Of a stretch of DNA of 64,000 nt, positions 1 through 64,000 are shown piece by piece. Source of the DNA: Primulina eburnea (taxonomy: Eukaryota > Streptophyta > Magnoliopsida > Lamiales > Gesneriaceae). The notes below the pieces were generated by a model that saw only the letters and a list, made by a program, of their open reading frames with translations, ran no database searches and was not told the origin of the DNA. Position 1 is the stretch's first letter. Each line of letters opens with the position of its first letter. The DNA is taken from positions 124,001-188,000 of the forward strand of contig NW_027331452.1 in the NCBI RefSeq assembly GCF_022965805.1, given 5' to 3'. A program made the position numbers and the translations under genes.

Positions 1-90
1 TTCTTTTCTAGTCCAATAAAATACATCTACAATCATCTTAATTATCAACAAATCCATCTGATTATGATAACTAAATCTTCGAGCCTTACA
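1..90 (-). repeat. 3' LTR of gypsy element A, inner terminal 90 bases only
   Basis: Matches 6824-6913, the outer end of the other LTR of the same element, with one difference seen by eye. On the minus strand it begins TGTAAGGCTCGAAG directly after the polypurine tract. The rest lies left of the window. Confidence 0.93.
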
Positions 91-127
91 TTTCTCCCCC
101 TCTAAGAAATGATTTCGTCCTCGAAAT
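91..127 (-). other. Polypurine tract and adjacent dyad of element A
   Basis: On the minus strand the purine run AGAGGGGGAGAAA abuts the LTR start and is the expected primer site for plus-strand DNA synthesis. Just upstream, at 112-127, ATTTCG-AGGA-CGAAAT is a perfect dyad (6-bp arms, 4-base centre). The same arrangement, with different arm bases, precedes the tract in C, E, F and G2b. Confidence 0.85.
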
Positions 128-189
128 TGTAGATGATCAATTAAAGTACAACAAGATGCAATACAAGCAAAAGTAAACAATTACATACA

Positions 190-3100
190 TCATGTAAATA
201 ACTCGGGATATCTTTGTCTCATGATTATCTCTGTCTCCCAAGTCGCTTCCTCAACGCCATGACGACTCCACTGAACTTTAACAAGTGGAATATTCTTCGT
301 TCTGAGCTTCTTTTCTTTCCGATCAAGAATCAGTATCGGTTGTTCCACATAGCTCAATGTCTGATCAAGTTCAGCTTCGTCAAGTTGAATTACATGAGAA
401 ATTTCTGGCATATATCTTCGTAACATCGATACATGAAACACGTCATGTATTCCGGATAGAGAAGGAGGAAGTGCAAGTCGATAAGCTCGATCGCCAATCT
501 TCTCAAGAATCTCGTAAGGACCAATGTATCGAGGATATAGTTTCCCGCGTTTGCCAAATCTTACAACGCCTCTGAAAGGGGAAATCTTTAAGAATACTCT
601 ATCTCCGGCCTCGAATACTAACGGTCTACGTCTGATATTGGCGTACTTTGCTTGTCGATCTTGTGCTGTCTTCATCCTCTTCTGAATGAGTTTCACCTTC
701 TCTGTCATGTCACGAATCATATCTGGCCCAAGTTCCGGTACCTCTGAGACGTCATCCCAGTATAGCGGAGATCTGCACTTCTTACCATATAAAGCTTCAA
801 ACGGTGCCATCTCAATGCTCGTCTGATAGCTATTATTGTAAGAGAATTCGCAAAGAGGTAGGGAATCTTGCCAACTAATGCCAAAATCTAGCACAACGGC
901 TCTCAACATATCCTCTAGAGTCTGGATAGTCAGTTCTGACTGTCTGTCTGTCTGAGGATGATAAGCAGTACTCAGGTGTAATGTCGTACCTAGAGCCTGC
1001 TGTAAGCTGTGCCAAAAGTGAGAAGTGAATCGTGGATCACGATCTGATACGATATACTTTGGCACTCCATGCAATCTGACTACCTCTCGAATATATATCT
1101 CCGCCATCTGATCTTGTCTATACGTCATTCTGTATGGAATGAAACAAGCAGATTTGGTTAATCTATCAATAATTACCCAAATCGCATCACAGCCTCGGGA
1201 TGATCGAGGTAACTTCGTCACGAAATCCATGGAAATGTGGACCCATTTCCATTCTGGAATAGATAAACTCTGAAGTAAACCTCCCGGCTTCTTTCTTTCC
1301 GCTTTTACCTGTTGGCAGTTCAAACACTTAGACACATATTCTGCGATGTCTGACTTCATCTGTTTCCACCAGAACTGTGTCTTCAGATCATTATACATCT
1401 TCCTGCCACCAGGATGAATGCTGAACCGACTACAATGTGCCTCAGACATAATCTGATGCTTCAAATCTGAAATATCTGGCACAACAAGACGGTTATTGAC
1501 GTACAATACATGATCACGTACCTGATATTCTGATACATGTCCTGCTCTGACCATCTGAATCGATCTTTGTACATTGTGATCGGTTCGTTGAGCTTCTTTA
1601 ATCCTCCTGATCAAGTCCGGCTCAATTTGAATAGCAGCAAGTCGTAGTGGCTTCTTATCTGTATCAAATGCTAATCCCGAGAAACAGCAATTTTCAACTA
1701 ACTTTGTAACACCTATCGTCGATAAGGACAAGGCACATACCTTTCGACTCAAGGCATCTGCTGCTGCGTTTGACTTCCCTGGATAATATTTGATTTCACA
1801 GTCAAAGTCTTTCAGAAGATCTAGCCATCTACACTGCCTCATATTCAGTTCTGATTGAGAAAATAGGTACTTTAAGCTCTTATGATCGGAAAATATCTCA
1901 AATTTTTATCCGTAGAGATAATGACGCCAAATCTTTAATGCAAATACGATAGCCGCCAATTCCAGATCGTGAATGGGGTATCGGATCTCGTGTGGCTTCA
2001 ATTGTCTCGAGGCGTATGCGACCACATGACCTTGTTGCATAAGAACACATCCCAAACCTCTGTGAGAGGCATCACAATATACAACGAAATCACCCGTACC
2101 TGAAGGTATCGTCAACACTGGAGCACTAGTTAGCCTTTTCTTCAGTTCTAGGAAGCTAGACTCGCACTCCTCTGACCAAACAAATGGTGCATTCTTTTGC
2201 GTCAATTGAGTTATTGGCTTGGCAATACTCCAGAAATCTTTGATAAATCTTCTGTAGTATCCGGCTAAGCCCATGAAACTGCATATTTCTGGTACAGAAG
2301 TCGGTCTCGACCAACTGATAACAGCTTCCACTTTACTTGGATCTACAGAAATACCATCTCCAGAAATGATATGTCCTAAGAAGACAACTCGATTCAACCA
2401 AAACTCACACTTTGACAATTTAGCATACAGTTGCTCGTTTCTCAACGTCTGCAAGACAATTCTGAGATGCTCTGCATGCTCATTTCTGTTCTTCGAATAC
2501 ACCAAAATATCATCGATGAAAACAATAACAAATTCATCAAAATATCTCTGAAATACTTGGTTCATCAAACCCATAAATACCGCAGGAGCATTGGTTAAAC
2601 CAAAAGGCATGACAATAAATTCGTAATGTCCATACCTGGTTCGAAATGCTGTCTTTGGTATGTCTATATCTCGAACTCTAAGCTGATGATACCCAGAACG
2701 CAAATCAATCTTCGAATACACGGAGGATCCCTGCAACTGATCAAATAAATCATCAATCCTAGGCAAAGGATATTTATTCTTGATCGTTGCCTTGTTCAGT
2801 TGCCTGTAATCAATACATAAACGCATCGAACCATCTTTCTTTCGCACAAATAGCACCGGAGCGTCCCAAGGAGATACACTAGGTCTGATATACCCCTTGG
2901 CTAGAAGATCTTCTAATTGTGCTTTCAATTCTTTTAGCTCAATAGGTGCCATCCTATACAGAGCTCTTGAAATAGGAACGGTACCTGGTATAAGTTCAAT
3001 GCTAAAATCTACCTCTCGAACCGGAGGTAATCCTGGGATCTCATCTGGAAAAATATCTGGAAATTTCCGCACTACTGGCAGATCTGCCAATGCCGGGCTC

Positions 3101-4725
3101 GACTTCTGCATATCTACAGCATAAATAAAGAAACCATTCGCTCCTTTCTATAACAATCTGTTCATAGTAAGAGCCGAAATCAAGGGAATCCGAGATCTGG
3201 AACCCTTCCCGTAGAATTTCCACTCGTCTGTCATCTCGGGTCTGAATCTGACAATCTTGTGGAAACAATCCACGGTAGCTCTGTACTTCGTTAGCATATC
3301 AATACCGACTATACAATCAAAATCAGCTAGACCCAATACTATACAATCTAGGTCAATCTCATGTCCTTCAAACTGTAGAATGCAATGTCTAATCGTAGTT
3401 ACAGATATCAATCCACTTCCCAACGGAGAATTAATAGATACAACATCTAGCAAAGACTCAACAGGCAAGGAATGCAACAATGCAAATCGCTCTGAAATGA
3501 ATGTATGCGATGCACCTGTATCTATCAAGATATAAGCAGGATAACCATAAAGGAGACAATTACCTGCTATAACATCATCTGGTGCATCTTGTGCTTGCTC
3601 TTTGGTCAATGCAAACACTTGGGCCTGTTGCCTCGGAGGTTGACTCACCGTCTGACTACCTCGGCCTCTGGGTGGAGTCGGTGCTGGGGGAGGCTGAAAG
3701 GAGTGAACCAATGATGCCTGCCGCTCAAACTGAGGTACTGAACCGGATGCTCTTCCACTCTGGGCTGGCTGTACACTCCTCTGGGGACAGACTTTGGCAA
3801 AATGCCCCGGTTGCCTACAAATGTTACATCGACCCGTAACTCCCTGGCACTGTTCAGTCGCATGCCTACCTCCACAAGAATTACAGTAGACACCTGAAGT
3901 CCTTGAACTTTGATCAAAACCCGTCTGTCTTGATCCGCTGGAGCTAGACGAACTGCTCCCAGGTCGCTTAAACTGTTTCCCCTTCGCCTTCAGCTGTTCC
4001 TTTCTGCCACTACTACTACCACCACTTTCAAATCTTGGAGGAGGAACTTGGAAGGGAGGTAGTGGCGGTCTTGGCACAGGAGCAACATATGGAGCACTCC
4101 GTTGCCTAAGCAATCCTGCTTCAGCTCCTTTGGAACGATTCAATGCATCCGAGAAATTATCGGGTCTCCCAGTATTGACCAACGTAAAGATATCTGGATT
4201 CAGGCCATTTATAAACTGATCTGCCATGGCCTCATCATTCCCTGAAACATGGGGTGCAAAACGAAGCAAAGAGGAAAATTTGTCAACGTACTCTTCAATG
4301 TTCAATTGCTCTTGCCTCAAGTTTGCGAATTCGGCGCCTTTATCTTTACGGTAGGAGATGGGAAAGAAACGCTGATAGAACTCCGTCTTGAATAACTTCC
4401 AAGTAATCTCGGTACCCCACTGCTCTAAAGCTCTCCTAATGTTCAACCACCAATTCTTGGCTATATCTTGCAATTGATGGCCAATTAGCTTTATTCTCTT
4501 CTCGTCACTATACTCCAAAGAGTCGAATAACATTTCAATGTCCTCAAGCCAACTCTCGCACTCGATGAAATTCTCGGTACCTTTTAATGTGGGAGGTCGA
4601 AAGGATTGGAATCGCTTCAGCAACGTCTCCATAGGGGTCGCCGTAACATCCATAGGATCTCCGGATGTGCTCCCCTGTTCTGGCGCTGCTGGTCGTAGAG
4701 GTACGGCTGCTCTTCTAGGAGGCAT
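190..4725 (-). pseudogene. gag-pol: Element A gag-pol polyprotein, full length with two in-frame stops
   Basis: This is one reading frame of 1511 codons encoding the capsid, protease, reverse transcriptase, RNase H and integrase of a chromovirus-type Ty3/gypsy element. In order: a gag domain, two zinc knuckles (C-X2-C-X3-H-X4-C then C-X2-C-X4-H-X4-C), protease DTGA, RT with FIDD, RNase H, integrase HHCC zinc site and D,D-35-E, then a chromodomain-like C-terminus ending in RYPELFT. Stops interrupt it at 3148-3150 (CAG to TAG compared with E) and just left of 1906 (GGCGAG in E is GGATAA here). All three open pieces share one frame, so there is no frameshift. Residues flanking the catalytic Glu are altered (TDRQSEL in place of TDGQSER). 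The start is the MPPRR methionine shared by C, F and H. It is not translatable as it stands. Confidence 0.95.
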
Positions 4726-4963
4726 ATCTAATAAACCAACGGATTAGTAGACAAAATATATAACTGTCTCAGCCATCCTCTAGTCAGTTACCTCTGATCT
4801 AGAATCAGTTCTGATTCAGTATTAACCAATACATGCTGTAATCATTCAAATAACAACAATATGTAATAAGGAAAGCAATAATCATGCTAGCACATCATAA
4901 GCAAGGAAGAAGACTCGATCTACCCCGCTCATTCTATCCTATCTTAGTCTAAAGGAACTATCG

Positions 4964-4975
4964 GCTCTGATACCA
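4964..4975 (-). other. Primer binding site of element A (tRNA-iMet)
   Basis: The minus strand reads TGGTATCAGAGC, complementary to the 3' end of plant initiator tRNA-Met. It lies five bases inside the 5' LTR. The 238 bases between it and the gag start hold no other signal I can name. Confidence 0.92.
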
Positions 4976-6448
4976 CCTGTTTTGGGACCCGGGCTCTAAT
5001 TCTTTTTCTTGGGATTAAATGGATCATTATTCTAAAACGTGGGTCAATTTTTCGCTTTTACATTTAATCAAATGTAATTAAATAAGTAACAATCTTTATT
5101 TCATTTACAACATACAAACATAATATACATGTCTTATTCTGTATGTTCTCAACTAACCAGTATTAAACGACAGTACATAATAAAAGACAACTACTGGTCC
5201 ATCTGCTACGCCCGTGATCTCCACGCTAACACGATCATCTCTGTCTCGACCCAGATCCTGCCCCACCTGTTGTTATGCACACATACAGACATAACAACAG
5301 CCGGAAAACCGCTGAGAACAAATCCCAGTATAAACATGTATACATGCAATAAAACAATCTAAAACATGAAACAAGCTAATATGAATGTCATTCATATATA
5401 ATCATGCAATGCGAGTCTAATCATGTCTAGATGCGACTCGACTAGAACTCTAGGGATCCCGTTGTGAATAAGACGTCACTGACTGTCACCTACCCTATCA
5501 ATCGTGGTGCTGTACGTCTTATTCCTAGATTTCGGCCTGATCTGTATCCACGTCTACAAAGGGGCGGTGATCTTCCCCTGAGCTGAGATATCGCCGAACA
5601 TCTAGTAGTCTGCCTGATCTCCAGACTGCCCTATCTTAATGCATGAATACAAAATCTGTAAACAAGCATAATGCAATGCTACATGATCTGTAAACAAAGC
5701 ATAGCAAGATCTGCATACAAGTTCTATAAACAAATCTATAAACAATCATAATCATATCTAGATATAAACAATAAAACAAGTATGTGATTTTGGTTGGGAA
5801 ACTCAAATGTGATCTCATTTGAGTCGTGATTCCCCAAACAAAACATGTACTATACCTTTCGTCGCACAATCGCTGTCACAGTCGTCCAGCGAATCTGAAA
5901 TGGAAATGTTGATACACAATCTATCAATCTTTAATCTAATCAACACCTATCCAAGTCAATACTTGATTTCGGTACAATTTGACGGCATAACGACGTAATT
6001 CTCGATACCGATCAATCAAATTCTCAACACATATCAACACTATCTCATTCTATATCATTCTCATTCATCATCCACTACAATATTCATCCAAAACACAATA
6101 ATTCTATCCCAACAATTCATAAACCATACTGAAATTCATAGGAAATGCATATGTTATCCTTTCTTTGATCCGTTTACAAATATATCATGCTCAATATGCC
6201 AAGAACACAATATAACTATCATATTCTCATTTTCCAAACATCTGAATTTCGAAACTTGTTGAAATTACATAAAACTTACATCACTTTGTAGCCAATACCG
6301 AGAGGATCTCAAAACCGAAATCGGATTTGAATTTGGATGCTTAAATCTTACAAAAGCAAACTTTGAAAGTGAAAGAGAATTTGGAAGCTTTCCTCCTCTG
6401 AATTCTCGGACCCTTCTGCTGAAACTGAAGCAAGAATCGAGACAATTC

Positions 6449-6456
6449 TATATATA
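6449..6456 (-). promoter_or_regulatory. TATA box of element A LTR
   Basis: The minus strand reads GTATATATAG, about 50 bases downstream of the dyad array. It is the best core-promoter candidate in this LTR. Confidence 0.6.
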
Positions 6457-6502
6457 CTTTGCATGATTTGATACACATGGCTCATCCTTTGAAGCACACG
6501 TC

Positions 6503-6764
6503 TCGCGCATATGCGCGGCATTACTCGCGCATGTGCGCGAGACCTACTGTCTCGGCAGATTTAACACTCGCGCATATGCGCCACTCAACTCGCGCATATG
6601 CGCCCATGTTTCTGGACGCTCCGCGCATATGCGCCACTACTCTCGCGCATATGCGCCAATGCTACTGGAGGTATCGCGCATATGCGCGCATTGTCTCGCG
6701 CATGTGCGCCGAGGCTACTGGAATTTACGCGCATGTGCGCGCATCTCTTCGCGCATGTGCGCTG
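6503..6764 (-). promoter_or_regulatory. U3 dyad array, CGCGCATATGCGCG type, about 10 copies
   Basis: About ten copies of a near-palindrome with arms CGCGC/GCGCG and centre ATAT or ATGT are spaced irregularly over 260 bases. They sit where the other gypsy LTRs carry ACCGCACCCGCGGT arrays, immediately upstream of the TATA box. Some copies have one mismatched outer pair, but the inner GCGC-ATRT-GCGC is nearly invariant. Confidence 0.85.
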
Positions 6765-6913
6765 GAGCTTCGACCTTACACATTATTTTGATTGTCTTTC
6801 ACATCTTTATTGTACATTTTCCTTTCTTTTCTAGTCCAATAAAATACTTCTACAATCATCTTAATTATCAACAAATCCATCTGATTATGATAACTAAATC
6901 TTCGAGCCTTACA

Positions 6914-7401
6914 TCAAGGGTCGGCTCTATCTTGTTCATGTTGAAGTTCACCACATAAGGATCAAATGAGCTAGGCAATGATAACAGCAACACGTCGGTG
7001 GTCAACTTCGAAGGCAAGATCATATCCATTCCAACGAGCTTATCCACGAGCCCAATCAACTTCAGGCCATGCTCATGGACCGAGGCCCCATCTCGCATGC
7101 GCATAGTGATCAGCTCCTTGACGGTAGCATGCCTAAGAGGCCGAGTTTGCTCCCCAAAGAGCTCTTTGAGGTGCTTATGAATGTCAGCAGCATTCTTTGC
7201 ATCCTCAAAACGCCTCTGCAGCTCATCATTCATAGAAGTCAGCATATAACACCTGGATATCAAGTCATGGTCACACCATTCCTTGTAAGCCTGCAATTTC
7301 TCAAGATTGCAGTCAGTCGGAGCCTCAACAGGGGGCGACTCAGTCAGTGTATATGCTACCCTTTCCGAATTCAAGACGATTTTTTTAGGTTTCTTAGCCA
7401 A
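6914..7401 (-). pseudogene. gag: Ty1/copia gag, N-terminal part, cut by element A
   Basis: About 162 codons from ATG at 7401 encode a copia-type gag N-terminus (UBN2 / gag-polypeptide-of-copia family). Family features include CDHDLISRCYMLTSM near the middle, then ELFGEQTRPLRHATVKELITMRM and the stretch near the break that includes LPSSFDPYVVNFNMNK. Such proteins form the particle that packages the element RNA. The frame is open to 6914, where the terminus of gypsy element A interrupts it; the rest of this copia element must lie left of the window. The apparent C-terminal residues past 6914 would be LTR translation and are not gag. The five bases 6914-6918 (tcaag) should be repeated at the far end of A if this is a clean insertion. 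Confidence 0.85.
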
Positions 7402-9231
7402 GTGAGGTAATTAGGTCCAGTTAATATGTGTTTGTCGAGTATTACAGATATCGGATTGCGCATCGAAGACATTTTCAATTTGTACTGAAAAGTAAAACAG
7501 ATAAATGTTGATGACTATTTTAAAATATTTAGTAAGATATGAAGTTTGGACTTTTACTTCATAAATATTTGCTCCCACTGTTTTGACATCTTTCACTACC
7601 CTCTAGTGAAAACGGGAAACTCCTTTCCTCAGTAGTTACGTAAGGTCCAATTAGCGAATTATGATCCCAAATAATATCAGCCAACCACAATTCCTAAAAG
7701 GTAGTTTCCAATTGCATCACAATGCAACCCTCTACGTAAACTTTTGTCTCACGTTTGATTAGGACCCAATAATATGACGTCGTTCATCTTCACGTGTCAA
7801 GCCTTACCCATCGATGTTGAACCTTAATGGACGGTCGCCAAGAGTTCCCTCAATAATATGAGCCGAAGTCATGGGAGTTCCACGTAGTTCACATCACCAT
7901 GTCAAATGGATGTCTCAGCTTTCCGGTACTAAGGGCCCCCCCAATAATATGAGCCGAGCCCCGAGTACGGGTAGCGATTCGTCATGCACCCATTTGTCGA
8001 TGGAAGACATGGAAATTATAAACAAATTTAAAATTCCCCTTTTCGAGCTTGATATTAATTTTGAATCTTATTCAAAATGAGGGTTTTTAATTTTGAAAGG
8101 TCTCATCATTAATTTTATTTTAAAAGCTCGCCATGTTTGATCGTATGTTTGCCGGATTCATGCAACTTTGTTAATTATCATAATAATAACGCACATACTC
8201 ATTATTTATAACATATCATGCATATATTATAAACAGTAAACAAACAAGGATGATCAATCGCCCCAATACTAATGGACCGTGTGAGCTAAACACGGGCCTA
8301 GGTCCAATCCTAGGGTAAATGCGTGGGATGCAAATGCAACTATTACATTAGCTTCCAATATTTACATGTCTTCGATCTTCATAATCATCATGGCCACCAT
8401 CTTCCAATCTTGATCATCCACTATACTAATATTTACAAATAAATATCCATGGCAAATAGGGATACATCTCATGGGGTGGGAACGGGCCATAAACCAAGCC
8501 CACTTTATAAATTGATAATTATTACAATCATTCAATACAAAATATCCTAGCATACACCTAGCAAATTGGGCTTGGACTTTTGATCATCTTTCATGCATAA
8601 TATCACATATCATGCACCATCAATTAATTATCACAATAATTAATTGATCCAATATTATATATCTTGATTCAATCACTAACCGCCACGATTATAAACTAAA
8701 TTAACAAAGTATACAAACAGCTTTGTCTACTTTCAAATTAATTTATTTATAACCGAATTTCTTGTAAATCACCATTTACTAAAAATAATTAAAGTCCAAC
8801 TTAAATTATTTATTTATTGAGAAAAATTTGCAACTTTTGTCATTTTAAACTTAAGGGCCCAAAAACTTATTTTTCACCAAAAACATTTTGGCCCATTTAA
8901 AATCACAAACATGTTAGCCATCCAATGGCCCAACAACTCAAGGCCCATGACACTTTGATATTCCAAAACACTTTTGGAAACCCTAGCCGTCATCGCCGTC
9001 GCCGGAGCTCCGTCGCCGGATTCCGGCCAACTTACCAAAATTTTTTTTTTTTTAAACAAGGGGCTGTTCGGGCAGCCCAGCTGCCCGAAACGGGCAGCCC
9101 CTCGGGCAGCAACATGCTGCCCGAAATCCCCATCTTCAAGCCTTGATTTCGTTGCAAAATTTTGTTCTCATGCGGTTAGAAATCAATCTCAATATAATAT
9201 CTTGTAGTTGCTACACAAAATCGTAACCATA
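7402..9231 (-). other. Untranslated leader of the copia element (about 1.8 kb)
   Basis: The sequence between the primer site and the gag ATG has no supported ORF. It is AT-rich in 8080-8900 and has a repeated CCAATAATATGA-type phrase near 7767, 7850 and 7940. A poly-T run is at about 9040-9053 and two strong hairpins at 9067-9124. The leader is long for a copia element. Whether part of it is a separate older insertion cannot be told from here. Confidence 0.6.
9067..9124 (-). other. Two adjacent perfect hairpins in the copia leader
   Basis: 9067-9089 is a 10-bp perfect inverted repeat, arms TTCGGGCAGC/GCTGCCCGAA round 3 bases. 9102-9124 is a second, arms TCGGGCAGCA/TGCTGCCCGA round 3 bases. 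They share the CGGGCAGC core and lie 100-170 bases downstream of the PBS in the sense direction, where packaging or dimerisation stems of retroelement RNAs often lie. That role is inference. Confidence 0.8.
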
Positions 9232-9243
9232 GCTCGGATACCA
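9232..9243 (-). other. Primer binding site of the copia element (degenerate tRNA-iMet)
   Basis: The minus strand reads TGGTATCCGAGC, one base off the iMet complement, two bases inside the LTR. Confidence 0.75.
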
Positions 9244-9930
9244 CTTGAAAGCGGATCGGTTACGGTGACCGGAAGCGCAACGGAAGTTTAAAATTTCGAA
9301 TTTTAAGGGAAAAATTTTCGGCCACCATCAAATAATTGTGTAGCAAATACAACAAACACCAAATATCATACATAGGGTGTTAGAAATAGTTTTACCTATC
9401 AACCTCTGGAGGTTGATGAATGGCTCCAACTAAGGTGTAAACACCTTAGCTCTTGAAGGTAGACAATCTACAAGCTTCACCTTTCTTTTGGACTCCTTTC
9501 TTCCAATCAAGCCCACCACCAACTAGGTAGATCCACCTTACACTTGCACTAAAAAATGTATGGCATTTTTCTTTGAGAAGTGAGTGTTTTTCTTCAACAA
9601 TTGAAGAACACAAAATGAGGGAAAATTGGAGAGAATCCCCTTGAGAAATTTCGGCCATGCTCTTGTCAAGACAAGGGAGAATGAGTTGTCTTGGACTTGC
9701 AAAAAGCAAAAGACAAAAGTAGCATGCCAAGCCTTGGAGATTGAAAAAGTTGTCTCCCAACCCTTCACCTCCCATGCATGCATATTATATGGTTTTTAAT
9801 CAAATTAAAAACCTTGGACTAAATTTAATCATCTCAAACATATTTGAGACTAATTAAATATTACTTGAATTTACCCAAGTCCTACTAGTTAAATATTTAT
9901 TTAATTGAGCTCTACAAGACTCAATATTAT

Positions 9931-10022
9931 TTAATTAATTCAACACTTGAATTAATTTAATTATTTGGACTCTACTAGGTCCATTAGTGTTTAATTAATT
10001 CAACACTTGAATTAATTTAATT
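9931..10022. repeat. 60-bp-period duplication in the copia LTR
   Basis: A 32-base AT-rich block starting TTAATTAATTCAACACTTGA occurs at 9931-9962 and again at 9991-10022. The bases between the copies are diverged. Confidence 0.85.
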
Positions 10023-10125
10023 TAGTCCATAATAATGTTTATGAAAATCACAATTTTCAAATACATTATTTATTTGGCCAACCTTTTAATTTTAGGAACA
10101 CTTCCTCAAATTAAAAGTTACATTC

Positions 10126-10279
10126 TCTCATAGAAGTCAAACTTCTATTTTTCCTTTCGCCTATAAACTCATTTATAAGCCGTTCAACACATTGAACTAT
10201 TTTCTCTTTTATAGAAGTCACACTTCTAATTTTCCTTACGCTTATAAACTCCTTTATAAGCCGTTCAACACATTGAACT
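10126..10279. repeat. About 81-bp-period duplication in the copia LTR
   Basis: A block of about 72 bases (from ATAGAAGTCA to ACACATTGAACT) is present at 10126-10198 and, with several substitutions, at 10208-10279. Confidence 0.85.
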
Positions 10280-11398
10280 TATTTTACTTCTCAACGGGAT
10301 CTACAAATCTAGTACTTGTGTGGCCCTCAATGGTTCATTGATACAACTAGCCGTGGGTTCACATCTCCATGTGATTCGGACTAAACATGTCCTTATATGA
10401 GCATACCCCAATTGCTCCATTCTTATTTATCAACTCCTTGATAATAAGAACGTCAGAACTCAAGTCTGATAGTACCCAACCAATCATGTTAAACGCCTAG
10501 CAGCATCGCTTACATGATTCCCTAGGTATCAAATGATAGTGCCTGCAAGAACCATTCTATTATGGTTTGCGTACAGTACGGTCCCTTTAACTCATATATC
10601 CCGACCGATTCGACAACCATTGGTTTATCGAGAGTTGTCAATGAATCGATACTATGTGTCATGTCGTAGTTGCATCGATGGTGTAATCTATGAAACCCCT
10701 TTCATAATTACAACCATACTCTGGCCAGAGATTTCAAACTACATATACATGAAACCACATAGGATATCCATACCCGTAGGTAAGCGGTGAATCCCCGACT
10801 ACAATGCATCGACTCCTATATGTTTCGACATAACACCCAACATTGCCACCTGATGACCCCTTGAGAGTCGGTAAACAAGTCAAAGTGAAACGCTAGCACA
10901 TAGAGTCTCAATGTTGTCCCGGTTCATAAGGACTAATGGTGTACAACCATAAACTAGGACTTTTCCACTCGATAAGTGAGAACCACTTGGAAAGTCTTTT
11001 AATGGAGGGTTGTTCAGTGCACTCTACCAGGAGCACCTATCTGCATGCTCGGACATCACAATGTCCCCTACCAATGAAACATGGTACTCACATCGCAGAT
11101 ACTAGTCTCTAACTCGAGCGGCCTATATCCTTCTTAGTGGCGGCTGAATCGACTAGGAACCGTTTAGAATATACAGTATTACAAATATGAGTTTCATGAT
11201 ACTCATCATATGAGCATCTCATATTCTTTCTACTATTTGTATATTCAAGGGCTTTATCTATGCAACTAGCATGGGTATACAGATAAAGATGTGCCAAAAT
11301 AATAATATCAAATATTACTAAAACAAAGATTGCTTATACATTGAGTTTCATTGTGAACACTCGGCCAACACTTGGCTCGACGGGCACCTACTCTAACA

Positions 11399-11804
11399 AC
11401 ACAGTCGCAAAGAACCATCCTTCTTCTTGACAAAAAGAACCGGAGCTCCCCAAGGCGAAGAACTCGGACGAATGAAACCCTTATCTAGAAGATCCTGCAA
11501 CTGCGCCTTCAACTCCTTCATCTCAGCAGGAGCCATCCGGTACGGAGCCTTAGAGCTAGGAACCGTACCAGGAGCTAGATCGATAACGAACTCAACATCT
11601 CTGTCCGGCGGCAAACCCGGAACATCATCCTCAAACACATCAGCAAACTCCCTCACAACATCAATATCATCTATATTCAACTTAACCATACCATCGACAT
11701 CCACAATAGAAGCAAGAAACCCATCGCAACCTCTACACAGCAATCTCTCAGCCTCAAGACAAGAAATAAAAGGAAGGACCAGCGAAGTACCTGAGCTGGC
11801 GAGA
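11399..11804 (-). pseudogene. gag-pol: G2a gag-pol segment: protease/RT linker and start of RT
   Basis: About 135 codons, closely matching the G2b polyprotein, from the region after protease to RT ([43 protein letters not shown]). It is cut at 11399 by the copia LTR and at 11804 by element C. If C plus one TSD copy is removed, the frame joins exactly to the gag-protease part at 20325-21714. The remainder of RT, RNase H and integrase must lie left of the window beyond the copia and A elements. The frame is open in this piece. Confidence 0.92.
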
Positions 11805-13238
11805 TGTGGGGACCCGGGCTCTAACTCAATTCTTTTGGGATTTAATTGGATCTTTGTTCGAAAATTTGGGTCAAAAATTTGCTTTTAACATTAATTCAAA
11901 TGTATAGATAAAGCATAACATGTCGTTAACTGAAATAAACAACATAATGTACATACATGTCTGTCTAGTACAACCATACACTAGTGTTCGAATCTCAAAT
12001 ACAAGTAGTTCAAATCTAAACAGAAACTACTGGTAATCTGCTGCTACGCCCGGCATCACCACGCTATCAACTCTCTCATCCTCGTCGTGACCCTAATCCT
12101 GCCCCACCTGTTGCCATGCACACATACAGACACGACAACAGCCGGATAACTCCGGTGAGAACATATCCCAGTATAAAACATGGACGCATGCAATGTAAAT
12201 ATCATATACAAATGCATAACATAAATCAAGTAACATGAATATAAATCTAAACATGTAGTAGAATACAAATATGTATTCAACATTCAAATCTTGACTCGAC
12301 TCTTTTCTAATCTAGGGATCCCGGTGTGAATAAGACGGTCTGTCACCTACCCAACCACTCGGGGCAACGGTACGTCTTATTCCTAGACTTCGGTCAACTC
12401 TGTATCGAGGTCTACACATATAGCAAATCTGCTCCTATGCGACAATACACCGAAATGTCTAGTTTTGGCAAATCTGCCAATATCTCCTATCTCAGGACTC
12501 GAATATAAATCAATAAACGAAACATTACATAATCAATGTAATAACAATCTAGTATGTGATTTAGGGAAACTCGTATCAAATCTGAATCGAGTTGTGCAAT
12601 CCCAAGACCACATGAATTATACCTTTCTTGTTGCACCGTCTGTGTCGAACCGAAACTCGAATACCAAGTAGCCAATACAAATCTGAAATGGCATAGTCAA
12701 GGTGCACTCTATCAATATACGTCTCAAACAACTCAATAAACATAGCTGAAATCGATTTCAATACAATTTGACGGCGTAACGGCGTAATTCTCGGTACCGG
12801 TCAACTCAATCTCAACAAAACAATATATACAATAGCCACAACTCATAATCTTCATAATATACTCATCAAAACACAATATAACATGCTCAATTCTTCCAAT
12901 CAATATCGATATACATGCTGGAAATTCGCAAGGCTCGTATACGGTGTCCGAAAATCGATTTGATAACAAATATACGATGCTCGGTATACCAAGAACACAT
13001 ATTTCTAACAAAATCATAATTTCCTCAATAAATAGATTTCCAACCATGCTGAAAATAATCGAAACTTACATCCTTAGCTAGCTCCTGTTGCAAGGATCAT
13101 AAATCCGGGCTCGGAATAAAAATCGGATCTCTAACTCTTGCACAATCTAAATCACAACTTGAAAGAAGTTTGAAGGATTTCTTGGGAGCTCTCGGTTCTT
13201 GCTATGGAGATCTGAAAAATGAAGGCTCAGCAGATTTC

Positions 13239-13251
13239 TATATATATATAT
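13239..13251 (-). promoter_or_regulatory. TATA box of element C 3' LTR
   Basis: An alternating TATATATATATA run lies 48 bases downstream (sense) of the dyad array. The other LTR of C has one more TA pair. Confidence 0.65.
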
Positions 13252-13298
13252 GTGCCATGTGTCAAGACGAAATTCAAAGGTGGCACTTCGCATGCAGC

Positions 13299-13485
13299 AC
13301 CGCGGGTGCGGTATGTTCCGGAGCGCGGGTGCGCTATGCTCTCGGCAGCCCCATTTTATTTTCAAAAATCATGACCGCGGGTGCGGTCCCTGCATGCACC
13401 GCGGGTGCGGTATCTGTTCGCAAAATCTTCTAAACCTACTGGCCATGCACCGCGGGTGCGGTGGCTTCTAGGCTGCGGGTGCGGT
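13299..13485 (-). promoter_or_regulatory. U3 dyad array of element C 3' LTR, 6 copies
   Basis: Four perfect ACCGC-ACCC-GCGGT dyads (sense strand), one AGCGC-ACCC-GCGCT and one copy with a mutated arm (at 13472-13485) lie in 187 bases, upstream of TATA. Confidence 0.88.
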
Positions 13486-13624
13486 GTTGCACAATCTCCA
13501 AAACTCAACTTTTCTTGTGTCATTTCATGTCGTGCGTCATTATTCTTCACTTCTGATCTCTATAAACCTTAGTCATAACATCTCTAGTATTTCATAAACA
13601 TAAATCAAAAGTCCGGACATTACA

Positions 13625-13662
13625 TTTCTCCCCCTCTAAGCAATGAGTTCGTCCTCGAACTC
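13625..13662 (-). other. Polypurine tract and dyad of element C
   Basis: The minus-strand purine run CTTAGAGGGGGAGAAA abuts the LTR. GAGTTCG-AGGA-CGAACTC at 13645-13662 is a perfect dyad with 7-bp arms. Confidence 0.85.
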
Positions 13663-13723
13663 TCAAGCACAAATCAATAACTGTAAAGGAAGAAATGAAA
13701 TCAAAACTGAAAGAAAACTCACA

Positions 13724-16700
13724 TCATATGAATAACTCGGGATGCCTCTGTCTCATCTCTGACTCTGTCTCCCAAGTTGCTTCTTCGATGCCATGACGAC
13801 TCCACTGAACCTTCACAAGCGGAATGGTCTTCGTTCTGAGCCGTTTTTCTTTCCGATCAAGAATCTGTATCGGTCGCTCAACATAGCTCAGAGTCTGATC
13901 TAACTCGGCTTCGTCAGGCTGAATGACATGAGAACTATCTGGCATATATCTGCGCAACATTGACACGTGAAAAACATCGTGAATGCCGGATAATGAAGGA
14001 GGAAGAGCAAGTCTGTAAGCTCGATCGCCAATCTTCTCCAGAATCTCGTACGGACCGACGTATCTAGGAGACAACTTTCCTCGCTTGCCAAATCTGACAA
14101 CGCCTCTGAAGGGTGAAATTTTCAAAAATACTCTGTCTCCCTGCTCAAATACCAACGGTCTGCGTCTGATATTGGCGTATTTCGCTTGCCTATCCTGCGC
14201 CGTCTTCATTCTCTTCTGAATGATCTTCACTTTCTCAGTCATATCACGAATCATATCAGGCCCCAACTCTGGTACCTCAGAAATATCATCCCAGTACAAT
14301 GGAGATCTGCACTTCTTTCCGTATAAAGCTTCGAACGGTGCCATCTCTATGCTCGTCTGATAGCTGTTGTTGTATGAAAACTCACACAACGGCAATGAAT
14401 CCTGCCAACTAGTACCAAAGTCTAGTACTACAGCTCTCAGCATGTCCTCTAAAGTCTGGATAGTCCGCTCTGACTGTCCATCTGTCTGGGGATGATAAGC
14501 AGTGCTTAGGTGTAAAATCGTACCTAGAGCCTGCTGCAGGCTGTGCCAAAAGTGAGAAGTGAATCGTGGATCACGATCTGATACGATAGACTTCGGCACA
14601 CCATGCAATCTGACGACCTCTCTGACATACAACTCTGCCATCTGATCGTGTCGATAGGTCATCCTGTACGGAATGAAACAGGCAGATTTGGTCAATCTGT
14701 CAATGATAACCCAAATCACGTCACAGCCCCGGGATGATCGAGGTAACTTCGTCACAAAGTCCATAGAAATGTGGTCCCATTTCCATTCAGGAACAGACAA
14801 ACTCTGAAGTAAACCTCCGGGCTTCTTCCTTTCTGCTTTCACCTGTTGGCAATTCAAACATCTAGACACAAATTCTGCAATATCTGTCTTCATTTGCTTC
14901 CACCAGAATTGCGTCTTCAAGTCATTGTACATCTTTCTGCCTCCAGGATGAATGCTGAACCGACTACAATGTGCCTCTGACATGATCTGTCGTCTCAAAT
15001 CTGAAACATCTGGCACTACTAGACGGTTATTCACATACAGAATAGAATCTCTAACCTGATATTCTGAGATATGTCCAGCTCTGACCATATCAATCGATCT
15101 CTGCACACTCGGATCGGTTCTCTGCGCTTCTTTGATCCTCATAATCAAGTCTGGCTCAATCTGAATCGCAGCAAGTCGCAACGGTCTATTCTCTGTATCA
15201 AATGTCAATCCGGACAAGCAACAATCTTCTACTAAATTCGATACACCTACAGTGGACAAGGAAAGCGCACATACCTTTCGACTCAAGGCGTCTGCCGCTG
15301 CATTTGACTTCCCTGGATGGTACTTGATCTCGCAATCAAAATCTTTCAGCAGATCAAGCCATCGTCGCTACCTCATGTTTAACTCTGACTGAGAAAAGAG
15401 ATACTTCAAGCTCTTATGATCGGAATAGATCTCGAATTTCTCGCCATACAGATAATGACGCCAGATCTTGAGTGCAAATACAATCGCCGCCAATTCAAGA
15501 TCATGAATCGGATAACGGGTCTCGTGCGGCTTTAGCTGTCTAGAGGCGTACGCTATCACGTGTCCTCGCTGCATAAGAACACACCCTAGTCCTCTGTGAG
15601 ATGCGTCACAATATACAACGAACTCACCTGTACCGGTAGGAATCGTCAAGACAGGTGCACTAGTCAGCCTCTTCTTCAGCTTAACAAAACTGCTCTCACA
15701 CTCTTCTGACCACACAAATGGCATGTTCTTCTGTGTCAACTGGGTAATCGGCTTCGATATACTGGAGAAGTCTCGAATAAAACGTCGATAATACCCGGCT
15801 AGACCCATGAAACTGCGTATCTCTGGCACAGAAGTCGGTCTCGGCCAACTGATCACAACCTCAACTTTACTCGGATCTACCGCAATACCCTCTCCAGATA
15901 TAATATGCCCCAAGAAGACAACCTGTCGCAACCAGAATTCACATTTGGACAGTTTGGCATACAACTGTTCTTTTCTCAAGGTCTTCAATACAATCCTCAG
16001 ATGATCTGCATGCTCAGTCAAACTCTTCGAATACACCAAAATGTCGTCAATAAACACAATCACAAAATCATCTAAATATCTCTGAAAAATGCGGTTCATC
16101 AAATTCATAAACACCGCAGGTGCATTCGTCAAACCGAAAGGCATAACAACAAACTCGTAATGTCCATACCTGGTTCGGAATGCAGTCTTCGGTATATCAA
16201 CATCTCTAACTCGGAGCTGATGATACCCCGATCTCAAGTCGATCTTCGAGTATACAGAGGATCCCTGTAGCTGATCAAACAAGTCGTCGATGCGAGGCAA
16301 AGGATACTTGTTCTTCACGGTTGCCTTATTCAACTGTCTGTAATCGATACACAATCGCATCGAGCCATCTTTCTTTCGAACGAAAAGCACCGGAGCACCC
16401 CAAGGAGATACACTAGGTCTGATATATCCCTTGGACAGAAGATCCTCCAACTGTGCTTTCAACTCTTTCAGCTCTATCGGCGCCATCCTATACGGAGCTC
16501 TCGAAATAGGAACAGAACCGGGCATAAGATCTATGCTGAAATCAACCTCTCGAACCGGAGGCAACCCTGGAATCTCATCAGGAAAAACATCTGCAAACTC
16601 GCAAACCACTGGCAGATCTGCCAATGCTGGGCTCGACTTCAGTAGATCTACTGAATATACGAGAAAGTCCTCTGCTCCTCTCTGAAGCAATCTACTCATA

Positions 16701-18246
16701 GTCAGAGCAGATACTAAGGGAATCCGAGATCTGGAACCCTTGCCGTAGAATTTCCACTCGTCTGTCATTTCGGGTCTGAATCTGACAATCTTGTGGAAAC
16801 AATCTACCGTGGCCCTGTACTTGGTCAACATGTCTATACCAACTATACAATCAAAATCAGCTAAACCAAGTACTACACAATCAAGATCGATCTCATGCCC
16901 CTCAAACTGAAGCATACAGTGTCTAACAGTAGTCACAGATATCAAACCACTTCCCAACGGAGAAGCTATAGACACTACTGTAGACATCGACTCAACAGGT
17001 AATACATGTCTCAATGCAAAATGTTCAGATATGAATGTATGAGATGCACCTGTGTCAATCAACACATATGCAGGATAACCGCAAAGAAAACAGCTACCTG
17101 CAATGACATCATCTGGCGCCTCCTGCGCCTGCTCCTCTGTCAGGGCAAAAACACGTGCCTGCTGTCTGGGAGGCTGACTCACAGTCTGACTACCTCCTGG
17201 TCTCTGCTGGGTCTGCTGTAGAGGGTGGCTGAAAGGAGTGTACAGAAGATGCATGTCTCTCCATCTGTGGCACTGCAGCAGACGATCTTGCACTCTGGAA
17301 TCGCTGAGAACTCCTCTGTGGGCACACTCTGGCGAAATGCCCCTGCTGTCTGCAGATGTTGCAGCGTCCCAGAACTCCTTGACACTGCTCCATGGCATGT
17401 CGCCCTCCGCACGAACCACAGTATACGCCACTGGAATCTGAACCCTGACCTCTCTGTCGAGATCCACTCGAACTCGATGAACTGCTCCCAGCTTTCTTAA
17501 ACTGTTTGCCCTTAGCCTTCAGAAATTCCTTCTTACCACTACCACTAGCTCCACTGTCAAAACGAGGAGGAGGTGGTGGAAACTGTACGGTCGTAGGCTG
17601 TGGAAGTCTCTGCCCCTGAACACCGTAGGAAGCTCCTCGCTGCCTGATCAAGCCAGCCTCTGCTCCCTTTGCTCGGTTCAGTGCCTCTGAAAAAGTGTTA
17701 GGCCGTCCCGTGTTCACCAAAGTAAAGACATCCGGATTCAATCCGTTGATGAACTGATCGGCCACTGCCTCGTCGTTCCCGGCCACATGCGGTGCAAATC
17801 GTAAGCAATGCAGAAAATTTAGCAACATACTCCTCGATGTTCCACTGTCCCTGTCTCAGATTCGCAAATTCAGCTCCTTTATCTTTGCGGTAAGAGACGG
17901 GGAAGAAACGCTGATAGAACTCATCCTTGAAAACTTTCCACGTGATGTCAATGCCTCGGTGCTCCAAGGCTCTCTTCGTCGTCAACCACCAGCTCTTGGC
18001 AACCTCTTGCATCTGATGCCCTATCAGTTTCACACGTCGCTCATCAGTATAGGCCAAAGACTCAAACAACATCTCGATATCATCAAGCCAGCTCTCGCAC
18101 TCTACTGCACTCTCTGTGCCCTTCAGGGTAGGCGGATGGAAAGACTGAAATCTCTTCAATAAGGTCTCCATCGGCGTAGCGGTAACATCCATCTGTGCAC
18201 CGGACGTACTACCCTGCTCTGGCTGTGGTACTCGTCTAGGCGGCAT
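13724..18246 (-). pseudogene. gag-pol: Element C gag-pol, two 1-base insertions and one stop
   Basis: Same polyprotein as the intact copy in F (gag, two zinc knuckles, DTGA protease, FIDD RT, RNase H, HHCC and D,D-35-E integrase, chromodomain-like tail ending RHPELFI). It is 4523 bases against 4521 in F, the surplus being two single-base insertions. One is near 17803 in gag (CGTAAGCAATGC where F has CGTAGCAATGC). One is near 17212, just after the zinc knuckles (TCTGCTGTAG where F has TCTGTGTAG). At 15368-15370 a CAG codon in RNase H is TAG. The start is the [11 protein letters not shown] methionine. It makes at most a truncated gag of about 180 residues. Confidence 0.96.
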
Positions 18247-18484
18247 AAATCTGATTATAAAACTGATTAGTACACAACCAATATCATCTGTCTCAGCCCT
18301 CCTCTGATCATATACCTCTGATCGAGAATCGGTTCTGATTCAGGCTTGAAATGCTGTAAATCAATTCAGATACAATACAACATATAATAGGGAAAGCAGT
18401 AAATCATGCTAGCACATCAAAAGCAAGGAAGATGACTCGATCTACCCCGCTCATTCTATTCTATCTCAGTCTACAGAACCTACT

Positions 18485-18496
18485 GCTCTGATACCA
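18485..18496 (-). other. Primer binding site of element C (tRNA-iMet)
   Basis: TGGTATCAGAGC on the minus strand, five bases inside the LTR. The leader to the gag start (18247-18484) has no other evident feature. Confidence 0.93.
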
Positions 18497-18501
18497 CCTG
18501 T

Positions 18502-20324
18502 TGTGGGGACCCGGGCTCTAACTCAATTCTTTTGGGATTTAATTGGATCTTTGTTCGAAAATGTGGGTCAAAAATTTGCTTTTAACATTAATTCAAATGT
18601 ATAGATAAAGCATAACATGTCGTTAACTGAAATAAACAACATAATGTACATACATGTCTGTCTAGTACAACCATACACTAGTGTTCGAATCTCAAATACA
18701 AGTAGTTCAAATCTAAACAGAAACTACTGGTAATCTGCTACTACACCCGGCATCACCACGCTATCAACTCTCTCATCCTCGTCGTGACCCTGATCCTGCC
18801 CCACCTGTTGCCATGCACACATACAGACACGACAACAGCCGGATAACTCCGGTGAGAACATATCCCAGTATAAAACATGGATGCATGCAATGTAAATATC
18901 ATATACAAATGCATAACATAAATCAAGTAACATGAATATAAATCTAAACATGTAGTAGAATACAAATCTGTATTCAACATTCAAATCTTGACTCGACTCT
19001 TTTCTAATCTAGGGATCCCGGTGTGAATAAGACGGTCTGTCACCTACCCAACCACTCGGGGCAACGGTACGTCTTATTCCTAGACTTCGGTCAACTCTGT
19101 ATCGAGGTCTACACATATAGCAAATCTGCTCCTATGCGACGATACACCGAAACGTCTAGTTTTGGCAAATCTGCCAATATCTCCTATCTCAGGGACTCGA
19201 ATATAAATCAATAAACGAAACATTACATAATCAATGTAATAACAATCTAGTATGTGATTTAGGGAAACTCGTATCAAATCTGAATCGAGTTGTGCAATCC
19301 CAAGACCACATGAATTATACCTTTCTTGTTGCACCGTCTGTGTCGAACCGAAACTCGAATACCAAGTAGCCAATACAAATCTGAAATGGCATAGTCAAGG
19401 TGCACTCTATCAATATACGTCTCAAACAACTCAATAAAAATAGCTGAAATCGATTTCAATACAATTTGACGGCATAACGGCGTAATTCTCGGTACCGGTC
19501 AACTCAATCTCAACAAAACAATATATACAATAGCCACAACTCATAATCTTCATAATATACTCATCAAAACACAATATAACATGCTCAATTCTTCCAATCA
19601 ATATCGATATACATGCTGGAAATTCGCAAGGCTCGTATACGGTGTCCGAAAATCGATTTGATAACAAATATACGATGCTCGGTATTCCAAGAACACATAT
19701 TTCTAACAAAATCATAATTTCCTCAATACATAGATTTCGAACCATGCTGAAAATAGTCGAAACTTACATCCTTAGCTAGCTCTTGTTGCAAGGATCATAA
19801 ATCCGGGCTCGGAATAAAAATCGGATCTCTAACTCTTGCACAATCTAAATCACAACTTGAAAGAAGTTTGAAGGATTTCTTGGGAGCTCTCGGTTCTTGC
19901 TATGGAGATCTGAAAAATGAAGACTCAGCAGATTTCTATATATATATATATGTGCCATGTGTCAAGACGAAATTCATAGGTGGCACTTCGCATGCAGCAC
20001 CGCGGGTGCGGTATGTTCCGGAGCGCGGGTGCGCTATGCTCTCGGCAGCCCCATTTTATTTTCAAAAATCATGACCGCGGGTGCGGTCCCTGCATGCACC
20101 GCAGATGCGGTATCTGTTCGCAAAATCTTCTAAACCTACTGGCCATGCACCGCGGGTGCGGTGGCTTCTAGGCCGCGGGTGCGGTGTTGCACAATCTCCA
20201 AAACTCAACTTTTCTTGTGTCATTTCATGTCGTGCGTCATTATTCTTCATTTCTGATCTCTATAAACCTTAGTCATAACATCTCTAGTATTTCATAAACA
20301 TAAATCAAAAGTCCGGACATTACA
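18502..20324 (-). repeat. 5' LTR of element C (1823 bp)
   Basis: Near-identical to 11805-13624; differences are scattered single bases plus small indels (an extra TA in the TATA run, one G). It contains the hairpin 18805-18838, donor-like GTAAGT (19767-19762), acceptor-like CATTTCAG ending at 19381, and the dyad array. Confidence 0.96.
19999..20185 (-). promoter_or_regulatory. U3 dyad array of element C 5' LTR, 6 copies
   Basis: Same six positions as in the 3' LTR. One copy reads ACCGC-AGAT-GCGGT on the plus strand: two substitutions relative to the partner LTR, both in the centre, leaving the arms paired. Confidence 0.88.
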
Positions 20325-21714
20325 CGAGAACTCCTCCCTGGCCATCATCTGCAAAAGCTACTGTCTTAGCAACACAATCGATAACTGCACGGTAAGTCGA
20401 AAGCCAATCCATGCCAAGAATAACATCGAAAGCAACCATAGGAATAACAATCAAATCAGCGAAGACAACTCGCTCCTCAATACGAACAGGGCACGCAAAC
20501 ACAATCGATGTCGGGCACAACACGTCCCCCGAAGGCAAAATAACACTAAGCTGAAGGGGAAGAACAGAAGGAACTATACCCAACGATCTCAAAAACAAAT
20601 CAGACATAAAAGAATGAGTAGCACCAGTATCTACCAAAGTCGTAGCTACTCTGCCTGAAATCAAAATAGTACTAGAGATCAATGAAGAATCATGATTAAT
20701 ACCTTCCTTCGTCATCGCAAAGATACGACCCTGCACCTTCCCTTGGCTAGCTCCTCGTGGACAATCTCTGGCAACGTGGCCTGCCGTGCCACAACGATAA
20801 CAAGTATGAGTGCCCAATCTGCACTCTCCTCGATGACGCTTGCCACACTTTGGACACAAAGGCTTCTCGGGATCAACTGGAACTGGCGGTGGTCTAGGAC
20901 TCGGCTCCATCTTGCCCTTGCCCTTGAAACGATCCCTGCCCCTTTGATTAGAACCCTAGCCTCTCTGAGCAACAGCTTGATGCCTCTCTTGCCTCTCCTT
21001 GGAGATGTCCTTCTCATCCTGCTCGGCTAACAAAGCCTTGGACACGATCTCCTTGAAAGTAACGGCCTTGGACATGTTGATATCACGACGAATCTCAGCT
21101 CTAAGGCCTCGAATGAAATGAGCGCCTTTGTCTTTGTCATTGGATGCAACATACGGAGCAAATAGGCAACCCTCTTCAAACTTCAGAATATACTGACTAA
21201 CATCCATGCTCCCCTGTCGAAGCTCCAAGAACTCCGTAACCTTCCTCGCTCGAAGTGCATCGGGAAAATACTTGTCGTAGAACAATTCCGTGAACTCTGA
21301 CCACTTCAGTGTCGCAACATCAACTCCAACTTTCGTGGCATTCCACCAGATACGTGCAGCTTTAACCAACATGAACACTGCACAACTGATCCTGTCTTTG
21401 TCCTCATACTGGAGATGATCGAAGATAGCTTCAAGCGCCTTGACCCACTCGACCGCAACTAGAGGATCAGTGCTACCTGCGAATTCCGGTGGATCCATTC
21501 TCTTGAAAGCAGAAAAGAGGGCATCAGTGCCAACAGCCTGAGCAACCTGACCTCTCACTTGGCCTCTACCCTGTCCTGCTCCTTGCAATCGGAGCAACTG
21601 CTGAATCTGATCGCTATGCACCTTAGCCTGCTCCTTAAGCAACTTGCCGAACTCGTCGACAACTCTCGAGGAAGAACTATTCTCACCCTCTGCCGCCTTA
21701 CGCTTAGGAGGCAT
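20325..21714 (-). pseudogene. gag-pol: G2a gag and protease, one stop
   Basis: N-terminal part of the second-family polyprotein: MPPKRKAAEG start at 21714, a gag domain with [13 protein letters not shown], two zinc knuckles ([26 protein letters not shown]), then an aspartic protease with DTGATHSF and ILGMDWL. An in-frame TAG at 20956-20958 replaces the CAG present in G2b (AQRGQGSNQ region). It is otherwise open and in frame with 11399-11804 once C is removed. G2b, the other copy of this family, is broken at different positions. Confidence 0.95.
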
Positions 21715-21828
21715 ACTCTACAATTGCTCACAAGACACCAATCAATAGATAACAATGAATAGATGCAAGAAAACATACCCGGACAGTTGAAAGTAGACGA
21801 AGTCATATGCATTGGTCCGAAGAACACC

Positions 21829-21840
21829 GCTCTGATACCA
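21829..21840 (-). other. Primer binding site of G2a (tRNA-iMet)
   Basis: TGGTATCAGAGC on the minus strand, five bases inside the LTR whose end reads GGGTGTCACA. Confidence 0.92.
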
Positions 21841-21845
21841 CTAAA

Positions 21846-22409
21846 TGTGACACCCTGACCCGTAACGATAAAATACACATCGAAAATTTAAAATTTTCTT
21901 TCAAATGGAAGGAGTTTCAAAATGCATTTCATAAAAATGTTTACAAAATAAATACATGATCATTCAAATGATATACAAAATACAAAATAATCATTCTTAT
22001 GATCATGTCCCAAAATGATACAAAATAGTCTTCCTTCCAACGGTGTATGCATATGACCCCCATCCACGATCACTGTCCTGGTCGGTCACTCTTATCTGCA
22101 TCACATGAAATAACTGGAATGAGAATAAATCTCAGCAAGTGGAACTCTACATAGCAATGATACATAGTATAATCTGTAAAACATGGCTTTGAAATCATAA
22201 ATACCATCAACTCTGAAACATGAATACTGTAGCAATAACTGTAGCAATAGCATAGCAATAACATAGCAATACGATGGTATTCTCTTTTCTATGGTTGGAT
22301 TGATATCAATAGTATCTCTGTCTGTGGTTGCAAATATCCCATCGATATAAATCGATAACTGTGAGGGGATAAAGCCTATGGTTGTTGATCAACTAATTGC
22401 ATGCAATGC
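21846..22409 (-). repeat. 5' LTR of G2a, inner 564 bases
   Basis: Reverse-complement match to the inner third of the G2b LTRs (for example the ATCGATTTATATCGAT stretch and the AGCAATAACTG repeats). It is cut at 22410 by element D, so the U3 with its expected dyad array must lie right of the window. Confidence 0.9.
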
Positions 22410-22993
22410 TGTAATGCCCAGAAATTATGAGAAATGATAAGATAAGATTATAAAGTGTTGCCAGGATGGAAAAATAGAAAAGTCTTGAAAATGCAGCACC
22501 GCACCCGCGGTGCTAGACATCACCACACCCGCGGTGCATGTGCAGAAAATGGAGTGCAAATCCCGTAGCCACACCGCACCCGCGGTATTAGACGGAGCGC
22601 ACCCGCGCTAATGACACCGCACCCGCGGTATTGTAAGCAGCGCACCCGCGGTCTCAGCATTGAGAGAATGGATATGATCACCGCTTGAGCGCACCCGCGC
22701 TCCTTACACTCACCGCACCTGCGGTGCGACGTGCATTATGAAAATGAAGCCACATCTTCAATTATGCATGTAGTATATATATAGGTGTCAAACGAAATTC
22801 CTTTCATTCTGCAGAAAGGAATCGAGAGATTGGGGAGGAACTTGATATTTTTGAGCTTAGAATTTAAGTTACGAAGAATCCGGGTATCAGAATCAAAATC
22901 TGAACGCAGTATCGTGTTCCTCTCGACACGAGCTATACAAGGACGTAAGTCTTGTTACGTTTTGAGATGTTTTGAAAATATGATGTTGCTAGA
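22410..22993 (+). repeat. 5' LTR of D, first part (cut by E)
   Basis: Matches 58429-58853 with about six differences over the shared 425 bases. It holds the dyad array and a TATA run at 22772-22784. A donor-like GACGTAAGT has its GT at 22945; the acceptor-like partner ends at 45329, beyond E. Confidence 0.93.
22498..22725 (+). promoter_or_regulatory. U3 dyad array of D 5' LTR, 8 copies
   Basis: Copies are ACCGC-ACCC-GCGGT (perfect or with one change), two of AGCGC-ACCC-GCGCT and a last ACCGC-ACCT-GCGGT. One copy (AGCGC...GCGGT) has unmatched arms. The TATA run follows about 50 bases later. Confidence 0.88.
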
Positions 22994-23127
22994 TGTAATG
23001 CCCAGAACACCGAGTGATCATTCTGAATGAATAGATGTGCTATGAATAATGGGCATAGAGATAAGAAATAAGAGATGGAGAAGTTTGGCTTGAAATGTAG
23101 AATTATGCAATAATAATTCGAAGCCAT

Positions 23128-23317
23128 ACCGCACCTGCGGTATAAGACAGCACCGCACCCGCGGTCTTAACCATACCGCACCCGCGGTGTAAATACCGTA
23201 GGGGTATCGCACCCGCGGTCCCAACTTTACCGCACCCGCGGTCGATGCATTGTGAAAAATAAAAGAACTGCCGTGGGCAAAGCGCACCCGCGCTCTTTAA
23301 GTCACCGCACCCGCGGT
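23128..23317 (+). promoter_or_regulatory. U3 dyad array of E 5' LTR, 7 copies
   Basis: ACCGC-ACCT/ACCC-GCGGT copies, one TATCGCACCCGCGGT variant and one AGCGC-ACCC-GCGCT. The 3' LTR of E has eight; the missing copy plus spacer is a 49-base deletion with its ends in two dyads. A weak TATA (GATATAGG) lies near 23368. Confidence 0.87.
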
Positions 23318-23537
23318 CATGCGTGGAACTTGGAAAATAAGGACACCTGCTCTTGCCATGCAAAGATGATATAGGTGTCTTCATTTCACCTATTTCAGAT
23401 GCTGGAACTCGAGGGAAGCTCAGGAAAAGGGAACAAGGCTTCTTTCTTATTAAAATTGATTTTGTGCAAGATTTAGCCATTCGATTTTCATTCCGAGTTG
23501 AGATTCTTGCTCCTCGCGTCAAGGGCTTCAAGGTGAC

Positions 23538-23914
23538 GTAAGTTTCTTTCAATTCAAGCATGATTTGGAATATGGTGATTGGGGAAACTTTAATATGTTC
23601 ATAGATATGTGTTCTGGTGATGATTTTGAACATATACTCGAAAACGGATCGAAGAAATAGCATCGTATGCATTTATTAGGAATTCCAGCATGTTTAGAAC
23701 TAAATTATGCAGATTTTGGATAGTATCATATGACTATGATGATGATTATGGGTTGAGAATTAAGCTGTATTACTATATGCTGTGAGTTGGACTGATCGGT
23801 ATTGATAAATCATGTCGTTATGCCGTCAGATTGTTCCAAGATCACGTGTAGAATTAGATAGGTGTTGAATTGAATAGGGAATTGATATTGTATGTATCTA
23901 CATTTCCATTTCAG
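23538..23914 (+). other. Putative LTR leader intron (E), GTAAGT...CATTTCAG
   Basis: A consensus 5' splice site (GAC|GTAAGT) lies downstream of the TATA region, and CCATTTCAG lies 377 bases on. The same pair, 357-387 bases apart, occurs in A, C, F, H and the E 3' LTR. G2b has it 727 bases apart. Splicing is inference; no RNA evidence is available here. Confidence 0.4.
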
Positions 23915-24287
23915 ATTCGTATTGTCAACCAAGACAGCAACTGTGCGACAAGAAAGGCATAGTACATGTTTTGTTTGGGGAATCATGACTCAAATGAGAT
24001 CACATTTGAGTTTCCCAACAAAAATCACATACTTGTTTTATTGTTTATACCTTGATATGATTATGATTGTTATAGATTTGTTTATAGAACTTATATGCAG
24101 ATCTTGCTATGTTTTGTTTACAGATCATGTAGCATTGCATTATGCTTGTTTACAGATTTTGTATTCATGCATTAAGATAGGGCAGTCTGGAGATCAGGCA
24201 GACTACTAGATGTTCGGCGATATCACAGCTTAGGGGAAGATCACCGCCCCTATTGTAGACGCGGATACAGATCAGGCCGAAATCTAG

Positions 24288-24346
24288 GAATAAGACGTAC
24301 AGCACCACGATTGGTAGGGTAGGTGACAGACAGTGACGTCTTATTC
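24288..24346 (+). other. Long-range inverted repeat in E LTR
   Basis: GAATAAGACGT at 24288-24298 is exactly complementary to ACGTCTTATTC at 24336-24346. The intervening bases differ between subfamilies while the arms are kept in A, C, F and H. Confidence 0.8.
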
Positions 24347-24510
24347 ACAACGGGATCCCTAGAGTTTTAGTCGAGTCGCTCTAGACATGATTAGACTCGC
24401 ATTGCATGATTATATATGAATGACATTCATATTAGCATGTTTCATGTTTTAGATTGTTTTATTGCATGTATACATGTTTATACTGGGATTTGTTCTCACC
24501 GGTTTTCCGG

Positions 24511-24544
24511 CTGTTGTTATGTCTGTATGTGTGCATAACAACAG
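24511..24544 (+). other. Conserved LTR hairpin (E form)
   Basis: CTGTTGTTATG and CATAACAACAG form a perfect 11-bp stem with a 12-base loop TCTGTATGTGTG. C, F and H have the same loop but changed, still pairable arms (CTGTTGTCGTG with CATGGCAACAG). Confidence 0.82.
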
Positions 24545-24724
24545 GTGGGGCAGGATCTGGGTCACGACAGAGATGAGCGATGGACATAGCGTGGAGATCA
24601 CGGGCGTAGCAGATGGACCAGTAGTTGTCTTTTATTATGTACTGTCTTTTAATACTGGTCAGTTGAGTACATACAGAATAAGACATGTATATTATGTTTG
24701 TATGTTGTAAAATAAATAAAGAAC

Positions 24725-25578
24725 GAAGTGTTTGCATTGACCGAAGAGCAAGCACAAGATGCACCAGATGATGTGATAGCAGGTAACTGCTCTCTTTATG
24801 GTTATCCTGCTTATATCTTGATAGATACAGGTGCATCGCATACATTCATATTAGAACGATTTGCATTATTGCATTCATTACCTGTTGAGTCCTTGCTAGA
24901 TGTTGTATCTATTAATTCTCCGTTGGTAAGTGGATTGATATCTGTAACTACGGTTAGACATTGCATTCTACAGTTTGAGGGGCATGAGATTGACCTAGAT
25001 TGTATAGTGTTGGGTCTAGCTGATTTTGATTGTATAGTCGGTATTGACATGCTAACAAAGTACAGAGCCACCATAGATTGTTTCCACAAGATTGTCAGAT
25101 TCAGACCCGAGATGACAGACGAGTGGAAATTCTACGAGAAGGGTTCCAGATCTCGGATTCCCTTGATTTCGGCTCTTATGATGAACAGATTGTTACAGAA
25201 AGGAGCGGATGGTTTCTTTGTTTATGCTGTAGATATGCAGAAGACGAGTCCGACATTGGCAGATCTGCCAGTAGTGCGAGAATTTCCAGATATTTTTCCA
25301 GATGAAATCCCAGGATTACCTCCGGTTCGAGAGGTAGATTTCAGTATTGATCTTACACCAGGTACCGTCCCTATTTCGAGAGCTCCGTATAGGATGGCAC
25401 CCATCGAACTCAAAGAACTGAAAGCACAGTTAGAAGATCTTCTAGCCAAGGGATATATCAGACCTAGTGTATCTCCTTGGGGCGCTCCGGTGCTGTTTGT
25501 GCGGAAGAAAGATGGTTCGATGCGATTGTGTATAGACTACCGTCAACTGAATAAGGCAACGATCAAGAATAAATATCC
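24725..25578 (+). pseudogene. gag-pol: Element E gag-pol, part 1: end of gag, protease, start of RT
   Basis: The open frame begins at the deletion junction with [14 protein letters not shown] and runs through protease ([24 protein letters not shown]), the linker and RT up to [10 protein letters not shown]. There E sequence stops and LINE-derived sequence begins. Gag, including both zinc knuckles, is deleted. No ATG context marks this as a real translation start. It is closest to element A in sequence. Confidence 0.93.
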
Positions 25579-26182
25579 CGCAGTATCTTCACCGAATCCA
25601 CTAATCTGGATTCTGCACCTATCATTCCTCACACCCTTTAGAGATATTGACCCTTTCTTGAGGAGTGTCTGTTCGTCCATGTAAAGAGGGTAGCCAACCA
25701 AGCTTTCAATGCTGCTTAACTCATCATCACACCAGTGTTCCCCACCCAGCCCAGAGAATCTTATCAATTTCGGGATCTCTTGGAGGGGATCCTTCTATTT
25801 GTGAATCCCAACGACTTTGATTTGATGATAAGGGGTCTACCACCAACAAACCAAGGGCCCGAGTTTAGGACCCGGTCTCTCTCCCCCACCGACTGGAACC
25901 TTATTGTGAAAAAGCCTTTGGAGTGAGTAAAAAGCTCCATGGCTGCCAGACACGAAGCAATCTTTCTGTCAAGGCCTTCAAATCTGGCCTGCCGCCCATC
26001 ACATATGCGATAATGATAATGGAAATGGAACATTCCCTTGAGTTCTTATGAATGTTGGCCTCCTTGCTAACAGCATACTTAACCCCTATATAGTAGGGGG
26101 GGACGAACTTAAGCTTATCTTTATTTAGCAGTAATGGAATGGGACAGTCATCCGAAAACGATAAATTGGAGGTGTCAAGCAT
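25579..26182 (-). pseudogene. LINE ORF1 fragment (DUF4283-type), frameshifted
   Basis: Three overlapping reading frames together resemble the N-terminal nucleic-acid-binding domain of plant LINE ORF1 proteins. Seen are AYVMGGRPDLKAL, then GFFTIRFQSVGERDRVL with SGPWFVGGRPLIIK (the hallmark of DUF4283). Then come IRFSGLGGEHWCDDELSS and [15 protein letters not shown]. At least two frameshifts separate these parts, and no complete ORF remains. The fragment runs straight into the E junction at 25579. The residue matches are from memory of the family; no search was possible. Confidence 0.7.
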
Positions 26183-26739
26183 CTATAAAAGAAAGTCTAA
26201 ATTTCAGGATCTTCCGTTGCTTTCAAAAGGGTAAGTCACTTCTTGCACAGATTATCCGCTACGCTCCTGATTGCTTGACTTTGCCTCTTTTACTCGCTAC
26301 GCCCTATGCCTTAGCTTAAGTGCTTAACCCGGCGACGATCCGGGTAGGCGAGTAAATCGATGCCTTTTAAAATATACAATTTATAGCATATAGGATTCAG
26401 ACTAGGTGGTTGTAATCGACCTGTCGGGAAACTAGAAACTCTCCCCCGAGCTCAATGTAGTTGAAATCTCTATTGGGCGAGGTCTCTCGAGCCTCTTGTT
26501 GATCGGGAACCTATCTTGCACCTTCGGAATAGACTGGACGCGGTAGACCCTCCGAACCTCCCTTTTCTCGCAGCCCAACACGACTTTGACTTCATTGTCT
26601 GTTTGAACTCCTTCCGTACCTGTTCGTTCAGCCGTGAACCACTTGGCTTCTGTGGCGAGAACATTTCCCACCCCACTCTGTAGAGAGAGCTTTTTTCCCT
26701 CTTCTTCGGGCTCTCTTTAGTTTGGCCGGTCTTCGGTTA

Positions 26740-27060
26740 ACACCGTCGATCAGGAATGAGGTCGTCGATCTCCAACTCAACCTCAGGTTCAGCCGCCTCA
26801 TCCAAGATGGAGGGCTCTTTCAATCTCAGCTGATCAACATTGAGAGGTGGCGGGCAGTTCTAGTTTGAATGCATTCTCCCTGACCTTCTCTTGCAGAGTG
26901 AATGGTCCCGCAATGGTTTAAGCTTGCGGTTGGTACCCTTCCTTAGGCAACTTTAACCACAGTCGATCTCCCACCTGGAACTTATGATCGGTTCCGTCTC
27001 GGTCGTGCCTTTGCTTCTGTTGCCTCTGCGTTTTCTCCAGAGTATCAGAAACCCGCCCAT
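26740..27060 (-). pseudogene. Gypsy integrase C-terminal tail fragment
   Basis: The minus strand translates as HKFQVGDRLWLKLPKEGYQPQA, then a stop, then GPFTLQEKVRENAFKLELP. After a frameshift it reads NVDQLRLKEPSILDEAAEPEV to a stop. This is the usual integrase C-terminal pattern (QVGD..W, GPF, AFKLELP, N...LR). It belongs to a gypsy lineage different from the elements around it. It is broken by at least one stop and one frameshift. Confidence 0.65.
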
Positions 27061-27527
27061 GGTACCGCCGTTCTCCAGGAAACTAGCGGCTCGCAGCTGT
27101 TCAGCCGCTTCTCTAGGAGATAGGAGATGTGCCGCTGACTGGGTTCAGGACACAACCATCGTCCGAACCGTCTGCTACCAAGTTTTTCAGACACATCTGA
27201 AATTGCGTTAAAATCACCCGAAACCATCCATGGACCTTGTATGTCTTAGGACAGTAATTGAAGTTTTTCCCAAAGAAGCCGTCTCTCCTGAATGGAGCAC
27301 TTTGCATAAACAATGGTAAGCCTTACCAGATCAGAATTAAGGAAGCTGATGTCGACTGTGATACACTGTTCAAACGCGTCGACAAGCACTAGATTCACTT
27401 CATGATTCCAACAGAGCAGAGCCATTGTCATCTGCCTCTTGATTTGCCAATGAAAAGTGGAAACCAATTCTGTTGGAGAATTTCTGAAGCTTATTAGCAT
27501 GGTGAAGAGGTTCAAGAATAGCATCAA
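27045..27527 (-). pseudogene. LINE endonuclease (EEP family) fragment
   Basis: Two overlapping frames give LLCWNHEVNLVLVDAFEQC, SDLVRLTIVYAKCSIQERR and then VSGDFNAISDVSEKLGSRR. GDFNAI is the catalytic signature of exonuclease-endonuclease-phosphatase domains in plant L1-like LINEs. It is one frameshift away from continuous. Relative to the ORF1 piece it lies on the wrong side for one LINE, so the two fragments are rearranged or come from different copies. Confidence 0.75.
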
Positions 27528-27599
27528 AAAGTAATGAGCCTAGGGCTTCTGTGGACATCACCGTCAACGGCTCTGTTAGTGGGTCAAAAGCTTAGTTGG

Positions 27600-28143
27600 C
27601 TTTTCTACAGCTGCGTATGCGGGCTTATTTCCCTTATCCTTTCCATGGACTTGGGAAGATCAGATGGTTTGCCGTGAAGTTCCCAACATCGATCCACGGT
27701 ATGATTTGGCTTCCCACAATGAGAGCAAACGGGCCGGTTTAAGCCCCCCATTCTTTCCTCTTCCACTCTGAGTTGTATGATTGGATTGGTAAAGGATCAA
27801 TGGCCTCTAGCCAAAAGGGCGGAGGCTTCATGTGATGCATGGGGTTATTCATCGCAAGCTGTCTTGCTTCCTCATTGAGTAGAACTGGAAGGACGTTGTC
27901 TCTTCTTCTCAAGTTCTCATTTGCAAGGATCTGGACTTTGATCAGCTCGTATTCCGGCTTCAGTCCAGCCAAAAAAAAATGGCAGGTGTGCCAACTGCAC
28001 TCAAATTTCATCCACCAACCGCCAGAGCCATTACACCTTACAGCTGCCTTCCAAGCCCTACGTGATGTTCTAATTTCAATGAAATTCTTATGGCTGGTTA
28101 CTTTAATGCGGTCGTTGATCCATCCGAGAAATTGGGGAGCCAC
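27600..28143 (-). pseudogene. Copia gag fragment with zinc knuckle
   Basis: The minus strand gives FLAGLKPEYELIKVQILAN and LLNEEARQLAMN, a pattern typical of copia gag. After a stop and frameshift there is a zinc knuckle CSHCGKPNHTVDRC followed by WELHGKPSDLP. It is unrelated in sequence to the copia gag at 6914-7401. Confidence 0.7.
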
Positions 28144-30197
28144 ATAGACTATTCAGGGGAAGTATGCTAATCGATGATCTACTGATGTAGCTAGTACTAC
28201 TGGAGCTGCTGCTAGATATGCCATTGGCTTAACTGGCTCTAAACCCTCCCACCCGAGAAAGGAATGGAATTTCAAGTAGTAATTTACACCTAAATTATCG
28301 TCTTCACTGATCAGCATTTATAATGACCGAGACACCTATGTATTCTGAGGCATCAACCTATGTGTTGCCTCTGTTTTCATTCTTTGGTAGTCACAGATTT
28401 GATTTGTCTTCCCGTTAAGATTCTCCTGACTACATGTCGTTTCCTTGGCTCTTTCCTTTCGTTCGGTAGGCTAGGGTTGCTCATCCTTTATCATCACAGC
28501 TCTGCTAATTGGTTTTTTGCGGGGTATTTCAATTCAAATTACTCAGTTCAAGTAGAAGCAGCATCTGAGGGATCGGGTAAGTCTGATTCAGAGCTAAGTA
28601 ACATTCCACTCTGGTGGAATAGAATAGTTTGGTTGAAATACATTTAATACAGTCTTTACTTAGTTCCAGTAGTGAGCTAAATCAGTCCAAGTAATGGTAG
28701 TTTTCCATACTTTTGCCTTAGTTTGGAACCTGCTTCATCCCCATCCTGATAGGCTCCCCCGATATGGCATTCCTTAGGCTCAACAACCTATCCTTCTGGA
28801 TGTTGCCTCCGAGCCTTCTTCTCGTCCTGTGTTCTTCCTTTGTAGAGTTGGGGGCCGGGACTGGTAGGAAAAGATACCTTTTAACGTGTAGGAAAGAAAG
28901 CTCAATTCAGTACTATGAAGGATTCGAGGTCTCCACGGAACATCCTAAAGTAGAGAGAGGTATGGACTCTTTTGCCTAAAATCCCTATTTCCAATCCGAA
29001 AGTCTAACTAGAAAGTCCCAAGAGAATAAGGAATCCAGATGGTATGCAGGGAGCTTGGTTTCATGTTCCTCCATTCAGTCCACCGTGCTCATGACACATA
29101 ACTCAGAAAGTGGGCAGTGCCCTCGAAAAGGCAAGAGGTTGGGCGAAAGCGCCTCCCCAGAACGTAAACGATCAGGGATCGGTGGTCTGTCTGAGTTTCG
29201 AGTATTGGTTCCGAGCACGTCTTCGCCAACCCACTGAAAAACTAAGGCAATTCAATAAATATCATTAATTGGGAACAACTAGGAGCACGCCCTTAGCTAC
29301 GAGTAAGCTGTCCCCCCTCTAGCCAGTACCCTATGTATAATTCCTTCTTTCCTTTCCAGGGATGAGTCCTTCTACGCCCAGCCCAGGTTTGAAGCGTTCG
29401 AAAGTGGACAGAGCAAGGAAAAACTCACAGTCTGACAGGATTAAAAAGAAGGTATAACGAGAGGAAAGACTAATCACTCTAGTTGAGCGATACTGATAAG
29501 TCCACGAGTTCTTAGGATTTGTGCGCCAGCTGACGGACCCTATCCCCTTTTAGCATGATCCTTGTGGTTGAACAAAAGGAGCTACCTCGGATCTTGGACA
29601 GAGTACTCGAGTTGGAGGGAGGGAGGAAGCATAGCGTGAATACAGGGAACAGGGTAGAACAAGAGGATCCTCTTTCAAATGTGTCAGGATGTTCATAATC
29701 GATGGTAGTACTCACAGCAGGGCAGAAGGAGATGCCGAAAAGAAGCTCTTTTCGAGACATGAAAATACGGTATTTCTCCGCTTAAGCTTAACGAGCCATA
29801 GCTTCCTTTCAGAAGGCCTTATCTAATAGGGTCGGAATCCAGTTGAATGGACTTGCATGTGTTAAGCATAGTTCAAGTCTTCCTTCGCTTCTCGACGAAC
29901 CTTGGTTTGTCTTTGGTACCTCCTTGACCAATTAGATCATGTTCTGGCTAAGGCCTGGGGTTTCAACCGGGGTCGCAACTAGGATAGCTTCCTCAACCCG
30001 AAGGACCAGGAAGATCGTTAGACCTAAGTTTACACGGGTCTCCATCGTTTAACACAGACCCACGAGCTGACAAAGCACGCTCAGCCAATCGTCAATCTCC
30101 AGCCCAAAGCTGACCAGTACAACCATGTGTCACACCCCGTGGGCTTTGTCGTACCCTGCCTACTCGTCTTTAACTGGCCTATTTGTACTGATGAAAC
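28144..30197. other. Unassigned sequence
   Basis: I see no coding region longer than chance, no RNA gene and no repeat unit in these 2 kb. Short ORFs are present on both strands but none resembles a known family. The style (pyrimidine-rich patches such as TTCCTTCTTTCCTTTCC) is like plant mitochondrial spacer DNA, which is an impression only. Confidence 0.5.
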
Positions 30198-30357
30198 NNN
30201 NNNNNNNNNNNNNNNNNNNNNNNNNNNNNNNNNNNNNNNNNNNNNNNNNNNNNNNNNNNNNNNNNNNNNNNNNNNNNNNNNNNNNNNNNNNNNNNNNNNN
30301 NNNNNNNNNNNNNNNNNNNNNNNNNNNNNNNNNNNNNNNNNNNNNNNNNNNNNNNNN
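30198..30357. other. Assembly gap (160 N)
   Basis: A run of N. Peptides spanning it are meaningless. Confidence 1.
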
Positions 30358-31100
30358 ACGTGCTCGTTATGAAACATTTATAATCATTTTTTTCTTAGGA
30401 ATGCTTTTATTTAGCAAAATTCATCTATTATTTCTTTAAAAATAGATTTCCGGGTATAGGAATCCTCTTAAACAGAAGAAAAGACCGGTTTATTCATCTG
30501 CACCGGAAAGCAGGAAACATAACTCCTCATTACTACTTATTCTGTGGTTTCGACTTCTCTTTCACAGGCACAGTTTCATCGAGGTATGAAAGGATTGAAC
30601 CAGAGCCGAGGTCTCTCGAGCCTTGTTAACTTCCAACTCCTTCTTAATGCTTTGAAGTCGGCCAATCCGCTCTTAGAGTTAGAGAAGATTCGGTCTTTGC
30701 CATTTTTGATCCGCACGCTTTGGTGGACTAGGACTCTTTTCACGCTAGTTCTGTGATCCGAGGAAACTAGTGTTGTTAGCCTTTACCTTTGGGTAAATAT
30801 TATACCTTAATTTCTTTCTTGGATGGGACGAAGGGATGGGAAATAGGAAAGGACTGCTCTTAGTTCGGTTCGGTCTTTAGGTTTCAGTTTTCGTTGGTAC
30901 CTATGACTCGTGCCCTTGTGCCTCGATTTGCTATGTAGCACATGATGCGGTTTCGATTTACTTCGTGTCGAGTTACTACGTACCTAGTTCTATTCGATAC
31001 TGGTAGCAAATACTACCGTCTTGGGTTCAGTGAATAGGTAAATTAGGTTAGTCTTATTCCCTAGCTGAGTAAATAGGCCGATCGAAGTAAAAGGAAGCCT
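30358..31100. other. Unassigned sequence after the gap
   Basis: No ORF, RNA gene or repeat could be recognised here. Confidence 0.5.
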
Positions 31101-31600
31101 CCCTTAGTCCATTTCTTTTGTCCTAGAATCAGGGGTAAGCCGTGGCATGATTCGGAATCTAAAGGTGTTTACAAAGAAAGTAGGCTTTCAAGAATTGCTT
31201 TCGGGTCGGAGTTTGCTTGTTTTAGTCCATACAACGCCTTCCTGAGTCGACTAACTAGATGTTAAGAAACTGATCACCCCGGGTAAACCTCCTCATTTAG
31301 TTTTCCTTTCAGAAAAGCATTCCCCACATCTCACTGGAACGAAGGCTACTTTCTCACCGTGGCAACTGCAATCAGAGCCCGTACAAAAGTCGCCTTTGCC
31401 AGTGGGGCAAAAGTTTTATCAGAATCGATACCAAGTGAGTCTGAATTTCCCTCAATAGTGGTATTTCCGTCAGGAAGAGGTTTGAACCCCTCTCTATCTG
31501 ATAAGGTAATGAACGACGTCTTCTGCATGGCAATTCCTCAGACATGGCCTGCTGCCACTGAGGGATCCTTGCTGCCTCACTATCATTTTGCGGCTTCAAA
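31101..31600 (-). pseudogene. Copia reverse transcriptase fragment, decayed
   Basis: On the minus strand, in shifting frames: QQAMSEEL, then DKTFAPLAKATFVRALIAVA, then MDVGNAFLKGKLNEEVY and RKALYGLKQA. These are the successive landmarks of the copia RT N-terminal half (W..AM..E, TFAPVAK, MDV.NAFL.G.L.EEVY, LYGLKQ). Frameshifts and stops interrupt it. It lies upstream of the copia gag piece at 27600-28143 on the same strand, the reverse of the normal order. Confidence 0.75.
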
Positions 31601-31984
31601 GAAGAATGAACAATGGCAAGAAAAGCACTATGCTAGGTCAGACACAAACCATATGGGTGTCACAAATAAGAACAACGTACCTCAGGCAAGGCCGAAAGGC
31701 CAACGGGCAAGACCATCCAATCATCTTTTGATAATACATATAATCTTCCAAACAATACTGCCTACAATCAGACGGAGCATAATCTTTTTTCTTTTAATAA
31801 AGACACTTCTCAGCACATACAGATTTCTGCCGATCCTTCAACCAGTACTGCTTCTCATGATTCTCAGTTAAGGGTTTCTTCTTCTCATCAGGTAATAGTA
31901 GATGCCTTTTACTCATCTCTGGCTGCTAACAATTCCCATTTTTATAATTATGGTATTAAGGCTATTTTTCCTATTATCTCTCAG

Positions 31985-33549
31985 CTCAGAGTTCGAGATA
32001 TAGACATACCAAAGACAGCATTTCGAACCAGGTATGGACATTACGAATTTATTGTCATGCCTTTTGGTTTAACAAATGCTCCTGCGGTATTTATGGGCTT
32101 GATGAACCAAGTGTTTCAGAGGTATTTAGATGAGTTTGTGATTGTCTTCATCGATGATATTTTGGTGTATTCGAAGAACAGAAATGAGCATGCAGAGCAT
32201 CTCAGAATTGTTTTGCAGACGTTGAGAAACGAGCGACTGTATGCTAAATTGTCAAAGTGTGAGTTTTGGTTGAATCGAGTTGTCTTCTTAGGGCATATCA
32301 TTTCTGGAGATGGTATTTCTGTTGATCCGAGTAAAGTGGAAGCTGTGATCAGTTGGTCGAGACCGACTTCTGTACCAGAAATACGCAGTTTCATGGGCTT
32401 AGCCGGATACTACAGAAGATTTATCAAAGATTTCTTCAGTATTGCAAAGCCAATAACTCAATTGACGCAAAAGAATGCACCATTTGTTTGGTCAGAGGAG
32501 TGCGAGTCTAGCTTCCTGGAACTGAAGAAAAGGCTAACTAGTGCTCCAGTGTTGACGATACCTTCAGGTACGGGTGATTTCGTTGTTTATTGTGATGCTT
32601 CTCATAGAGGTTTGGGATGTGTTCTTATGCAGCGAGGCCATGTGATCGCATACGCCTCGAGACAATTGAAGCCACATGAAGTACGATACCCCATTCATGA
32701 TCTGGAATTGGCGGCTATTGTATTTGCATTAAAGATTTGGCGTCATTATCTCTATGGCGAGAAATTTGAGATCTTCTCCGATCACAAAAGCCTGAAGTAC
32801 CTATTTTCTCAATCAGAGCTGAACATGAGGCAGCGTAGATCGCTTGATCTACTGAAAGATTTTGATTGTGAAATCAAATACTATCCAGGAAAGTCAAATG
32901 CAGCAGCAGATGCCTTGAGTCGAAAGGTATGTGCCTTGTCCTTATCGACGATAGGAGTTACAAAGTTAGTTGAAAGTTGCTGTTGTTCTGGATTAGCATT
33001 TGATACAGATAAAAAGCCATTACGACTTGCTGCTATCCAAGTTGAGCCCAATTTGATTATGAGGATCAAAGAAGCACAAAGAACCGATCAGAATGTGCAG
33101 AAATCGATCCAAATGGTCAGATCAGGGCATATATCAGAATATCAGGTACGAGATCATGTGTTGTACGTAAATAACCGTCTAGTTGTGCCAGATGTTACAG
33201 ATTTGAGACAGCAGATTCTGACAGAGGCACATTGTAGTCGGTTCAGCATTCATCCTGGTGGCAGGAAGATGTACAATGATCTGAAGACACAGTTCTGGTG
33301 GAAACAGATGAAGTCAGACATCGCAGAATATGTGTCTAAGTGTTTGAACTGCCAACAGGTAAAAGCTGAAAGAAAGAAGCCGGGAGGTTTACTTCAGAGC
33401 TTATCTATTCCAGAATGGAAATGGGACCACATTTCCATGGATTTCGTGACGAAGTCACCTCGATCATCCAGAGGCTGCGACGCGATTTGGGTCATCATTG
33501 ATCGACTGACCAAATCTGCTTGTTTTATTCCATACAGAATGACGTATAG
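31985..33549 (+). pseudogene. gag-pol: Element E gag-pol, part 2: RT, RNase H and first half of integrase
   Basis: E resumes with [13 protein letters not shown] and is open through RT ([22 protein letters not shown]) and RNase H ([28 protein letters not shown]). It continues through the integrase zinc site (H-X6-H...C-X2-C) and [11 protein letters not shown], the first catalytic Asp. After MTY it is interrupted at 33550 by element F. Removing F plus one TSD restores the frame into 41973-42905. There are no stops within this part, so it was disabled only by the structural changes and the later stop in part 3. Confidence 0.95.
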
Positions 33550-35321
33550 TGTGGGGACCCGGGCTCTAACTCAATTCTTTTGGGATTTAATTGGATCTTT
33601 GTTCGAAAATGTGGGTCAAAAATTTGCTTTTAACATTAATTCTAATGTATAGATAAAGCATAACATATCGTTAACTGAAATAAACAACATAATGTACATG
33701 CATATCTGTCTAGTACAATCATACACTAGTGTTCGAATCTCAAATACAAACATAAGTAGTACAAGTTTCATAAGGAAACACTAGTAATCTGCAATGCCCG
33801 AGATCTCCACGCTATCATCATCTCTCATCTAGCTCGTGACCCCGATCCTGCCCCACCTGTTGCCATGCACACATACAGACACGACAACAGCCGGATAACT
33901 CCGGTGAGAACATATCCCAGTATAAAACATGGATGCATGCAATGTAATAAATCATGTACAATGCATAACATAAATCAAGTAACATGAATATACATCTAAA
34001 CATGTAGTAGAATACAAATCTGTATTCTACATTCAAATCTTGACTCAACTCTCTTGACTCGACTCTTTTCTAATCTAGGGATCCCGGTGTGAATAAGACG
34101 GTCTGTTACCTACCCAACCACTCGGGGCAACGGTACGTCTTATTCCTAGACTTCGGTCAACTCTGTATCGAGGGTCTACACATATAGCAAATCTGCTCCT
34201 ATGCGTCGATACACCGAAACGTCTAGTTTTGGCAAGTCTGCCAATCTCTCCTATCTCAGGACTCAAATATAAATCAATAAACAAGGCATTACATAATCAA
34301 TGTAATAACAATCTAGTATGTGATTTAGGGAAACTCGTATCAAATCTGAATCGAGTTGTGCAATCCCGTGACCACATGAATTATACCTTTCTTGTCGCAC
34401 AGTCTGTGTCGAACCGAAATCTCGAATACCAAGTAGTCAATACAAATCTGAAATGGCATAAACAATGTGCACTTCAGTCATATACATCTCAAGCAAATCA
34501 ATATACAACGCTAACATCGGTTTCAATGCAATTCGACGGCATAACGGCGTAATTCTTTTATACCGGTAACTCAAGAACATCATACTCAATCACAATCAAC
34601 TCATCATCTCATCTAACATCTATATACATGCTGTAATCTGTATATTCTCAATCCAACACATGCTGGAAAATCGAACGTATAGCATACGGCGTCTGAAATT
34701 CGATCCGTTTACGTTTCTACGATGCTTAGTATATCAAGAACACATAATCTATGTCAAATCTGAATTCTTCCAACACATAATTTTCGAAACATGCTGGAAA
34801 TGAACAATACTTACATCCTCTTGTAGCTTTGGTTGAGAGGAGTACCAATCTGAACTCGAATTCAAGTTTGGATGGCTAAATCTTGCAAAAGATAAATTGT
34901 GAGATGGAAGAAGCCTTGGACTCTCTTCTGAATTCTCCCTCGGTGCTTACTACTGAAAATGGAAGGAAATGAAGCCACATACCCTTGTATTGCATGGCAA
35001 GGAACAAGTGTCTTTATTTTTCATTTGACACGCACGACCGCGGGTGCGGTACACTAGCAGCGCGGGTGCGCTGTGCTCACGGCAGCCCTTGCATTTTCTG
35101 AAATTCTTGGACCGCGGGTGCGGTGATGTTATTACCGCGGGTGCGGTGTCTGTTCGCACAATTTTACAAATTTTCTGTCAATGCACCGCGGGTGCGGTCC
35201 TTCCTGTACCGCGGGTGCGGTGTGGCTTCGGCCCTGCTTTACGAATTCTGATCTAAATATCATGTATTCTCGTCGTTTCAAGTCTCACATCAATAACAAC
35301 CGATAATTCTCGAGCCTTACA
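33550..35321 (-). repeat. 3' LTR of F (1772 bp)
   Basis: On the minus strand it starts TGTAAGGCTCGAGAAT and ends GGGTCCCCACA. It contains the hairpin 33857-33890 and the inverted repeat 34091-34100 with 34136-34145. Confidence 0.97.
35037..35221 (-). promoter_or_regulatory. U3 dyad array of F 3' LTR, 6 copies
   Basis: Five perfect ACCGC-ACCC-GCGGT dyads (sense) and one perfect AGCGC-ACCC-GCGCT. I see no clear TATA box downstream in this subfamily. Confidence 0.88.
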
Positions 35322-35359
35322 TTTCTCCCCCTCTTAGACAGGAGTTCGTCCTCGAACTC
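35322..35359 (-). other. Polypurine tract and dyad of F
   Basis: Minus-strand CTAAGAGGGGGAGAAA abuts the LTR. GAGTTCG-AGGA-CGAACTC at 35342-35359 has 7-bp perfect arms. Confidence 0.86.
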
Positions 35360-35423
35360 ACAAGCAATTATTCATGCAGTTATATACAAAATTGTAAAGT
35401 CAAATCGGGAAGAAAGACTCACA

Positions 35424-38400
35424 TCATAAGAACAGCTCGGGATGCCTCTGTCTCATTTCAGACTCTGTCTCCCAAGTTGCTTCCTCGATGCCATGACGAC
35501 TCCATTGAATCTTCACTAACGGAATAGTCTTTGTCCTGAGCTTCTTTTCTTTCCGATCAAGAATCTGCATCGGTCTTTCAACGTAGCTCAAGGTCTGATC
35601 CAGCTCGGCTTCATCAGGTTGAATGACATGAGAATCATCCGGCATATATTTGCGTAACATCGACACGTGAAAAACATCATGTATACCGGATAGTGAAGGA
35701 GGAAGAGCAAGTCTGTAAGCTCGATCGCCAATTTTCTCAAGAATCTCATACGGACCGACGTATCTAGGAGACAACTTTCCTCGCTTGCCAAATCTGACAA
35801 CGCCTCTGAAAGGTGAAATCTTCAAAAATACTCTGTCTCCCTGTTCGAATACTAACGGTCTACGTCTAATATTGGCGTACTTCGCTTGCCTATCCTGTGC
35901 CGTCTTCATTCGTTTCTGAATGATCTTCACTTTTTCTGTCATCTCACGAATCATATCAGGCCCTAACTCTGGTACCTCAGAAATATCATCCCAGTACAAC
36001 GGAGATCTGCACTTCTTTCCGTATAAAGCTTCGAACGGTGCCATCTCAATGCTAGTCTGATAGCTGTTGTTGTATGAAAACTCACACAACGGCAATGAAT
36101 CTTGCCAACTAGTACCAAAGTCTAGTACTACAGCTCTCATCATATCCTCTAAAGTCTGGATAGTCCGTTCTGACTGTCCGTCTGTCTGGGGATGATAAGC
36201 AGTGCTCAGGTGTAAAGTCGTACCCAAAGCCTGCTGCAAGCTGTGCCAAAAGTGAGAAGTGAATCGTGGATCACGATCTGATACGATCGACTTCGGCACA
36301 CCATGCAATCTGACGACCTCTTTGACATACAACTCTGCCATCTGATCATGTCGATAGGTCATCCTGTATGGAATAAAGCACGCTGATTTGGTCAGTCTGT
36401 CTATCACAACCCAAATCGCGTCACAGCCCCGCGAAGATCGAGGTAACTTCGTCACGAAATCCATGGAAATGTGGTCCCATTTCCATTCAGGAACAGACAA
36501 ACTCTGAAGTAGACCTCCGGGCTTCTTTCTCTCTGCCTTCACCTGTTGGCAATTCAGACATCTAGACACAAATTCTGCAATGTCTGTCTTCATCTGTTTC
36601 CACCAGAATTGTGTCTTCAAGTCATTGTACATCTTCCTGCCTCCAGGATGAATGCTGAACCGACTACAATGTGCCTCCGACATGATCTGTCGTCTCAAAT
36701 CTGAAACATCTGGCACCACTAGGCGGTTATGCACATACAGAACAGAATCTCTGACCTGATATTCTGAGATATGACCAGCTCTGACCATATCAATCGATCT
36801 CTGTACATTCGGATCAGTTCTCTGTGCTTCTTTGATCCTCGAAATCAAGTCTGGCTCAATCTGAATCGCAGCAAGTCGCAACGGTCTACTCTCTGTATTA
36901 AATGTCAATCCAGACAAACAACAATCTTCTACTAAACTCGATACACCTATAGTCGACAAGGACAAAGAACATACCTTTCGACTCAAGGCGTCTGCCGCTG
37001 CATTCGACTTTCCTGGATGGTACTTGATCTCGCAATCAAAATCTTTCAGCAGATCAAGCCATCGTCGCTGCCTCATGTTCAACTCTGACTGAGAAAAGAG
37101 ATACTTCAAGCTCTTATGATCGGAATAGATCTCAAATTTCTCGCCATATAGGTAATGACGCCAGATCTTAAGTGCAAACACAATCGCCGCCAATTCAAGA
37201 TCATGAATCGGATAACGAGTCTCGTGCGGCTTCAGTTGTCTAGAGGCGTATGCTATCACGTGCCCTCGCTGCATAAGAACACATCCTAACCCTCTGTGAG
37301 ATGCGTCACAGTATACAACGAACTCACCTGTACCTGCAGGAATCGTCAAGACAGGCGCACTAGTCAGCCTCTTCTTCAGCTCTACAAAACTGGCTTCACA
37401 ATCTTCGGACCACACAAATGGCATATTCTTCTGTGTCAACTGGGTGATAGGCTTCGCTATACTGGAGAAATCTCGGATAAAACGTCGATAATACCCGGCT
37501 AGACCCATGAAACTGCGTATCTCAGGCACCGAAGTCGGTCTCGGCCAACTGATCACAGCCTCAACTTTACTCGGATCTACCGCAATACCATCTCCAGATA
37601 TAATATGCCCCAAGAAGACAACCTGTCGCAACCAGAATTCACATTTGGACAGTTTGGCATACAACTGCTCCTGTCGCAAAGTCTTCAGCACGATTCTCAG
37701 ATGATCTGCATGCTCAGTCAAACTCTTCGAATACACCAAAATGTCGTCAATAAACACAATCACAAAATCATCTAAATATCTCTGAAAAATGCGGTTCATC
37801 AAACTCATAAACACCGCAGGTGCATTCGTCAAACCGAAAGGCATAACAACAAACTCGTAGTGTCCATACCTGGTTCGGAATGCAGTCTTCGGAATATCAA
37901 CGTCTCTAACTCGGAGTTGATGATACCCTGATCTCAAATCAATCTTCGAGTATACCGAAGATCCCTGTAGTTGATCAAACAAGTCGTCGATGCGCGGCAA
38001 AGGATACTTGTTCTTCACTGTTGCCTTATTCAACTGCCTGTAATCAATACACAGTCGCATCGAGCCATCTTTCTTTCTAACGAAAAGCACCGGTGCACCC
38101 CAAGGTGATACACTGGGTCTGATATATCCCTTGGACAGAAGATCCTCCAACTGTGCTTTCAACTCTTTCAGCTCTATCGGTGCCATCCTATATGGAGCTC
38201 TCGAAATAGGAACAGAACCGGGCATAAGATCTATGCTGAAATCTACCTCTCGAACCGGAGGCAACCCTGGAATCTCATCAGGAAAAACATCTGCAAACTC
38301 GCAAACCACTGGCAAATCTGCCAATGCTGGGCTCGACTTCAGTAGATCTACTGAATATACGAGAAAGCCCTCTGCTCCTCTCTGAAGTAATCTACTCATA

Positions 38401-39944
38401 GTCAGAGCAGATACTAAGGGAATCCGAGATCTGGAACCCTTGCCGTAAAATTTCCACTCGTCTGTCATTTCGGGTCTGAATCTGACAATCTTGTGGAAAC
38501 AATCTACAGTGGCCCTGTACTTGGTCAACATGTCTATGCCAACTATACAGTCAAAATCAGCTAAACCAAGTACTACACAATCAAGATCAATCTCATGCCC
38601 CTCAAACTGAAGCATACAGTGCCTAACAGTAGTCACAGATATCAAGCCACTTCCCAACGGAGAAGCTATAGACACTACTGTCGACATTGACTCAACAGGC
38701 AATGCATGTCTCAATGCAAAATGTTCAGATATGAATGTATGTGATGCCCCTGTGTCTATCAACACATATGCAGGATAACCGCAAAGGAAACAATTACCTG
38801 CAATGACGTCATCTGGCGCCTCCTGCGCCTGCTCCTCTGTCAGGGCAAAAACACGTGCCTGCTGTCGAGGAGGCTGACTCACCGTCTGACTACCTCCTGG
38901 CCTCTGCTGGGTCTGTGTAGAGGGTGGCTGAAAGGAGTGTACAGAGGATGCCTGTCTCTCCATCTGTGGCGCTGGTGCTGATGATCCTGTACTCTGGAAT
39001 CGTGATGCACCTCTCTGGGGACAAACTCTGGCAAAGTGTCCCGGTTGCCTACAGATGTTGCAGCGTCCCAGAACTCCTTGACATTGCTCCGTCGCGTGTC
39101 GCCCTCCGCATGAACCACAGTATGCGCCACTATACTCTGACCCCTGACCTCTCTGTCGGGATCCACTCGAACTCGATGAACTGCTCCCAGATTTCTTAAA
39201 CTGTTTGCCCTTGGCCTTCAGAAAATCCTTCTTGCCACTACCACTAGCTCCACTGTCAAAACGAGGAGGAGGTGGTGGAAACTGCACGGTCGTGGACTGT
39301 GGCGGTCTCTGCCCCTGAACACCGTAGGAAGCTCCTCGCTGCCTGATCAAGCCAGCCTCTGCTCCCTTTGCTCGGTTCAGTGCCTCCGAAAAAGTACTAG
39401 GACGGCCCGTGTTCACCAAAGTAAAGACATCGGGATTCAGCCCGTTGATGAACTGATCGGCCACTGCCTCGTCGTTCCCGGCCACATGCGGTGCAAATCG
39501 TAGCAATGCAGAAAATTTAGCAACATACTCCTCGATGTTCCACTGTCCCTGCTTTAGATTCGCAAATTCAGCTCCCTTGTCTTTCCGGTACGAAACGGGA
39601 AAGAAGCGCTGATAGAACTCATCTTTGAAAACTTTCCACGTGATATCACTGCCTCGGTGCTCCAAGGCTCTCTTCGTAGTCAACCACCAGCTCTTTGCAA
39701 CCTCTTGCATCTGATGCCCTATCAGCTTCACACGTCGCTCGTCAGTATAGGCCAAAGACTCAAACAGCATCTCGATATCATCGAGCCAACTCTCGCACTC
39801 TACTGCACTCTCGGTGCCCTTCAGGGTAGGCGGATGGAAAGACTGGAATCTCTTCAATAAAGTCTCCATCGGTGTAGCGGTAACATCCATCTGTACACCG
39901 GACGTGCTACCCTGCTCTGGCTGTGGCACTCGTCTAGGCGGCAT
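35424..39944 (-). CDS. gag-pol: Intact gag-pol polyprotein of gypsy element F (chromovirus, 1506 aa)
   Basis: It encodes everything needed for particle formation, cDNA synthesis and integration of an LTR retrotransposon. By residue: gag about 48-170; Ser/Gly-rich linker; zinc knuckles 276-288 and 295-308; protease D-T-G-A 397-400; RT about 600-780 with F-I-D-D 731-734. RNase H has acidic residues near D880, E917 and D942. The integrase zinc site is H1092, H1099, C1129, C1132 and its catalytic D1162, D1223, E1259 have 35 residues between the last two. A chromodomain-like tail covers about 1459-1506. The start chosen is [11 protein letters not shown], shared by C and H; an upstream in-frame ATG would add only five residues. 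No stop or frameshift is seen. Gag and pol are in one frame, so protease cleavage must separate them. Confidence 0.97.
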
Positions 39945-40183
39945 AAATCTGATTATCAAACTGATTAGTACACAACCAATATCATCTGTCTCAGCCCTCC
40001 TCTGATCATATACCTCTGATCGAGAATTGGTTCTGATTCAGGCTTGAAATGCTGTAAATCAATTCAGATAATACAACCACATACAATAGGGAAAGCAGTA
40101 AATCATGCTAGCATCTCAAAAGCAAGGAAGATGACTCGATCTACCCCGCTCATTCTATTCTATCTCAGTCTACAAAACCTACT

Positions 40184-40195
40184 GCTCTGATACCA
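40184..40195 (-). other. Primer binding site of F (tRNA-iMet)
   Basis: TGGTATCAGAGC on the minus strand, five bases inside the 5' LTR. The leader 39945-40183 shows no further motif. Confidence 0.94.
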
Positions 40196-40200
40196 CCTGT

Positions 40201-41972
40201 TGTGGGGACCCGGGCTCTAACTCAATTCTTTTGGGATTTAATTGGATCTTTGTTCGAAAATGTGGGTCAAAAATTTGCTTTAAACATTAATTCTAATGTA
40301 TAGATAAAGCATAACATATCGTTAACTGAAATAAACAACATAATGTACATGCATATCTGTCTAGTACAATCATACACTAGTGTTCGAATCTCAAATACAA
40401 ACATAAGTAGTACAAGTTTCATAAGGAAACACTAGTAATCTGCAATGCCCGAGATCTCCACGCTATCATCATCTCTCATCTAGCTCGTGACCCCGATCCT
40501 GCCCCACCTGTTGCCATGCACACATACAGACACGACAACAGCCAGATAACTCCGGTGAGAACATATCCCAGTATAAAACATGGATGCATGCAATGTAATA
40601 AATCATGTACAATGCATAACATAAATCAAGTAACATGAATATACATCTAAACATGTAGTAGAATACAAATCTGTATTCTACATTCAAATCTTGACTCAAC
40701 TCTCTTGACTCGACTCTTTTCTAATCTAGGGATCCCGGTGTGAATAAGACGGTCTGTTACCTACCCAACCACTCGGGGCAACGGTACGTCTTATTCCTAG
40801 ACTTCGGTCAACTCTGTATCGAGGGTCTACACATATAGCAAATCTGCTCCTATGCGTTGATACACCGAAACGTCTAGTTTTGGCAAGTCTGCCAATCTCT
40901 CCTATCTCAGGACTCAAATATAAATCAATAAACAAGGCATTACATAATCAATGTAATAACAATCTAGTATGTGATTTAGGGAAACTCGTATCAAATCTGA
41001 ATCGAGTTGTGCAATCCCGTGACCACATGAATTATACCTTTCTTGTCGCACAGTCTGTGTCGAACCGAAATCTCGAATACCAAGTAGTCAATACAAATCT
41101 GAAATGGCATAAACAATGTGCACTTCAGTCATATACATCTCAAGCAAATCAATATACAACGCTAACATCGGTTTCAATGCAATTCGACGGCATACCGGCG
41201 GAATTCTTTTATACCGGTAACTCAAGAACATCATACTCAATCACAATCAACTCATCATCTCATCTAACATCTATATACATGCTGTAATCTGTATATTCTC
41301 AATCCAACACATGCTGGAAAATCGAACGTATAGCATACGGCGTCTGAAATTCGATCCGTTTACGTTTCTACGATGCTTAGTATATCAAGAACACATAATC
41401 TATGTCAAATCTGAATTCTTCCAACACATAATTTTCGAAACATGCTGGAAATGAACAATACTTACATCCTCTTGTAGCTTTGGTTGAGAGGAGTACCAAT
41501 CTGAACTCGAATTCAAGTTTGGATGGCTAAATCTTGCAAAAGATAAATTGTGAGATGGAAGAAGCCTTGGACTCTCTTCTGAATTCTCCCTCGGTGCTTA
41601 CTACTGAAAATGGAAGGAAATGAAGCCACATACCCTTGTATTGCATGGCAAGGAACAAGTGTCTTTATTTTTCATTTGACACGCACGACCGCGGGTGCGG
41701 TACACTAGCAGCGCGGGTGCGCTGTGCTCACGGCAGCCCTTGCATTTTCTGAAATTCTTGGACCGCGGGTGCGGTGATGTTATTACCGCGGGTGCGGTGT
41801 CTGTTCGCACAATTTTACAAATTTTCTGTCAATGCACCGCGGGTGCGGTCCTTCCTGTACCGCGGGTGCGGTGTGGCTTCGGCCCTGCTTTACAAATTCT
41901 GATCTAAATATCATGTATTCTCGTCGTTTCAAGTCTCACATCAATAACAACCGATAATTCTCGAGCCTTACA
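40201..41972 (-). repeat. 5' LTR of F (1772 bp)
   Basis: Same length as the 3' LTR with about six substitutions. Sense order: dyad array, donor-like GTAAGT (41465-41460), acceptor-like CATTTCAG ending at 41099, inverted repeat, hairpin (40541-40508), inner end. Confidence 0.97.
41688..41872 (-). promoter_or_regulatory. U3 dyad array of F 5' LTR, 6 copies
   Basis: Identical to the array of the 3' LTR. Confidence 0.88.
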
Positions 41973-42905
41973 TATAGACAAGATCAGATGGCGGAGATTT
42001 ATATTCGAGAGGTAGTCAGATTACATGGAGTGCCGAAGTCTATCGTATCCGATCGTGATCCCCGATTCACTTCACACTTCTGGCACAGGTTGCAGCAGGC
42101 CTTAGGTACGACATTACACCTGAGTACTGCTTACCATCCTCAGACAGACGGACAGTCAGAGCGAACTATCCAGACACTAGAGGATATGTTGAGAGCCGTA
42201 GTGCTAGATTTTGGCACTAGTTAGCAAGATTCTCTACCTCTTTGCGAATTTTCTTACAATAATAGCTATCAGACGAGCATCGAAATGGCACCGTTTGAAG
42301 CTTTATATGGAAAGAAGTGCAGATCTCCGCTATATTGGGATGATATCTCAGAAGTACCAGAACTGGGGCCAGATATGATTCGTGATATGACAGAAAAGGT
42401 GAAACTCATTCAGAAGAGGATGAAGACAGCACAAGATCGACAAGCAAAGTATGCCAATATCAGACGTAGACCGTTAGTATTTGAGGCAGGAGATAGAGTA
42501 TTCTTGAAGATTTCTCCATTCAGAGGCGTTGTTCGATTTGGCAAACGCGGGAAACTATCTCCTCGATACATTGGTCCTTACGAGATTCTTGAGAAGATTG
42601 GCGATCGAGCTTATCGACTTGCACTTCCTCCTTCTCTATCCGGGATACATGACGTGTTCCATGTATCAATGTTGCGAAGATATATGCCAGATGTTTCTCA
42701 TGTCATTCAACCTGACGAAGCTGAACTTGATCAGACTTTGAGCTACGTGGAACAACCGATACAGATTCTTGATTGGAAAGAAAAGAAACTCAGAACGAAG
42801 ATTATTCCACTTGTGAAAGTTCAGTGGAGTTGTCATGGCATCGAAGAAGCGACATGGGAGACAGAAGCAACCATGCGACAGAAACACCCCGAGTTATTTA
42901 TATGA
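41973..42905 (+). pseudogene. gag-pol: Element E gag-pol, part 3: integrase core and C-terminus
   Basis: Continues from 33549 after removal of [13 protein letters not shown], the second catalytic Asp in VSDRDPRF, the catalytic Glu in TDGQSER, then TAG at 42222-42224 where F and A have TGG. After the stop the frame goes on unbroken through the integrase C-terminal region and chromodomain-like tail to PELFI. The stop is a G-to-A transition (C-to-T on the other strand). Integrase from this copy would be truncated just after its catalytic core. Confidence 0.95.
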
Positions 42906-42969
42906 TGTAAGTATTTAGTCAGTTTTTGATTTTAATACTGTCTTAAATACTTTAACTGATTTATTTCAA

Positions 42970-43005
42970 GTTCGAGGACGAACTTAGGTCTTAGAGGGGG
43001 AGAAA
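42970..43005 (+). other. Dyad and polypurine tract of E
   Basis: GTTCG-AGGA-CGAAC at 42970-42983 is a perfect dyad. The purine tract AGAGGGGGAGAAA abuts the 3' LTR. Confidence 0.86.
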
Positions 43006-44897
43006 TGTAATGCCCAGAACACCGAGTGATCATTCTGAATGAATAGATGTGCTATGAATAATGGGCATAGAGATAAGAAATAAGAGATGGAGAAGTTTGG
43101 CTTGAAATGTAGAATTATGCAATAATAATTCGAAGCCATACCGCACCTGCGGTATAAGACAGCACCGCACCCGCGGTGTAAAGAGGGAAAATAAGATTTG
43201 GTGCGAAGCAAGACCGCACCCGCGGTCTTAACCATACCGCACCCGCGGTGTAAATACCGTAGGGGTATCGCACCCGCGGTCCCAACTTTACCGCACCCGC
43301 GGTCGATGCATTGTGAAAAATAAAAGAACTGCCGTGGGCACAGCGCACCCGCGCTCCTTAAGTCACCGCACCCGCGGTCATGCGTGGAACTTGGAAAATA
43401 AGGACACCTGCTCTTGCCATGCAAAGATGATATAGGTGTCTTCATTTCACCTATTTCAGATGCTGGAACTCGAGGGAAGCTCAGGAAAAGGGAACAAGGC
43501 TTCTTTCTTATTAAAATTGATTTTGTGCAAGATTTAGCCATTCGATTTTCATTCCGAGTTGAGATTCTTGATCCTCGCGTCAAAAGCTTCAAGGTGACGT
43601 AAGTTTCTTTCAATTCAAGCATGATTTGGAATATGGTGATTGGGGAAACTTTAATATGTTCATAGATATGTGTTCTGGTGATGATTTTGAACATATACTC
43701 GAAAACGGATCGAAGAAATAGCATCGTATGCATTTATTAGGAATTCCAGCATGTTTAGAACTAAATTATGTAGATTTTGGATAGTATCATATGACTATGA
43801 TGATGATTATGGGTTGAGAATTAAGATGTATTACTATATGCTGTGAGTTGGACTGATCGGTATTGAGAAATCATGTCGTTATGCCGTCAGATTGTGCCAA
43901 GATCACGTGTAGAATTAGATAGGTGTTGAATTGAATAGGGAATTGATATTGTATGTATCTACATTTCCATTTCAGATTCGTATTGTCAACCGTGACAGCA
44001 ACTGTGCGACAAGAAAGGTATAGTACATGTTTTGTTTGGGGAATCATGACTCAAATGAGATCACATTTGAGTTTCCCAACCAAAATCACATACTTGTTTT
44101 ATTGTTTATACCTTGATATGATTATGATTGTTATAGATTTGTTTATAGAACTTATATGCAGATCTTGCTATGCTTTGTTTACAGATCATGTAGCATTGCA
44201 TTATGCTTGTTTACAGATTTTGTATTCATGCATTAAGATAGGGCAGTCTGGAGATCAGGCAGACTACTAGATGTTCGGCGATATCACAGCTTAGGGGAAG
44301 ATCACCGCCCCTATTGTAGACGTGGATACAGATCAGGCCGAAATCTAGGAATAAGACGTACAGCACCACGATTGGTAGGGTAGGTGACAGACAGTGACGT
44401 CTTATTCACAACGGGATCCCTAGAGTTTTAGTCGAGTCGCATCTAGACATGATTAGACTCGCATTGCATGATTATATATGAATGACATTCATATTAGCAT
44501 GTTTCATGTTTTAGATTGTTTTATTGCATGTATACATGTTTATACTGGATTTGTTCTCACCGGTTTTCCGGCTGTTGTTATGTCTGTATGTGTGCATAAC
44601 AACAGGTGGGGCAGGATCTGGGTCACGACAGAGATGAGCGATGGACATAGCGTGGAGATCACGGGCGTAGCAGATGGACCAGTAGTTGTCTTTTATTATG
44701 TACTGTCTTTTAATACTGGTCAGTTGAGTACATACAGAATAAGACATGTATATTATGTTTGTATGTTGTAAAATAAATAAAGAACTGATGTTGTTTAGTT
44801 ACATTTGAGTTAATGTAAAAAGCGAAAATTTGACCCACTTTTTATATTATTGATCCATTTAATCCCAAGATAAAGAATTAGAGCCCGGGTCCCCACA
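43006..44897 (+). repeat. 3' LTR of E, complete (1892 bp)
   Basis: Starts TGTAATGCCCAGAACACC and ends GGGTCCCCACA. It contains the dyad array, donor-like GTAAGT with GT at 43599, acceptor-like CATTTCAG ending at 43975, and the hairpin 44572-44605. Confidence 0.96.
43140..43378 (+). promoter_or_regulatory. U3 dyad array of E 3' LTR, 8 copies
   Basis: Has one more dyad and a 35-base spacer than the 5' LTR array of the same element. Confidence 0.88.
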
Positions 44898-44902
44898 CTA
44901 GA

Positions 44903-46381
44903 ATTGCATGTGATTCAGATATGGTGTATCTACTACTGTAGATATCGTATAATTGAAGTCAGATTAAAGAACAGACTATGTCTGTAATTGTTATGATTTT
45001 TGAAAGATAGTGACTGAGATTCTATATTAGAATTGTGTTAGTATTCAGAGTATGATTGTATTGACACCGGTTATGAGTTTCAGTCTTATATTTGTGATGT
45101 TCAGATTGACGGGGTTATTCAGATTTTATTGTTATGCCGTCGAAACATCAGTTGATTTAGATTGATCAGATTCAGATATGAGTTCGATTAGATTGTGATA
45201 TCATTGATATGAATCAGATTGTACATTGTTCAGATATTGATCAGATTATGTACTGAGTTGAGTATTGATCAGAACAGATTGTGTATTGAGTTATTTACTG
45301 ATACAGTGTATTCGATATTGTCATTTCAGATTTGATATGGACAGAGTTGAATACAAGACTTCGTCTTCGTCAGACCGGGACGACAAAGGTATAATTCATG
45401 TGATATTCGGGAAGAAACAACTCAATCGAGATCATCCTTGAGTTGCCCAATAAATCACATACTATATTCTTGTTTATGTTTTATCTTATTATGCTTTGTG
45501 TACAGATCATGTTGCATTGCATTAAGATGATCATGCTTGTTTACAGATTTTGTATTCATGCATTTAAGATAGGACAGTTTGGAGATCAGCCAGACTGCTA
45601 GACGTTCGGCGATATCTCAGCTTAGGGGAAGATCACCGCCCCTTTGTAGATGTGGATACAGATCAGGCCGAAGTCTAGGAATAAGACGTACAACACCTCG
45701 ATTGGTAGGGTAGGTGACAGACAGTGACGTCTTAGTCACACCGGGATCCCTAGAGTTATAGATCGAGTCAAGTCTAGACATGATTTGATTAGAACTGCAT
45801 GCTTATATGGATGTGGCTCCTAGACCATGGGACCCATCATTACTGCTTTCAGTTGGGTTAGCATGTTTTATGATTAAGATTGTGTATATGCATGTTTATC
45901 TGAATTGAGTTGCATGCTTATTTGATTAATTTCATAGACTATGAAATAGATTGTTTCTATACATGATAGCGTGTTTTATAAATTAGATTGTTTCTATACA
46001 TGCTTACCATGTTTTATACTGGGATTTATTCTCACCGGAGTTATCCGGCTGTTGTCTTGTTTTGTAGGTGTGCATGACACCAGGTGGGGCTGGATCAGGG
46101 TCGAGATGACGATGAGAGAAGACGAGTTAGCGTGGTGATTCCGGACTTGTAGTAGACTTGGTTTATTACTTGAATTTAGTATTTGAACCTTAGACTAGTT
46201 TGAATTAGAAGTGTGTTGTACAAGACTTGTATAATTATTATACTGATTTGTATAATAGATAGATGCCATTACCTTCCGCACTTTATTTTAAAAAGAAAAA
46301 TTTTTAGACCCTGTTTTATCTTAATTGATAATTAAATCCCAAAAATGATTAATAAGACAGATCAGCGTCCGGGTCCCCACA
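44903..46381 (+). repeat. 5' LTR of D, second part
   Basis: D continues after the E insertion and the second TSD copy. It holds the acceptor-like CATTTCAG ending at 45329 and decayed versions of the inverted repeat (near 45687 and 45727) and hairpin. It ends GGGTCCCCACA before the PBS. Confidence 0.9.
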
Positions 46382-46386
46382 ACAGG

Positions 46387-46398
46387 TGGTATCAGAGC
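46387..46398 (+). other. Primer binding site of D (tRNA-iMet)
   Basis: TGGTATCAGAGC, five bases after the LTR end. It is intact although the coding region behind it is not. Confidence 0.92.
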
Positions 46399-46744
46399 GG
46401 ATAGTTCCTTTAGACTTAGATTATCAGAGCGATAGATCCTTTAGATTGAGATAGTCAGAGTTGATAGATTTTTAGACTGAGATAGAAGAGAAGGAGCGGG
46501 GTAGATTGAATTTTCTTTCCTTGCATGTGATTGCTAGCATGAGAATTATGTTAATGTTGACTTGCATGATGTGTCCTAGCATGATTTATCGCTTTCCCTA
46601 GGACATGTTGTTTGTTATCTGAGTTGATTGCAGCATGTGATGGTTAAGCCTGAATCAGAACCGAGTCTGAATCAGAGGTATATGATCAGAGGAGGGCTGA
46701 GACAGACTGTATAGATTGGGTACTAATCTGTTTGATATTCAGAT

Positions 46745-47682
46745 ATACCGCCTCGGAGATTTCCAGAAAGGGGTAGCACTTCGTCTGAACAGATGGATGT
46801 ATCAGAAGCTCAGCTAGAAGAAAAGATGAAAGAGTTTGAGTTATTACAGCCGCCGATTCTGAGTGGTACTGAGACATCTGAAGATTGTCAGAACTGGTTT
46901 GATGATATAGAAATCTTGTTCGATTTGCTTGATTGTACAGATGAACAGAGGGTTAAAATGGTGCCTTATCAGTTACGAGAAGCCGCCAGGAGTTGGTGGA
47001 TTACCAGTAGAAGAATGTGGGCACAGAGAGGTACAGTGATGTCGTGGGAAATATTCAGAACTGAATTCTATCGAAGGTTTTTCTCAGCTTCGTATCGAGA
47101 TAACAAGAAATTAGAGTTTGAGAATTTGAGCCAAGGGCAGCTGAATATTGACCAATATATTGCTAAATTCTCTACTCTACTGCATTTTGCTCCTCATTTA
47201 GCTGGGAATGATGAAGCTGTAGTGAATCAATTCATCAGAGGGTTGAATTCATGAATTTGCAACGACCGTACCATTTTGCTGAGATCTTGAGTAGAGCAAA
47301 GAGAGCGGAGATGAGTCTGATTAGACAATTGACCAGGTTGTGTGTGAAGCCACCCCAGACACAGCAGTCCCCTCTTGGAATTGAGCGTGGCAGCACGAGT
47401 GGAAAGCAAGATTTGCTGAAAGTTCAAAAGAAGCCATTCAAGAAGTTGGGAAGTGGTTCCTCTAGCTCGAGTGGTTCTAGCCCAAGTTATATTGGAGGGT
47501 ATTGCAGCACTTGCGGAGGAAGACATCCCACGGAGCTATGCCAGGGAGTTACTGGTAGTTGTCGTATCTGTCGACAGCCGGGGCACTTTGCTAAAGTTTG
47601 TCCCCAGAGAGGTTCCCGAAGATTTCAGGGAGCAGGACCATCTGGATATGGTGATCGAAGAACAGCCCCAGGAGACACTTGA
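46745..47682 (+). pseudogene. gag: Element D gag, start codon lost and frameshifted
   Basis: Homologous to the gag of A, C, F and H but strongly diverged. The start codon position reads ATA (46745-46747) before CCG CCT CGG. The frame runs through the gag domain (WFDDIEILFDLLD, FYRRFFSASYRD, QFIRGLN) to a stop at 47252-47254 next to a small deletion. It then continues in another frame through a Ser-rich linker and two zinc knuckles ([27 protein letters not shown]) to 47682. An internal ATG at 46793 could give about 154 residues. The zinc-knuckle residues are all kept. Confidence 0.88.
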
Positions 47683-50188
47683 TGATATAGTGACAGGTAC
47701 TGTTACTCTATGATTATGTTGCATATGTATTGATGTATACTAATGCATTCATTATGAGTATCTTTGAAAGAATTGCATTGATATATGCTGTACCGGTTGA
47801 GTCGGGATGTACTGTAGTATTGATGTCCTTACTTGTTGAGGAGATGTTGATATCAGAACTTTCTGTAGAATATTGTATACTACAGTAAGATAAGAATGAG
47901 ATAGAGATAGATTATGATGTACTTGTGTTTTCTGCTTTGGACGCATTATTGTTATGTATATGCTGAACAAATACAGACATATTGTAGAATTTTTCCAGAA
48001 AGGGTAAGATTCAGACCAGAAACGATTGATCAGTGGAGAAACCACGATAAGGATTCTAGATTTAGAATTCCTTTGATATCGGTACTGTATAGGGACTCGA
48101 TTAATACAGAAAGGAGCAAATTGCATCCCTATGTATTCAGTAGACCTACTGAAATCGAGCCTAACATTGGCAGATCTGCCAATGATGTATGAGTTGGCTG
48201 ATATTTGCCTAGATAAGATTTCAGATTTGTTTTATATCAGACAGATAGATTTCAGAAGTGAATTTAGATCAGATACTGATTGTTGTTTTAGAATTCAGAA
48301 CAGAATGATATTGAGTGTGCAGAATGTTACAGAATGAATTGAAAGATCAGTAGAAGAGTACCAACCAGGAATTACATCTGATTTAGTTTTTCTCTTTGGT
48401 ATGTGTCAGTATCTTCAGAGATGTTCTGATGATTTTATGCTTATTGTCTCTATGAGATTTGATATAATTGCAGTATGTGATTTATCGAATCGAATACCTG
48501 AAGATTTTATTGAATATTCTGAAAACTGTGATGATTGTATACAGAAATTATTCAAATAAGAATCATAATTGAAACAGATGGAATTCAGAATATGTGATAT
48601 CTGCAGTTTGTATACCGATTCCTTTGCACAGTTGAGACGGAAATCAGTGACTGTAAACGACACAGGTAACAGATATATCAGAATTAGCAGAGATGTCAGA
48701 AAGTCAGAATTGCTGAGTTTTACAGATTTTCTTATTCTCTTATTCCCTTATTATGTTATATCTGCTTGCGTATGGTGATTACTCTAAATCAGTATGTGAG
48801 ACATCTTATATTGGTTGGGAGCATATTCTATTTGCAGATGAGATATAGCAGATGATTTGGGCACTGTGAAGATTGATCAGTAGTCAGAATTATCAGTATT
48901 GCCAGCAATCGTTGTTCTATGAGTTTTCTTAAACTCACTAGATCTGTATAGGCTGTCTTTATCTCGAATTTGATTGATATTACTGTAGTTTGCATGTATG
49001 TTTGATACAAAATATTGTAAATAGTTGAGAGTTGCAACAGTGCAGAAATGTGATCAGAATGCTCAGAATTGTATTTCGATAATCAGAACAGAGTTTCGAT
49101 TAGGGCAACCGATATGTGATTTGTGTTTATATAAGATTGATTACCTTGTGATATCAGAATGTTTCAGACTTGTATAACAGAACTGATATTTATAATCAGA
49201 GCCAAATATCAGGTAGGTATTTCTTCTTTATTTTATATTATTAACTGATTGTTTATACCGAATAGTTCGAATCAGATATCACAAATGGTGTCAGACATGC
49301 ACAGTGATGGATTCAGTTTTCATTCGAATAACAGATAGTTGTGATATAAACAGATTAGATCAGTGATGGCAGAAATTGTACAGAAATGTTAGCAGAAATT
49401 GTATTGATAGGTCTGAATTGCTAACAGAAGAAAACAGAAAGATAGAAATCAGAAGATTTGTTACAGAATATGTATATTTCTGAATAGAAATGGGAGTACA
49501 TTTCTATGGTTTTCGTAATGACATTACAGCCATTTTCTTTAGATCTTGATATGATATGATTATGATTGACAGATTTCTCAATCTATATTTATCAGTTTGT
49601 AACAGATTACGTACAAACAGAACTAGATGACATAGATCGATGTCAAAGAAATAATCAGATGGATTCGAATATTGAAGTAGATGATATCAGATTGTGATTT
49701 TGATGGAGTTGTACTTGTGATAGATTCTATCATAAGCTTTCTTGTACAGATTTATTACAGATTGGCAGGTAGTCAGAGACATTGACAGACAGTCAGAATG
49801 TACTAACCAGATATTGGAAGATATCCAGAGAGTGGTAGTGCTGGATGCTAGCACTAGTTGACATAAAGTTTTTGTTACTTTATGGGTGATTTTGTGATGA
49901 TCGTTATCAAAAGCGTACTGAGATAGTTACAGATGACACATCGTACAGTAAGTGCTACAGAGTCCTTATAAAGAAGATTCAGAAATGAATAAAGATAGCT
50001 CAGAAATGACGGATTTGATAAACCAACATCAGATGATGATGCTTGGTATTGAGAGTGGAAGATTGAATATATCCTTGATTGGGATAAACAGGTTGAACCA
50101 TGACTGTTAGTATTGTTTTATTGAACGATGACTGATTTATACAGATGTTGTATAACCAATATGACAAGATTGAGTTTAGAGGCATTAT
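47683..50188 (+). pseudogene. Element D pol remnant, beyond repair
   Basis: Order-preserving traces of protease to integrase can be followed. The protease region is near 47700-47900, RFRPETIDQW at about 48004-48035, and [16 protein letters not shown] near 48134. An integrase trace with CAGACAGTCAGAATGT and CTGGATGCTAGCACTAGT is near 49780-49860. In between there are many stops, frameshifts and deletions; the region is about 0.9 kb short. It is AT-rich with many CAGA/TAGA phrases. It is interrupted at 50189 by G2b. Confidence 0.8.
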
Positions 50189-51808
50189 TGTAATAGCCGA
50201 GCCCGGTGTACGGTACGGTTTAAGCTTTATTGTGTTAATTGGGTTTTGTGATTAGATGATTATAGTTGTGTTTTGGGCTATAGTATTATTGGTTATTATT
50301 TATTTGAGGTGTTAGTTGGTGTTGATTGTTCGTTTCAGCGTTTCGAATCGATTTTTAGTTGTTTTTTTGTTACTGTTCATTGCCGTGAGTAGAGTGCACC
50401 CGCGCTCTTAGATGAGTGCCCCCGCGGTGTACTATTCATGATTTTGGATTTGGAGGGCCGTGGCATCACCGCACCCGCGGCAGTGCAAGGACCGCACCCG
50501 CGGTGAGACCGCACCCGCGGTAATTGTAGCACCGCACCCGCGGTGTTCGTGCATGGGATTTATTTTGGTTGCCGTGAGCTTAGCGCACCCGCGGTGCTTG
50601 TGTGACCGCACCCGCGGTGTAAGTATGGGCGAGATATTTAGTACCTTTTTGATTGAGTTGACTTCATTCCATACCTTATCTTATCTTCTTTTCGAGATTT
50701 TCTCTCTTTTGGCAAGGGTTTTCATCCATTTTTTTAGCTTCCTACCTTTGATTCTTGGAGTTATTTGGATTTCCGACTTGAGATCATCGTTCTCCGTGGT
50801 ATAAGGAAGCTTAGGTAAGTTTTTGGTGCGATTCTAATGAGGTTTCGAGTTAAGGGTTATTTTGGATTTGATGTTTTGATGGTTCTATGGATTATTTAGC
50901 ATGGACTCTTGGATTTAGTCTTGATATTGGTGTTATTTATGGATTATTGTTGTAGGTGGTGTACCAAGAGTATAGTTGGAGGTGTTCTATTGGTTTGTAA
51001 GTGGAATTTCATCCTTTTTGCTCACATGATATTATATGTATTGTGTTTTAAAGGTTTCAAAGTGTTATTCCCTTCCATTGATCCATTGTTATGTATTGAT
51101 TTCATTGATTATCTATTGGAGGCATTGATGTCTCACTATTGTTAAAAAGGGAATACAAGAGATATTATGAGATTGCGAAACGACGGCCTTAAATGCTATT
51201 GAGAATTCAAATGTTTTATTGGATTGATTAATCATAGCCATAGCATTGCATGCAATTAGATGATCATCGACCATAGGCTTTTATCCCCTCACAGTTATCG
51301 ATTTATATCGATGGGATATTGGCAACCACAGTCACAGATACTATTGATATCAATCCAACCATAGAAAAGAGAAATACCATCGTTTTGCTATCTATTGCCA
51401 TTGCTATTGCTACAGTTATTGCTACGTTATTCATGTTTCAGAGTCGATGGTATTTATGATTTAAAAGCCATGTTTTACAGTGTATACTATGTATCATTGC
51501 TATGTAAGAGTTCCACTTGCTGAGATTTATTCTCATTTCAGTTATTTCGTGTGATGCAGATAAGAGCGACGGACCGGGACGTTGACTGTGGATGGGGGTC
51601 ATATGCATACGAAGATTGGAAGGATGATTATTTTGTACCATTTTGTAACATGATCACACTAATGATATTTTGTATTTTGTTATGTCATTGGAATGATCAT
51701 GTTGTTATTTTGTAAACACTTTTATAAAATGTATTTTGAAACTCCTTCCGTTTGAAAGAAAATTTTAAATTCCGCTGTATTTTAATTGTATCGGGTCAGG
51801 GTGTCACA
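50189..51808 (+). repeat. 5' LTR of G2b (1620 bp)
   Basis: Starts TGTAATAGCCGAGCCCGG and ends GGGTCAGGGTGTCACA. A strong donor-like TTAG|GTAAGT has its GT at 50815. CTCATTTCAG ends at 51541, a possible 727-base leader intron. It shares no obvious sequence with the LTRs of the other gypsy family except the dyads and these splice-like sites. Confidence 0.96.
50393..50618 (+). promoter_or_regulatory. U3 dyad array of G2b 5' LTR, 8 copies
   Basis: Three or four perfect ACCGC-ACCC-GCGGT copies plus variants (AGTGC...GCGCT, AGTGCCCCCGCGGT, a copy ending GCGGC, AGCGC...GCGGT). They have the same orientation relative to transcription as in the other family. Confidence 0.87.
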
Positions 51809-51813
51809 TTTAG

Positions 51814-51825
51814 TGGTATCAGAGC
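51814..51825 (+). other. Primer binding site of G2b (tRNA-iMet)
   Basis: TGGTATCAGAGC, five bases after the LTR. Confidence 0.94.
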
Positions 51826-51941
51826 GGTGTTCTTCGGACCAATGCATATGACTTCGTCTACTTTCAACTGTCCGGGTATGTTTTCTTGCATCTATCCATT
51901 GTTATATATATTGATTGGTGTCTTGTGAGCAATTGTGGAGT

Positions 51942-54900
51942 ATGCCTCCTTAGCGTAAGGCGGCAGAGGGTGAGGATAGTTCTTCCTCGAGAGTTGTCGA
52001 CGAGTTCGGCAAGTTGCTTAAGGAGCAGGCTAAGGTGCATAGCGATCAGATTCAACAGTTGCTCCGATTGCAAGGAGCAGGACAGGGTCGAGGCCAAGTG
52101 AGAGGTCAAGTTGCTCAGGCTGTTGGCACTGATGCCGTCTTTTCTTCTTTTAAGAGAATGGATCCACCGGAATTCGCAGGTAGCACCGATCCTCTAGTTG
52201 CTGTCGAGTGGGTCAAGGCGCTTGAAGCTATCTTCGATCATCTCCAGTATGAGGACAAAGACAGGATTAGCTGTGCAGTGTTCATGTTGGTTAAGGCTGC
52301 CCGCATTTGGTGGAATGCTACGAAAGTTGGAGTTGATGTTGCGACACTGAAGTGGTCAGAGTTCACTGACTTGTTCTACGACAAGTATTTCCCCGACGCA
52401 CTTCGAGCGAGGAAGGTTACGGAGTTCTTGGAACTTCGACAGGGGAGCTTGGATGTTGGCCAGTATATTCTGAAGTTTGAGGAGGGTTGCCTATTTGCTC
52501 CGAATATTGCTTCGAACGACAAGGACAAGGGCGCTCATTTCATTCGAGGCCTTAGAGCTGAGATTCGTCGTGATATCAACATGTCTAAAGCTGTTACTTT
52601 CAAGGAGATTGTGTCCAAAGCATTGTTGGCCGAGCAAGACGAGAAGGACATCGCCAGGGAGAGGCAGGAGAGACACCAGGCCATTGCTCAGAGAGGCCAG
52701 GGTTCGAATCAGAGGGGCAGGGATCGTTTCAAGGGCAAGGGCAAGATGGAGCCGAGTTCTAGACCACCGCCAGTTCCATTTGATCCCGAGAAGCCACTGT
52801 GTCCAAAGTGTGGTAAGCATCATCGAGGAGAGTGCAGATTGGGCACTCATACTTGTTTTCAATGTGGCGCGGCGGGCCACGTTGCCAGGAATTGCCCGAG
52901 GGGAGATAGCCAAGGGAAGGTGCAGGGTCGTATCTTTGCGATGACCAAGGAAGGTATTAATCGTGATTCTTCATTGATCTCTAGTACTATTTTGATTTCA
53001 GGCAGAGTAGCTACTACTTTGATTGATACTGGTGCTACTCATTCTTTTATGTCTGAATTATTTTTGAGATCTTTGGGTATAGTTCCTTCTGTTCTTCCCC
53101 TCCAGCTTAATGTTGTTTTACCTTCGGGGGATGTCTTGTGCCCGACATCAATTGTCTTTGCGTGCCCTGTTCGTATTGAGGAGCGAGTTGTATTCGCTGA
53201 TTTGATTGTTATCCCTATGGTTGCCTTCGATGTTATTCTTGGCATGGATTGGCTTTCGACTTACCGTGCAGTTATCGATTGTGTTGCTAAGAAGGTGACT
53301 TTTGCAGATGATGGCCAGGGAGGAGCGCTCGCCAGCACAGGTACTTCGCTGGTCCTTCCTTTTATTTCTTGCTTTGAGGCTGAGAGATTGTTGTGTAGAG
53401 GTTGCGATGGGTTTCTTGCTTCTATTGTGGATGTTGATAGATTGATTAAGTTGAATGTAGATGATATTGATGTGGTGAGGGAGTTTGCTGATGTGTTTGA
53501 GGATGATGTTCCGGGTTTGCCGCCGGATAGAGATGTTGAGTTTGTGATTGATTTAGCTCCAGGTATGGTTCCTATTTCTAAGGCTCCGTACCGGATGGCC
53601 CCTACCGAGATGAAGGAGTTGAAGACTCAGTTGCAGGATCTTTTAGACAAGGGCTTTATTCGTCCGAGTTCTTCGCCTTGGGGAGCTCCGGTTCTATTTG
53701 TCAAGAAGAAGGATGGTTCTCTGCGACTGTGTATCGACTACAGGGAGCTTAACAAAGTAACTGTCAAGAACAAGTATCCGTTGCCTCGGATAGATGATTT
53801 GTTTGATCAGCTCCATGGTGCTACTATGTTCTCGAAGATTGATCTTCGGTCTGGCTACTATCAGTTGAAGGTTAGGGAGTCTGATATCCCTAAGACAGCT
53901 TTCCGGACCAGGTACGGTCACTATGAGTTTCTTGTCATGTCTTTTGGGTTGACCAATGCCCCTTCAGTCTTCATGGATCTGATGAACCGTGTGTTCAAGC
54001 CTTATCTGGATAGCTTTGTCATTGTTTTCATCGACGATATCTTGATCTATTCCAAATCCAGAGAGCTTCATGCAGAGCATCTCAGAGTGGTGCTTCAGTT
54101 GTTGCGAGAGAAGAGGTTGTTTGCCAAGTTGAAGAAGTGTGAGTTTTGGCTGGATCAGATTTCTTTTCTAGGCCATGTGGTTTCGAGAGATGGCATTGCT
54201 GTTGATCCGTTGAAGATAGAGGCGATTCGGAGTTGGCCTATTCCTACCACTGTTTCTGAGGTACGCAGTTTCCTCGGTTTGGCGGGTTACTATCGTCGTT
54301 TCATTTCAGGTTTCTCCAAGATTGCCCTGCCATTGTCCAATCTGACGAGGAAGACTGTGAAGTTCGAGTGGTCTATCGATTGCCAGAGTGCATTTCAGGA
54401 GTTGAAGGACAGGTTGACGACAGCTCCTGTTCTTTCTTTGCCCAGTGGTTCAGAGGATTTTGTGGTCTATACCGATGCGTCGAAGAGAGGCCTTGGTGCA
54501 GTGTTGATGCAGCGAGGTAAGGTCATTGCCTATGCGTCTCGCCAGTTGAAGGATTATGAGAAGAATTATCCGACGCACGATTTGGAGCTTGCAGCTGTGG
54601 TTTTCGCCCTTAAGATTTGGAGACATTATCTGTATGGCGAAAAGTGTGAGATTTTCACAGACCACAAGAGTTTGAAGTATCTGTTCTCGCAGAAAGAGCT
54701 CAATATGAGACAGAGGAGGTGGTTAGAGCTTGTCAAGGATTACGATGTGACGATCAGTTATCACCCAGGGAAGGCGAATGTTGTGGCTGATGCTTTGAGC
54801 CGCAAGTCGAGTGCTTCATTGAGTTCTTTGATTTAGAGACCATTGTTGATGGATTTGCAGAGAGAGGAGATTGATCTGGTGATTCCAGGGACCATTGCTC

Positions 54901-56360
54901 GCTTTTCAGCGTTGGTCATTTGATCTACATTGACGGACAGGATCCGTAGAGAGCAGTCGACTGATGTTCAGTTGGCAGAGTTGAGAGCTAGAGCCGAGGC
55001 TAGAGGGAATTCAGAGTTTAGTCTGAATGTTGATGATTTGGTAACTTTCAGAGGCCGCATTTGTGTTCCTTCTGGCGACGATATTCGTAGAGATGTCTTG
55101 ACAGAGGCTCATACCGCACCTTATTCGATTCATCCAGGCAGTACGAAGATGTATCAGGATCTTCGTCGACTCTACTGGTGGCCAGGTATGAAGAGAGATA
55201 TTGCTTTGTTCATTTCTCAGTGCCTTACTTGTCAGCAGATAAAGATTGAGCACCAGAGACCTGCTGGGACATTGCTTTCTTTGTCGATTCCTCAGTGGAA
55301 GTGGGAGCATATCACTATGGATTTCGTGACTGGTTTACCCAGGACGCAGAAGGGTTTCAATTCCATTTGGGTTATTGTTGATAGATTGACCAAGTCAGCA
55401 CACTTTCTCCCAGTCAAGACGACGTATTCGATGTCTCAGTATGCCGAGGATTACATTGCAGAGATTGTTAGACTTCATGGGGTTCCGGTGTCGATTGTGT
55501 CTGATCGTGACCCCAGGTGTACCTCAGAGTTCTGGAAGAGTTTGCACAGAGCTATGGGTTCTCGATTAGCTTTCAGTACAGCTTATCATCCTCAGAGCGA
55601 CGGTCAGTCAGAGAGAGTCATTCAGATTCTGGAGGATATGCTCAGAGCTTGTACTATTGACTATTCTGGTAGCTGGGATTCCAAGTTGCCTCTTGTGGAG
55701 TTCACGTACAACAATTGCTACCAGGCGACGATTGGCATGGCACCATATGAGGCACTTTATGGCAGGAAGTGCAGATTCCCTTTGTTTTGGGATGAGGTTG
55801 GAGAGAGGAAGATGTTGGGTCCCGAGTTGGTCCAACAGACTGCCGATGTTGTTGCGGTTATCAGAGAGAGGATGAAGACTGCTCAGTCCAGACAGAAGAG
55901 CTATGCAGACGTTCGTCGTAGACCTTTGCAGTTCGAGGTTGGCGATCATGTTTTTCTGAAGATAGCACCTCTCAAGGGTGTGATGCGATTTGGCAAGAAG
56001 GGCAAGTTGAGCCCTAGATTCATTGGTCCATTCGAGATATTGGACAGAGTGGGTGACCGAGCCTACAGATTAGCCCTACCGCCCGATCTTGACAGAGTCC
56101 ATAATGTGTTTCACGTATCGATGCTCAGGAAGTATATTGCAGATCCTTCCCATGTTCTTCGCCACGAGCCATTGGACTTGACGCCGAATTTGACGTACCA
56201 AGAGATTCCGATTCAGATTCTGGATCGCACAGTTAGAGTTCTGAGGAACAAAGAGATCGGCATCGTTAAAGTCCTTTGGAGGAACCATTTGATTGAGGAG
56301 GCTACGTGGGAACCAGAGACTGAGATGAAAGAGAGGTATCCTGAGTTGTTCGTGCCGTGA
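51942..56360 (+). pseudogene. gag-pol: G2b gag-pol polyprotein, three in-frame stops (1472 codons)
   Basis: A chromovirus polyprotein of the second family in one frame. Gag is about residues 75-195, zinc knuckles about 287-318 ([26 protein letters not shown]), protease DTGATHSF about 362. Then come RT with FIDDILIYS, RNase H with [11 protein letters not shown], and an HHCC zinc site. The integrase D,D-35-E lies in MDFVTGLP, VSDRDPRC and SDGQSERV. The chromodomain-like tail includes VKVLWRNHLIEEATWE. The start ATG at 51942 is followed by CCT CCT TAG, so codon 4 is a stop where G2a has AAG. Further stops are TAG at 54834-54836 (after RNase H) and TGA at 54921-54923. There is no frameshift. Between the stops a 940-codon gag-RT-RNaseH stretch is open but lacks a good start. 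Confidence 0.96.
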
Positions 56361-56364
56361 CGTC

Positions 56365-56400
56365 AATTTCGAGGACGAAATTCCTCTAAGGAGGGGAGAT
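56365..56400 (+). other. Dyad and polypurine tract of G2b
   Basis: AATTTCG-AGGA-CGAAATT at 56365-56382 is a perfect dyad with 7-bp arms. The tract AAGGAGGGGAGAT abuts the LTR. The AGGA centre is the same as in the other family; the outer arm bases differ. Confidence 0.87.
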
Positions 56401-56601
56401 TGTAATAGCCGAGCCCGGTGTACGGTACGGTTTAAGCTTTATTGTGTTAATTGGGTTTTGTGATTAGATGATTATAGTTGTGTTTTGGGCTATAGTATTA
56501 TTGGTTATTATTTATTTGAGGTGTTAGTTGGTGTTGATTGTTCGTTTCAGCGTTTCGAATCGATTTTTAGTTGTTTTGTTACTGTTCATTGCCGTGAGTA
56601 G

Positions 56602-56827
56602 AGTGCACCCGCGCTCTTAGATGAGTGCCCCCGCGGTGTACTATTCATGATTTTGGATTTGGAGGGCCGTGGCATCACCGCACCCGCGGCAGTGCAAGGA
56701 CCGCACCCGCGGTGAGACCGCACCCGCGGTAATTGTAGCACCGCACCCGCGGTGTTCGTGCATGGGATTTATTTTGGTTGCCGTGAGCTTAGCGCACCCG
56801 CGGTGCTTGTGTGACCGCACCCGCGGT
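56602..56827 (+). promoter_or_regulatory. U3 dyad array of G2b 3' LTR, 8 copies
   Basis: Same copies and spacing as the 5' LTR array. Confidence 0.87.
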
Positions 56828-57750
56828 GTAAGTATGGGCGAGATATTTAGTACCTTTTTGATTGAGTTGACTTCATTCCATACCTTATCTTATCTTCTTT
56901 TCGAGATTTTCTCTCTTTTGGCAAGGGTTTTCATCCATTTCTTTAGCTTCCTACCTTTGATTCTTGGAGTTATTTGGATTTCCGACTTGAGATCATCGTT
57001 CTCCGTGGTATAAGGAAGCTTAGGTAAGTTTTTGGTGCGATTCTAATGAGGTTTCGAGTTAAGGGTTATTTTGGATTTGATGTTTTGATGGTTCTATGGA
57101 TTATTTAGCATGGACTCTTGGATTTAGTCTTGATATTGGTGTTATTTATGGATTATTGTTGTAGGTGGTGTACCAAGAGTATAGTTGGAGGTGTTCTATT
57201 GGTTTGTAAGTGGAATTTCATCCTTTTTGCTCACATGATATTATATGTATTGTGTTTTAAAGGTTTCAAAGTGTTATTCCCTTCCATTGATCCATTGTTA
57301 TGTATTGATTTCATTGATTATCTATTGGAGGCATTGATGTCTCACTATTGTTAAAAAGGGAATACAAGAGATATTATGAGATTGCGAAACGACGGCCTTA
57401 AATGCTATTGAGAATTCAAATGTTTTATTGGATTGATTAATCATAGCCATAGCATTGCATGCAATTAGATGATCATCGACCATAGGCTTTTATCCCCTCA
57501 CAGTTATCGATTTATATCGATGGGATATTGGCAACCACAGTCACAGATACTATTGATATCAATCCAACCATAGAAAAGAGAAATACCATCGTTTTGCTAT
57601 CTATTGCCATTGCTATTGCTACAGTTATTGCTACGTTATTCATGTTTCAGAGTCGATGGTATTTATGATTTAAAAGCCATGTTTTACAGTGTATACTATG
57701 TATCATTGCTATGTAAGAGTTCCACTTGCTGAGATTTATTCTCATTTCAG

Positions 57751-58272
57751 TTATTTCGTGTGATGCAGATAAGAGCGACGGACCGGGACGTTGACTGTGG
57801 ATGGGGGTCATATGCATACGAAGATTGGAAGGATGATTATTTTGTACCATTTTGTAACATGATCACACTAATGATATTTTGTATTTTGTTATGTCATTGG
57901 AATGATCATGTTGTTATTTTGTAAACACTTTTATAAAATGTATTTTGAAACTCCTTCCGTTTGAAAGAAAATTTTTAAATTCCGCTGTATTTTAATTGTA
58001 TCGGGTCAGGGTTATTTCGTGTGATGCAGATAAGAGCGACGGACCGGGACGTTGACTGTGGATGGGGGTCATATGCATACGAAGATTGGAAGGATGATTA
58101 TTTTGTACCATTTTGTAACATGATCACACTAATGATATTTTGTATTTTGTTATGTCATTGGAATGATCATGTTGTTATTTTGTAAACACTTTTATAAAAT
58201 GTATTTTGAAACTCCTTCCGTTTGAAAGAAAATTTTTAAATTCCGCTGTATTTTAATTGTATCGGGTCAGGG
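57751..58272 (+). repeat. 261-bp tandem duplication at the end of the G2b 3' LTR
   Basis: The unit from TTATTTCGTGTGATGCAG to TCGGGTCAGGG occurs at 57751-58011 and 58012-58272, apparently without differences. The 5' LTR has one copy. Confidence 0.95.
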
Positions 58273-58284
58273 TGTCACAATTAT

Positions 58285-58428
58285 GATGTTATACTTTATG
58301 AATTTGTATTCCAGATGGGGATCAGGGATTTGAGTTTTGATTTAAACTCTAGTATACATTTCTTCTCATATATCTGAAGTGATTTCTTATGAGTTCAGGG
58401 ACGAACTCATATCTAAGAGGGGGAGAAA
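58285..58428 (+). other. D internal 3' stub with dyad and polypurine tract
   Basis: D resumes after G2b with non-coding sequence. GTTCA-GGGA-CGAAC at 58393-58406 (one arm mismatch) and the purine tract AGAGGGGGAGAAA precede the 3' LTR. Confidence 0.82.
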
Positions 58429-58853
58429 TGTAATGCCCAGAAATTATGAGAAATGATAAGATAAGATTATAAAGTGTTGCCAGGATGGAAAAATAGAAAA
58501 GTCTTGAAAATGCAGCACCGAACCCGCGGTGCTAGACATCACCGCACCCGCGGTGCATGTGCAGAAAATGGAGTGCAAATCCCGTAGCCACACCGCACCC
58601 GCGGTATTAGACGGAGCGCACCCGCGCTAATGACACCGCACCCGCGGTATTGTAAGCAGCGCACCCGCGGTCTCAGCTTTGAGAGAATGGATATGATCAC
58701 CGCTTGAGCGCACCCGCGCTCCTTACACTCACCGCACCTGCGGTGCGACGTGCACTATGAAAATGAAGCCACGTCTTCAATTATGCATGTAGTATATATA
58801 TAGGTGTCAAACGAAATTCCTTTCATTCTGCATAAAGGAATCGAGAGATTGGG
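58429..58853 (+). repeat. 3' LTR of D, first 425 bases (cut by H)
   Basis: Matches 22410-22834 and is interrupted at 58854 by the H LTR. The bases ttggg (58849-58853) should recur at the far end of H. Confidence 0.93.
58517..58744 (+). promoter_or_regulatory. U3 dyad array of D 3' LTR, 8 copies
   Basis: Same layout as 22498-22725. In copy 1 the 3' LTR has a mismatch (ACCGA) where the 5' LTR is perfect; in copy 2 the 5' LTR has the mismatch (ACCAC). Confidence 0.87.
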
Positions 58854-58953
58854 TGTAAGGCTCGAGAATTGTCAATTGGCATTGATGTGAGACTTGAAAC
58901 CATGAGAATGCATGACATATAGAGTGGAATTTTTGAAGCATGGCCGAAGCCAC

Positions 58954-59180
58954 ACCGCACCCGCGGTGTTAGAGATACAGCACCCGCGGTGCATTGAGAG
59001 GAAATTGAGGGAAATGTGCGAACAGACACCGCACCCGCGGTGCTAGCACGACCGCACCCGCGGTGTGAGACCGCACCCGCGGTCATGTAAGGACCGCACC
59101 CGCGGTCTAGGTGCTGCAATGTTAGATTAATTCACCGTGAGCACAGCGCACCCGCGCTGTTAGTGTACCGCACCCGCGGT
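58954..59180 (+). promoter_or_regulatory. U3 dyad array of H, 8 copies
   Basis: Six perfect ACCGC-ACCC-GCGGT, one perfect AGCGC-ACCC-GCGCT and one degenerate ACAGCACCCGCGGT copy, followed about 35 bases later by TATAAA. Confidence 0.89.
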
Positions 59181-59400
59181 TATGCGTGGCTTATGAAGAA
59201 TGAACCATGTGTTATAAACCATGCAATATAGATTATGTGTCACCAACTCCTTTTGCTCAGATGATTCAGCCGAGAGGGAACTTCAAGGAGGGAGCTTCCA
59301 TTTCTTTTGATCTTAGAGTGGTGATTGTACGAGATTTAGCCATTCGATTTGTGTTCCGAGGTAAGATTTGTACTCCTTACATCGACGGCTACAAGGTGAC

Positions 59401-59757
59401 GTAAGTTTTATGTAATTCCAACATGTTTTGAATTATAGATGTTGGAGAAATTGTAATATGTTAGTTATATTGTGTTCTTGAGGTATTGAGCATGGTATAT
59501 TCGTAACCGCATCAAGAAACGGATGTTATTTGCTACGATTGTTAGTTTCCAGCATGTATTACGTTAAAATGGTACAGATTTCAGCTTATGTATTGAGGTT
59601 GATGAGTTTATGAGTTGATTATGATTGAGAATGTTGAGATTGAGTTATCGGTATCGCGAGACTACGCCGTTACGCCGTTGAATTACATTGAAATCGATTA
59701 CAGAATTGTACATTGAGATGTATATTGATAGAAAGTATATCTACATTGCCATTTCAG
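59401..59757 (+). other. Putative LTR leader intron (H)
   Basis: GTGAC|GTAAGT at 59401 and GCCATTTCAG ending at 59757 give 357 bases. Prediction by motif only. Confidence 0.4.
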
Positions 59758-60058
59758 ATTTGAAATGACAGGTTTGACAATTGATTCGAGAGCTCGACAG
59801 ACAGTGCGACAAGAAAGGTATAATTCATGTGGTCACGGGATTGCACAACTCGATTCAGATTTGATACGAGTTTCCCTAAATCACATACTAGATTGTTATT
59901 ACATTGATTATGTAATGCCTTGTTTATCGATTTATATTCGAGTCCTGAGATAGGAGAGATTGGCAGACTTGCCAAAACTAGACGTTTCGGTGTATCGACG
60001 CATAGGAGCAGATTTGCTATATGTGTAGACCCTCGATACAGAGTTGACCGAAGTCTAG

Positions 60059-60113
60059 GAATAAGACGTACCGTTGCCCCGAGTGGTTGGGTAGGTGACA
60101 GACCGTCTTATTC
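60059..60113 (+). other. Long-range inverted repeat in H LTR
   Basis: GAATAAGACG at 60059-60068 pairs with CGTCTTATTC at 60104-60113 round 35 bases. Confidence 0.8.
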
Positions 60114-60299
60114 ACACCGGGATCCCTATATTAGAAAAGAGTCGAGTCAAGATGTGAATTGTCGAATACAGATTTGTATTCTACTACATGTTTAGATGTA
60201 TATTCATGTTACTTGATTTATGTTATGCATTGTACATGATTATGACATTGCATGCATCCATGTTTTATACTGGGATATGTTCTCACCGGAGTTATCCGG

Positions 60300-60333
60300 C
60301 TGTTGTCGTGTCTGTATGTGTGCATGGCAACAG
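60300..60333 (+). other. Conserved LTR hairpin (H form)
   Basis: CTGTTGTCGTG and CATGGCAACAG pair over 11 positions if two G-U pairs are allowed in RNA. The loop is the same 12 bases as in E. Confidence 0.8.
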
Positions 60334-60645
60334 GTGGGGCAGGATCGGGGTCACGAGCTAGATGAGAGATGATGATAGCGTGGAGATCTCGGGCATTGCA
60401 GATTACTAGTGTTTTCTTATGAAACTTGTACTACTTATGTTTGTATTGGAGATTCGAACACTAGTGTATGGTTATACTAGACAGATATGTATGTACATTA
60501 TGTTGTTTATTTCAGTTAACGATATGTTATGCTTTATCTATACATTTGAATTAATGTTAAAAGCAAATTTTTGACCCACATTTTCGAACAAAGATCCAAT
60601 TAAATCCCAAAAGAATTGAGTTAGAGCCCGGGTCCCCACAACAGG

Positions 60646-60657
60646 TGGTATCAGAGC
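60646..60657 (+). other. Primer binding site of H (tRNA-iMet)
   Basis: TGGTATCAGAGC, five bases after the LTR. Confidence 0.94.
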
Positions 60658-60742
60658 AGTAGGTTCTGTAGACTGAGATAGAATAGAATGAGTGGGGTAG
60701 ATCGAGTCATCTTCCTTGCTTTTACAGCATTTCAAGCAAGGA

Positions 60743-60792
60743 ATTGCTTTCCCTATTATATGTTGAGTTATTGCTTTCCCTATTATATGTTG
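60743..60792 (+). repeat. 27-bp-period duplication in the H leader
   Basis: ATTGCTTTCCCTATTATATG plus three bases at 60743-60765 recurs at 60770-60792 with identical sequence. It is absent from the leaders of C and F. Confidence 0.85.
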
Positions 60793-60924
60793 TATTGTTA
60801 TCTGAATTGATTTACAGCATTTCAAGCCTGAATCAGAACCGATTCTCGATCAGAGGTATATGATCAGAGGAGGGCTGAGACAGATGATATTGGTTGAGTA
60901 CTAATCAGTTTTATGATCAGATTC

Positions 60925-63900
60925 ATGCCGCCTAGACGAGTGCCACAGCCAGAGCAGGGTAGCACGTCCGGTGTACAGATGGATGTTACCGCTACACCGA
61001 TGGAGACTTTATTGAAGAGATTCCAGTCTTTCCATCCGCCTACCCTGAAGGGCACCGAGAGTGCAGTAGAGTGCGAGAGCTGGCTCGATGATATCGAAAT
61101 GTTGTTTGAGTCTTTGGCTTACACTGACGAACGACGTGTGAAGCTGATAGGGCATCAGATGCAAGAGGTTGCAAAGAGCTGGTGGTTGACTACAAAGAGA
61201 GCCTTGGAGCACCGAGGCATTGATATCACGTGGAAAGTTTTCAAAGATGAGTTCTATCAGCGCTTCTTTCCCGTTTCGTACCGGAAAGATAAGGGAGCTG
61301 AATTTGCGAATCTGAAGCAGGGACAGTGGAACATCGAGGAGTATGTTGCTAAATTTTCTGCATTGCTACGATTTGCACCGCATGTGGCCGGGAACGACGA
61401 GGCAGTGGCCGATCAGTTCATCAACGGGCTGAATCCCGATGTCTTTACTTTGGTGAACACGGGCCGGCCTAGTACTTTTTCAGAGGCACTGAACCGAGCG
61501 AAGGGAGCAGAGGCTGGCTTGATCAGGCAGCGAGGAGCTTCCTACGGTGTTCAGGGGCAGAGACCGCCACAGCCTACCACCGTTCAGTTTCCACCCCCTC
61601 CTCCTCGTTTTGACAGTGGAGCTAGTGGTAGTGGCAAGAAGGATTTTCTGAAGGCTAAGGGCAAACAGTTTAAGAAATCTGGGAGCAGTTCATCGAGTTC
61701 GAGTGGATCTCGACAGAGAGGTCAGGGTTCAGATTCCAGTGGTGTATACTGTGGTTCGTGCGGAGGGCGACATGCCAAAGAGCAGTGTCAAGGAGTTCTG
61801 GGACGCTGCAATATCTGCAGACAGCAGGGGCATTTCGCCAGAGTGTGCCCACAGAGGAGTTCTCAGCGATTCCAGAGTGCAGGATCGTCTGCTGCAGCGC
61901 CACAGATGGAGAGACAGGCATCTTCTGTACACTCCTTTCAGCCACCCTCTACACAGACCCAGCAGAGACCAGGAGGCAGTCAGACCGTGAGTCAGCCTCC
62001 CAGACAGCAGGCACGTGTTTTTGCCCTGACAGAGGAGCAGGCGCAGGAGGCGCCAGATGACGTCATTGCAGGTAGCTGTTTTCTTTGCGATTATCCTGCA
62101 TATGTGTTGATTGACACAGGTGCATCTCATACATTCATCTCTGAACATTTTGCATTGAGACATGCATTGCCTGTTGAGTCGATGTCTACAGTAGTGTCTA
62201 TAACTTCTCCGTTAGGAAGTGGTTTGATATCTGTGACTACTGTTAGACATTGTATGCTTCAGTTTGAGGGGCATGAGATCGATCTTGATTGTGTAGTACT
62301 TGGTTTAGCTGATTTTGATTGTATAGTTGGTATAGACATGTTGACCAAGTACAGGGCCACGGTAGATTGTTTCCACAAGATTGTCAGATTCAGACCCGAG
62401 ATGACAGACGAGTGGAAATTCTACGGCAAGGGCTCCAGATCTCGGATTCCCTTAGTATCTGCTCTGACTATGAGTAGATTGCTTCAGAGAGGAGCAGAGG
62501 GCTTTCTCGTATATTCAGTAGACCTACTGAAGTCGAGCCCAGCATTGGCAGATTTGCCAGTGGTTTGCGAGTTTGCAGATATTTTTCCTGATGAGATTCC
62601 AGCGTTGCCTCCGGTTCGAGAGGTTGATTTCAGCATAGATCTTATGCCCGGTTCTATTCCTATTTCGAGAGCTCCGTATAGGATGGCACCGATAGAGCTG
62701 AAAGAGTTGAAAGCACAGTTGGAGGATCTTCTGTCCAAGGGATATATCAGACCCAGTGTATCTCCTTGGGGTGCTCCGGTGCTTTTTGTTCGAAAGAAAG
62801 ATGGCTCGATGCGACTGTGTATTGATTACAGGCAGTTGAATAAGGCAACAGTGAAGAACAAGTATCCTTTGCCGCGCATCGACGATTTATTTGACCAGTT
62901 ACAGGGATCTTCGGTATATTCGAAGATTGATTTGAGATCAGGGTATCATCAACTTAGAGTTAGAGACGTTGATATTCCGAAGACTGCATTTCGAACCAGG
63001 TATGGACATTACGAGTTTGTTGTTATGCCTTTCGGTTTGACGAATGCACCTGCGGTGTTTATGAGTTTGATGAACCGCATTTTTCAGAGATATTTAGATG
63101 ATTTTGTGATTGTGTTTATTGACGACATTTTGGTGTATTCGAAGAGTTTGACTGAGCATGCAGATCATCTGAGAATCGTGCTGAAGACTTTGCGACAGGA
63201 GCAGTTGTATGCCAAACTATCCAAATGCGAATTCTGGTTGCGACAGGTTGTCTTCTTGGGGCACATTATATCTGGAGAGGGTATTGCGGTAGATCCGAGT
63301 AAAGTTGAGGCTGTGATCAGTTGGCCGAGACCGACTTCTGTGCCAGAGATACGCAGTTTCATGGGTCTAGCCGGGTATTATCGACGTTTTATTCGAGACT
63401 TCTCCAGTATAGCGAAGCCGATTACCCAGTTGACACAGAAGAACATGCCATTTGTGTGGTCAGAAGAGTGTGAGAGCAGTTTTGTTGAGCTGAAGAAGAG
63501 GCTGACTAGTGCGCCTGTCTTGACGATTCCATCAGGTACAGGTGAGTTCGTTGTATATTGTGATGCATCTCATAGAGGGCTTGGATGTGTTCTTATGCAG
63601 CGAGGGCACGTGATAGCATACGCCTCTAGACAGCTGAAGCCGCACGAGACTCGTTATCCGATACATGATCTTGAATTGGCGGCGATTGTATTTGCTTTGA
63701 AGATCTGGCGTCATTATCTGTATGGCGAGAAATTTGAGATTTATTCCGATCATAAAAGCCTGAAATATCTCTTTTCTCAGTCAGAGTTGAACATTAGGCA
63801 GCGACGATGGCTTGATCTGCTGAAAGATTTTGATTGCGAGATCAAGTACCATCCAGGAAAGTCGAATGCAGCGGCAGACGCTTTGAGTCGAAAGGTATGT

Positions 63901-64000
63901 GCTCTTTCCTTGTCGACTGTAGGTGTATCGAGTTTAGTAGAAGATTGTTGCTTGTCTGGATTAACATTTAATACAGAGAGTAGACCGTTGCGACTTACTG
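60925..64000 (+). CDS. gag-pol: Element H gag-pol polyprotein, N-terminal 1025 codons (partial)
   Basis: Open from ATG at 60925 to the window end and collinear with F codon for codon, without indels. It covers gag, both zinc knuckles (C-X2-C-X3-H-X4-C and C-X2-C-X4-H-X4-C), protease DTGA at about 397 and RT with FIDD at about 731. RNase H and the linker into integrase follow. Checks of frame at several landmarks agree. Small substitutions are seen, for example Asp for Gly before the protease and Ile for Met in LNIRQRRW, none at a catalytic position. Whether integrase and the 3' LTR are intact cannot be seen. It is the second candidate, after F, for an autonomous copy. Confidence 0.94.

Follow-up and report, generated by a model that had tools for sequence, protein, structure and literature searches.

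Twelve Ty3/gypsy LTRs in the 64-kb window (the whole stretch of 64,000 nucleotides that was analyzed) each carry an array of six to ten short dyads in the U3 region, within the opening few hundred bases of the LTR. The array reported at 22498..22725 on the forward strand is real, and comprises eight dyads in four pairs, in the U3 of an LTR starting at 22410 (family H). The number of dyads per U3 given in the original prediction, six to ten, is borne out in all twelve LTRs. The other arrays on the forward strand are those of the F 5′ LTR (23128..23317; seven dyads, with 49 bp absent between dyads 2 and 3; LTR starting at 22994), the F 3′ LTR (43140..43378; eight dyads in four pairs; LTR starting at 43006), the G2b 5′ LTR (50393..50618; eight dyads in four pairs, the first of which is degenerate; LTR starting at ~50189), the G2b 3′ LTR (56602..56827; eight dyads; LTR starting at ~56401), the E LTR (58517..58744; eight dyads; starting at 58429 and cut at 58853 by the D2 LTR) and the D2 LTR (58954..59180; eight dyads in four pairs; starting at 58854). 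On the reverse strand lie four arrays of six dyads in three pairs, those of the C 3′ LTR (13299..13485; starting at 13624), the C 5′ LTR (19999..20185; starting at 20324), the D 3′ LTR (35037..35221; starting at ~35321) and the D 5′ LTR (41688..41872; starting at ~41972), together with that of the A 5′ LTR at ~4984-6913 (6505..6762; ten dyads of the GCGCAYATGCGC type in five pairs).

There are 11 open reading frames of at least 250 amino acids in the window that appear gag- or pol-like by eye, and three of these were scanned for domains. The gag-pol sequences of D and G2b match Pfam families of the Ty3/gypsy type, among them Ty3_capsid, and give a weak match to a chromodomain that falls just under the curated cut-off (E = 2.7e-5 and 2.1e-4); this domain content assigns both elements to Ty3/gypsy. 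Among the 120 of 186 matches listed, a 294-residue piece of the D gag finds its nearest counterparts in Primulina, Henckelia and Dorcoceras proteins, the best of those listed having 80% identity over 90%, so that the host probably belongs to the Gesneriaceae.

The families are related to differing degrees, as seen by nucleotide self-comparison. C, D and D2 are mutually ~90-91% identical, LTR parts included. A and F share 93% identity in two internal segments, 90% in another segment covering the LTR start, and 85% in R-U5, while A or F aligned with C, D or D2 gives 76-83%. G2b is the most distant, with 65-69% identity to the other families in the compared internal segments. The LTRs H (22410-22994) and E (58429-58854) belong to one family, with 98.6% identity over 425 bp. 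Since the families are related, the arrays correspond to few independent events. The LTRs with arrays start with TGTAA, or (AT)TGTAA in G2b, and at the element ends inspected (C 3′, F 3′, E and A 3′) the stretch AGAGGGGGAGAAA precedes the LTR. The H LTR is abruptly followed by the F LTR, and the E LTR by the D2 LTR; we infer that both junctions arose by nested insertion.

Some further features of the window may be recorded here. Copia-type gag-like sequence, recognized by eye at 6914-7400, is apparently interrupted by the insertion of A. A short GGGCAGC/GCTGCCC inverted-repeat cluster at 9060-9125 lies outside any LTR identified, and an 81-bp tandem repeat of 1.9 copies at 10130-10285 is unrelated to the dyads. 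A run of 160 N at 30198-30357, inside the F element region, is probably an assembly gap. The G2b 3′ LTR region has at its downstream end a perfect 261-bp tandem duplication (57750-58273), of which a related single copy (92%) is found at 51541-51801.

We searched the window for the common dyad ACCGCACCCGCGGT, allowing up to two mismatches. This gave 75 sites, compared with an average of 0.05 over 100 dinucleotide shuffles of the window, and all 75 fall within 11 LTR U3 arrays at six to eight sites each; the G2b LTRs hold two additional weaker dyads per LTR beyond these. The general form of the dyad is SCGCRNNYGCGS, consisting of two inverted SCGCR half-sites that flank a 2-bp center. Exact matches to this form are confined to the arrays. 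Matches with one mismatch are found outside them at 11495, 27611 and 47505, and adjoining the D arrays at 35032 and 41683, so that beyond these few sites no comparable density of dyads occurs in the non-LTR DNA of the window. A scan of the window for 9-mers repeated at least four times per 400 bp returned the arrays and two AT-rich stretches only. Taken with the dyad matches, this indicates that the arrays are a feature of LTR U3 regions within the window.

Representing each family by one LTR gives seven arrays, with 44 dyads of the common (ACCC) type and the ten of A. Of the 44, 26 are exactly ACCGCACCCGCGGT and six are AGCGCACCCGCGCT, in which both arms are changed; the core sequences are CCGC-GCGG or GCGC-GCGC. 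As originally proposed, the orientation of the dyads relative to transcription is constant, and this holds for the ACCC-type dyads. The 12-bp dyad cores have a mean identity of 88-96% within an array, and the 8-nt flanks one of 25-38%, compared with 24-29% for the mean of letter-shuffled flanks. Five of the 14 sets of flanks are modestly more alike than their shuffles (p < 0.05), mostly on the 5′ side, which indicates that the spacers are not fully random and agrees with a weak box ahead of the pairs.

The copies of each LTR provide a second comparison, for which we used four 5′/3′ LTR pairs together with the H/E pair. Differences between copies were found at 5 of 490 dyad positions (three of them in C), at 8 of 1486 positions in the remainder of the U3 and at 36 of 5381 elsewhere. 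A lower rate of change in the dyads than in their surroundings was not detected between these copies (p = 0.33). The dyads are constant across families while the spacers drift, yet they are not measurably protected between LTR copies, and the constancy across families is best read as the product of purifying selection in active lineages.

The original prediction described the spacing of the dyads as irregular, and this is incorrect. We took the dyads of the seven representative LTRs in transcription order and assigned them to pairs ourselves as first with second, third with fourth, and so on. The distance within a pair is 22, 23 or 24 bp in all 27 pairs, giving a grammar of dyad, 8-10 bp, dyad. 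Distances between pairs (n = 20) are 17-20, 31, 43 or 49-53 bp. When equal numbers of sites were placed at random over the same span, all within-pair distances of an array fell inside a 3-bp range in only 0.015-0.7% of 20,000 trials per array. The second LTRs of C, D and G2b (their 3′ copies) and the E LTR are spaced just as their partners are. We considered helical phasing, but the 22-24 bp class does not fit multiples of 10.5 bp.

The F 5′ LTR (22994-24785) lies outside this spacing count. Compared with the F 3′ LTR (43006-44785) it lacks 49 bp between the second and third dyads, which breaks the pairing, leaves seven dyads and places an intact dyad at the deletion junction. The gap resembles the outcome of slippage or recombination involving identical dyads, and the dyads thus appear to act as slippage points; it illustrates how arrays may gain or lose units. 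Might the arrays then have no function, reverse-transcriptase slippage simply having amplified a repeat that contained a chance palindrome? The tandem structure would be expected on this basis, the dyad-to-dyad deletion in F shows that slippage or recombination does occur, and one array, that of A, has a tandem period that looks recently amplified. Against this, neutral amplification would leave the spacers as alike as the dyads, and it is the spacers alone that are near chance. Moreover, pair spacing is kept in all seven representative arrays, and the dyads are common to a distant family. We consider an origin of this kind very unlikely.

Where do the arrays lie relative to the promoter? They were expected just upstream of the TATA region, and this is so for part of the set. 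Four of the seven families (A, C, H/E and D2) have the pattern TATA(A/T)A 45-61 bp downstream of where the last dyad begins; in H it falls within 22774..22783 on the forward strand, 61 bp beyond the first base of the final dyad core. By a simple pattern search it is absent from the corresponding place in F, D and G2b.

This placement also bears on a possible role in chromatin, in which the array would bind protein as an insulator, as an anti-silencing element or as a sensor of methylation, the CpG-rich dyads being read by a methylation-sensitive protein. Clustered sites with roles of this type are found elsewhere, in the Su(Hw) sites of Drosophila gypsy and in the VANDAL/VANC system. Most CpGs of the seven arrays are indeed in the dyads (159 of 180). 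However, a position directly upstream of TATA is that expected of an ordinary enhancer, and the 11 longer open reading frames of the window look gag- or pol-like by eye. A chromatin role is in our view very unlikely.

We examined what the arrays share beyond the dyads by comparing G2b with the other families. G2b had been thought to show no similarity to them apart from the dyads, and for R-U5 this stands: the G2b R-U5 has no match to the other families at E = 1e-3. It does not hold for the U3. There, 159 columns (a block of roughly 150 bp) align between G2b and D2 at 79%, about half of this being dyads, and the block includes a TGCCGTGAGC-like box. The G2b spacer that precedes the last pair and contains the box aligns better than shuffles with four of the five families compared (C, D, D2 and F; p ≤ 0.006, 500 shuffles), while in the comparison with H there was no excess over shuffles (p = 0.29). 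For the short spacers within pairs, three of ten comparisons involving G2b gave p < 0.05. The box just before the last pair of the G2b 5′ array is GCCGTGAGCT (50571..50580, forward strand). The 8-mer GCCGTGAG occurs six times in the window, at 50382, 50571, 56591 and 56780 on the forward strand and at 41734 and 35083 on the reverse, every copy lying just upstream of a dyad pair in a G2b or D LTR; near variants occupy the same place in C, F and D2. Either G2b has retained an old U3 module in an LTR that otherwise diverged, or U3 sequence has been exchanged; both would produce the likeness seen.

The array of family A had been described as a variant. It is present, and has the same paired layout, but with a different dyad in every copy: all ten dyads of the A 5′ LTR are GCGCAYATGCGC instead of CCGCACCCGCGG, with the pairs at exactly 22 bp. 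The start of the A 3′ LTR, which is cut by the edge of the window, matches that of the 5′ LTR at 98.9% over 88 bases, showing that the array belongs to A's own LTR. From the last dyad to beyond the TATA sequence, A is homologous to D2 (z = 7.8) and H (z = 6.8, 200 shuffles), less clearly so to C, F and D (z = 3.7-4.0), and has no homology to G2b (z = −1.0). The sequence before the array is weakly alignable to other families (z = 1.1-4.0). The frame of the U3 is thus largely unchanged, indicating that the dyads were replaced together. The array has a 53-bp tandem period with 3.7 copies and 82% matches, which suggests that one changed module was amplified.

On this basis A may have undergone a wholesale change of dyad, and with it of binding specificity, in one step by amplification of a single altered module, perhaps to engage a different host factor or to escape a repressor. 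As this reading rests on one complete U3 we put it forward tentatively, as a doubtful but real possibility. Alternatively, the A array might have been imported from a family not seen here. If the swap is true, it would represent a modular switch of specificity in a gypsy enhancer, in which the paired spacing is held constant.

One candidate originally suggested was that the dyads are CGCG boxes for CAMTA factors, which bind calmodulin, and the elements would then be stress-responsive. This fits the common type, 41 of whose 44 dyads match VCGCGB, and work on tomato Rider considers a U3 CGCG motif as a stress element linked to calmodulin (PMC6762207). In A, by contrast, VCGCGB is matched by only four of the ten dyads, and a 6-bp box accounts neither for conservation over 12-14 bp nor for the pairing. 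CAMTA factors are thus very unlikely candidates, at about the same level as the chromatin role. Two other common codes were rejected. An E-box (CANNTG) is present in ten of ten A dyads and in three of the 44 others. Z-DNA was set aside on inspection, as the A dyad in its ATAT form alternates purine and pyrimidine and ACCGCACCCGCGGT does not.

A different class of explanation is that the dyads function in RNA. As hairpins at the 3′ end of the element RNA, where U3 is transcribed from the 3′ LTR, they could act as a signal for processing, packaging or stability, or form a structure for small-RNA silencing as proposed for maize Sireviruses. Each dyad type folds alone into a short stem closed by a loop of 4 nt (−6.7 kcal/mol), but any short palindrome folds. 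In stability the F 3′ array exceeds its shuffles (z = −4.0). In a scan made without a shuffle control, segments of 110 nt below −40 kcal/mol, the cut-off used in the maize study, lie almost only in the arrays: 26 of 185 in A, 13 of 151 in G2b, 13 of 168 in D2 (12 of them in the array), 8 of 179 in F and 2 of 172 in C. Five of the seven arrays therefore pass this cut-off; the other two have no segment below it, with 0 of 167 in D and 0 of 48 in H, where the minimum is −39.7. An excess of small RNA is reported at Sirevirus palindromes in the accessible part of the maize work (PMC10760457).

If the stem were selected for pairing it should extend, vary and compensate more than it does. Complementarity beyond the 14-mer is at chance, the first outside pair being complementary in 17 of 44 dyads with 15.5 expected. 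Within the 44 common-type dyads, stem pairs 3:12, 4:11 and 5:10 are near-fixed (in 41, 43 and 44, respectively). Only pair 2:13 changes on both sides, positions 2 and 13 being CG in 33, GC in seven, GG in three and TG in one, and the remaining four of the five stem pairs have no double change. The joint change at positions 2 and 13 would fit a stem as well, but the G⋅G mismatch there is present in both G2b LTRs and in both H and E. In A, pair 2:13 is G-C in all ten dyads, and pair 1:14, A-T in the common type, is C-G in four and unpaired in six. Changes that G⋅U pairing would tolerate are equally frequent in the antisense and sense (three each), and the A pair tested folds best from dyad to dyad rather than as two hairpins. 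Complementarity that ends at the dyad edges, with covariation in one of five stem pairs, favors sites in DNA over hairpins in RNA, and the dyad is more like a recognition sequence of fixed length. The hairpin reading, one of the two options in the original prediction, is weakened by these sequence comparisons and we regard it as unlikely.

We also looked for relatives of the arrays in viral contigs. A scan for the dyad pattern matched at least 120 stretches there, and among 120 of these, 14 had at least three dyads within 400 bp. None was accepted as a relative: the 14 were simple repeats of 8-12 bp, had the multiple-of-three spacing of coding repeats, or held loose sites. The three loci with 24-bp pair spacing (L007, L021 and L061) have a GC content of 0.64 and proline/alanine-codon-like repeats, and are without a full dyad. 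A piece of the reverse transcriptase found no relative among the viral contigs.

How do these arrays compare with known systems? The closest are the palindromic repeated motifs in the LTRs of Sireviruses, which are Ty1/copia elements. According to the parts of that study available (PMC2829016), these are CpG-rich, number at least eight per element, lie shortly upstream of the TATA box and have a CGG-CCG core in all but one case. The palindromes differ between elements, near-identical ones being found in distant elements; the comparison there was of Ty1/copia elements, and the function of the motifs was left open. The arrays described here are similar in being clusters of short CpG-rich palindromes upstream of TATA (with the TATA pattern in four of seven families), in that motifs are highly similar (in Sireviruses, within most elements) while their flanks diverge, and in that near-identical motifs occur in distant elements and other palindromes in other elements. 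Taken by LTR rather than by element, the unit of the Sirevirus criterion, seven of our twelve have at least eight copies and five have six or seven. They differ in occurring in Ty3/gypsy elements, and in having a CGC-GCG core (CCGC-GCGG or GCGC-GCGC) where the core reported for Sireviruses is CGG-CCG. The fixed 22-24 bp pairs also set them apart, as none is reported for the Sirevirus motifs in the text seen (PMC2829016). Many Sireviruses are described as having extra copies near ENV, whereas in this window no exact copies occur outside U3. The arrays thus resemble the Sirevirus motifs in anatomy and are not members of that group: the class of element and the core differ, and the paired spacing is extra.

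In maize, the text available indicates that hairpin-like regions are concentrated in Copia LTRs, and that Ty3 elements are generally without an obvious peak (PMC10760457); an excess of small RNA at Sirevirus palindromes is cited within the maize work (PMC10760457; PMC5311732). Like the palindromic CACCGGACNNNGTCCGGTG/miRNA-like regions of maize Copia LTRs, the present arrays are palindrome clusters within the cis-regulatory portion of the LTR, with predicted RNA structure (PMC10760457). Unlike what is described for maize Ty3, they lie in Ty3 elements, two of the seven representative LTRs having no segment under the cut-off.

Repeated or clustered sites for host factors are known in the U3 of plant LTR retrotransposons, such as the BII box of Tnt1 and the 13-bp repeats of Tto1, and the binding factors are known for some repeats of this type. 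Rider of tomato is a Ty1/copia element. Its U3 promoter is reported likewise to have a CGCG motif in a CpG-island-like stretch, and U3 variants keep or lose that motif (PMC6762207); there is a single CGCG box there and an array of paired dyads here. The heat element in the U3 of ONSEN provides a further example of host-factor binding sites, according to the portion available (PMC12786077). Compared with the present elements, Tnt1, Tto1 and ONSEN are described as Ty1/copia, with other motifs in fewer copies. In barley, STARR-seq is reported to identify LTR/Gypsy DNA as a frequent source of enhancers in general, in the part of the paper seen (PMC12016029). No published description of these arrays was found among the titles and beginnings of abstracts listed, in literature mostly outside subscription, and a search with six dyad strings gave no plant paper by title. 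What we describe is a Ty3/gypsy variant of palindrome arrays, with a strict pair grammar and with a dyad that has been swapped naturally between closely related families.

The most probable interpretation, and the better supported of the two originally offered, is that the arrays form the enhancer part of the LTR promoter, with the dyads bound by a dimeric host factor; we hold it with moderate confidence, on the strength of sequence comparison. The same dyads are kept in the distant family G2b, and the paired layout persists in A with another dyad. The dyad sequence, the position and pairing of the dyads, their conservation against drifting spacers and the lack of stem extension are direct observations, from which we infer protein binding, the host origin and dimeric form of the protein, activation and cooperativity. 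The module would consist of two dyads in tandem at 22-24 bp; many modules have a CCGTGAGC- or CCAGTAGC-like box ahead of the pair. Most likely each dyad would be bound by a nuclear protein of the host that is dimeric and sequence-specific. A module would accommodate two dimers, whose binding would be cooperative and whose spacing would be fixed at about two turns of the helix. The combined effect of three to five modules would then be to drive transcription from the adjacent downstream promoter. Repeats would be gained or lost when reverse transcription slips from one dyad to another nearly identical to it, and the dyads and their pairing would be preserved by selection acting on active elements. 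A symmetric dimer would need neither the constant orientation of the dyads nor their asymmetric center (ACCC); tandem duplication could give rise to the orientation.

Copia-type Sirevirus arrays have been described already, and maize Ty3 elements are reportedly, in general, without a comparable peak of structure in the text available; the present work places arrays in Ty3/gypsy elements. Short defined sequences are now available for pulling down the host factor. The swap of dyads between close families lets one ask whether retrotransposons change their regulator, and, by scattering such arrays, gypsy LTRs could also seed these genomes with ready-made enhancers.
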